From: Candidatus Zixiibacteriota bacterium
Lineage (GTDB): Bacteria > Electryoneota > B3-LCP
Assembly (NCBI GenBank): GCA_003599535.1
Contig: QZKQ01000102.1
Coordinates: forward strand, 1-35,214
Direction: 5' to 3'
DNA length: 35,214 bases
Shown here: positions 1 through 35,214 of the stretch, one piece after another
How positions within the stretch are numbered: the first letter of the stretch is position 1
How the letters are laid out: the number at the start of each line of letters is the position of its first letter
The notes under the pieces: model-generated
Seen by the model: only the letters and a program-made list of their open reading frames with translations
What the model was told of the DNA's origin: nothing
Databases searched by the model: none
Program-made: the position numbers and the translations under genes

Positions 1-2
1 AG

Positions 3-653
3 TGGCTGACCGGCGTCTTCGACGACCTGAACCGCCTCAACACCCTGTCCTACCCGCAGGAAATCTTCGAAATCAGCGGCCTACAATTCCAGGGGGAAAA
101 GTACCTCGTCGAACTGGACGACAGCCCCCCCTTCCGCCTCGACCTGCCGCGGCCGCTGGTGGGCCTGAACACCGGGGCCGGGGCGCGCTGGCCGTCGCGG
201 CTGTGGAAGTTCGAGCACTGGGCCGAACTGATCCGCCGGTTGCGGGATCGTGGCCTGGGAGTGCTGCTGCTGGGCGGCCCGGACGAGGACGAGAAGAACC
301 GCCGCCTGGCCGCCGGTACCGGAGCCGCCTACCTGGGGACGTTTCCCCTGAAACGCTTCTTCCACCTGGTCAACGAGGTGGACGTGATGGTCACCGGGGT
401 GACCATGGCCCTGCACATCGGCATCGGATTGGAAAAGCGCGTGGTGCTGATGAACGCCATCTTCAACCGGCGCGAGTTCGAAATGTACGGTTTGGGGCGC
501 ATCGTCGAGCCGGACGTGGACTGCCTGGGCTGCTTCAAGCCGGTGTGCGAAAAGGACTGCATCAACCTGATCACTCCGGAAGATATACTCCAGGCGGTGC
601 TGGGAGAACTACCCGAGATTCCCGCGCAGGCAGGAATGACGCCGAAGGCTTGA
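3..653 (+). CDS. Glycosyltransferase family 9 (ADP-heptose:LPS heptosyltransferase-like), 5' end missing
   Basis: The reading frame is already open at the left edge and runs 217 codons to a TGA at 651-653, so the N-terminal part lies outside the window. The visible part matches the C-terminal half of GT9 heptosyltransferases: a VGLNTGAG..WPSR.W stretch, then an amphipathic helix, a GLGVLLLGGPDE strand-loop, and a late VMVTGVTMALHIGIGLEKRVV segment that is the nucleotide-sugar-binding region of the GT-B fold. These cytoplasmic inner-membrane-associated enzymes add heptose (or a related sugar) to LPS core. The segment C-LGC-KPVCEKDCIN is Cys-rich, as in many GT9 C-termini. The last dozen codons are formed from a palindromic repeat (618-637), so the true C-terminus may have been altered by a repeat insertion. 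Family assignment is good; the acceptor sugar is unknown. Confidence 0.82.
   Translation, partial: WLTGVFDDLNRLNTLSYPQEIFEISGLQFQGEKYLVELDDSPPFRLDLPRPLVGLNTGAGARWPSRLWKFEHWAELIRRLRDRGLGVLLLGGPDEDEKNRRLAAGTGAAYLGTFPLKRFFHLVNEVDVMVTGVTMALHIGIGLEKRVVLMNAIFNRREFEMYGLGRIVEPDVDCLGCFKPVCEKDCINLITPEDILQAVLGELPEIPAQAGMTPKA
618..637. repeat. Imperfect 20-bp palindrome overlapping the GT9 stop region
   Basis: ATTCCCGC-GCAG-GCAGGAAT forms two 8-nt arms (7/8 paired) with a 4-nt loop. It encodes the IPAQAGMTP tail of the upstream protein. Similar 'ATTCCCGC..GCGGGAATGAC' palindromes are common dispersed repeats in many bacterial genomes; that this copy belongs to such a family is inferred, since no second copy is present in the window. 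Confidence 0.5.
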
Positions 654-776
654 AACGTCGCGCGAAGCGAAAGAGTATTTGTGATACATTTCACATGACC
701 GCCGGGAAGAGTGCCGAATCTGCTTGCTTTGCGGAAAAAAAAGTATTAAATTCAATATAGCGGTGCGGATAGATCG

Positions 777-825
777 GCGCCGCCGGTGCGGCCGACCGTT
801 GATGGGGATCAACGGCAGCCGGCGC
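777..825 (+). promoter_or_regulatory. Structured leader upstream of the GT2 gene
   Basis: A perfect 8-bp hairpin (796-803 with 808-815, loop GGGG) is enclosed by a second 6-bp pairing (777-782 with 820-825). A third short hairpin (GGTGT/ACGCC) lies around 852-865, just before the GT2 start at 872. Nested pairing in a 5' leader suggests RNA-level control or an upstream terminator. No U-tract follows and I could not match it to a known riboswitch class. Confidence 0.35.
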
Positions 826-871
826 ACTTGGGACCACAGCACAGCAAACCGGGTGTAATCACGCCTACAGC

Positions 872-2011
872 ATGATAGCAAGACACGAAATATCGCCGGA
901 CGCCGCACAGGATCTGGAAGTGTCGGTGGTGATGCCCTGCCTGAACGAGGAAGTCACCGTCGGCACCTGCGTAAGCAAAGCCGTGGACACCATGAAGCGG
1001 CTGGGCATCCGGGGGGAAGTGGTGATCTCCGATAACGGATCCACCGACCGTTCCGTGGAAATCGCCGAAAGCCTGGGCGCCCGGGTGGTGCACCAGCCGG
1101 CCAAGGGGTACGGCAATGCCTACCTGAAGGGCTTCATGGAAGCCCGGGGCCGCTACATCATCATGGCCGACAGCGACGACAGCTACGACCTGACCGATCT
1201 GGAACGTTTCATCGTCGCGCTGCGCAACGGGGCCGACCTGGTGATGGGCTCCCGCTTCAAGGGGGAAATCAAGCCTGGTGCCATGCCGCCGCTGCACCGC
1301 TTCCTGGGTAATCCGGTGCTGACCCGGATCCTGAACCTCCTCTATGGCACCCGCATCAGCGACGCCCACAGCGGCATGCGCGCCTTCACCAAGGACGCCT
1401 TCGAGCGCATGCACCTGCGCACCGAGGGTATGGAATTCGCCTCGGAAATGGTCATCAAGGCGGCCAAGGCGCGGCTGAAGATCGCCGAGATCCCCATCAC
1501 CCTGTACCCCGACGGGCGCAGCCGCAAACCCCATTTGCGCAGTTGGAGCGACGGCTGGCGCCACCTGCGCTTCATGCTGATGTATGATCCCCGGCACCTG
1601 TTCAGCTTCCCCGGAGTCGCGCTGCAGTTTTTGGGCCTGCTGCTGTTGATCCTGTTTATGACCAATTCCGCCGGGCTGCTGGTGGGGATGCTGGGTGGCC
1701 TCGCCGCCCTGGGCGGCTGGGCGGCCCAGCGCTTCGGCTTCTACGCCCGCACCCACCAGTTCACCGACGAATTCCCCGATTGGGATCTGCCCCTGCAGCG
1801 CTTCTTCCAGACCTTCAGCCTGGAAAAGAGCCTGATCCGGGGCGTGCTGCGGACCTTGCTGGGCGCTCTGCTGCTGGGCAGCGCCTTCGTTCTGGATCCG
1901 GCCTATTTCGAGCGCCTTGTCCTGGTGGGCGCGCTGGCCCTGATGTACGGTCTCCTGACCATCTTCGACGCCTTCCTGACCCGCATCCTGCAGTTCGTGG
2001 GGCTGAAGTAG
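872..2011 (+). CDS. Family 2 glycosyltransferase with C-terminal membrane segments
   Basis: 379 residues. An N-terminal GT-A domain (about residues 16-240) shows VSVVMPCLNEEVTVGTCV, the ISDNGSTDRS nucleotide-binding loop, the metal-binding D-S-D-D (IMADSDDSYD) and a later DAHSGMRAF segment typical of dolichyl/undecaprenyl-phosphate sugar transferases (DPM1/ArnC-like). The C-terminal ~130 residues contain at least four hydrophobic helices (LQFLGLLLLILF, AGLLVGMLGGLAALG, LLGALLLGSAFVL, LVGALALMYGLLTIF), so the enzyme is membrane-anchored. It probably transfers a hexose from a nucleotide donor to a polyprenyl phosphate or a growing glycan. It sits between a GT9 gene and polysaccharide precursor genes, consistent with envelope glycan synthesis. 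The ATG at 872 gives the full domain; no strong Shine-Dalgarno is visible. Confidence 0.88.
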   Translation: MIARHEISPDAAQDLEVSVVMPCLNEEVTVGTCVSKAVDTMKRLGIRGEVVISDNGSTDRSVEIAESLGARVVHQPAKGYGNAYLKGFMEARGRYIIMADSDDSYDLTDLERFIVALRNGADLVMGSRFKGEIKPGAMPPLHRFLGNPVLTRILNLLYGTRISDAHSGMRAFTKDAFERMHLRTEGMEFASEMVIKAAKARLKIAEIPITLYPDGRSRKPHLRSWSDGWRHLRFMLMYDPRHLFSFPGVALQFLGLLLLILFMTNSAGLLVGMLGGLAALGGWAAQRFGFYARTHQFTDEFPDWDLPLQRFFQTFSLEKSLIRGVLRTLLGALLLGSAFVLDPAYFERLVLVGALALMYGLLTIFDAFLTRILQFVGLK

Positions 2012-2137
2012 CCGCTGGCTATCGGCTCTCGGCTCCGGAGGTGTCATCCTAGCGCAGGCTGGGATCCAGAAGCGAAACGCATACCGTCAGGACCTGGCCC
2101 GCTGTTCAGGGCGTGACCTAGCGCCGGACCGCATCAT

Positions 2138-2383
2138 GTTGCCGCCAGGATTGAAGCGGTTTAACGGGCGCAGAGAGCTGATCTACCGGGAGGTCACAGA
2201 CTTCCGCTCATACCGTCAGGTCGGCAAATTAGCGATTCCTGGCGGCACTCCCCTCATGCTTACCCCCGCCAGGAACCGCTTCGCCGGGGGGAGGTGGGAT
2301 GATGGGCCTGTTATCAGCTCAACACCATACTGCCGATCAGGGCTTCGATGCACATCCGGCTTCGCTTCAATCCTGGCGGGAAC
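2138..2383 (+). repeat. Nested inverted-repeat element, copy A (MITE-like)
   Basis: The element starts (2138-2158) and ends (2363-2383) with the same ~21-bp sequence in inverted orientation, differing at one position; its core is CCGCCAGGATTGAAGCG. Inside, a second inverted pair is present: AGCGATTCCTGGCGG (about 2233-2247) facing CCGCCAGGAACCGC (about 2262-2275), followed by CTTCGCCGGGGGGAGGTGGGA. The reverse complement of 22913-23164 has the same blocks in the same order, so this is one of two copies of a repeat family. No transposase is encoded and no clear target duplication is visible. It fills most of the 2012-2430 gap between the GT2 and VOC genes. Confidence 0.85.
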
Positions 2384-2430
2384 TGATAACCCTGTAACCC
2401 TGACAGAATCATTTTATTTTCGGAGGCATC

Positions 2431-2796
2431 ATGCCGCGGGTTATCCATTTTGAAATCCCCGCCGACGATCCCGAGCGGGCGGTAAAATTCTTTCAGGACG
2501 TCTTCGGCTGGACCATCACCAAGTGGGAAGGCCCGGTGGAATACTGGCTGATCGCCACCGGCCCCGACGACCTGCCCGGCATCAACGGCGCCGTCATGCG
2601 CCGGGAAGGTTCCGGCGGGACCATCAACACCATTGACGTGCCGGACGTGGACGCCTACATGGCCAAAGTCAAGCAGGCCGGCGGCCGGGTCGTCACGCCC
2701 AGGATGGCCGTCCCCGGGGTGGGCTGGTTTTGCTACTGCGCCGACACCGAAGGCAACATGTTCGGCATCATGCAGGAAGACCCGAACGCGAAATAA
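2431..2796 (+). CDS. VOC-superfamily protein (glyoxalase/bleomycin-resistance fold)
   Basis: 121 residues, the usual size for a single VOC unit made of two beta-alpha-beta3 halves. The first half carries IHFEIPADDPERAVKFFQDVFGWTITKW, the second INTIDVPDVDAYMAKVKQAGGRVVTPRMAVPGVGWFCYCADTEGNMFGIMQED, with the D-x-EGN-x-FGIM ending characteristic of this family. His5 or the nearby Glu, and the terminal Glu, are candidate metal ligands. Start chosen at 2431 because CGGAGG lies just upstream. Substrate cannot be deduced. The gene is bracketed by element A and element C, so it sits in its own repeat-flanked interval and is probably transcribed alone. Confidence 0.9.
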   Translation: MPRVIHFEIPADDPERAVKFFQDVFGWTITKWEGPVEYWLIATGPDDLPGINGAVMRREGSGGTINTIDVPDVDAYMAKVKQAGGRVVTPRMAVPGVGWFCYCADTEGNMFGIMQEDPNAK

Positions 2797-2836
2797 CCCT
2801 ATTGCTCTTAATCAGGCAATGACGGGATCCTTTCCG

Positions 2837-3062
2837 GTGTGGTGGCATGTTTCTGGCTCCCGACCGGGCACCCTCCTTGCTTGCCTTCAAACCTCCTGAA
2901 TCGGTCGGGAGACGAAGCGTGCAGAAGGCAGGAAAGCAGGCGGGACATGCTTCGTTTCCCGGCTGGCAACGACGCGGATCATATGCAACGATGCAGGCAG
3001 GTCGCAGAGGTGAATGCCGGCTTGTTTTCAGCCACCCGGGAACCAGAAGCATGCCACCACAC
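2837..3062. repeat. Second nested inverted-repeat element, C (different sequence family)
   Basis: Outer arms at 2837-2862 and 3037-3062 are 26 bp, inverted, with about two mismatches (core GTGTGGTGGCATG). Inner arms at 2906-2921 and 2946-2961 are 16 bp (CGGGAGACGAAGCGTG against CATGCTTCGTTTCCCG, two mismatches) around a 24-nt loop. The architecture, terminal inverted repeats plus an inner palindrome and ~230-250 bp overall, resembles elements A/B, but the sequence is not the same. It occupies nearly all of the 2797-3122 gap and creates a spurious in-frame extension of the downstream Wzi-like gene. No coding capacity is recognised. Confidence 0.78.
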
Positions 3063-3122
3063 GCGAGGAATTCACTGCCACACGTGATCACGTGGATACG
3101 TGGATACGTCCAAGGAGAGACC

Positions 3123-4610
3123 ATGAATCGGGGGGTTCTGCTCTTTCTCCTGCTCCTGGGGACGGCGGCGGTCGCCGCGCCCTGGGAAACGCTCCCGCCG
3201 GATCACTGGGCCTACCCGGAGATCGGCTGGCTGCAGACGCAGGGCTACCTGCACGGCCTGAATCCGTCGGTGCAGCCGTGGACCCGGGGCGAAATCACCC
3301 GGGCGCTGCAGGCCGGACCGCGGCCGCCGGAGGGGGCCGCGTTGCGCCGCTACCAGCGGCTGGAACGCGAATTCCCGGGAATTACGCAACAGCGCGACGG
3401 CTGGCAATTCTTCGCCGGGGGGCGGCTGACCTACGGGGGGCAGGGCGCCTTCGGGCGGGATCCCCGGGGGACCGGTTCGGCGGCGCTGCAATACGGCGCC
3501 GGCAATCCCTTCCTGGGGTTCTACAGCGCCCAGCGCGGCGATCTGGACCTGGCCCGCGACCCGTACTACCAGGGCAAGAAGTGGAATGACCTGGCCGGCT
3601 TCACCGAGGCCGCCTACCTGCGCTTCACCGCGGCGCGCTGGCAGGCGACCCTGGGCCGCGATCACGTCGCCTGGGGGCCCGGGCCCGACCGCCTGCTCCT
3701 GAACGACGCGCCCCGCGGGCTGGACCAGGTCAGCTTCCAGGTGCGCTGGGAATGGGGCCGCTTCCACGCCCTGATGGGGCAGGTCAGCGACGTCACCGAC
3801 TCCGCCGGAAACCGGTCCAATCGCTTCCTTTCCGGCCACCGGCTGGAGGTGTCGCCGTGGAGCTGGCTGCGGGTGGGTCTGTCGGAAACCCTGCTCTTTT
3901 CCAGTCTGCGGCTGGGGTCGCTGAACCCCTTCCTGCCCTACTACGGCGAGTTGGTCAACGAGAATTCCGAAGGCAACGGGCTGATCAGCCTGGACGCCAA
4001 CGCCTTCTTCGCGCCGGGGTGGCAAGCATACGGGCAGCTTCTGCTGGACGACATCCAGTTGGAAAGCGAGACTTCCCTGGACAACGAACCGGCGGAATGG
4101 GGCTGGCTGGCGGGCCTGCGCTGGGCCGGAATGGACGGCCTTTTGGGCGCCGGGCTGACGTACCAGGGGGTCACCCACCGCACCTACAACGCCACGGATT
4201 CGACCTACCGCTACACCAGTTACGGCCTGCCCCTGGGCTCGGCGCTGGGCAACGACGGCGACCAGTGGCAGGTGGACGTGGCCCTGTGGCCCGCCGGCGG
4301 CCTGCGCCTGGAAGCCTTCGGGCGGTATCGCCGCCAGGGCGAAGGCCGGGTGCAGGCAGTGTTTGACACCTCCTACCTGAATTACCCGGTGGAGCTGGGG
4401 TACGATGAGCCCTTCCCCACCGGCGTGGTGGAGAAGACGACCACCCTGGGCGGGGGATTCGATTACCTGGTCAATCCCTGGATCCAGCTTCAGGGAACGC
4501 TGAACCACGCCTGGATCCGCAACTTTGGGAATCGGGACGGCGTTAAAGAAGAAGGCTGGACCGGGCGGGCCGTGGTGACGGTGAGGCTGGATAGGATCAT
4601 TACTAAGTAA
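3123..4610 (+). CDS. Capsule-assembly Wzi-family outer-membrane beta-barrel
   Basis: 495 residues. The start at 3123 is supported by AAGGAGAG immediately upstream and by a clean signal peptide (MNRGVLLFLLLLGTAAVAA, cleavage near residue 19); an upstream in-frame ATG at 2847 would run through repeat element C. After the signal comes a short helical region (DHWAYPEIGWLQTQGYLHGLNP..PWTRGEITRAL), then alternating hydrophobic strands typical of an outer-membrane barrel. Family-specific segments are GRDHVAWGPGPDRLLLNDAPRGLD, NPFLPYYGELVNE and GNGLISLDANAFF. Wzi proteins anchor or assemble capsular polysaccharide at the cell surface, which fits the sugar-nucleotide genes downstream. The last residues (RAVVTVRLDRIITK) look like a terminal beta-strand, but the final aromatic is missing, and the stop codon abuts the AT-rich inverted repeat that begins at 4609. 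The end may have been modified by that insertion. Confidence 0.85.
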   Translation: MNRGVLLFLLLLGTAAVAAPWETLPPDHWAYPEIGWLQTQGYLHGLNPSVQPWTRGEITRALQAGPRPPEGAALRRYQRLEREFPGITQQRDGWQFFAGGRLTYGGQGAFGRDPRGTGSAALQYGAGNPFLGFYSAQRGDLDLARDPYYQGKKWNDLAGFTEAAYLRFTAARWQATLGRDHVAWGPGPDRLLLNDAPRGLDQVSFQVRWEWGRFHALMGQVSDVTDSAGNRSNRFLSGHRLEVSPWSWLRVGLSETLLFSSLRLGSLNPFLPYYGELVNENSEGNGLISLDANAFFAPGWQAYGQLLLDDIQLESETSLDNEPAEWGWLAGLRWAGMDGLLGAGLTYQGVTHRTYNATDSTYRYTSYGLPLGSALGNDGDQWQVDVALWPAGGLRLEAFGRYRRQGEGRVQAVFDTSYLNYPVELGYDEPFPTGVVEKTTTLGGGFDYLVNPWIQLQGTLNHAWIRNFGNRDGVKEEGWTGRAVVTVRLDRIITK

Positions 4611-5178
4611 TTTAAAATGTAAAATTTAAAATGTAAAATGCAAAACAGCAAGGTCGACCTGGGTGAGCGGATGCTGGACTTTGCAGCAGGGATTATCCGG
4701 CTCACCACCTTGATGGAAAAGTCGTACACCGCCCGCCACATCAGTGGACAGCTGATGAGGTCGGCCACTTCCGCCGGAGCCAATTGGGAGGAAGCCGGCG
4801 GGGCGGAAAGCAGGCCGGATTTCATCCACAAGCAGCAGGTCGCCTTGAAGGAGCTGCGGGAATCTTTATTTTGGCTGCGCCTGATTGAAAAATCCGGGAT
4901 CTGTCCCCAAGAATTCCAGGACTTTGGCCGATTAAAAGATGAAGCCCGTCAGCTCACCCGGATCGTGGCCAAATCTATCATCACTTCGAAAGAAAAGCAA
5001 AAGTAAGTACCCATTATTAAATATTGCTGGTTTTGCCGGTAGAAGTCTATCTAATGGGAATAGTGGCTATTGGGATCAACAGAGCATCAGGTCTCACCGC
5101 TGCCGTGCCGAAGTCATCCATGGTTCACCCAGTCTTTTTAAATTCTAAATTTTGCATTTTACATTTTACATTGAATTT
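4611..5178. mobile_element. AT-rich inverted-repeat unit carrying a four-helix-bundle gene
   Basis: The GC-rich context is interrupted by AT-rich ends. The left end (about 4611-4645) and right end (about 5135-5178) contain a perfect 16-bp inverted pair, AAATGTAAAATGCAAA at 4629-4644 and its complement at 5151-5166, within longer imperfect A/T repeats. The start codon of the enclosed gene lies inside the left arm. Genes of this four-helix-bundle family are often found as isolated intergenic units with such AT-rich flanks, so this may be a mobilisable cassette. The mechanism is unknown and no transposase is present. Confidence 0.6.
4638..5006 (+). CDS. Four helix bundle protein (S23/Avd-like, TIGR02436 type)
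   Basis: 122 residues, nearly all helical. Family hallmarks are LGERMLDFAAGIIRLT, ARHISGQLMRSATSAGANWEEAGGAES..DFIHKQQVALKELRESLFWLRLIEKSG and a final helix. The R-S-A-T-S-A-G-A-N-x-x-E-A core is the diagnostic motif. Relatives include proteins encoded in 23S rRNA intervening sequences and the Avd accessory protein of diversity-generating retroelements; most are stand-alone with unknown function, probably oligomeric nucleic-acid-binding bundles. No reverse transcriptase or variable repeat is nearby, so a retroelement role is not supported. The ATG at 4638 lies within the left AT-rich inverted repeat; no good Shine-Dalgarno precedes it. Confidence 0.88.
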   Translation: MQNSKVDLGERMLDFAAGIIRLTTLMEKSYTARHISGQLMRSATSAGANWEEAGGAESRPDFIHKQQVALKELRESLFWLRLIEKSGICPQEFQDFGRLKDEARQLTRIVAKSIITSKEKQK

Positions 5179-5190
5179 ACCATGAGGTAA

Positions 5191-5928
5191 ATGATGAAAG
5201 GGATCGTCCTGGCTGGGGGGTCAGGGTCCCGGCTCTACCCCTTGACCAAAGTCACCAACAAGCACCTCCTGCCCATCGGCAGCGTGCCCATGATCTACCA
5301 TCCCATCCGCAAGCTGCTGGAGGCGGGCATCACCGAAGTCCTGGTAGTGACGGGGGTCGAGCACATGGGCCATGTGGTCAGCCTGCTGGGTTCGGGGCAG
5401 CAGTTCGGCTGCGAGTTCACCTACCGGGTGCAGGACGAGGCCGGGGGCATCGCCCAGGCGCTGGGCCTGGCGCGGCAGTTCGCCAACGGGCACCGCGTGG
5501 TGGTCATCCTGGGGGATAACATCTTTGAAGATCCCTTGACCGAGTACGTCAAAAACTTCGCGGTGCAGAAGTCCGGCGCCCGCATCGTGCTGAAGGAAGT
5601 GGCCGACCCGGAACGCTTCGGGGTGGCCTCCCTGGAGGGGGACCGGGTGGTCGGCATAGAAGAAAAACCGCCCAAGCCGCGCAGCAATCTGGCGGTGACG
5701 GGCGTATATATGTATGATTCTCAAGTGTTCGAGATTATCCGCACGTTGAAACCGTCGGCCCGCGGGGAACTGGAGATCACCGACGTGAACAATCACTACC
5801 TGGAGCGCGGGGAATTAACCTACGACATCTTCCAGGGGTGGTGGACCGACGCCGGGACCTTCGATTCCCTGCACCTGGCCAACGAGCTGGTCCGCGCCGG
5901 CGAAGCCCGGGCGGCGAATCCGGAGTAA
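5191..5928 (+). CDS. Sugar-phosphate nucleotidyltransferase, RmlA-like (short form)
   Basis: 245 residues. The N-terminal pyrophosphorylase signature GIVLAGGSGSRLYPLTKVTNKHLLPIGSVPMIYHPI is intact (G-G-x-G-x-R-L, and the sugar-phosphate Lys in NKHLLP). Later, ILGDNIFED carries the metal-binding Asp, VEKP-type IEEKPPKP is present, and ITDVNNHYLERGEL..GWWTDAGTFDSL is typical of glucose-1-phosphate thymidylyltransferases. It likely makes dTDP-glucose from dTTP and glucose-1-phosphate. It is about 45 residues shorter than E. coli RmlA, matching the short RmlA subclass that lacks the C-terminal helices. No rmlB/C/D genes are in the window. GAGGTAA directly abuts the start; ATG at 5194 is an equally good start. 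Confidence 0.85.
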   Translation: MMKGIVLAGGSGSRLYPLTKVTNKHLLPIGSVPMIYHPIRKLLEAGITEVLVVTGVEHMGHVVSLLGSGQQFGCEFTYRVQDEAGGIAQALGLARQFANGHRVVVILGDNIFEDPLTEYVKNFAVQKSGARIVLKEVADPERFGVASLEGDRVVGIEEKPPKPRSNLAVTGVYMYDSQVFEIIRTLKPSARGELEITDVNNHYLERGELTYDIFQGWWTDAGTFDSLHLANELVRAGEARAANPE

Positions 5929-5952
5929 CGGCCGGGGCGGCCGGGTTTTTTG
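5929..5952 (+). terminator. Probable intrinsic terminator after the RmlA-like gene
   Basis: CGGCC (5929-5933) pairs with GGCCG (5939-5943) over a GGGGC loop and is followed by GG and six T residues (5946-5951). The stem is short but very GC-rich and starts at the stop codon. Confidence 0.55.
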
Positions 5953-6052
5953 CGCCCCGCTTGTTCTAAATTACACAAAACCATCAATGACCCTCCCGCC
6001 GGCCGGGCTGCCGGCGCATGTCTGAACACCGAAATAGCTGGACTAGAGAGCC

Positions 6053-7366
6053 ATGAAAATTTGTGTCGTGGGTACAGGGTACGTCGGCCTGGTGGCTGGG
6101 ACCTGCTTCGCCGAAACCGGCAATGACGTCATCTGCGTGGATGTGGATGAGCGCAAGATCAAGATGCTGAATAAAGGCGAAATTCCCATCTACGAGCCAG
6201 GTCTTAAGGAGCTGGTGGACCGCAACGCCTCCAAGGGGCGGCTGTTCTTCACCACCGACCTGGACAAAGCAGTCAAGGCTTCCCTAATCATCTTCGTCGC
6301 CGTGGGCACGCCGCCGGAAGAGGATGGATCGAGCGACCTGCGCCACGTGCTGGCGGTGGCCCGGGACGTGGGCCGGGCCATGAACGGGTACAAGGTGATT
6401 GTGGACAAGAGCACCGTGCCGGTGGGCACTGCCGACCTGGTCCGCGAAGCCGTGAGCAAGGAAACCCAGCACCCCTTCGACGTCGTCTCCAATCCCGAAT
6501 TCCTCAAGGAAGGGGCGGCCATTGACGACTTCATGCGGCCCGACCGCGTGGTCATCGGCGTGGACAACCCGAGGGTCGAAGCCCTGATGAAGGACCTGTA
6601 CAGCCCCTTCGTGCGCACCGGCCACCCCATCATCGCCATGGATGTGCGTTCGGCGGAAATGACCAAGTACGCCTCCAACGCCCTGCTGGCCACCAAGATC
6701 TCCTTCATGAACGAGATCGCCCGGCTGTGCGAGCGGGTGGGCGCGGACGTCAACCTGGTGCGCCAGGGAGTGGGATCGGACGTGCGCATCGGCCACCAAT
6801 TCCTGTTCCCCGGCGTGGGCTACGGCGGATCCTGCTTCCCCAAGGACATCAAGGCCCTGGTGCACACCGCGCGGGAATACGACACCAGCCTGGAAATCCT
6901 GGCGGCGGTGGAGTCGGTCAACGAGCGCCAGAAGCGCCACCTGGTGGACAAGGTGAAGGCCTACTACGGCCCGGACCTGAAAGGCCGCTGCTTCGCCGTC
7001 TGGGGACTCTCCTTCAAGCCGCGCACCGACGACATGCGCGAAGCTCCCGCCATCGTCATCATCAAGGAGCTGATGGCGGCCGGCGCCACGGTCCAAGCCT
7101 ACGATCCTCAGGCTATGGAGGTGGCCCACGGCATCTTCGGCGAGAGCGTGGCCCTGATGAAGGACGAATACGAGGCGGTCAACGGCGCCGACGCCCTGCT
7201 GATCGTCACCGAGTGGAACGAATTCCGCGAGCCGAACTTCGACCTGATCCGCAAGTCGCTGAAGGCTCCCATCATCTTCGACGGCCGCAACATCTACGAG
7301 CCGGCCAAGATGGCCGCCCAGGGGTTCCGGTACTTCTCCATCGGCCGCGCCCCGGTCGAAGTGTAG
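6053..7366 (+). CDS. ugd: UDP-glucose 6-dehydrogenase
   Basis: 437 residues, the full family length. The N-terminal Rossmann motif VVGTGYVGLVAGTCFAETG (residues 4-22) binds NAD+, followed by VPVGT and the SNPEFLKEGAAIDDFMRPDRVVIG segment. The catalytic nucleophile is Cys261 in GVGYGGSCFPKDI. The middle domain gives the dimer helix (MTKYASNALLATKISFMNEIA), and the C-terminal UDP-binding domain ends GLSFKPRTDDMREAP..DGRNIYEP. The enzyme oxidises UDP-glucose twice to UDP-glucuronate in the cytoplasm. The product is the substrate of the next gene, so the pair forms a UDP-GlcA to UDP-xylose path. The start at 6053 fits the glycine-rich loop position, preceded by an AGAGAG run. Confidence 0.96.
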   Translation: MKICVVGTGYVGLVAGTCFAETGNDVICVDVDERKIKMLNKGEIPIYEPGLKELVDRNASKGRLFFTTDLDKAVKASLIIFVAVGTPPEEDGSSDLRHVLAVARDVGRAMNGYKVIVDKSTVPVGTADLVREAVSKETQHPFDVVSNPEFLKEGAAIDDFMRPDRVVIGVDNPRVEALMKDLYSPFVRTGHPIIAMDVRSAEMTKYASNALLATKISFMNEIARLCERVGADVNLVRQGVGSDVRIGHQFLFPGVGYGGSCFPKDIKALVHTAREYDTSLEILAAVESVNERQKRHLVDKVKAYYGPDLKGRCFAVWGLSFKPRTDDMREAPAIVIIKELMAAGATVQAYDPQAMEVAHGIFGESVALMKDEYEAVNGADALLIVTEWNEFREPNFDLIRKSLKAPIIFDGRNIYEPAKMAAQGFRYFSIGRAPVEV

Positions 7367-7392
7367 ACCGGCAGGAATCCATTTCCCGTTAC

Positions 7393-7417
7393 GGGCGGCT
7401 CCTCCGGGGAGCCGCCC
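7393..7417. terminator. Strong hairpin between ugd and the decarboxylase gene
   Basis: GGGCGGCTCC (7393-7402) pairs perfectly with 7408-7417 over a 5-nt loop. No T-tract follows, so it may be a weak terminator, an attenuator or an mRNA-stabilising element between two metabolically linked genes. Confidence 0.4.
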
Positions 7418-7442
7418 CCACATAACCTGATGCGGAAACACC

Positions 7443-8408
<966 letters not shown>

Positions 8409-10085
8409 TCGGCCTGCTGCTGGCCGGAGGCTGCGCCAAGCAGGGATTTCCTCCCGGCGGGCCCCAGGACGTCACCGGGCCGCAGGTGGTGGAGGCCTAC
8501 CCGCCGCCGCAGACGGTCAACGTGCCGCCCGAGGTGCGCCCTTTCATCCGGCTGGACGAATACCCCCAGCGTGCTTCCGTGGCCGGCGCCATCTTCGTCA
8601 GCCCCGACCCCGAGGGCGGCTTTGAAGCCCGGGTCCGGGGCCGGCGCATTGAGGTGCGTTTCGACCCGCCGCTGCCGCCTGACCGCACCGTGGTCATCAC
8701 CTTCGGCACGGGGATCAAGGACTTGAACGGCAACTCCATGGCGGCGCCTTACACGCTGGCTTTCTCCACCGGGGACAGCATTGACCAGGCGGGCATCGAA
8801 GGGCGGGTCGAGGAGCTGGAAGACCCCGCCGCGACCTGGGTGTGGGCCTACCCCCTGGAGGCGGCGCCCGACACCGCGGCCTACTGGCCGGACCCCCGCG
8901 TTCACCGCGCCCCCTTCGCTTCGCAACCCGACGCCGGAGGGTTCTTCCGCTTCTCCTATCTGCCGCCGGGGCCGTACCGGGTGTTCGCCGTTACCGACAT
9001 GCGCCGCAACCGCTTGTGGGACAGCGCCGCCGAAGCCATCGCCATTCCCCCCGCCGACGCCGCGGCCTCGCCCGACGCCATCCCCACGCTGAACCTGCGC
9101 CTCGCCCCGCACGACCTCTGGCCGCCGGACCTGCAGGAAGCCTCCGCGTTGCACCGCCAGGCTCTGCGCCTGGGCTTCGACGAGCCGGTGGACCTATCCG
9201 CCATGCGGGTCTTCATCCAGGCCCAGGACGGGCAGGAGCTGGCGGTCATCCAGCAGTACCGGGACCCCGCCGATTCTTCCGGGGCGCTGCTGACCACCGC
9301 GCCGCAACGGCCCGATGACGTCTACCAGGTCCGGGTGGACGGCGTGGCCGACCTGGCCGGCAACGTGGCCGATTCCCTGACGGCCGAGGCGCCCGCCTCG
9401 GTTCAGGCCGACACTCTGGGCCCCCGGCTGACCTGGAACCGGCCGGTGGCGGGCCAGACGGAGGTGAACCCGGCCGACACCCTGGCTGTGGGATTCTCCG
9501 AAGCGGTCATCCTGACGGATCTGCCCCGCGCCGTGCACCTGCTGGATTCCGCCGGGGCCGAGGTGGCCGTGAATTGGATTTACCCGGAGCCGGCTCTGGG
9601 ACAACTAGTCCCCCAGGTTCCACTGGCCGGAGACCGCCGGTACCGCCTGGAGGTGTGGGGCGATTCGCTGCGCGACATCTGGGGCAACGTCGCGCCGGAA
9701 AGCCTGGCCGTGATCCAGTTCACCACCCTGGATCCGGACGCGACCGGCTCCATTTCCGGGCGGGTGGAGAATTCTCCGCCGGAGGCCCGGGTGGTCATCG
9801 AGCGCCACGGCATGGAAGGCTCCCGCCAGGCCCCCGTGGAGCAGGGCGGCTACGAGTTTCCCCAGTTGCCGGCGGGCAGCTACCGGTTGTGGCTCTACCG
9901 CGACCTGGACGGCAACCGGGCCTACTCCCCGGGCCGGGTGGACTCGGTGATCACCTTCGCCGAACCGTTCGCCTTCGGCCCCGATACCGTCCGGGTCCGC
10001 CCCCGCTGGGACACCGAAGATGTGAACCTGCAGTGGCCCGCGGAATGACCGGGCGGCTGCGGGGACGAATTTGATTGTTTTCTTG

Positions 10086-10114
10086 TTGAATTATCCCCGG
10101 GTATTGATTATAAT
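10086..10114 (+). promoter_or_regulatory. Sigma-70-type promoter for the mannose-1-phosphate guanylyltransferase gene
   Basis: TTGAAT (10086-10091) and a perfect TATAAT (10109-10114) are separated by exactly 17 bp in a locally AT-rich stretch within GC-rich DNA. The predicted start of transcription is near 10121, about 40 nt before the ATG at 10163. This is the best-matching housekeeping promoter in the window and suggests that the downstream genes form their own transcription unit. Confidence 0.7.
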
Positions 10115-10162
10115 ATGTAGCCGGATATTCGGTCCGGCCGCTTTATCAACCAACGCAGTTCC

Positions 10163-11224
10163 ATGATTCATGCCGTCATCCTGGCCGGCGGAGTGGGCAG
10201 CCGCTTCTGGCCACGGTCGCGCAAGCACAAGCCCAAGCAGATGCTCAACATCTTCGGCAAGAACTCTCTGATCCAGGAGACCATCTCCCGGATTTCCTCG
10301 CTGGCGCCCCCCGAGCAGACCCTGATCGTCACCACGCGGGACCTGGTGAAGAGCATCCACCAGCAGTTGCCGGACCTCAAGGCGGACAATTTCCTGGTCG
10401 AACCGGTGGGGCGCAACACCGCTCCCTGCATCGGGTTGGCCGCCATGAAGCTGATGGAGCAGGATCCCGAAGGCTACATGGTGGTCCTGCCCGCCGACCA
10501 CCTGATTTCCGACCGGGAACCTTTCATCGCCTGCCTCAAGCAGGCCCTGGACACCGCCCGGCAGGACGACTCCCTGGTCACCATCGGCATTCAGCCGACG
10601 CACCCGGAGACGGGGTACGGGTACATCCAGTACCATCCCGGCCGCCGGAAGCCCAGCGGCGCCTACGAGGTTGTCACCTTCGCCGAGAAGCCCAATTACG
10701 CCACCGCGGTGCGCTTCCTGGCCAGCGGCGACTTTCTGTGGAACAGCGGGATGTTCATCTGGTCGGTGCGCCGCATCCTGGCGGAGATAGAATCGTCCAT
10801 GCCCGAGCTGTACGCCGCGCTGATGGAGATCCAGCGGCTGAAGGGCTACGAGGTCGAGCAGTTCACCAACCTCTACAGCGGCATCCGCTCCATTTCCGTG
10901 GACTACGGGATCATGGAGCGCGCTTCCAACGTGGCCGTGGTCAAAGCCGCGTTCAGCTGGACCGACATCGGCAACTGGGCCGAGGTCTACCGCCTGTCGC
11001 CCAAGGACGACCAGGGCAACGTCAACCTGAATGGCCACGTTCTGGTGGACGCCCGCAACTGCTACATTGATTCTCCCGACCGCCTGGTGGCCCTGGTGGG
11101 CGTGCAGGACCTGGTGGTCATCAACACCGGCGACGCGCTGCTGATCTGCCACCGGGATCACGCCCAGGACGTGAAGAAGGCCGTCGAGTACATGGAACGG
11201 CACCAGATGGACAAGTACCTCTAA
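10163..11224 (+). CDS. manC: Mannose-1-phosphate guanylyltransferase (GMP-only form)
   Basis: 353 residues. The N-terminal signature AVILAGGVGSRFWPRSRKHKPKQML is the GTP-binding/pyrophosphorylase loop, with Lys in KPKQ. VEPVGRNTAPCIGLAA, VLPADHLI and the VTFAEKPNYATAVRFL stretch are specific to ManC/GMP enzymes, and FLWNSGMFIW follows. The enzyme makes GDP-mannose from GTP and mannose-1-phosphate. It lacks the C-terminal cupin phosphomannose isomerase domain of bifunctional ManC, ending at VKKAVEYMERHQMDKYL. The promoter upstream and the small gene 9 bp downstream suggest an operon with the small protein and the Crp-like regulator. Confidence 0.94.
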   Translation: MIHAVILAGGVGSRFWPRSRKHKPKQMLNIFGKNSLIQETISRISSLAPPEQTLIVTTRDLVKSIHQQLPDLKADNFLVEPVGRNTAPCIGLAAMKLMEQDPEGYMVVLPADHLISDREPFIACLKQALDTARQDDSLVTIGIQPTHPETGYGYIQYHPGRRKPSGAYEVVTFAEKPNYATAVRFLASGDFLWNSGMFIWSVRRILAEIESSMPELYAALMEIQRLKGYEVEQFTNLYSGIRSISVDYGIMERASNVAVVKAAFSWTDIGNWAEVYRLSPKDDQGNVNLNGHVLVDARNCYIDSPDRLVALVGVQDLVVINTGDALLICHRDHAQDVKKAVEYMERHQMDKYL

Positions 11225-11233
11225 GGCGCGCCG

Positions 11234-11542
11234 GTGAAGGACCAGGAATTGTACAACCACCTGGCGGACCTGGCCCGGCGGCTGGGGTTCGAAGTGCGCA
11301 CCGACCAGGGGCCCTTTCGCGACGGCGCCTGCCGCGTCGAAGAGCGGCGGGTCATCATCCTGAACCGCGCCTCCCCGGTGCAGCGTAAGGTGGCCGCCCT
11401 GGGACGCGCCCTGAGCGCCTGTCCGCTGGAGGGCATATTCCTGCTGCCGGCGGTGCGCGAGGTCATCGAACGGGCCCGGAACGGATCCGGACCCCAGGCG
11501 GCCCCGGATCCCCCGCCGGATTCCGGTGAACCCATCCCTTAG
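11234..11542 (+). CDS. Small conserved protein of unknown function
   Basis: 102 residues from a GTG start 9 bp after manC. The core DLARRLGFEVRTDQGPFRDGACRVEERRVIILNRASPVQRKVAALGRALSACPLEGIFLLPAVREVIE resembles small uncharacterised proteins found near sugar-nucleotide genes: a strand-rich first half, two helices, and an LLPAVRE motif. The last ~20 residues are Pro-rich and disordered. I do not recognise a named domain. It overlaps the region just before the Crp-like gene, so the three genes are probably co-transcribed. Confidence 0.75.
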   Translation: MKDQELYNHLADLARRLGFEVRTDQGPFRDGACRVEERRVIILNRASPVQRKVAALGRALSACPLEGIFLLPAVREVIERARNGSGPQAAPDPPPDSGEPIP

Positions 11543-11561
11543 CCTTCCTCCAGGAGGCCAC

Positions 11562-12239
11562 ATGGTTGAATCTCCCCTGACTTCCGTGTCCATCCTCTCC
11601 GAACTGGACGCGGAGACGCTGAATCGCATCGAGGGGCAGCTCACCATCAAGCGCTACAAGAAGAACAACCTCATCATCTTTGAGGACGACCGGGGCTTGA
11701 ACCTGTTCATCCTCAAGCAGGGCCGGGTGAAGATCTCCCGCATCAGCGAAGAGGGCGGCGAGGTCATTCTGGCCATCCTGGGCGAGGGGGAGTTCTTCGG
11801 CGAAATTTCCGTCATTGACGGGCTGTCGCGCTCGGCCACCGTAACCTCCCTGGACGAGGTGGAGCTGTGGGTCATGAAGAGGGAGGACTTCCTGGCCGTG
11901 CTGCGGCAGTACCCCCAGGTGTCGGTGGCCCTGCTGCGGGAACTGGCCGGGCGCATCCGCAAGTCTGACGCCCAGATCAAATCCCTGTGCCTGCGCAATG
12001 CCCGGGGGCGGGTGGCCACCACCCTGATCCGCCTGGCCGAGGACATCGGTAAGGCCAAGGACGGCAAGGTCATCATTCCCGAACTGCCCCTGCAGCGCGA
12101 CCTGGCCAACATCGCCGGCACCTCGCGCGAGACCATCAGCCGGGTCATCGCCATCCTGGAGAAGGACGGCTACTGCTACAAGAAGGACAACAGCCTGATC
12201 TTCGATGACTTCGAACGCTTCAAGCGGGATTTCGCGTAG
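11562..12239 (+). CDS. Crp/Fnr-family transcriptional regulator
   Basis: 225 residues from ATG 11562, which has a perfect AGGAGG at 11552-11557; an in-frame ATG at 11526 lies upstream of that site and is less likely. The N-terminal cyclic-nucleotide-binding fold spans about residues 10-125 with the phosphate-binding-cassette-like GEGEFFGEISVIDGLSRSATV (about 74-94). A long dimer helix follows (LRELAGRIRKSDAQIKSL). The C-terminal winged helix-turn-helix includes LPLQRDLANIAGTSRETISRVIAILEKDG, where the R-E-T-I-S-R recognition helix matches Crp. No N-terminal Cys cluster as in Fnr is seen, so it is not an obvious Fe-S oxygen sensor. The effector is unknown. It probably regulates genes elsewhere as well as its neighbours. 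Confidence 0.93.
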   Translation: MVESPLTSVSILSELDAETLNRIEGQLTIKRYKKNNLIIFEDDRGLNLFILKQGRVKISRISEEGGEVILAILGEGEFFGEISVIDGLSRSATVTSLDEVELWVMKREDFLAVLRQYPQVSVALLRELAGRIRKSDAQIKSLCLRNARGRVATTLIRLAEDIGKAKDGKVIIPELPLQRDLANIAGTSRETISRVIAILEKDGYCYKKDNSLIFDDFERFKRDFA

Positions 12240-12270
12240 CGCTGCGGTGAACGGAATAATCGTGCCGTCA

Positions 12271-12386
12271 CCTCGCCCGGGATTTAAGTCTAGAGGGCTA
12301 CTCTCGGGCGATCCCGCGGAAGCGGGATGCTCCGGTAACCTCCACTTCCGTGGATAGATCGAATATCGCCCGGGAACTTCAGTTCC
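12271..12386. repeat. Cluster of small hairpins (REP-like) between the Crp-like gene and meaB
   Basis: Three short hairpins follow one another: ATCCCGC/GCGGGAT (12311-12328, loop GGAA), CCAC/GTGG (12342-12353, loop TTCC) and GGAAC/GTTCC (12373-12386, loop TTCA). The motif TCGCCCGGGA occurs at 12273-12282 and again at 12366-12375, with a partly inverted copy CTCGGGCGAT at 12303-12312. The arrangement looks like a REP/BIME-type intergenic element; no U-tract marks it as a terminator. Confidence 0.5.
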
Positions 12387-12464
12387 GGCCGAAGCCAGGT
12401 AATCCAATCTCGTTTATTCTACACCTCCGCCCTCATGCCTTAATGTTACCGTTTTGCCACCTGC

Positions 12465-13412
12465 ATGGACCGACAGACTTGGATTGACCGTTTTGAACAG
12501 GGGGACCTGCGGGCCCTGTCCCGGGTGATCTCCTGGATCGAGAACGGCGGGGGGGACGTGCCCGCCGAGTTAAAACCGATTTTTTCGCGCGTGGGAAGGG
12601 CCTTCCGCGTGGGGGTGACCGGTCCGCCGGGAGCGGGCAAGAGCACCCTCGTGGACGGCCTTTCCCTGCTCTACCGGCAGGAAGGCCGCACCGTCGGGGT
12701 AATCGCGGTGGACCCCAGTTCTCCCTTCTCCGGCGGGGCCCTGCTGGGCGACCGGGTACGCATGAACCGCGCCGGGGTGGACCCCGGCGTCTTCATCCGC
12801 TCTATGGCCACCCGGGGCAGCCTGGGGGGGCTGGCCGAAGCGGCCATGGACGCCGCCGACGTGCTGGACGTCTTCGGCAAGGACGTGGTCATCCTGGAAA
12901 CCGTGGGGGTGGGGCAGTCGGAGCTGGACGTGGCCCGGGCCGCCGACAGCACCGTGGTCGTCCTGGTGCCGGAATCGGGCGACTCCGTCCAGGCCATGAA
13001 GGCCGGATTGATGGAGATCGGCGACATTTTCGTATTAAATAAGTCGGACCGTCCCGCCGCCGACCACGCCGCCGATGAGTTGAGATCGGCCCTGGAGCTG
13101 AAATCCGACATGGGCGCCTGGCTGCCGCCGGTGCTCTCGGCCGTGGCCAGCAGGGGCCAGGGGCTGCCCGAACTGATGGACACCTTAAAGCAGCACCACC
13201 GCCACCTGGCCGAAAGCGGCGCCCTGCGGGAAAAGCGCGTACAGCGCCGCCGCCAGCGCATCCAGCAGATCACCGAGAAGGATCTCCTGGCCCGCTTCTG
13301 GAATCCGGACCGCCTGGCCCGCCGGGATCAGGCCGCGGAAGCTGGAGAAAACCCGTTTAGTGTTGCCGGGGAGCTGGTGAAGGGGTTTCCAGGAAAGAAA
13401 GAGGACATTTGA
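12465..13412 (+). CDS. meaB: MeaB/ArgK-type G-protein chaperone of B12-dependent acyl-CoA mutase
   Basis: 315 residues, the family length. It shows the Walker A loop GPPGAGKS at residues 53-60, the family-specific AVDPSSPFSGGALLGDRVRM and FIRSMATRGSLGGLAEA segments, the switch-like VVILETVGVGQSE and the NKSD base-specificity motif in FVLNKSDRP. The C-terminal helical dimerisation arm is present. MeaB uses GTP hydrolysis to gate adenosylcobalamin loading into, and protect, methylmalonyl-CoA-type mutases. Its client is presumably the mutase encoded at 19170-20837 and 23999-24406; in many genomes these genes are adjacent, but here about 6 kb of other genes intervenes. Confidence 0.95.
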   Translation: MDRQTWIDRFEQGDLRALSRVISWIENGGGDVPAELKPIFSRVGRAFRVGVTGPPGAGKSTLVDGLSLLYRQEGRTVGVIAVDPSSPFSGGALLGDRVRMNRAGVDPGVFIRSMATRGSLGGLAEAAMDAADVLDVFGKDVVILETVGVGQSELDVARAADSTVVVLVPESGDSVQAMKAGLMEIGDIFVLNKSDRPAADHAADELRSALELKSDMGAWLPPVLSAVASRGQGLPELMDTLKQHHRHLAESGALREKRVQRRRQRIQQITEKDLLARFWNPDRLARRDQAAEAGENPFSVAGELVKGFPGKKEDI

Positions 13413-13482
13413 TCTGCGGTTGACAGGAAGAACCGGAAGGATATTAAGGCGCAGATCACCACTTAATTTGCTTTAGCATGGT

Positions 13483-14325
13483 ATGCGTAAAACACATTCG
13501 ATCTCTTCACAGTATTTGCACGGCACCGATCCGGAAGAACAAGAGCGCCTGACTGAACTGAACCGCTTGCTGAATGACCGCTACATGCGGGAGTTGGACC
13601 TGCGCGGTGGCGAACGCATTCTCGAGGTGGGCTCCGGACTGGCGCAATTGGCGCGCGCCATGGCCCGCACGGCAGGGCCGCAGGGATATGTCTTAGGCAT
13701 CGAACGCAGCTTCGAGCAGATCGCGGAAGCCCGCCGCCAGGCCGAGGCGGAGGGGGAAGACCATCTGGTGGAGCTGCGGCAGGGCGACGTGCTCGACATG
13801 CCGTTGCTCGAACCTGAGTGGGAAAGTTTCGACGTAGCTCACGCCCGCTACATTCTGGAGCACGTCCCGGATCCCTTGACGGTGGTCCGCGCCATGGTGC
13901 GGGCGGTACGCCCCGGTGGCCGGATCATCCTGGCGGACGACGACCACGATCTCATGCACCTGCACCCGGAACCCCCCGGTTTCGCGGCGCTGTGGCAGGC
14001 CTTCATGCGATCCTTCGAAAATCTGGGCAACGACCCCTATGTCGGCCGGAGGCTGGTGTCTCTCCTGTACCAGGCCGGAGCCCAGCCGGTGCGCAACACC
14101 GTGGTCTTCCTGGGGAGCTGTTCGGGAGATCCGCACTTCGAGACCCTCACCGGCATTCTTGTCACGATCCTTCAGAAAGCCCGGGAAGCGATGGTCGGCG
14201 GGGGGTTGATTGACGCGGATGGCTTCGAAACGGCCGTCGAGGCAGTGCAGGCCTGGGGGCGCCGCCCGGACGCCGGCTTCTGGTACAGCCTGAACCTGGC
14301 GGAAGGACGGAAGGAAGAGCGTTAA
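13483..14325 (+). CDS. Class I SAM-dependent methyltransferase
   Basis: 280 residues. Motif I is ILEVGSGLAQLARAMA (from about residue 46), motif II region GIERSFEQIAEARR, and the acidic post-motif GDVLDMPL. DVAHARYILEHVPDPLTVVRAMVRAVRPGGRIILADDDH covers motifs II/III of a Methyltransf_11/25-type domain. The C-terminal half (about 160-280) looks like the cap found in small-molecule or menaquinone/ubiquinone-type methyltransferases, with no recognisable extra domain. Substrate unknown. It lies between meaB and a serine hydrolase gene with short gaps, possibly as part of one operon. Confidence 0.88.
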   Translation: MRKTHSISSQYLHGTDPEEQERLTELNRLLNDRYMRELDLRGGERILEVGSGLAQLARAMARTAGPQGYVLGIERSFEQIAEARRQAEAEGEDHLVELRQGDVLDMPLLEPEWESFDVAHARYILEHVPDPLTVVRAMVRAVRPGGRIILADDDHDLMHLHPEPPGFAALWQAFMRSFENLGNDPYVGRRLVSLLYQAGAQPVRNTVVFLGSCSGDPHFETLTGILVTILQKAREAMVGGGLIDADGFETAVEAVQAWGRRPDAGFWYSLNLAEGRKEER

Positions 14326-14392
14326 CCAGAAGAGTATCCGTCACTGAACGGCACGGCGGAAGATATCGCCTGGCCGGTTGAGAGGAATACCC

Positions 14393-15838
14393 ATGAAAGG
14401 CAAGATCCTGATCGGCTTCCTGCTTGCCTGGATGGTCCCGGCCCTGGCGTCGGCCGAGGCGCTGACCGACAGCCTGGGCGCCTTCATCGCCCGGGAAATG
14501 CAGGTCCGGCAGATCCCCGGCCTGGCCCTGGCGGTAGTGCGCGGCGGCCAACCGGCCATCGTGCGGGCGTACGGCCAGGCCAACCTGGAAACCGGCGCGC
14601 CCCTGACGGCCTCCAGTGTCTTCGAGATCGCCTCCCTGACCAAGCCGATTACCGCCACGGCGGTGATGCTGCTGGTGGAAGACGGGAAGGTCGGGCTGGA
14701 CGACCCGGTCGGGGAGTACCTCGATTCCCTCCCCGCGGCCTGGGCCGGTATCACGGTTCGGCATCTGCTGACCCACACCTCCGGGCTGCCCGAGGAGGCC
14801 GTCGCCCAACATGACGGCTCACCCCTGATGAACGTCAGCATCCGGCAGCAGTATGAGGCTATCCGCCAGGCGGAACTGCTCTTTGCCCCGGGGGAAAAGG
14901 CCTGCTACAGCGATCCCGGGTACTTCCTCCTGGGCATGATCATTGAAAGGGTATCGGAGCAGACCTACGGAGAGTTCCTGCGCGACCGCCTCTTCACGCC
15001 GCTGGGAATGACGGCCAGCCGGGTGCAGGATCAGCGGAAAATCATCCCCGGCCGGGTGGCGCCCTACACCCTGCGCGAGGGCGAACTGTGCCGTGGCCGC
15101 CGCGACTGGCAGCACGACTTGCCTGCCCATTATGGCGTGCTGTCCACGGTGGAAGACCTGGCCAAGTTCGAGGCCGCCCTGCGTGCCGGGACACTGCTGA
15201 AGCCCGCTACGCTGGAACAGATGCGGACTTCCGCCCGCCTGAACGACGGCCGGGAAGCCATCATCTGGGGCGACCTGTACGGCTTCGGTTGGAAGGTGGG
15301 CGAAGTGCGCGGCCGCCCCATCGTCGAGCATGGCGGCTTCACTGGAACGCACCTGCTGCGCTTTCTGGACCGGGATCTGGCCGTGATCGTGCTGACCAAC
15401 CTGGACGTGGCCTCCGGCAGCCGCCCGGAATGGATCGCCCGGGGCGTCGCCGGGATCGTCGATCCCGAATTGAAGCCGGTGGCCTGGGAAGCGCCGCAGA
15501 AGGATCCCAGCCCGCGCACCACCCGGGCGGTGCAGAAGCTGGTCGAGCAGATGGTGGCGGGGAGCGAACCGGGCGTGATGACGGCCGAGCACCGCGCCTT
15601 TTACGCCGCGCTGCCGGCGGATCAGAAGGCCGGCCTGGTGGAGGTGTTGCAGCGGCAGGGGAAATTCACCTTCGTGGCCTGCGACGAAATCCCGCCCGGG
15701 AGCCTGACGCGCACGGGCCGCCCGGTGGCGCGGATCTGCTATTACCGCAGCGAAGACGCCCGGGGCAAGCCCTTCTTCCACGCCTTCTACCTGACGGAAA
15801 CGGGGGAGGTGGCCTGGATGAGGCTGTTCCGGGGATAG
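14393..15838 (+). CDS. Secreted serine hydrolase of the class C beta-lactamase / PBP4* family
   Basis: 481 residues from ATG 14393, preceded by GAGAGGA; a start at 14378 would only lengthen the signal. The signal peptide MKGKILIGFLLAWMVPALASA directs it to the periplasm. The catalytic SxxK is SLTK (81-84) in FEIASLTKPITATA. The Tyr motif is YSD (Tyr172) in CYSDPGYFLLGMIIERVS rather than the usual YSN, and the third motif is H-G-G (His313) in VEHGGFTGTHLL, replacing KTG. These features point to an esterase, D-aminopeptidase or PBP-like hydrolase rather than a true beta-lactamase. The C-terminal ~120 residues form an additional domain. It is convergent with the next gene, 11 bp away. Confidence 0.88.
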   Translation: MKGKILIGFLLAWMVPALASAEALTDSLGAFIAREMQVRQIPGLALAVVRGGQPAIVRAYGQANLETGAPLTASSVFEIASLTKPITATAVMLLVEDGKVGLDDPVGEYLDSLPAAWAGITVRHLLTHTSGLPEEAVAQHDGSPLMNVSIRQQYEAIRQAELLFAPGEKACYSDPGYFLLGMIIERVSEQTYGEFLRDRLFTPLGMTASRVQDQRKIIPGRVAPYTLREGELCRGRRDWQHDLPAHYGVLSTVEDLAKFEAALRAGTLLKPATLEQMRTSARLNDGREAIIWGDLYGFGWKVGEVRGRPIVEHGGFTGTHLLRFLDRDLAVIVLTNLDVASGSRPEWIARGVAGIVDPELKPVAWEAPQKDPSPRTTRAVQKLVEQMVAGSEPGVMTAEHRAFYAALPADQKAGLVEVLQRQGKFTFVACDEIPPGSLTRTGRPVARICYYRSEDARGKPFFHAFYLTETGEVAWMRLFRG

Positions 15839-15849
15839 TACGCGTCTGC

Positions 15850-16389
15850 CTACCGCACCCGCTTCAGCGTCGCCCGGACGGTGGAGTAGGGTTGTCCCGA
15901 TAGGGTCTTGGAAATGGTGAAGCTGTACTGCTCCGGGCTTTCGAATCTGGCCTGGAGATCCGTCACCAGTCCCTGGCCGTCCTCGATTCCGATGTACTGC
16001 AGGTGCAGGTTGTTCTCATCGGCCCACTGGCCCTCGTGGTCGTGAGCGTCACCGGTGTTGGTCACGGTGAACAGGTGCATTCGCGAGGTGCCGGGCTCGT
16101 AACCCACCAGGTTGACGGCGGTAAACCGCCCGCCTCCCGGCATCTCGGCGGTTTCCATCAACTGGTAGCCCCACCCGTCGGCGATGCGGGTGTTCTCATG
16201 GCGGATGACGTACGCCGTGGTATCCTCCCCGACGATCAGGAACGCCGGACCTTCGAACACGCCGGTGTAGGCCTCCAGCTTGCGGATCTGCTCGGGGATC
16301 TGCGGCGGCTGCTGGGCGGAAGCGAGGGTTGTCAAGCCCAGTACCAGCAGCCCCAGGCTCAGGAACCGGGAAATGAATGAACGGCTCAT
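15850..16389 (-). CDS. Secreted protein of unknown function (lipocalin/DUF1579-like fold possible)
   Basis: 179 residues on the minus strand, starting at 16389 with GGGGAGA upstream; an extra upstream ATG (16419) has no such site. A signal peptide (MSRSFISRFLSLGLLVLGLTTLASA) is followed by QQPPQIPEQIRKLEAYTGVFEG and a series of short strands (VIRHENTRIADGWGYQLMETAEM, RFTAVNLVGYEPGTSRMHLFTVTNTGDAHDHEGQW). Repeated strands and the GYEPGTSRMHLF stretch recall DUF1579-type beta-barrels, but I cannot assign it firmly. It is the only clear minus-strand gene in the window, and its promoter region is shared with the divergent microprotein at 16484. Confidence 0.8.
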   Translation of the reverse strand: MSRSFISRFLSLGLLVLGLTTLASAQQPPQIPEQIRKLEAYTGVFEGPAFLIVGEDTTAYVIRHENTRIADGWGYQLMETAEMPGGGRFTAVNLVGYEPGTSRMHLFTVTNTGDAHDHEGQWADENNLHLQYIGIEDGQGLVTDLQARFESPEQYSFTISKTLSGQPYSTVRATLKRVR

Positions 16390-16483
16390 GGTCGTCTCCC
16401 CATAGACGGTGATAAACACAAGTGTATGCTTTTAATACGTAACCTTTATCGGAATAGTAATCTTATCCCGGAAAGGGAATCCC

Positions 16484-16639
16484 ATGCGCCACCGTCCCCG
16501 TTTCATCGCTGGCTTAGGCTGCCTGTTCGCCGCCGCCGCGCTGGCCCTGTACGCCAAGGCCACCGGCAACTTCATCGTGCCTTCCAGCTTGACGGTGGTG
16601 GGTATCGCCCTGATTGTATCCGCGAAGCGGCGAGGCTGA
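16484..16639 (+). CDS. 51-residue membrane microprotein
   Basis: An ATG with GGAAAGGGA upstream opens a 52-codon frame beginning MRHRPRFIAGLGCLFAAAAL, with a basic N-terminus and one long hydrophobic helix. A second hydrophobic stretch (LTVVGIALIVSA) and a basic AKRRG tail follow, so it probably forms two membrane helices or a helical hairpin. It ends 6 bp before the GNAT-YoaP gene and is likely co-transcribed with it. Function unknown. Confidence 0.6.
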   Translation: MRHRPRFIAGLGCLFAAAALALYAKATGNFIVPSSLTVVGIALIVSAKRRG

Positions 16640-16645
16640 TCTTCC

Positions 16646-17419
16646 ATGTCCTGTCCCACCCTGGAAATCGTCGGTCCCGGCAACCTGGACGAGTGCGGCC
16701 TGGGCTGCCTGTCCAACCGCAAGCACCCGGGGTACCAGGCCAAGACAGACTGGCTGCATGACCGCTTCGCCGAAGGCCTGCGCCTGCTGTTGTTCCGGGA
16801 CGCCCAGGGCAAGCCGCTGGCCTCTCTGGAAACCGTGCCGGGGGAATCCGCCTGGCGGCCGGTGGAGGCTTCCGGGTGGCTGTTCGTGCATTGCCTGTGG
16901 GTGCACGCCGCCGGGCAGAGGGTCGGCGGGCTGGGCAGCCGGCTGATCCAGGCGTGCGTGGAAGAGGCGCGCCGAGGCGGGTTTACCGGCGTGGCGGTGC
17001 TGACCAGCAGTGGAACCTGGATGGCCGGCCCGCGAGTCTTTCTAAAGAATGGCTTCGAGCGCGTGGCCTCGGACGGCCCCTACCATCTGGTCGCCTATCG
17101 GCTGGAAGATGGTCCCGCCCCGCGCCTGCGGGAATTGGGCGATCCGGCCGGGTACCGGGGGCTGCATATTATTTACGCCGACCAGTGCCCCATGTTCACC
17201 AAGTCGGTGCAGGACGTGACGGCGCTGGCGGCTGAGCATGGGATCGAAGCGCAAGTCACCCGGCTGCAAACCGCCCGCGAAGCCCAGGCCGCGCCCTCCC
17301 GCCAGGGGGTCTACAGTCTGATCTGGAACGGCAAGCTGCTGGCGGATCATTACGTCAGCGGGGGGAGGTTCCGGAATCTGCTCAGGGATGAGATATTGTC
17401 TGAATCACGGATGAAATAG
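16646..17419 (+). CDS. GNAT acetyltransferase with C-terminal YoaP-like domain
   Basis: 257 residues. The N-terminal GNAT fold (about 1-150) has the acetyl-CoA loop WVHAAGQRVGGLGSRLIQACVEEARRGG and the later strand GVAVLTSSGTWMAGPRVFLKNGFE. The C-terminal ~95 residues match the YoaP-like domain: LHIIYADQCPMFTKSVQDVTALAAEHG, a thioredoxin-like strand-helix with a C-P pair, and a final YSLIWNGKLLADHYVSGGRFRNLL. This two-domain architecture is known in bacteria and archaea but its acceptor is not established. The start at 16646 follows directly on the microprotein gene. The gene ends where the repeat-rich intergenic region begins. Confidence 0.88.
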   Translation: MSCPTLEIVGPGNLDECGLGCLSNRKHPGYQAKTDWLHDRFAEGLRLLLFRDAQGKPLASLETVPGESAWRPVEASGWLFVHCLWVHAAGQRVGGLGSRLIQACVEEARRGGFTGVAVLTSSGTWMAGPRVFLKNGFERVASDGPYHLVAYRLEDGPAPRLRELGDPAGYRGLHIIYADQCPMFTKSVQDVTALAAEHGIEAQVTRLQTAREAQAAPSRQGVYSLIWNGKLLADHYVSGGRFRNLLRDEILSESRMK

Positions 17420-17512
17420 ATGAAACGGATTTCACTCATCGTCTGAACCACGGATTACGCGGATTACACGGAGGCTTGACCCCGTTGGGGGATTTCCCAG
17501 CCTTGAAAGGCT

Positions 17513-17766
17513 GGGCTACTATCCTTCAGTCCTCCGGACGTAACAGGAGCACCCGCTTATGGTTATTAACTATTTAATGCCCTAAACGAGGTGGCCACGC
17601 CTCGCCCTTATATCCCCCCTTAATCCCCCCTTAGAAAGGGGGGAAATCCCCGCCCCTGCCGGAGTATCCCCCCCTTCTTAAGGGGGGCAGGGGGGGATCT
17701 AAACGGGGCCGGGAAACAGCAACTCAATTTGTTAATGACCATCAGCGGGTCGAAGGATAGTGGCCC
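17513..17766. repeat. Large nested palindromic region (several paired inverted arms)
   Basis: Arms pair symmetrically around a central CCCCCTTAATCCCCCC / AAGGGGGG core (about 17617-17697). The inner pair is 17552-17570 (CCCGCTTATGGTTATTAAC) with 17731-17749, about 17/19 complementary. The outer pair is 17513-17527 (GGGCTACTATCCTTC) with 17752-17766, 14/15. Just outside, each side carries a hairpin: CCCAGCCTT-GAAAGGCTGGG on the left and CCCAGGGAT-TCATCCCTGGG on the right, different in sequence but alike in form. The 17420-17872 gap therefore holds a composite palindromic element, perhaps a REP/RAYT-type or decayed IS derivative. No coding frame is recognised inside. Confidence 0.7.
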
Positions 17767-17872
17767 AGGGATTCATCCCTGGGGAAGGAATCCGGGGTGG
17801 AGGGGAACGCTGCGAACACTGCGACCCTGAAGGGGTCGAACAAGAGATAAATTCGTAAACCACGAGCCATTC

Positions 17873-18162
17873 ATGCAGATTCAGGGGATCATCTGGCTCC
17901 AGGAAATCGTTGATAAATTATCGTCAAGCATCGCGTACTCCCCTTTGAGGTTGAAGAAACGCTGGCCGGCCGTCCCCTGTTTCGTTTCGTTGAAAAGGGT
18001 GAGCGGGCCGGTGAAGATGTGTATCTGGCGTTGGGCCGGAGCGCCGCCGGCAGATATTTGGCAGTGTTGTTTATCTACAAGAAAACCAAGGATGCCCTGA
18101 TTCTGAGCGCCCGCGATATGGCTGAAAAAGAGAGACGATACTATGAAAAAAGAAAACGCTAA
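17873..18162 (+). pseudogene. BrnT-family toxin gene, frameshifted
   Basis: The ATG at 17873 starts MQIQGIIWLQEIVDKLSS. The rest of the toxin, KHRVLPFEVEETLAGRPLFR and on to EDVYLALGRSAAGRYLAVLFIYKK and ILSARDMAEKERRYYEKRKR, is encoded in a second frame beginning near 17926. The two halves join as if one base were missing around 17920-17928. The second frame alone has no ATG/GTG/TTG, being preceded by TAA at 17914, so the uninterrupted protein of ~95 residues was the original. BrnT proteins are RelE-like ribonuclease toxins. The 3' end overlaps the antitoxin start by 20 nt, the usual BrnT-BrnA arrangement. Either the toxin is inactivated or this is a sequencing error; programmed frameshifting is not supported by an obvious slippery run. 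Confidence 0.75.
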
Positions 18163-18403
18163 AACCCCCCGCTCAGCGGCAATAAAAGAGCTGGTGGAGC
18201 GCTTTGACAGCCAGGATCTGGGCGAGGAACTGGAGGCCATGCCGGAGGCGAATTTCGAGGTGGACCTGCAGCGCAAACAGCACCTCTTCGTCCTGGATGC
18301 GGAGACCGCCGGCAAGGTGCAGGAAATCGCTCGTAAGAAAAGGGTGCCCTCGCAGAAGTTAATCGAGGATTGGCTGCACGAGAAGATCAACGAGGTGGGG
18401 TAG
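18143..18403 (+). CDS. BrnA/CopG-type antitoxin (partner of the frameshifted BrnT)
   Basis: 86 residues starting inside the toxin's 3' end. The N-terminal part is basic, then acidic (ELVERFDSQDLGEELEAMPEANFEVDL). The second half, KQHLFVLDAETAGKVQEIARKKRVPSQKLIEDWLHEKI, fits a ribbon-helix-helix DNA-binding unit: strand, helix, short turn, helix. Such antitoxins neutralise the toxin and autorepress the operon. Intact antitoxin beside a broken toxin is a common decay state. Confidence 0.8.
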   Translation: MKKENAKTPRSAAIKELVERFDSQDLGEELEAMPEANFEVDLQRKQHLFVLDAETAGKVQEIARKKRVPSQKLIEDWLHEKINEVG

Positions 18404-18458
18404 AGTGATGATCTTCACCCCGGCGGGGTGACCCAATAATAGCCCCCTTGAAGGGGGG

Positions 18459-18575
18459 ATGGACCGATATCTACACTGCTGGGTGGCCGGAAAGTCGGAT
18501 GATGATCCCCGCTGGGTGCCGTATGCCCTGCTGGGGATCCTGGTGATCAGCGTGACTCTCTGGCTTCTGGGGTAA
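18459..18575 (+). CDS. 38-residue putative membrane microprotein
   Basis: ATG at 18459 is directly preceded by AAGGGGGG and opens a 39-codon frame: a short polar N-terminus (MDRYLHCWVAGKSDDDP), then one hydrophobic helix (YALLGILVISVTLWLLG). The ribosome-binding-like run is part of a CCCCCTTGAAGGGGG palindrome, so it may be coincidental. It lies 21 bp before the next gene. Weakly supported. Confidence 0.4.
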   Translation: MDRYLHCWVAGKSDDDPRWVPYALLGILVISVTLWLLG

Positions 18576-18596
18576 TTTCCATTCTGGAGGTGTGAT

Positions 18597-18995
18597 ATGG
18601 GAAAGGCATTGCCCATTATCATCGCTTCAGTGCTGTGCCTTTTCGTTGCTGTCAATCTACTGAAGAAGGGTCCAGAGGCCCCCCAGCGAGAATACGTCAA
18701 GGCCTCGAGCTCCCCGCCCGCGGCTATGGAGCCGGGACTGAAGGGAGCGCACCGATGGGAGCGAGGCGAGTATGGAAGCGCCTTTATAGTCGGCGAAGTG
18801 GTAAACACAGCCCCTTACGCCTTCCGCTACGTGCAGATCCAATTCAGCCTGTTTGACGAGGACGGCGCCCAGGTCGGCACCGCCTGGGACAATATCAACA
18901 ACCTGGAGGCCGGCGGCACCTGGAGATTCCGGGCGACGGTGCATGACCAGCGGGCTTACAGGGCGAAGTTCGTCGGCATAACCTCCCAGAGGTGA
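18597..18995 (+). CDS. FxLYD-type secreted/membrane-anchored protein
   Basis: 132 residues, preceded by GGAGG. The N-terminal helix (IIIASVLCLFVAVNLL) is a signal anchor, then a low-complexity linker (SSSPPAAMEPG). The globular domain, SAFIVGEVVNTAPYAFRYVQIQFSLFDEDGAQVGTAWDNINNLEAGGTWRFRATV, has the GEV.N....Y..V.I...L.D..G..V......I..L..G..W.F pattern of the FxLYD domain. The ligand is unknown; the domain is extracytoplasmic in other bacteria. The 19-kb gap after it holds only a small hairpin (GTCGA..TCGAC near 19088-19107) before the mutase gene. Confidence 0.8.
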   Translation: MGKALPIIIASVLCLFVAVNLLKKGPEAPQREYVKASSSPPAAMEPGLKGAHRWERGEYGSAFIVGEVVNTAPYAFRYVQIQFSLFDEDGAQVGTAWDNINNLEAGGTWRFRATVHDQRAYRAKFVGITSQR

Positions 18996-19169
18996 TCCGT
19001 GTCCTTCATTGCCGTGCTATCGGGCCTCCGTACCAGCGTGTTATTGTGCTATCGGCTCTCCGCACCCAACATCTTTGATCCCACCCGTCGAATCCGGAGA
19101 CTCGACGGCACACAGAGAGCTAAATGCTAACCGCCAACAGCTAATCGCCTATATACATGAGCCTCAACC

Positions 19170-20837
19170 ATGCCCCACGATAACGACAACCTCAAGCGCG
19201 AGAAATCCCGCTGGGCCGAAGAGACCGCCGCCAAGGCCAAGAACCGGCTGAAGCGCTACATGACCACCTCCGGGCAGGAGGTGCCCCCGCTGGTTACTCC
19301 CGACGACCTGGGCCCCGACTGGAATTACCTGGACAAGCTGGGCTTCCCCGGCGAACCGCCCTACACCCGCGGCGTCCAGCGCAACATGTACCGCGGCCGC
19401 CAGTGGACCATGCGCATGTTTTCCGGCCACGGGTCGCCCGAAGACACCAACGAGCGCTACAAGTTCCTCCTGCGCAAGGGCCAGACCGGCCTGTCCGTGG
19501 CCTTCGACCTGCCCACCCTGATGGGCCGCGACTCGGACGACATCTGGTCGGAGGGCGAAGTCGGCAAGTGCGGCGTGGCCGTCTGTTCCCTGCGCGACAT
19601 GAAGGCGCTGTTCGACGGCATCCCCCTGGAGAAGGTCTCGACCTCGATGACCATCAACAGCCCGGCGGCCATCCTGTGGGCCTTCTACATCGCTGCGGCC
19701 GAAGACCAGGGCGCCCGGCGCGACTGCCTGCGCGGCACCATCCAGAATGATATCCTGAAGGAATATATCGCCCAGAAGGAGTTCATCTTCCCGCCGGGGC
19801 CGTCCATGCGGCTGATCGTGGATACCATCGAATTCGGCACCCGCGAACTGCCCCAGTGGAACACCATCTCCATCTCCGGCTACCACATCCGCGAAGCCGG
19901 CGCCACCGCCGCCCAGGAACTGGCCTTCACCCTGAAGGACGGCATGACCTACGTGGAAGCCGCCCTGGAACGAGGCTTGGGCGTGGACGAGTTCGCGCCG
20001 CGCCTGTCCTACTTCTTCGACAGCCACCTGGACTTCTTCGAAGAGATCGCCAAGTTCCGCGCCGCCCGCCGCATCTGGGCCCGCGTGATGCGCGAGAAGT
20101 ACCACGCCAAGGACCCGCGTTCCTGGCTGCTGCGCTTCCACACCCAGACCGCCGGCGTATCGCTGACCGCTCAGCAGCCGGAAAACAACATCGTGCGCAC
20201 CGCCACCGAAGCGTTGGCCGCAGTCCTGGGCGGGACCCAGTCGCTGCACACCAATTCCATGGACGAGACCTGGGCGCTGCCTTCGGAGAAGGCGGCCAAG
20301 ATCGCTCTGCGCACCCAGCAGGTCATCGCCGAAGAGACCGGCGTGGCCCATCCCATTGACCCCCTGGCCGGCAGCTACTACGTGGAATGGCTGACCGACC
20401 GCATGGAAGAGCAGGCCGAAGCCTACTTCCAGCGCATTGACGACCTGGGAGGGATGATCCCGGCCATCGAGGCGGGCTTCCCGCAGCGGGAAATTTCCGC
20501 CGCCGCCTACCGCTACCAGCAGGAAGTGGACCGCCGCGACCGGCTGATCGTGGGGGTCAACGAGTACGTGGATGACGACGAGAAGATCGAGATTCCCATC
20601 CTGAAGATCACCCCCGAGATGGTCAACCGGCAGCTCACCAACCTGGCCGAGCTGAAGCGCCGCCGCGACCCCGGCAAGGTCAAGGAACTGCTGGCCGCGC
20701 TGAAGGAGGCCGCGGAAGGCAAAGAGAACCACATGCCGCATTTCATCGCCTGCGCCCACGCCGGTTGCACCCTGGGTGAAATGGTGGGCGTGCTGAAGGA
20801 GGTCTTCACGGAGTACCAGGAGCCGGCGGTGTTTTAG
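19170..20837 (+). CDS. Coenzyme-B12-dependent acyl-CoA mutase, large subunit (methylmalonyl/isobutyryl-CoA mutase family)
   Basis: 555 residues, the length of stand-alone large subunits without a B12 domain. Conserved segments include [79 protein letters not shown] with His239, and [13 protein letters not shown]. It rearranges an acyl-CoA skeleton by a radical mechanism using adenosylcobalamin bound to the separate subunit at 23999. The two positions usually used to tell methylmalonyl- from isobutyryl-type enzymes read Phe84 (in [10 protein letters not shown]) and Gln202 (in [11 protein letters not shown]). Classical methylmalonyl-CoA mutases have Tyr and Arg there. Substrate should therefore be left open. 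The B12-binding partner lies 3.2 kb downstream, and MeaB 6 kb upstream. Confidence 0.93.
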
Positions 20838-20924
20838 GTAGGGTTGGAAAGTTGGGGCTGGTGAAGCTCCCGCCCCAGCAGTGTTCAACCTGCTATCTAA
20901 TCACCTGATATCTGGTGAACCGAT

Positions 20925-21185
20925 ATGCCGGAAATTAGCTGATTCTTCGGAATCATAATCTCCATGAATTTCAACGACCACTCTCCGCCTCATTTCCACG
21001 CGAGGTATGGGAAAGAGAGAGCGCTCATCGGCATTAGTCCGCTGGTGCTGCTGGAGGGCAATTTATCTCCGCGTGTTCTGGGATTGGTCATGGAATGGGG
21101 AGCGCTGCACCGGGACGAACTGCTGGAGAACTGGAATTTGGCCAGGAATATGCAGCTGCTGAATAGCATTGAGCCGCTCAGATAA
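20925..21185 (+). pseudogene. DUF4160-family gene with in-frame stop codon
   Basis: The full frame from ATG 20925 reads MPEIS, then TGA at 20940-20942, then FFGIIISMNFNDHSPPHFHARYGKERALIGIS and on to LHRDELLENWNLARNMQLLNSIEPL. DUF4160 proteins begin MPxISRFFGIxIxM, so the TGA stands exactly where Arg (CGA) is expected: a single C-to-T change. Translation could still restart at ATG 20964, giving 73 residues without the first strand. DUF4160 genes are usually paired with DUF2442 genes, as here, and such pairs behave like toxin-antitoxin modules; activity is unproven. Confidence 0.75.
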
Positions 21186-21195
21186 GAGAAAAATC

Positions 21196-21465
21196 ATGCT
21201 GAAGGACGTAGTCTTCGTGCAACCATTGCCCGAACACCACCTCAAGGTCCGCTTTGAGGACGGCGTTGAAGGTATCGTGGACATTCATAGATATGTGGGC
21301 TTCACCGGGGTGTTTGCGCCGTTGCGTGATCCGGGGGCTTTTGCGCAGGTCCGGGTGAACCCCGAGCTTGGGGTGGTGGAATGGGAATGCGGTGCGGATC
21401 TGGATTCCGACGTTCTTTACGCCGAAATCACTGGGCAGCCTGTTGAAGTGCACGGACTAAAATAG
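21196..21465 (+). CDS. DUF2442 family protein
   Basis: 89 residues from ATG 21196 (an upstream in-frame ATG at 21169 overlaps the DUF4160 gene and is less likely). The sequence MLKDVVFVQPLPEHHLKVRFEDGVEGIVDIHRYVGFTGVFAPLRDPGAFAQVRVNPELGVVEWECGADLDSDVLYAEI is a clear DUF2442 match: L.V.F.DG..G..D, then ..L.DP..F..V.V....G.I.W..GAD..PD.LY. These are small beta-rich proteins, often the second gene of a DUF4160 pair and predicted to be antitoxin-like or nucleic-acid binding. It is 10 bp after the broken DUF4160 gene and 40 bp before the nucleotidyltransferase gene. Confidence 0.9.
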   Translation: MLKDVVFVQPLPEHHLKVRFEDGVEGIVDIHRYVGFTGVFAPLRDPGAFAQVRVNPELGVVEWECGADLDSDVLYAEITGQPVEVHGLK

Positions 21466-21505
21466 AGATAACCGAAACGCTCCGTCAAACGAAGGACTTG
21501 ACCGC

Positions 21506-21853
21506 ATGGCTGCTCTCAACCCTGAAATAGTCCGCCGGGCGATAGAGGCTGTTCCGGCATTCCAGAAGCATGGTACCGTGCGGGCGGTCTATCTGTTTGG
21601 CTCCCATGTCGAGGGCCGGGCTGATCAATGGAGCGATATTGATTTGGCCGTATTCATGGATGGCATCGAAGCGTGGGATCTGGATCAACGGGTTCATATG
21701 GTTGTGCAGGTGCAGAATCAGGTTGGCTATGACGTTGAACCCCACCTTTTTGCCGCATCCAATTTAGTCCGTCTGGAAAAAGGCAGCTTCGCCGAGGACA
21801 TCATCAAGCGCGGGGTGCGCATCTGGGGAGAAGAATCGGTGACCTCCGGATGA
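21506..21853 (+). CDS. Minimal nucleotidyltransferase (MNT/MntA-type)
   Basis: 115 residues. The NTase signature is complete: GSHVEGRADQWSDIDLAVF, i.e. GS-x(n)-D-x-D, with a third acidic residue in the YDVEPHLF strand. Family MNT proteins usually pair with a HEPN toxin, which they poly-adenylylate. Here no HEPN gene (R-x4-6-H motif helix bundle) lies immediately next to it: the upstream neighbour is DUF2442 and the downstream one an SDR. It may be an orphan antitoxin or have a different target. Confidence 0.9.
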   Translation: MAALNPEIVRRAIEAVPAFQKHGTVRAVYLFGSHVEGRADQWSDIDLAVFMDGIEAWDLDQRVHMVVQVQNQVGYDVEPHLFAASNLVRLEKGSFAEDIIKRGVRIWGEESVTSG

Positions 21854-21964
21854 GTCCACCGCAGGATGGGACAAAGTAGCTTGCGCGTAAACCGGTGATC
21901 TGACAGGCCGGAGAAAAATCTCCGCGGATCGGTTACAGCCCTTCCTCGGGCTTGGGGAGATCGG

Positions 21965-22864
21965 ATGAAAAAGGTCCTCCTGACCGGCGCCACCGGGTAT
22001 GTGGGCGGGCGGCTGCTGCCCCGGTTGACGGCCCGGGATTGCGCCGTGCGCTGCCTGGTGCGGCGTCCGCCGGAGAATCCGGCCGGGAACGCCGAATACG
22101 TCACCGGGGACGTGCTCGACCCCGGCAGCCTGAGCCTGGCCTTGGACGGGGTTCGGGCGGCCTACTACCTGATCCATTCCATGGGCTCGGTCCGGGACTT
22201 CGAGGCCCTGGACCGGGAAGCCGCGGCAAATTTCGCCCGGGCGGCGGCCCAATCCCGGGTGGAACGCATCATCTACCTGGGTGGGCTGGGGGACGACCGC
22301 GGGCCGCTTTCCCCCCATCTGCGCAGCCGCCAGGAGGTGGGGCAAGTCCTGGCTGATTCCGGCGTCCCGGTGATCGAATTGCGCGCCTCCATCGTCCTCG
22401 GGGCGGGCAGCCTGTCATTCGAGCTGATCCGCTCCCTGGTGGAACGGCTGCCGGTGATGGTGACCCCTCGCTGGGTGACGGTGACGGCCCAACCCATCGC
22501 CGTGGCGGACCTGCTGGACTACCTGGTCGCGGCGCTGGACCTCCCCGCCCGAGGGCACCGGATCTTCGAAATCGGGGGGAGCGAAGCGGTGTCCTACGGC
22601 GATCTCATGCGGGAATACGCGCGGCAGCGGGGTCTGCGCCGCTGGATGATCCCCGTGCCGCTGCTGACTCCTCGGCTCTCCAGCCTGTGGTTGCGGCTGG
22701 TGGCGCCACAATATTCGCGGGTGGGCCGGCGGCTGATAGACAGCCTGCGCCACCCCACGGTAGTGCGGGATACGGAAGCGCTGCGGGTGTTCGGCGTCCA
22801 CCCGCGGGGGTTCAAGGAGGCGGTGGAGGAGGCGTTGAGGGAGGCGGCTGGATCTGAACAATAG
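21965..22864 (+). CDS. NAD(P)-binding atypical SDR (NmrA/NDUFA9-like)
   Basis: 299 residues. The Rossmann motif is LLTGATGYVGGRLLPRL (residues 4-20). VRCLVRRPPENP follows at the expected cofactor-2'-phosphate position, suggesting NADPH. GVRAAYYLIHSMGSVRDFEALDREAAANFARAAAQSRVERIIYLGGLG is the central segment; no YxxxK catalytic pair is evident, as in atypical SDRs. The C-terminal part (ALDLPARGHRIFEIGGSEAVSYGDLMREYARQRGLRRWMIPVPLLTPRLSSLWLRLVAP) matches the DUF2867-type/NAD(P)H-binding proteins annotated as nucleoside-diphosphate-sugar epimerase-like. Function unknown; repeat element B follows 48 bp downstream. Confidence 0.87.
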   Translation: MKKVLLTGATGYVGGRLLPRLTARDCAVRCLVRRPPENPAGNAEYVTGDVLDPGSLSLALDGVRAAYYLIHSMGSVRDFEALDREAAANFARAAAQSRVERIIYLGGLGDDRGPLSPHLRSRQEVGQVLADSGVPVIELRASIVLGAGSLSFELIRSLVERLPVMVTPRWVTVTAQPIAVADLLDYLVAALDLPARGHRIFEIGGSEAVSYGDLMREYARQRGLRRWMIPVPLLTPRLSSLWLRLVAPQYSRVGRRLIDSLRHPTVVRDTEALRVFGVHPRGFKEAVEEALREAAGSEQ

Positions 22865-22912
22865 TGATTCCCATCAGCACCAATTACGGTTCCCGCCAGG
22901 AATCGCTATGCT

Positions 22913-23164
22913 GTTCCCGCCAGGATTGAAGCGAAGCCGATGGTCATTTGACGCTAACCTGAGGCAGCGAAGATGCTGACGCCTCCCAAGCGTGGCTGTC
23001 CCACCGCCCCCGGCGAAGCGATTCCTGGCGGAGGTGAAGGATATCATGGGAGGTTCCCGCCAGGAATCGCTATTTTGACAGTCTGATGGAAACAGCCGGA
23101 GTTGGTGACCTTCCTGTAGCATTGGGAAGTGCACCTGAGAGCTCGCTTCAATCCTGGCGGCAAC
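22913..23164 (-). repeat. Nested inverted-repeat element, copy B (inverted relative to copy A)
   Basis: Terminal inverted repeats at 22913-22933 and 23144-23164 share the core CCGCCAGGATTGAAGCG with element A, including the same single arm mismatch (GTTG at one end, GTTC at the other). Read on the minus strand, the internal blocks follow the same order as in A: AGCGATTCCTGGCGG, then TCCGCCAGGAATCGC, then CTTCGCCGGGGG, then GGCTTCGCTTCAATCC. Outside the left end, a perfect 22-bp direct copy of an internal block recurs (22888-22909 and 23052-23073). Length 252 bp against 246 bp for A. It fills the 22865-23196 gap. Confidence 0.85.
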
Positions 23165-23196
23165 CAACTTCAGTTATATTCATTCATTTATTCATC

Positions 23197-23688
23197 ATGC
23201 CCAAAGAAACTAAGACCGTATTGAAGCTCTACCTCGACACTTCGGTTTTCGGGGTGGCGGTGCAGACGGATCAGCCGCCCGATCCCCGCATCCCGGCCAC
23301 CAGGACGCTGCTGGAGCGGATCCGGGAAGGGCGTTACCGCAGCCTGGTTTCCGACCTGACCCTGGACGAGGTCGGGCGGGCCGGCACGGAGCTGTCCCAG
23401 GCCATGCGCACAGCCATGGCCGGCCTCTTCCTGGAACGGCTCCCGGAATCCCGGGAGTCGCTGGAGCTGGCCGAAGTGTACGTCAAGAACCATGTCTTCG
23501 GGCCCAGGTACGCGGATATCGCCCGGCACCTGGCCGTGGCGGTCTTGAACCGCACCGACGCCCTGGTCTCGTGGGACTTCCGCAACCTGGTCTCGCTGAA
23601 TCGGTTGCGCCTGATCCACGCCGTCAATATTCAGAAGGGGCTGCCGCTGCTGGCGGTGGTCAGTCCCGAAGAGGTGATTTATGAGTAA
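23197..23688 (+). CDS. PIN-domain protein (putative RNase toxin)
   Basis: 163 residues from ATG 23197; a longer upstream frame (from 23086) would translate element B and is rejected. The first strand LKLYLDTSVFGVA carries the leading acidic residue (Asp14) of PIN nucleases. The middle SLVSDLTLDEV adds an acidic Asp/Glu, and late DALVSWDFRNLVSLNRLRLIHAVN has the D-x-L-V-[ST]-W-[ND] strand with the final Asp. The metal-binding quartet of a PIN fold therefore appears complete. Such proteins cut RNA as VapC-like toxins. It overlaps the next small gene by 8 nt, so the two are translationally coupled. Confidence 0.85.
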   Translation: MPKETKTVLKLYLDTSVFGVAVQTDQPPDPRIPATRTLLERIREGRYRSLVSDLTLDEVGRAGTELSQAMRTAMAGLFLERLPESRESLELAEVYVKNHVFGPRYADIARHLAVAVLNRTDALVSWDFRNLVSLNRLRLIHAVNIQKGLPLLAVVSPEEVIYE

Positions 23689-23929
23689 ATTGCATTCCGA
23701 CCGTCTCGAGTGGCTGCACCAACTGCGCGAGAAAAACGCCCGCGACCAGGCCAAGCTGCCGCCGGAAGACCGTCTCGAACTGACCGCCCGCCGCGCCGCC
23801 CGGGTGTGGAAGGACATCCAGAAGATGCAGGACGAGGCTCGGCGCAGGAAAGCCCCCGCGGCCGCGGCCAAGCCCCAACGCCAGACCGCGGCGGCCAAAC
23901 CCAAGCGCCCGGCCCTGGCCAAAAAGTGA
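23681..23929 (+). CDS. Small basic protein coupled to the PIN gene (candidate antitoxin)
   Basis: 82 residues starting inside the PIN gene's last codons. The first half (MSKLHSDRLEWLHQLREKNARDQ..LELTARRAARVWKDIQKMQDEARRR) is charged and helical. The second is a low-complexity Ala/Lys/Pro tail (KAPAAAAKPQRQTAAAKPKRPALAKK) reminiscent of histone-like tails. No RHH, HTH, AbrB or Phd domain can be recognised. Coupling and order (nuclease first) suggest a toxin-antitoxin-like pair; the antitoxin role is inferred. Confidence 0.7.
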   Translation: MSKLHSDRLEWLHQLREKNARDQAKLPPEDRLELTARRAARVWKDIQKMQDEARRRKAPAAAAKPQRQTAAAKPKRPALAKK

Positions 23930-23998
23930 CCATGCCGGGCGGGGATACCGGCAACCATCTGCCAATAACCAACCGCCAATAAACCCAAGAGCCACCCC

Positions 23999-24406
23999 AT
24001 GTCCCGCAAAATCCGCATTCTCATCGCCAAACCCGGGCTGGACGGGCACGACCGCGGCGCCAAAGTCATGGCCTCCGCCTTCCGTGACGCCGGGTTCGAG
24101 GTCATCTACATCGGCCTGCGCCACACCCCCGAAATGATCGTGGACGCCGCCCTGCAGGAGGACGTGGACGTCATCGGCCTGTCCATCCTCTCCGGCGCCC
24201 ACATGACCCTCTTCCCCCGGGTGCGCCAGTTGATGAACGAGCGCGGCCTGGACGACGTCCTGCTGACCGGCGGCGGCATCATCGCCCCCGAAGACATGGC
24301 CGACCTGGAACAGATGGGCGTCGGCAAACTGTTCGGCCCCGGCACGCCCACCCAGGAGGCCATCAATTACGTCCGTTCCTGGGTCGAAACCCAGCGCCCG
24401 GAATAG
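23999..24406 (+). CDS. Cobalamin-binding small subunit of the acyl-CoA mutase
   Basis: 135 residues forming a stand-alone B12-binding Rossmann domain. The axial-ligand motif is D-G-H-D-R-G (His17) in [23 protein letters not shown]. The downstream [15 protein letters not shown] gives the S-x-L motif, and [13 protein letters not shown] the GG motif, so all three B12-fold signatures are present. It binds adenosylcobalamin base-off and docks on the large subunit (19170). Separate large/small subunits are common in archaea and several bacterial phyla. The PIN pair lies directly upstream (69 bp), and an FmdE-family gene follows 15 bp later. Confidence 0.95.
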
Positions 24407-24421
24407 CCGCGGAATCCAGCC

Positions 24422-24847
24422 ATGTACGAACCGGTGAACCTGAACGCCGAGCTGTCGGCGGCCAAGCGCTTTCACGGCCACATGGGACCCTACCTGGTGG
24501 TGGGCATGCGCATGGGACGACTGTTCTGCCAAGCCTTCGGCGAGGCGCCCTTCGGCTTCCGCATCCACACCTCGGTGGGCTTGCAGCCCCCCTTCTCCTG
24601 CATCATTGACGGCCTCCAGGTCAGCACTCCCGGCACCATCGGCAATTCCATGATCCGGGTGGAGGGCGATTTCGCCCTGGCTGCCTGGGCGCAGAAGGAC
24701 GACCGGAGGCTGGACGTGCGCCTGCGCGAGGAGGTCCGCCGCCGCATTGATACCGAAACCACCCGCGAGAACGAAGAGCGCATCGCCGCCGAGCTGTGGG
24801 AAGCTCCGGCGGAAGACCTCTTCGACGTCGTCCGCACCGGGCCATGA
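24422..24847 (+). CDS. FmdE-family protein
   Basis: 141 residues. It resembles subunit E of formylmethanofuran dehydrogenase, a family widespread in non-methanogens: FHGHMGPYLVVGMRMG (His18, His20) near the N-terminus and QPPFSCIIDGLQVSTPGTIGNSMIRV around Cys60. The usual Cys after the HGH motif (HGH-x-C-P) is replaced by Gly, and the C-terminal zinc-finger domain of long FmdE proteins is absent. FmdE domains bind metals or molybdenum/tungsten cofactor precursors in some proposals; here the role is unknown. Its stop codon overlaps the start of the S-component gene (ATGA), so the two are translationally coupled. Confidence 0.85.
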   Translation: MYEPVNLNAELSAAKRFHGHMGPYLVVGMRMGRLFCQAFGEAPFGFRIHTSVGLQPPFSCIIDGLQVSTPGTIGNSMIRVEGDFALAAWAQKDDRRLDVRLREEVRRRIDTETTRENEERIAAELWEAPAEDLFDVVRTGP

Positions 24848-25374
24848 GGCGCACCCGGTCGCTGACCCTGGCCGCGCTGCTGATGGCCGCGGGCCTGGCC
24901 CTGGGCCTGGTGTTTCATGCCCTGGGCGTGGGCGGGCAGGTGGCCCTGCCGCTGCACTACCCTCCGCTGCTGGCCGGCTTCCTGCTGGGCGGCGGCTGGG
25001 GGATGGCCGTGGGCGCGCTGCTGCCCCCGGTCAGCGCCCTGGCCACGGGCATGCCCCCGCTGTTCCCCTCGGCGCTGCTCATGATCCCCGAGCTGGCCGT
25101 GTACGGCGCCGCCAGCGGATACTTGCGCCGGTCCCTGGGGGTGATCCCCTCGCTGCTGGCCGCCCTGATCCTGGGCCGCGCGGCCTGGGGTCTGGCCGCC
25201 TGGGTGCTGCTGCCGCTGCTGGGCTTCCGGATTCCCGTTCTGGCGGCCCTGGGCAGCGGACTGCTCCTGGGGCTCCCGGGTCTCCTGGGGCAGATCGTGG
25301 TGGTGCCCCTGCTGGTCCGGCGGATCGAAACCCTGAGGCCGGTTCCGGCCCGCCACCCCCTCGCCAACGGATGA
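24844..25374 (+). CDS. ECF-type transporter S component (substrate-binding membrane protein)
   Basis: 176 residues from ATG 24844 (overlapping ATGA with the FmdE gene). It is almost entirely hydrophobic with about five to six membrane helices: LTLAALLMAAGLALGLVFHAL, HYPPLLAGFLLGGGWGMAVGALLPPVSALATG, LMIPELAVYGAASGYL, LLAALILGRAAWGLAAWVLLPLLG and a last GLLGQIVVVPLLVRRIE. The pattern matches S components of group II ECF transporters, which share an ATPase/T module encoded elsewhere. Substrate cannot be read directly. Proximity to a B12-dependent mutase raises a corrinoid or precursor, and coupling to FmdE raises a metal or pterin cofactor; both are inference. Confidence 0.78.
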   Translation: MRRTRSLTLAALLMAAGLALGLVFHALGVGGQVALPLHYPPLLAGFLLGGGWGMAVGALLPPVSALATGMPPLFPSALLMIPELAVYGAASGYLRRSLGVIPSLLAALILGRAAWGLAAWVLLPLLGFRIPVLAALGSGLLLGLPGLLGQIVVVPLLVRRIETLRPVPARHPLANG

Positions 25375-25542
25375 GTCCTCCGGCTACGTACTTCCCGTAA
25401 CGGAGCGTTGCGGCCCATCCTGCCCCTCGATTGACTGAAAGCCCGGCCCGCACCTTTTCCGAAACCGACGGAGGTGGACCAGGTCGCCCCAGCGCGAACC
25501 CGTCCACCCTTTGTCTTTTTTCCCAAACCAGGAGAGCCACCC

Positions 25543-26862
25543 ATGACCATGGATGATATCGTTAAGCTGGTTTCCGAAGATGAGATTCCCATCATCCGCC
25601 TCTGGTTCACCGATATTCTGGGGCAGTTGCGAGGCTTCGCCATCACCCCGCGGGAGCTGCCGGAGGCCCTGGAGTCGGGCCTGGGGTTCGACGGCTCGTC
25701 GGTGGAAGGCTTCGCCCGCATCCATGAAAGCGACCTGATGGCTCATCCCGACCCCGAAACTTTCACCCTGATGCCCACCGAAGTGGACGGCGCCCGTTCA
25801 GCCATGATGTTTTGCGACCTGAAAACCCCCGAAGGCCAGCCCTACGAAGGCGACACCCGCTACGTCCTGCGCCGCAACCTGGAGAAGATCGCCCGGGACG
25901 GCTACACCTTCTTCGTGGGTCCGGAACTGGAGTACTTTTACCTGAAGGACAACCTCCAGCCCCAGGTGCTGGACGAAGGCGGCTACTTTGACGCCTCCAT
26001 CGTGGGCGTCGGGTCGCTGCTGCGCAAGCAGGCGGTCCAGGCGTTGGAAGACATCGGCGTCAAGGTGGAATACGCGCACCACGAGGTAGCCCCCTCGCAA
26101 CACGAGATAGACCTGCGCTACGACCACGCTCTGACCATGGCCGACAAGGTCATCAGCTACCGTTTCCTGGTCAAGGAGATCGCCCACCAGCACGGCCTGT
26201 ACGCCACCTTCATGCCCAAGCCCATCTTCGGCGTCAACGGCAGCGGCATGCACGTGCATCAGTCCGTCTTCCAGGGAGACAAGAACCTTTTCTTTTCGCC
26301 GGAAGGGGAATACCACCTGTCCAAGTTCGCCCAGTCCTACATCGCCGGCATCCTGACCCACATCCGGGAAATCACCGCGGTGCTGAACCAGTGGGTCAAC
26401 AGCTACAAGCGGCTGGTGCCGGGCTACGAGGCGCCGGTGTACATCTCCTGGGGGCAGAAGAACCGTTCCGCCCTGGTGCGGGTGCCGCGTTACCGCATCG
26501 GCAAGGAGAAGTCCACCCGCATCGAACTGCGCAGCCCCGACCCCGCCTGCAACCCCTACCTGGCCTTTTCCGTGATGCTGGCCGCGGGCATGAAGGGGGT
26601 GCAGGAAAACTATCAACTGCCACCCCCCATCGAAGAGAACATCTACGAGATGTCCCCGGTGGACCGGCACCACCACAACATCAGCACCCTGCCGGGCGAC
26701 CTGTTCGAGGCGGTGCAGGAGATGGAGAAGAGCCAACTGGTGCGCGAAACCCTGGGCGACCACGTGTTCAACAAGTTCATTGACAACAAACTGATCGAAT
26801 GGGAGGATTTCCGCCGCCAGGTCAGCCAGTATGAACTGGAAAAGTACCTGCCGGTGCTGTAA
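25543..26862 (+). CDS. glnA: Glutamine synthetase, type I (GSI-alpha size)
   Basis: 439 residues from ATG 25543, with CAGGAGAGCC upstream; a longer frame from 25474 lacks such a site. Signature segments are LGFDGSSVEGF, the metal-binding VGPELEYF (first Glu), HHEVAPSQHEIDLRY, NGSGMHVHQS, and NRSALVRVPRYR with the substrate-binding Arg. The adenylylation loop (KxxxxNLYDLP) is absent, so it belongs to the alpha form, which is not controlled by GlnE. It makes glutamine from glutamate, ammonia and ATP as a dodecamer. A terminator lies 28 bp after the stop. Confidence 0.97.
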   Translation: MTMDDIVKLVSEDEIPIIRLWFTDILGQLRGFAITPRELPEALESGLGFDGSSVEGFARIHESDLMAHPDPETFTLMPTEVDGARSAMMFCDLKTPEGQPYEGDTRYVLRRNLEKIARDGYTFFVGPELEYFYLKDNLQPQVLDEGGYFDASIVGVGSLLRKQAVQALEDIGVKVEYAHHEVAPSQHEIDLRYDHALTMADKVISYRFLVKEIAHQHGLYATFMPKPIFGVNGSGMHVHQSVFQGDKNLFFSPEGEYHLSKFAQSYIAGILTHIREITAVLNQWVNSYKRLVPGYEAPVYISWGQKNRSALVRVPRYRIGKEKSTRIELRSPDPACNPYLAFSVMLAAGMKGVQENYQLPPPIEENIYEMSPVDRHHHNISTLPGDLFEAVQEMEKSQLVRETLGDHVFNKFIDNKLIEWEDFRRQVSQYELEKYLPVL

Positions 26863-26890
26863 CGCCGCCTTCATCCCCCGCAAAACCGCA

Positions 26891-26919
26891 GGGGCGGCCG
26901 TCTTGGCCGCCCCTTTTTT
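26891..26919 (+). terminator. Intrinsic terminator of glnA
   Basis: A perfect 9-bp stem GGGGCGGCC / GGCCGCCCC (26891-26899 with 26905-26913) over a GTCTT loop, directly followed by six T residues (26914-26919). It is the clearest terminator in the window, and it separates glnA from the AT-rich gene. Confidence 0.92.
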
Positions 26920-27095
26920 ATGTATTCCATCTCGGCGTACACCCCCGAGGGGGCGGCTGCGTGGTGCGTCTCTATGGCGCATACTTTTATCCTCCCCGCA
27001 GATTTCCCTTGACTCTGGATGTATTCTGATGTATATTGACGGCGAAGAAGTAACAGGCCTGTATTCTAACCCCGAAAAGCCAGAGGAAATCAACC

Positions 27096-28709
27096 ATGTC
27101 TGAAGAAGAAAAACTCGTCGAATTAGCCCGACAAGAATTCCCGGATCTGACTCCGGCGGAAGAAAAGTTTTTACGATGCACTGCCCTTGGAAATGAGGCG
27201 AAATACGGCTCTCAAAATGTAAATGAAATAAACGTCAATGAAGCTGAGACCTGGGGACAGGACAGAACCATTCGCTCTGAAATTATCATTTGGGTTTGCA
27301 AAGGTAACCTAAATGCCTTTATCTCACATAAAGGCATAAGAGTATTGGGCGCACGGATAGAAGGCCCATTTGATATTGCCTATTTGAAACTTGAGTATCC
27401 AATACAAATAAAATTTAGCTCCTTTAAAGCAAAAATGGTTCTTTACGCGGCTCAAATTCGCTCCCTCAACCTATTGGGTACACATACTGGAGCCATCCTT
27501 GCGGATGGCTTAGTAACCGAAGGATTTATCATCCTGCGAGGTGGTTTTAAAGCATCTGGCGGAGTGCGTTTTTTAGGAGCAGAGATTGGTGGTGATTTCG
27601 ATTGCAGCTCTAGTCAGTTCATTAATCCCGATGGAGATGCACTAAATGTCTCTGGCATGAAAGTAAAAGGAGCAATGTATTTCAAAGATGGCTTTAAAGC
27701 AGAAGGTACAGTCTGGTTAGCAGGGGCAACTATCGGTGGTGCACTAGAATGCAACGGTGGAAAATTTATCAATCCAGATGGTGATGCAATTAAAGCTGAT
27801 GGAATAACAGTTAGAAGAAGTGTATATTTGAACAACGGATTCGAATCACAGGGCAGTGTTCGTTTCGTGGGAAGCAATGTTGGTGGTAGATTTGTGTGTA
27901 CAGAAAGTCGTTTTTTCAGCAAAAACAGTTACTCCATTATTATTGACGGAATGACGATTGCAGATGGCGCATTTTTCCGTAACGGTTTCAGGGCCAATGG
28001 CGTAATTAGTATGGTTGGTGCAAAAATCAATGGTGCGCTGGTAATTAAGCATGCTAATATTGCAGAAGCTATTCTTGATATGCGGAATGCAATAATTAAG
28101 ACACTCATTGATGATTCGGATAGTTGGCCAGCCTCAGGAAATTTACATTTAATTGGATTTCGTTACGATGACATCGGCGACGATTCTCCCACTGATAAAG
28201 AAAACCGCCTCGGCTGGCTCCGTCGCGTGCCCAAGGAGCATTTCAGCCCACAACCCTACGAGCAATTAGCCGAAGTCTTGCGCCGGAGCGGCCACGATGA
28301 AGAAGCCAAACAAGTATTAATTGCAAAATGGAAGGATCGGGTATCCCGAGGACCTAAGATGAGCATAGGATTGCGCCTTTGGTACTTCTTCTTCGGTCTT
28401 GTTTCAGATTACGGCTATCGCCCTTCCAGAGCGTTAGGATGGATGTTTGGAATAGTGTTTTTAGGCTGGGGCTTATTTGGATGGGGATCTCATCATCAGG
28501 CGATGGAAGCACTTGGGAATCCGCATCCTGAATTCAGCGCCTTCCTCTACTCATTGGATACCTTCTTGCCATTAGTGGATTTATATCAAGCTGACTTCTG
28601 GCATCCACTCCCCAGCTTTCTAATAGTATATCTCTGTTTTCACGTTATTATGGGATGGGTGTTGACCACTTTCCTTATCCAGGGACTGATTCGCTTGATT
28701 CGAAGCTAA
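27096..28709 (+). CDS. AT-rich acquired gene: beta-helix repeat protein with C-terminal membrane domain
   Basis: 537 residues. G+C is visibly about 40-45% against 60-65% around it, with AT-ending codons throughout, so it is a recent acquisition. The first ~75 residues are helical. Residues about 75-340 form solenoid repeats of roughly 40-45 residues with a recurring G-x-V-x-x-x-GA-x-IGG-x-x-x-C and FINPDGDA pattern, e.g. VRFLGAEIGGDFDCSSSQF and VWLAGATIGGALECNGGKF, predicting a right-handed beta-helix. After a helical linker (YEQLAEVLRRSGHDEEAKQVLIAKW) come at least two membrane helices (GWMFGIVFLGWGLFGW, FLIVYLCFHVIMGWVLTTFLI) and the SLDTFLPLVDLYQADFWHP motif. Homologues are often labelled 'membrane-associated oxidoreductase' or pentapeptide-like, without experimental support. 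Function unknown. Confidence 0.85.
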   Translation: MSEEEKLVELARQEFPDLTPAEEKFLRCTALGNEAKYGSQNVNEINVNEAETWGQDRTIRSEIIIWVCKGNLNAFISHKGIRVLGARIEGPFDIAYLKLEYPIQIKFSSFKAKMVLYAAQIRSLNLLGTHTGAILADGLVTEGFIILRGGFKASGGVRFLGAEIGGDFDCSSSQFINPDGDALNVSGMKVKGAMYFKDGFKAEGTVWLAGATIGGALECNGGKFINPDGDAIKADGITVRRSVYLNNGFESQGSVRFVGSNVGGRFVCTESRFFSKNSYSIIIDGMTIADGAFFRNGFRANGVISMVGAKINGALVIKHANIAEAILDMRNAIIKTLIDDSDSWPASGNLHLIGFRYDDIGDDSPTDKENRLGWLRRVPKEHFSPQPYEQLAEVLRRSGHDEEAKQVLIAKWKDRVSRGPKMSIGLRLWYFFFGLVSDYGYRPSRALGWMFGIVFLGWGLFGWGSHHQAMEALGNPHPEFSAFLYSLDTFLPLVDLYQADFWHPLPSFLIVYLCFHVIMGWVLTTFLIQGLIRLIRS

Positions 28710-29118
28710 ACCTCATCAAGTGAGTGGTAAGACATCATCAGCGAAATCAACTAAATCCGCGAAAATCTGCGATTCTGACGAGAAGGGCTGGAGGTCAAAT
28801 CCGTTCTATCCGTTGAATCCGTTAGTCCGTGACTCTGATGATAAACACCCGGCGGACTGCGCGGCGGATCAGGTTGAGAGACGAAGGTAAGTTACTGTGC
28901 CGCCGCTTGGTCCGCCCTGCAAACTGACGCTCAATGGCCACAACGGAGCGTGGCCCTCCGGATCGCCGGTCAATCACATCTCCTCGAAATACCCGCCCTT
29001 ATCCATTCCTTGAAAATTTATCCCCTTGGCGCCAACCCCCTTCCCGCCACTGCGTATTTACTGGTGAATTCAAACACGGCACAACTTCACCCACCATTGT
29101 CAACAGATGGAGTCCACC
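28710..29118. other. Intergenic region between the AT-rich gene and superoxide dismutase
   Basis: About 400 bp without a convincing gene. It holds an imperfect 17-bp inverted pair at 28851-28867 and 28900-28916 (GGCGGACTGCGCGGCGG against its near-complement, 32-nt spacer). There is also a small hairpin at 28936-28955 (GGCCAC/GTGGCC) and low-complexity runs of ATCCGT-like units near 28799-28835, similar to (and inverted relative to) those at 17402-17440. No sigma-70 promoter close to consensus was found for the sod gene. Confidence 0.5.
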
Positions 29119-29736
29119 ATGGAACAGCAGTCTTTGCCCCCTCTCCCGTATGCCTATGATGCCCTGGAGCCGCACTACGACGAGCAGACCCTGCACCTGC
29201 ACCACGACATTCATCACGCCGGTTATGTCAAGGGCTTCAACACGGCTATCGAGAAGCTGAATGAAGCGCGCAAGAACAACGACTATTCCCTGATCAAGCA
29301 CTGGGAGCGGGAATTGGCCTTCCACGGATCGGGCCATATCCTGCACTCCATCTTCTGGACCAACATGTCCCCCCAGGGCGGCGGCGAACCGCAGGGCGAA
29401 CTGGGGCAGGCTATCCAGGACGAATTCGGTTCCTACCAGAACTTCAAGAACCAGCTCGTGCAGGCTACCGTGGCGGTGGAAGGGTCGGGCTGGGGCGTCC
29501 TGGCCTACAACCACGTCCTGAACAAGCTGATGATCCTGCAGTGTGAAAAGCACCAGGACCTGACCGTCTGGGGCGCCGAACCGCTGCTGGTGATTGACGC
29601 CTGGGAGCACGCCTATTATCTGAAATACCAGAACCGCCGCGCCGACTTCGTCAACGCCTTCTTCAATATCATTAACTGGGACGATGTGACCCAGCGGTAT
29701 GAGAAGGCCCGCCAGAGCCAGTCCGCCACGGTCTGA
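29119..29736 (+). CDS. Superoxide dismutase, Fe/Mn family
   Basis: 205 residues from ATG 29119, with GGAG 7 nt upstream; ATG 29107 would add four residues. Metal ligands can be placed: His28 in LHLHHDIHHAGYV, the second His in FHGSGHILHSIFWTNM, and the late Asp and His of VIDAWEHAYYLKYQNRR (D-x3-H). The GSGWGVLAYN core is conserved. Metal choice (Fe or Mn) is uncertain. It dismutates superoxide in the cytoplasm and, with the hemerythrin-PAS protein next door, suggests a small oxygen/oxidative response locus in an otherwise anaerobic-leaning gene set. Confidence 0.96.
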   Translation: MEQQSLPPLPYAYDALEPHYDEQTLHLHHDIHHAGYVKGFNTAIEKLNEARKNNDYSLIKHWERELAFHGSGHILHSIFWTNMSPQGGGEPQGELGQAIQDEFGSYQNFKNQLVQATVAVEGSGWGVLAYNHVLNKLMILQCEKHQDLTVWGAEPLLVIDAWEHAYYLKYQNRRADFVNAFFNIINWDDVTQRYEKARQSQSATV

Positions 29737-29753
29737 CCCTGCCTCCCGGTTCC

Positions 29754-29779
29754 GGCCCTCCCCGGCGACGGGGAGGGCC
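29754..29779 (+). terminator. Strong hairpin after superoxide dismutase
   Basis: An 11-bp perfect stem (29754-29764 with 29769-29779) closed by a GCGA tetraloop. No proper T-tract follows, so its terminator role rests on position (18 bp after the stop) and stability. Confidence 0.6.
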
Positions 29780-29845
29780 CGGGGCCGCGCTTTCGCCTGC
29801 CGGCCAGCCCGCACCCACATCCACGGCGAAATCCTTAATTAACTG

Positions 29846-29874
29846 TTGCTTGCGAGATCAGAAATCACTATATT
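29846..29874 (+). promoter_or_regulatory. Sigma-70-type promoter for the hemerythrin-PAS gene
   Basis: TTGCTT (29846-29851) and TATATT (29869-29874) are spaced by 17 bp in an AT-rich patch about 42 nt before the ATG at 29916. Just downstream, GTTAATTCCTTAAC (about 29878-29891) is a 5-bp inverted repeat that could be an operator near the transcription start. Confidence 0.55.
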
Positions 29875-29915
29875 ATGGTTAATTCCTTAACAACCTACAC
29901 GAGGACCGGAACCCC

Positions 29916-30908
29916 ATGAATCCTTTTGCTCAGGAATCCGGCATCGCGCCGGAAGGGCACCCCATACATACCTTGATGGAAGAGCACCGCGCCTTCCTGG
30001 AACGGGCCAACCGGTTAATCGCCGCCGCCCAGGCTCTGAAAGCCAAGCCGGAAGCCGCGGCCGCTTCCGCCGAACTGGAGCAGGCCCGCGCCGTGGTCGC
30101 CGACCTGAAGGCGGGCCAGAGCCACTATCTGCGGGAAGAGAACGTCATCTTTCCGCTTCTGGACAAGCACGGCTTTTCCGGGCCGCCCACGGTCATGTGG
30201 GCCGAACATGACCAGGTGCGCGCCGTGGAAAAGACCCTCTTCCAGGTGATGGAAGCAGCCGCCACGATGGCCTGGTTCGACTTCACCGCGCAACTGGACC
30301 GCGCCGCCCAGCAGTTGGCCCAGCTCCTCACCACGCACTTCTATAAGGAAAACAACATCCTCTTCCCCACGGCCATGGAGCTGCTGTCACCGCAGGAATG
30401 GGACGAAGTCCAGCGGGAATTCGACCGCCTGGGCTATACCCCGTTCACGCCGGGCCGGGAGAAGGCCGCCCCGGCCGCCGGCGCCGAACCGGCCGGGGAA
30501 AGCGCTGCCGGGGAAATCACCCTGCCCACCGGGACGCTGCCGCGGGAGGTCCTGGCGGCCCTGCTGAACACCCTGCCGGTGGAAATCACCTTCGTGGACC
30601 ACGAGGACCGGCTGCGCTACTTCAGCCAGCCCCGGGACATGATCTTCACCCGCAGCACCGCGGCCCTGGGCACCAAGGTGCAGAACTGCCATCCGGCCAA
30701 GAGCCTTCACCTGGTCAACCAGATCCTGGCGGATTTCCGCGCCGGCGCCCGCGACGTGGCCGAGTTCCACATCCACATGCAGGGCAAGTACGTCTACATC
30801 CGCTACTTCGCCGTGCGCGATCCGCAGGGAAAGTACCTGGGCTGCATGGAAGTGACCCAGGACATTGCCCCGATCCAGCAGATCGAAGGGGAGAAGCGGC
30901 TGCTGTAG
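29916..30908 (+). CDS. Hemerythrin-PAS protein (DUF438-like)
   Basis: 330 residues. The N-terminal hemerythrin four-helix bundle (about 15-170) shows its carboxylate/histidine ligands in HTLMEEHRAFLERAN, SHYLREENVIFPLLDKHGF, MWAEHDQVRAVEK and LTTHFYKENNILFPTAMELL. A variable Ala/Pro-rich linker follows (about 180-205). The C-terminal PAS domain (about 215-325, LPVEITFVDHEDRLRYFSQPRDMIFTRSTAALGTKVQNCHPAKSL) has the NCHP motif typical of the PAS_10/DUF438 group. Known relatives are suspected oxygen or nitric-oxide sensors. There is no output domain, so signalling would need a partner. It is 180 bp after the SOD gene and has its own promoter. Confidence 0.92.
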   Translation: MNPFAQESGIAPEGHPIHTLMEEHRAFLERANRLIAAAQALKAKPEAAAASAELEQARAVVADLKAGQSHYLREENVIFPLLDKHGFSGPPTVMWAEHDQVRAVEKTLFQVMEAAATMAWFDFTAQLDRAAQQLAQLLTTHFYKENNILFPTAMELLSPQEWDEVQREFDRLGYTPFTPGREKAAPAAGAEPAGESAAGEITLPTGTLPREVLAALLNTLPVEITFVDHEDRLRYFSQPRDMIFTRSTAALGTKVQNCHPAKSLHLVNQILADFRAGARDVAEFHIHMQGKYVYIRYFAVRDPQGKYLGCMEVTQDIAPIQQIEGEKRLL

Positions 30909-30931
30909 GCGCCGGCCGACCGTCCAAACCG

Positions 30932-30963
30932 CAGAGGCTGTCCCCCGGGAGGGACAGCCTCTG
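30932..30963 (+). terminator. Terminator-like hairpin after the hemerythrin-PAS gene
   Basis: A perfect 13-bp stem (30932-30944 with 30951-30963) with a CCGGGA loop and a weak T-run (ATCGTTT) after it, 24 bp past the stop codon. Confidence 0.75.
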
Positions 30964-31395
30964 ATCGTTTCCCGGGTTTGCCCCAGTCCGGCGTCCCGGC
31001 GAAGCCGGCGGCGTCCGGGGCGACCCCATTTCCGACGCCCTCAATCGCTAATCCCGCAAATTCAAACACTTCCGTACCAGCCACGTATCACTGTCTGAGG
31101 ATCTGAGCTGATAAGCCTATTCTCATTCGCATCGTCTGAACCGCCGGGGAGAAATTCCCCGGCGATTCATTTATCCCCACGCCGCCATAGGATTTCAGCC
31201 CCCGAACACCTCCTGCCGGACCGTCTCCGGAGAAAAATGACCCATTCTCAAGTAGTATAATTACAGATGGTTGCGTCCCATTTTCCGGGGGGATGTATTT
31301 TTGGGGGGGTATGAGTGAAATTTGGCACAAGCCTTGCCTTTACTCCTGACAGCCGCGGCCGACGACGTCGCGGCCCATCAACCAAGGAGTGAGTC
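30964..31395. other. Intergenic region ahead of the sigma-54 promoter
   Basis: About 430 bp without a recognisable gene. It includes a 9-bp perfect hairpin at 31142-31164 (CGCCGGGGA / TCCCCGGCG, loop GAAAT), an AT-rich stretch with a TATAAT-like box near 31256, and G-rich runs (GGGGGGATGTATTTTTGGGGGGG) at about 31288-31311 just upstream of the sigma-54 element. These could hold activator-binding sites, but no clear dyad matching a known enhancer-binding protein was found. Confidence 0.45.
31322..31339 (+). promoter_or_regulatory. Sigma-54 (RpoN) promoter of the redox operon
   Basis: TTGGCACAAGCCTTGCCT matches the -24/-12 consensus TGGCACR-N4-TTGCW: GG at 31324-31325, GC at 31336-31337, exactly 10 bp apart. 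Predicted initiation is near 31349, about 47 nt before the ATG at 31396. It implies control by an enhancer-binding protein, as for many hydrogenase, formate dehydrogenase and nitrogen-response operons. A 6-bp hairpin (31352-31357 with 31369-31374) lies in the 5' leader. Confidence 0.85.
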
Positions 31396-31686
31396 ATGAT
31401 AACCACGCAAACGCATCAGGGGTTGTGCACCACCTGTGTCGCCAGTGCGACCTGCACCTTCCCCCGACCCGCGGGAAAACCGGTTATCTTCTGCGAAGAG
31501 TTCGACGGCTACCTGCGCAACGGCCACGTGGAGAATCCCGACGTGAATGCCATCCTGGCCCACGTCAACGTGAAGCCGGCTCCCCAGGCCACCCTGAAGG
31601 GGCTGTGCGCCAACTGCGAACTGCGCGACACCTGTACCTTCCCCAAGGCGGAAGGCGGTATCTGGCACTGCGAGGAGTACCGGTAA
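31396..31686 (+). CDS. Cys-rich protein with two CxxC-x5-C-x9/11-C repeats
   Basis: 96 residues from ATG 31396 with AAGGAG upstream. It contains two copies of the same motif: GLCTTCVASATCTFPRPAGK then FCEEF (residues about 9-36), and GLCANCELRDTCTFPKAEGG then HCEEY at the C-terminal end. Each copy has four cysteines (C-x2-C-x5-C-x9/11-C) and could bind zinc or an Fe-S cluster; an invariant TFP and a final EE follow. Single- and double-motif proteins of this kind occur next to hydrogenase and NuoE/F-like genes, but the function is unknown. It is the first gene behind the sigma-54 promoter. Confidence 0.82.
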   Translation: MITTQTHQGLCTTCVASATCTFPRPAGKPVIFCEEFDGYLRNGHVENPDVNAILAHVNVKPAPQATLKGLCANCELRDTCTFPKAEGGIWHCEEYR

Positions 31687-31779
31687 TCCGCACACGATGG
31701 ACTGACAACTTGCAGCCTCAGACCCTCCGGTTCGGCCCGGTCGAACCGCAACTTGAGTACCGGAAAAATCAGCACCCGC

Positions 31780-31791
31780 TTTAGGCCTAAA
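31780..31791. repeat. Perfect 12-bp palindrome before the NuoE-like gene
   Basis: TTTAGGCCTAAA lies 20 bp before ATG 31812. A 7-bp hairpin (31728-31734 with 31742-31748) sits upstream in the same gap. Either could bind a dimeric regulator or shape the intergenic mRNA. Confidence 0.4.
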
Positions 31792-31811
31792 GTCACTGAT
31801 TTGAGATAAAA

Positions 31812-32660
31812 ATGAACCCCGAAGTTGTCGAACGAATCCTGGAAAAGCATACCGGGGATCGGGACGGTCTGATCTCGATCCTCGAGGATATTCAGAGCCG
31901 TTACGGGTATCTGCCCCAGGAGGCTCTGCGCCTGGTAGCGGACAAGACCGGACGCCCGCTGGTGGACGTCTACGGCGTGGCTACCTTCTACCGCGCGTTT
32001 TCCCTGAAACCCCGGGGCAAGCACCTGGTTTCGGTGTGCCAGGGAACGGCCTGCCACGTGCGCAGCTCGCCGGCGGTGGCCGAGGCGCTGGAAAAGCAGT
32101 TGGGCATCCCCGCCGGGGAAACCACTCCGGACCGGGAGTTCACCCTGGAGAAGGTCGCCTGCCTGGGTGCCTGCGCCCTGGGGCCCATCGTGGTTATTGA
32201 CGGGCACTACTTCTCCCAGGTCAAACCGGCCCAGATCAAGGGCATCCTGGCCCAGGCCCGCGAGGGGCTGGACAAGGTGGAGATCACCACCGACCTGCGG
32301 ATCTTCCCCCTGGAAGTCAGTTGCCCCAAGTGCAACCACAGCCTGATGGACGCCGAGCACCTGGTGGACTGCTACCCTTCCATCCGGGTGACGGCTTCCT
32401 TCCAGGATCACCATTGCTGGCTGAACCTGTCGGCCCTGTATGGCAGCTACAATCTCGACTCCGAGTACGATATCCCCGTGGAGGCCGCGGTCAATTTCTT
32501 CTGCCCGCACTGCCACGCGGAACTGATCGGAGCTTCCGACTGCACGGATTGCGGGGCCGCCATGGTGCCCATGATCGTGCGCGGCGGCGGCATGCTGCAG
32601 ATCTGTTCGCGGCGCGGCTGCAAAAACCATATGCTGGACCTGGTCGGATCCAAGTATTGA
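31812..32660 (+). CDS. NuoE/HydC-type [2Fe-2S] subunit with C-terminal zinc-ribbon extension
   Basis: 282 residues. The first ~155 residues are a thioredoxin-like NuoE domain: an N-terminal helical hairpin (LISILEDIQSRYGYLPQEALRLVADKTGRPLVDVYGVATFYRAFSL) and four cysteines for a [2Fe-2S] cluster, Cys76, Cys81, Cys117 and Cys121 (C-x4-C and C-x3-C). The added ~125 residues carry further cysteines in pairs, 171/174, 231/234, 244/247 and 265/270, in a double zinc-ribbon-like arrangement with a beta-rich middle. Ordinary NuoE/HydC lacks this tail. It passes electrons to or from the NADH/FMN subunit encoded next. Start 31812 is set by the domain. Confidence 0.92.
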   Translation: MNPEVVERILEKHTGDRDGLISILEDIQSRYGYLPQEALRLVADKTGRPLVDVYGVATFYRAFSLKPRGKHLVSVCQGTACHVRSSPAVAEALEKQLGIPAGETTPDREFTLEKVACLGACALGPIVVIDGHYFSQVKPAQIKGILAQAREGLDKVEITTDLRIFPLEVSCPKCNHSLMDAEHLVDCYPSIRVTASFQDHHCWLNLSALYGSYNLDSEYDIPVEAAVNFFCPHCHAELIGASDCTDCGAAMVPMIVRGGGMLQICSRRGCKNHMLDLVGSKY

Positions 32661-32784
32661 TGACTGCTGGGGCAGAACTCCCGGCCAGGCGGTCGGCGCC
32701 CTTCGGCTTGAGGGGGGCCCGAGCCTCTTTGGAATGGCCAATTAGCAGGAGTCCCTAAACCTCCACAAGGAACGGGATCATCCC

Positions 32785-35214
32785 ATGGAAATACAGTCGC
32801 TGAATGAATTTCGGGCGTTGCAGACCCGGCTGATAGGGGCCGTGGACCGCTCCGCGCCCACCATCGTCATCTCCGCCGGCACCTGCGGACAGGCCAGCGG
32901 GGCCAATGACCTGATCCGCGTCGCCAAGCGGGAATTGCTGGCTCGAGGGTTAACCGATAAAATCCACCTGCGCATCACCGGCTGCCACGGTTTCTGCGAA
33001 GCCGAACCTTCGGTGCTGGTGGAGCCGCGCGGCACCTTCTATCCCAAGCTGACGGCCGAGGCCATGGTGCGGGTGGTCGCGGCAGTGGCCCAGGGCGCGG
33101 TCGAGGAAGATCTGCTGTTCCGCGACCCCGCTTCCGGCGCCCCCCTGGAGAAACAGGACGACCTCCCCTTCTTCGCCAAGCAGGTGCGCAACATCCTGGC
33201 GCGCAACGAGAAGGTGGACCCCATCCGCATCCATAACTATATTGAAATAGGCGGTTACGGCGCCCTGGCGAGAGTGCTGGAGAAGGGCGATCCGTCCGGG
33301 ACCGTGGCCGAAGTCAAGGTCTCCGGGCTGCGAGGCCGCGGCGGAGCCGGATTCCCCACCGGAATGAAGTGGGAGATGCTGGCCGCGCAGAAGAGCCCCG
33401 TCAAGTACCTGGTATGCAACGCCGATGAAGGCGACCCCGGCGCCTACATGGACCGCAGCGTGTTGGAAGGCAATCCGCACAGCATCATCGAAGGGATGCT
33501 GATCGGGGCGTACGCCACCGGCGCCACCAACGGCGTCATCTACGTCCGGGCCGAATACCCGCTGGCCATCAAGCACCTGGTTATCGCCCTGCGCCAGGCC
33601 CGCGAACTGGGGCTGCTGGGCCCCCGGGTCATGGGCACCGATTTCGCCTTCGACATTCAGATGGTGCGCGGCGCCGGCGCCTTCGTATGCGGCGAAGAGA
33701 CCGCCCTGATCCACAGCATCGAAGGCAAGATGGGCGAACCGCGGCAGCGGCCCCCGTACCCGGTGCAGAAGGGCGTCTGGGGCAAGCCCACGGCCATCAA
33801 CAACGTGGAAACATGGGCCAACGTCCCGGTCATCTTTGAGCAGGGCGCGACCGCCTACGCCCAGACCGGCACCCCCGGCAATTCCGGCACCAAGATCTTC
33901 TCCCTGGTGGGCAAGATCAAGAATACCGGCCTGGTGGAAGTGCCCATGGGCATGACCATCAAGGAAATCGTCAACAACCTGGGCGGCGGCCCCAGCGGCA
34001 AGGCCCGCATCAAGGCGGTGCAGACCGGCGGCCCCTCCGGCGGCTGCATCCCCGCCGACCGGTTCGACCTCCCCATCGACTACGACAGCCTGGCCAAAGC
34101 CGGGTCCATCATGGGGTCGGGCGGCATGATCGTCATGGACGAGAACACCTGTATGGTGGACGTCGCCAAGTACTTCATGAACTTCCTGAAGGACGAGTCC
34201 TGCGGCAAGTGCTTCACCTGCCGCAAAGGCACCCAGCGGATGCATGAGATCCTGGACGACATCGCCAGCGGCAAGGCCGGCCTGGACCATCTGGCTCTCC
34301 TGGAAGAACTGGCCCTGGTGGTCAAGGATACCACCATGTGCGGCCTGGGGCAGTCGGCGCCCAACCCGGTGCTGTCCACCCTGCGCTACTTCATGGACGA
34401 GTACAAGCGCCACGTGGTGGACAAGCGCTGCGACGCCTTCGTCTGCAAGGACCTGGTGGGCGCCCCCTGCCAGTCGGCCTGCCCCCTGGGTACTGAAGCC
34501 TGGCGTTACACCGCCCTGCTGGCCCAAGGGGAATACGAGGCGGCCTATCAGGTCATCCGCGAAACCAATCCCTTCCCCTCGGTCTGCGCCCGGGTCTGCG
34601 ACCACAAGTGCGAATCCCGCTGCAAGCTGGGCGCCACCGGGTCGCGCCCCGTCGCCATCCGCTCGCTGAAGCGCTTCATCACCGACCGCATTGATCCTTC
34701 CATATATCAGCCCGAACACGCCCCCCGCAAGAACGACGGCACCCGGGTGGCGGTGGTCGGCGCCGGCCCCGCGGGGCTGTCGGCGGCCCACTACCTGTCG
34801 CTCTTGGGTTACCCCGTGACCGTCTTCGAAGCCGAGTCCAAGCCCGGCGGCATGCTCTACAACTGCATCCCCTCCTACCGCCTGCCGCGCGAAGTCCTGG
34901 ACAAGGAAATCGCCTCCCTGCTGGACGAGAATGTCACCCTGGTGACGGACAAGAAGCTGGGCGCCGACTTCACCATTGACAGCCTGATGGACGGGGGCTA
35001 CAACGCGGTGTTCGTGGCCATCGGTGCGCAGAAAGGCAAGCGCCTGCACCTGGAAGGCGAAGACAGCAAGGGCGTGCTGCCCTCCATCGAATTCCTGAAG
35101 GCCTGCAACACCAACGGCGGCGGCCACGCTTTCGGCAAGGTCGGCGTCATCGGCGGCGGCAACTCGGCGGTGGACGCCGCCCGCACCGCCCTGCGGCAGC
35201 AGGGGGTGGAGAGC
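32785..35214 (+). CDS. NuoF/HydB-type flavoprotein fused to a GltD-like domain (3' end beyond the window)
   Basis: 810 codons are open from ATG 32785 (AAGGAACGGGA upstream) to the right edge. Domains in order: an N-terminal thioredoxin-like [2Fe-2S] domain with Cys34, Cys67 and Cys71 (TCGQASGAND, GCHGFCEAEP); the NuoF FMN/NADH domain with GRGGAGFPTGMKWEM (about 183-197) and CNADEGDPGAYMDR; and a [4Fe-4S] domain with ESCGKCFTCRKGT (about 470-482) and TTMCGLGQ. From about residue 548 there is a GltD-like N-terminal Fe-S domain (CDAFVCKD..APCQSACPLGTEAW, then SVCARVCDHKCESRCK), then the FAD motif VAVVGAGPAGLSAAHY (about 654) and the start of the NAD(P) motif GVIGGGNSAVDAART. This arrangement occurs in flavin-based electron-bifurcating complexes and NADP-linked hydrogenases/formate dehydrogenases. 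A catalytic subunit is expected downstream. Confidence 0.95.
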   Translation, partial: MEIQSLNEFRALQTRLIGAVDRSAPTIVISAGTCGQASGANDLIRVAKRELLARGLTDKIHLRITGCHGFCEAEPSVLVEPRGTFYPKLTAEAMVRVVAAVAQGAVEEDLLFRDPASGAPLEKQDDLPFFAKQVRNILARNEKVDPIRIHNYIEIGGYGALARVLEKGDPSGTVAEVKVSGLRGRGGAGFPTGMKWEMLAAQKSPVKYLVCNADEGDPGAYMDRSVLEGNPHSIIEGMLIGAYATGATNGVIYVRAEYPLAIKHLVIALRQARELGLLGPRVMGTDFAFDIQMVRGAGAFVCGEETALIHSIEGKMGEPRQRPPYPVQKGVWGKPTAINNVETWANVPVIFEQGATAYAQTGTPGNSGTKIFSLVGKIKNTGLVEVPMGMTIKEIVNNLGGGPSGKARIKAVQTGGPSGGCIPADRFDLPIDYDSLAKAGSIMGSGGMIVMDENTCMVDVAKYFMNFLKDESCGKCFTCRKGTQRMHEILDDIASGKAGLDHLALLEELALVVKDTTMCGLGQSAPNPVLSTLRYFMDEYKRHVVDKRCDAFVCKDLVGAPCQSACPLGTEAWRYTALLAQGEYEAAYQVIRETNPFPSVCARVCDHKCESRCKLGATGSRPVAIRSLKRFITDRIDPSIYQPEHAPRKNDGTRVAVVGAGPAGLSAAHYLSLLGYPVTVFEAESKPGGMLYNCIPSYRLPREVLDKEIASLLDENVTLVTDKKLGADFTIDSLMDGGYNAVFVAIGAQKGKRLHLEGEDSKGVLPSIEFLKACNTNGGGHAFGKVGVIGGGNSAVDAARTALRQQGVES

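Follow-up and report, generated by a model that had tools for sequence, protein, structure and literature searches.

Published REPs are 20 to 65 nt long, possess short loops or a second short stem, and mostly carry GTAG or GTGG tags; the searches applied to them impose limits on loop length (PMC6006769, PMC3733652, PMC8266576). In the REP/BIME systems of E. coli and other bacteria, an imperfect hairpin is preceded by a 5′ tetranucleotide tag, REP subtypes are combined into mosaics (for instance, y with z1 or z2), and a REP-flanked RAYT gene encodes a class-2 TnpAREP transposase (PMC8266576, PMC6006769), the signature of which is an HUH motif together with Y---NP (PMC6006769). REPINs, which are associated with RAYTs in Pseudomonas fluorescens, are inverted doublets of two REPs and a spacer; they are mostly intergenic, have 71 or 110 bp between the REPs, and show conserved ends with compensatory changes and a less conserved interior (PMC3116915). 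TIRtrons and TIRYTs consist of RAYT-like genes with longer flanking inverted repeats, which can give rise to dimers and to genomic families of moderate abundance (PMC3733652).

The DNA analyzed here (the window) is a stretch of 35,214 nt that contains two copies of a ~250-bp repeat, copy A and copy B (Table 1). With a probability of roughly 0.88, this repeat is a REP doublet of the REPIN/BIME type and, as such, a non-autonomous mobile element that derives from a RAYT unit but is devoid of the RAYT itself. It shares with REP/BIME systems the tag, the imperfect hairpin, the subtype mosaics, and a REP-flanked gene for a class-2 Y---NP transposase, and with REPINs the two inverted REPs and spacer, the mostly intergenic placement, the RAYT association, and the conserved, compensated ends around a less conserved interior. 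It is therefore of a known kind, a REP doublet with a RAYT, and its departures lie in size (elements of ~250 bp, units of up to ~118 nt), in loop length (~70 to 85 nt inside each REP), in the GTTS tag (GTTG or GTTC in place of GTAG or GTGG), and in consistently unlike ends, a GTTG unit being paired with a GTTC or GTTA unit that has a different loop. The longer inverted repeats flanking a RAYT, the family size, and the dimers recall TIRtrons and TIRYTs, but the repeats described here are clearly tagged hairpins with 33-bp short-loop relatives in the same genome and in the related genome G005.

A first-pass annotation of copy A had reported near-perfect 21-bp terminal inverted repeats, an inverted pair in the interior, and a homologous element with the same block order in the opposite orientation, all of which were confirmed. 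The outer arms of copy A (2138-2158 and 2363-2383) are complementary at 20 of 21 nt (95%), and those of copy B (22913-22934 and 23143-23164) are 95% complementary as well; the inner pair lies at 2230-2245 (TAGCGATTCCTGGCGG) and 2266-2281 (CCGCCAGGAACCGCTT), and the two copies are 72% identical across the full 246 bp. Copy A folds more strongly than all of 200 dinucleotide shuffles, with z values of −4.3 (DNA energies) and −4.8 (RNA energies). The spacer of copy A, read on the minus strand (GGGTAAGCATG), is similar to the leader of the C132 RAYT described below (GGGGTAAGAATG), a likeness in sequence that is suggestive only.

Table 1. Features of the two repeat copies and of the additional RAYT/REP families (positions refer to the window unless a contig is given)
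Feature	Location	Strand	Description
Copy A composite	2138..2383	+	REPIN-like; GTTG unit facing GTTC unit
Alpha unit, copy A	2138..2245	+	Long-loop REP; tag GTTG 2138-2141, arm I 2142-2158, ~71-nt variable loop, arm J 2230-2245; same type as 21 aligned alpha units
Spacer, copy A	2246..2265	.	20 bp separating alpha and beta units
Beta unit, copy A	2266..2383	-	Long-loop REP; arm J 2266-2281, ~81-nt loop, arm I 2363-2379, tag GTTC (GAAC on +) 2380-2383
Copy B composite	22913..23164	-	Opposite orientation to copy A; beta (GTTC) unit, then alpha (GTTG) unit
Beta unit, copy B	22913..23031	+	Tag GTTC 22913-22916, arm I 22917-22933, arm J 23016-23031
Alpha unit, copy B	23057..23164	-	Arm J 23057-23072, arm I 23144-23160, tag GTTG (CAAC on +) 23161-23164
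Solitary arm J beside copy B	22893..22908	+	Probably a remnant of another unit
C111 RAYT/REP family	G000:C111:5298-6208 (L167, L193)		Tag GTTG, stem CGTCAGGTC, repeat GTTGCGTCAGGTCCTAGCCG, 33 matches
C5 family (family 3), RAYT	G000:C5:53358-53846		Repeat GGTGGCATGCTTCTGGYTCCC, 20 matches
C5-family composite	2837..3062	.	Long-loop, two unlike ends

The family was mapped by pattern searches of the 3.77-Mb assembly (G000) and by motif mapping over 41 stretches plus the window. The 17-bp terminal core (arm I) gave 29 exact matches and 47 with two or fewer mismatches, versus none for the reversed control pattern, so the inverted repeat of copy A is not due to chance; the inner motif (arm J) gave 69 matches, versus 3 for its control. 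The large genomic family predicted in the first pass is thus borne out, with more than 50 scattered units and at least 12 composite elements, and single units and half-elements are common. Each unit consists of a tag (GTT followed by G, C, or A), arm I (CCGCCAGGATTGAAGCG), a loop, and arm J (AAGCGATTCCTGGCGG), and the tag is present in all 51 mapped units (33 GTTG, 15 GTTC, 3 GTTA). The stem extends to 10 bp (GCCGCCAGGA/TCCTGGCGGC), because an additional pair joins the last base of the tag to the nucleotide that follows arm J, and is followed by a small irregular region and then the loop. Among 46 distinct units from G000 and G005, 96.5% of the stem cells are paired and 30 cells are doubly compensated, compared with 7.5 ± 2.1 after shuffling (0 of 500 shuffles were as high) and 1 to 3 at slid positions. 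The start-to-start distances between arms I and J fall into classes of 17 (the 33-bp stem-loop), 39 to 61 (small internal hairpins), 87 to 90 (alpha), 97 to 99 (beta), and 109 (mosaic). Short units (37 nt including the tag) lie within the REP size of 20 to 65 nt; long units (~108 to 118 nt) exceed it and fall outside the size and short-loop definition of a REP. The other defining features of REPs are all present, namely, a 5′ tetranucleotide at the foot of the hairpin, a covarying stem, and many dispersed, mainly intergenic copies. Outside open reading frames (ORFs) of at least 100 aa are 33 of the 51 units (65%), versus ~12% of random placements, and several of those inside ORFs sit in short, probably spurious ones, in keeping with the first description of a dispersed, non-coding, non-autonomous repeat.

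In the ~250-bp composites, the alpha unit (GTTG) and the beta unit (GTTC or GTTA) face each other across a spacer of ~20 to 30 bp, and in composites of ~165 bp a short-loop GTTC unit replaces the beta unit. This inverted doublet with a spacer, characteristic of REPINs and BIMEs, was found in 12 composites, and every one of them joins one GTTG unit with one GTTC or GTTA unit, for which we estimate a chance probability of ~0.0015.

The absence of a transposase noted earlier is correct for the element itself; for the genome it is not, since the search for a transposase with matching ends yielded a RAYT gene on contig C132. The genome contains eight Y1_Tnp sites, and the one at C132:4363-4653 falls within a cluster of family units. 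Its product (P0001, 177 aa) scores 32 bits against Y1_Tnp (cut-off, 23), passes the NCBIfam model NF047646 REP_Tyr_transpos just above the cut-off (86 versus 80), and fails the IS200 model NF033573 (19 versus 55). The sole match in a PDB search was 4er8 ("TnpArep," E. coli TnpAREP; E = 4e-4), to which the protein aligns with its HUH motif NHVH and a YMLLNP (Y-LLNP) motif. The reading frame is intact, and an alpha GTTG unit on one side and a short GTTC unit on the other face each other across the gene, ~0.7 kb in all. The 250-bp element carries ends of these same two kinds and is most simply read as this unit lacking the gene. Judged by adjacency and shared ends, the C132 RAYT is the likely mover of the family and would act on the family units in trans; a scan of genome contigs with this protein as the query returned no close relative.

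By analogy with work on TnpAREP and IS200/IS605, the elements would move through a single-strand mechanism. A strand exposed in single-stranded form, probably the lagging-strand template, would let the unit hairpins fold; the HUH-tyrosine RAYT (gene G000:C132) would then bind the stem and GTT tag of the folded unit, cleave next to the tag, and join the element at a new site without target duplication. In two near-duplicate pairs, C1:53495/C138:2148 (92% over 277 bp) and C11:7333/C49:16152 (91% over 244 bp), the homology begins exactly at the tag and the sequences just upstream are unrelated, which places the 5′ boundary of the element at the tag. The comparison of insertion sites proposed in the first pass revealed no target duplications at the flanks of any of the 12 composites. 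The elements may still be mobile today. It is unlikely that spread of the REP family by a RAYT has ceased and that recombination or gene conversion between copies is the sole remaining route of movement, with the arms homogenized by conversion. The arms are 95 to 96% identical between copies, whereas the long loops are only 43% (alpha) and 47% (beta) identical, a level that implies that many copies are old, and mosaics of two loop types, for example the unit C130:885, are also consistent with conversion; however, the intact RAYT frame and the abrupt onset of homology at the tag in the two near-duplicate pairs suggest fairly recent movement, as do the near-identical copies of family 3 at contig ends. 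Loop identity is nevertheless above the shuffled control (25 to 26%), indicating that loops of the same type share an ancestor and have kept their length while their sequence drifts.

The first-pass alternative of a structured RNA family (riboregulator, terminator, or mRNA-stabilizing element), retained for its RNA and spread only incidentally, is very unlikely. The strong folds, the mostly intergenic units, and the stems agree with it, the paired stem arms covarying across copies as the proposed covariation check required, and REPs generally are able to function at the RNA level (PMC3733652). This agreement is confined to the REP stems: a covariation scan of the loops (alpha, n = 21; family 2, n = 23) gave no column pairs above the shuffled maximum and lends no support to structured RNA beyond the hairpins, and a search of Rfam returned nothing above the gathering threshold (one chance mir-23 match, E = 0.06). 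The long loops are nearly constant in length and variable in sequence, and a loop structure is unsupported. Among the mapped units, the direction of neighboring genes has no fixed relation to unit orientation, and the GTT tag and RAYT linkage would be left unexplained. A secondary RNA role alongside mobility is possible.

The same annotation had also considered a MITE. An ordinary MITE, that is, an internal-deletion derivative of a DDE-transposase IS recognized via 21-bp terminal inverted repeats, would account for the ~250-bp length, the near-perfect terminal repeats, the lack of coding capacity, and the dispersed copies, but it is highly improbable: single units and half-elements are common, each end is a tagged hairpin whose self-complementary arms covary, the same ends bracket a RAYT gene, and the DDE type was dropped on the absence of target duplications in the 12 composites. 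What could not be named from the two copies is nameable as a REP doublet of the REPIN/BIME type, with a RAYT between the same end units on C132. The general shape of integron attC sites, a stem with a variable terminal structure, is matched by the units, whose terminal structure is of near-fixed length, but attC identity has practically no probability and was dropped on end polarity, as the composites run GTT...AAC (attC, AAC...GTT), GTTGCCG is incompatible with GTTRRRY, and the copies are dispersed and not in cassette arrays.

Two further RAYTs of the genome (C111 and C5) are each flanked by their own REP family (Table 1). In most units of the C111 family, the arm I-J distance is 72 to 78, and the loop contains a conserved motif, CGGCA..GGTGAACGG; the RAYTs of G031 and G014 are flanked by short-loop REPs starting GTTC-CGTCAGGTC, as in the C111 family. 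The C5 family has two unlike unit types, again paired, and several near-identical copies at contig ends, and it has probably been active recently, breaking the assembly. Comparison of the three families by nhmmer detected no shared loops, and the stems are also unrelated. Loops far longer than those of published REPs (20 to 65 nt in total) thus occur in three distinct RAYT/REP families of G000 and were not found in the relative G005 (Calditrichaeota DeMMO3_2, JAGVQJ01). G005 has short REP doublets with the same tag and stem, in some of which GTTG is likewise paired with GTTC, but a search of it found only 33-bp short-loop units; its C78 stretch and JAGVQJ010000187, which belongs to a Calditrichaeota MAG, have identical sequences. 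RAYTs elsewhere in the phylum often have short flanking hairpins. The Desulfobacteraceae MAG SURF_4 contains a single alpha unit that carries the same tail (L180:4292-4400); this may reflect transfer or a binning error. Single-mismatch matches in G017, G032, G036, G042, G046, and G053 were rejected as chance matches without a tag or second arm, and neither an exact-pattern scan of viral contigs nor plasmid and phage BLAST gave a match.

Most known RAYT/REP systems come from Proteobacteria, with a few other phyla represented, and the present family extends them to a Calditrichaeota-related lineage; within the paper library searched, none combined RAYT with Calditrich*. The form found here, with long variable loops, a GTTS tag, and unlike ends, would be discarded by the loop-length rule of published REP searches. 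Coexistence, within a single genome, of a RAYT unit and its identically ended RAYT-less derivative, and of three RAYT/REP families, one of which has short-loop versions in a relative, offers a natural comparison for REP origin and transposase loss. Since three families with unrelated stems and loops each keep a near-fixed loop length, variable sequence, and only short conserved motifs, we tentatively raise the doubtful but possible idea that REP hairpins in this lineage are carriers of a long terminal loop whose length is selected by a host- or RAYT-specific process. If so, the loop would either work as part of the single-stranded intermediate or provide a hypervariable slot for cargo, and no such REP system is described in PMC6006769, PMC3733652, PMC8266576, or PMC3116915.

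Two other repeats were observed. On the 3′ side of many single units (L101, L123, L127, L180, and window position ~17397) lies an independent intergenic repeat, GTCAGAATCRCNGAT..ACGGAT, followed by a GGTTCGACCCC/GGGGTCG hairpin; the GTCAGAATCRCNGAT..ACGGAT repeat also precedes some single units, which may prefer it or be embedded in it. The window additionally carries an A/T-rich inverted repeat (AATTTAAAATGTAAAATGCAAAA) at 4609-4645 and 5136-5172 that differs from the sequence around it.

Follow-up and report, generated by a model that had tools for sequence, protein, structure and literature searches.

What does the solitary, AT-rich gene encode that stands out from its surroundings in the window (the whole 35,214-nucleotide stretch of DNA analysed here), and what might its product do? 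The ORF begins with ATG, encodes 537 amino acids and is present in one copy in its own genome. Its GC content is 0.438 compared with 0.634 for the remaining window, and its GC3 is 0.388 compared with 0.82–0.90 for seven other window ORFs. A terminator-like hairpin follows the preceding gene, which from a reading of its translation is probably a glutamine synthetase gene, and an Fe/Mn superoxide dismutase (SOD) gene starts downstream at 29107. Since the hairpin closes the upstream transcript and SOD begins at that position, the 537-aa gene stands alone. An Rfam scan of 26000–30000 gave no match, and a promoter-like site at 27009–27037 was not above chance (2 found vs 3.3 expected).

A preliminary description of this DNA had noted the sharp departure in composition and the isolation between a terminator and SOD, both of which we confirm, and had proposed horizontal acquisition. 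The acquisition is well supported by composition, and the distribution is patchy as well. A search of 39 genomes of the host phylum found the gene in 2, both within the window's taxonomic family (2/6), and the copy of the second carrier (G004) lies at a different, unlinked place. The methylmalonyl-CoA mutase / B12-binding / glutamine synthetase block is partly conserved in related genomes. In the window, the 537-aa gene lies between this block and a pair at 29107–30908 (+), in which SOD is followed by a hemerythrin-PAS protein. The same pair is also adjacent in one relative (G005), on a contig other than that of the glutamine synthetase block, which suggests that the pair may be an oxygen-response unit. 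For the 74 homologues with sufficient flanking sequence, GC differs from the surroundings by only −0.015 on average; the strong AT-richness therefore marks the window copy and a small number of others and is no feature of the family.

Elsewhere in the window, 21506–21853 (+) encodes a small Pol-beta/MNT-type nucleotidyltransferase of 115 aa (PF18765/PF01909), separated from the 537-aa gene by other genes. About 115 aa is the usual size of MNT-type nucleotidyltransferases in toxin-antitoxin pairs. A 23S rRNA intervening-sequence-type protein (PF05635) is encoded at 4638–5006 (+), where the local GC drops to 0.54; the genes around it are for surface polysaccharides (Wzi, nucleotidyl transferase, UDP-glucose/GDP-mannose dehydrogenase).

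To place the protein in a family, we scanned domain, defence and structure libraries with its sequence. Neither Pfam nor the PADLOC models (2023 library) gave a hit at E up to 1, PHROGs gave no useful hit, and the single NCBIfam match was below cut-off. By these sequence scans, the family is nameless in all four. A search of PDB sequences with the 537-aa query returned chance antibody chains only, and the C-terminal profile returned chance matches to CydC and histone only. A literature search on the family or its labels, mostly at catalogue level, found no description of it. Homologues are annotated as “hypothetical” or, for several in RefSeq, as “membrane-associated oxidoreductase”.

Genome contigs scanned with the window protein alone yielded no relatives. 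An alignment-based scan recovered at least 557 genome stretches that encode relatives (557 of 590 pattern-matching stretches), and judged by sequence this occurrence is far above chance. The relatives come from Planctomycetota, Cyanobacteriota, Actinomycetota, Pseudomonadota, Bacteroidota, Verrucomicrobiota and others. Plasmid-borne copies account for 35 records, and no relative was found in phage records or viral contigs. The structure alignment comprised 46 of 80 loci plus the window (47 members); two loci in a wrong frame were left out, as was one truncated member from the C-terminal alignment. A tree of 47 rows built on the C-terminal part contained 12 named groups. Actinomycetota formed one clade (support 99), and five Hyphomicrobiales/Albimonas rows formed another (support 100). 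The window copy fell in a mix of Planctomycetota, Verrucomicrobiota, Ignavibacteriota, Zixiibacteriota and LCP-89. Since no starred branch holds it, neither the donor nor the direction of transfer can be named.

The full-length AlphaFold2 model, a monomer based on the alignment of 47 members, had a mean pLDDT of 96.4 and a pTM of 0.90. It runs from N-terminal helices through a beta-helix and linker helices to TM1, a short helix, a loop and TM2 (Table 1). The preliminary description had proposed a solenoid of ~40-residue repeats. The solenoid stands, with strands across residues 81–360 at a pLDDT near 98, and the real period is 49 residues: the motif GF[KER][AS]xGx[VI] recurs at residues 150, 199, 248 and 297, which gives four repeats. 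With VIA-align, the beta-helix matched the Sf6 tailspike with a Z of 20.8 and HetL (3du1) with a Z of 17.8 over 217 residues, and such likeness to many other beta-helices says little alone. The earlier count of two or more membrane helices becomes exactly two in the model, with a re-entrant helix between them that had been overlooked.

Table 1. Predicted features of the 537-aa gene product and of the adjoining upstream hairpin, in window coordinates.
Feature	Position	Strand	Basis or detail
Terminator-like hairpin	26890-26914	+	11-pair stem with T tail, 3′ of preceding gene
Full ORF, 537 aa; predicted P-loop channel-like protein coupled to a beta-helix	27096..28709	+	ORF, homologues, model
N-terminal helical segment, residues 1-74	27096..27317	+	model helices 3-14, 20-31, 47-52, 61-69
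Right-handed beta-helix, about residues 75-366	27318..28193	+	model; VIA-align to beta-helix proteins
Linker with invariant PQPYE (385-389); helices 385-397, 401-418, 424-440	28194..28415	+	model; HalA alignment
TM1 (outer helix), residues 443-466	28422..28493	+	model; channel-fold alignment
Pore-helix-like short helix, residues 482-490; conserved Y485, S486, D488	28539..28565	+	model
Filter-position loop, residues 491-504 (P492, D495, Q498, W502, P504); no TxGYG	28566..28607	+	conservation
TM2 (inner helix), residues 507-536; invariant G520-W521 at hinge-glycine place	28614..28703	+	model; profile alignment

In the model, TM1, the short re-entrant helix and TM2 are arranged as in the subunits of P-loop cation channels. 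The preliminary description had called the protein a membrane-tethered solenoid; a membrane part does accompany the solenoid, and the term understates it, as this part is folded like a channel pore. With the full model, the top Foldseek match was HalA (PDB 9nyi), an effector of the anti-phage system Hailong, with an E of 0.016 and a probability of 0.97. K+, CNG, Kir and HCN channels filled many further rows. Residues 380–537 were then aligned and folded separately, so that one domain would not fill the list. Modelled on their own, these C-terminal 158 residues reached a pLDDT of 93.5. In a VIA-align comparison of this domain with 381 chains, HalA again came first (Z 9.8, rmsd 3.7, 139 of 158 residues, HalA 182–356), where a Z of 8–10 in a helical domain can reflect a mere common arrangement.

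P-loop channels, HalA included, made up 49 of the best 50 VIA-align rows by title, the other row being an untitled membrane protein; channel matches included GORK, a NaK chimera, Kir, SthK, MthK and KcsA. Foldseek without VIA gave the same families for the C-terminal domain, again in 49 of the best 50 rows by title. No Foldseek match of the full model or the C-terminal domain had an E below 0.001. Among the best 50 rows, the other channels align from about fragment residue 43 or later, and HalA alone also covers the linker, from residue 4. The linker, whose PQPYE is present in 47/47 rows, aligns with HalA from residue 182 onward. In the viral library, two giant-virus entries, one of them named a K+ channel, matched with probabilities of 0.98–0.99. 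The pore domain was also matched by PDB 9ma5_A (2026, “CryoEM structure of a transmembrane protein”) with a Z of 8.1.

The TxGYG/TxGFG signature of K+ channels was present in none of the 46 members with that region. At the place of TxGYG lies a conserved motif, YS[LI]DxxxPxxxxxQxxxWxP. Y485 is kept in 45/46 rows, Q498 in 42, W502 in 40 and P504 in 39; D488 occurs in 44 rows with Glu in the other 2, and P492 is invariant (46/46), as are G520 and W521 in TM2 (each 46/46). Conservation at these filter-region residues is among the highest in the protein. The pore helix of KcsA contains W68-S69-V70-E71-T72, which we take to be similar to Y485-S486-L487-D488-T489, so that E71 would match D488.

We also made a profile-profile comparison with Ion_trans_2, using 11 proteins from the host's relatives. 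In the alignment, G520 coincides with the glycine conserved in the inner helix of Ion_trans_2, and the gap that opens at the pore helix hints that the filter loop is longer. The match was not significant, with a Prob of 1.65 (all under 3%) and P of 0.02–0.03. The local profile score was 16.8, compared with a maximum of 13.4 in 50 membrane control windows (from few families) and with 10.6 and 11.2 for reversed profiles. Another alignment mode scored 12.1, the controls applying only to the mode that scored 16.8.

By the positive-inside rule, membrane proteins keep positively charged flanks in the cytoplasm. The linker has a net charge of +4, the C-terminus has +2, and the outer loop has −5 with no Lys or Arg. 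This pattern places both ends inside and the beta-helix in the cytosol. The surface interaction that had been suggested earlier is thus unlikely: a cytosolic beta-helix fits a sensor domain and speaks against surface display. Across the family the beta-helix is neutral to acidic, with a median net charge of −5, which does not favour a nucleic acid ligand.

The prediction shows a single chain made of a rod-shaped beta-helix in the cytosol, conserved linker helices, and a P-loop pore module of two TM helices that has the fold of K+ channels. Our main reading, to which we give a probability of roughly 0.6, is that the protein is one subunit of an ion channel of non-K+ P-loop type, which a ligand gates through the beta-helix. 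Four subunits would assemble around the pore. The beta-helix would bind a cytosolic ligand or partner, and the PQPYE linker would carry the change on to TM2, the inner helix, where a hinge at Gly520 would let the pore open or shut. The filter loop, with P-x-x-D-L-x-Q instead of TVGYG and probably longer, may pass cations or a small solute without K+ selectivity. The likeliest trigger would be a signal linked to ion balance, from stress or a metabolite, with infection second; the most likely use of such a channel is control of ion balance or stress.

Neighbouring genes bear on this use. The neighbour scan covered 95 proteins from 42 loci (93 of 145 candidates plus two from locus L005). Genes were taken from a simple ORF caller, so some frames are possibly wrong, and the survey ran without six loci where the caller missed the main gene. 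Pfam gave housekeeping-type families (best 25 of 197), and two nSTAND1 proteins were among the 95 neighbours. No fixed partner gene was found across the family. Within the fetched flanks of 23 Hyphomicrobiales loci, we found MrpA-like genes at 15, an RND pump at 14, SLC13 at 11 and AbgT at 11, with the families verified on representatives. Mrp or RND is near 22/23 of these loci, and none lacks all four of Mrp, RND, SLC13 and AbgT. Since the Hyphomicrobiales loci are one clade, they count as one observation; these neighbours lean to ion and solute balance. No Mrp/efflux-type neighbours were found in other clades. A conserved arrangement recurs in many Rhizobium-type genomes (seven loci): the gene is flanked by an Mrp/Mnh antiporter cluster on one side and by an SLC13 permease on the other.

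The absence of the K+ filter (0/46) means that the pore might not conduct. Two channel-derived TM helices would then only tether a partner-binding beta-helix scaffold, an idea to which the non-significant sequence homology to channels also lends itself. A mere anchor would not need the high conservation of Y485, D488, P492, Q498, W502 and G520-W521, and we regard it as improbable. The RefSeq label would make the protein a membrane-associated oxidoreductase. This rests on homologue annotation, and in Streptomyces, as far as the consulted part of PMC6302529 goes, the label is a table entry only and the gene is comparable by label alone. The protein matches no Pfam or NCBIfam family at cut-off, its model has no cofactor-binding fold, and we consider this function highly implausible.

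A role in defence requires a closer comparison with HalA. According to part of PMC13275509, HalA is an ion channel that poly-dA from HalB blocks, and part of PMC12657230 describes how a phage exonuclease lifts this block. The full-length Foldseek alignment spans 376 columns on a chain of 333 residues, so that the N-terminal half of HalA is matched to the beta-helix part. The full-length TM-scores are low (0.20/0.30), and hence we infer, and do not directly observe, that the whole architecture is shared. The profile of 47 members found no hit among PDB sequences up to E 10, HalA included, and HalA was not found when sought by sequence via a pentapeptide protein. None of the scanned flanking genes encodes a HalB-like nucleotidyltransferase, and the sole Pol-beta nucleotidyltransferase in 30 window ORFs scanned is the minimal 115-aa one, 5.2 kb off. 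With no HalB neighbour, the gene was not filed as Hailong. Our best reading by analogy is that the protein may work like HalA, which falls short of showing it to be Hailong.

An anti-phage guard channel of HalA type would be held shut by a bound nucleic-acid or nucleotide signal and would depolarise the cell once a phage destroys the signal. The rank of HalA as top structural match, and the sole one that also covers the linker, argues for this, as does an AT-rich, patchy and probably moved gene. On the Acaryochloris plasmid pMB04, the family member is split over two CDSs directly after a Trypco1 gene, and a second Trypco1 gene and a caspase-family gene follow few kb beyond. Trypco1 belongs to conflict systems described in parts of PMC7159879 and PMC10907252, and by analogy the pMB04 group is like a conflict-system cluster. 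A pentapeptide-repeat gene is found there together with the two Trypco1 genes, the caspase-family gene and the split family member (L005 2439-5501, 10023-12068). Against a guard channel stand the want of an adjoining HalB-like enzyme or fixed partner, a near-neutral or acidic beta-helix unlike a nucleic-acid binder, and the lack of copies in the phage and viral sequences searched. PADLOC on the 95 neighbours gave scattered single hits only (27 models, each of the best 25 in one member only). The survey for defence islands that had been proposed beforehand thus gave no island pattern. The candidacy for defence put forward in the preliminary description keeps the fold likeness to HalA and the one Acaryochloris plasmid, and it gains no island pattern and no partner. 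We consider a guard channel unlikely, if somewhat less so than a non-conducting anchor.

The beta-helix-gated channel that we prefer may be one of many. It is conceivable, at a little under even odds, that the relatives form a large unrecognised family of stand-alone channels for ion or stress control in at least ten phyla. Their beta-helix would be the cytosolic sensor that opens and closes a P-loop pore, the pore would have a new and highly conserved non-K+ filter, YSxDxxxPxxxxxQxxxWxP, and HalA would be one specialised branch of this much wider class. A family in hundreds of genomes, labelled “hypothetical” or “oxidoreductase”, gains a testable ion-channel role. If HalA is of the same class, the family shows a possible origin of a phage-defence channel and other things that such channels sense. 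For channel biophysics, the question is the conductance of a P-loop in which Pro, Asp and Gln replace TVGYG.

Compared with known systems, the P-loop channel fold, the beta-helix fold and one architectural parallel, HalA, are familiar, and the filter is unusual. HetL and Qnr, which are pentapeptide-repeat/beta-helix proteins, share the right-handed beta-helix. The pentapeptide-repeat consensus is tandem A(D/N)LxX, and no tandem pentapeptides (PF00805) were found in the 537-aa protein by Pfam at E up to 1. It differs from HetL and Qnr in its 49-residue repeat and its fused membrane pore-like module. The 2TM K+ channels (KcsA, MthK, KirBac; PF07885) have the same order of TM1, pore helix, loop and TM2, with the inner-helix glycine placed alike. 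Unlike them, the 537-aa protein has no TxGYG and no Pfam hit, and its profile match is weak. HalA remains the best fold match, both of the full model and of the C-terminal domain with the linker.
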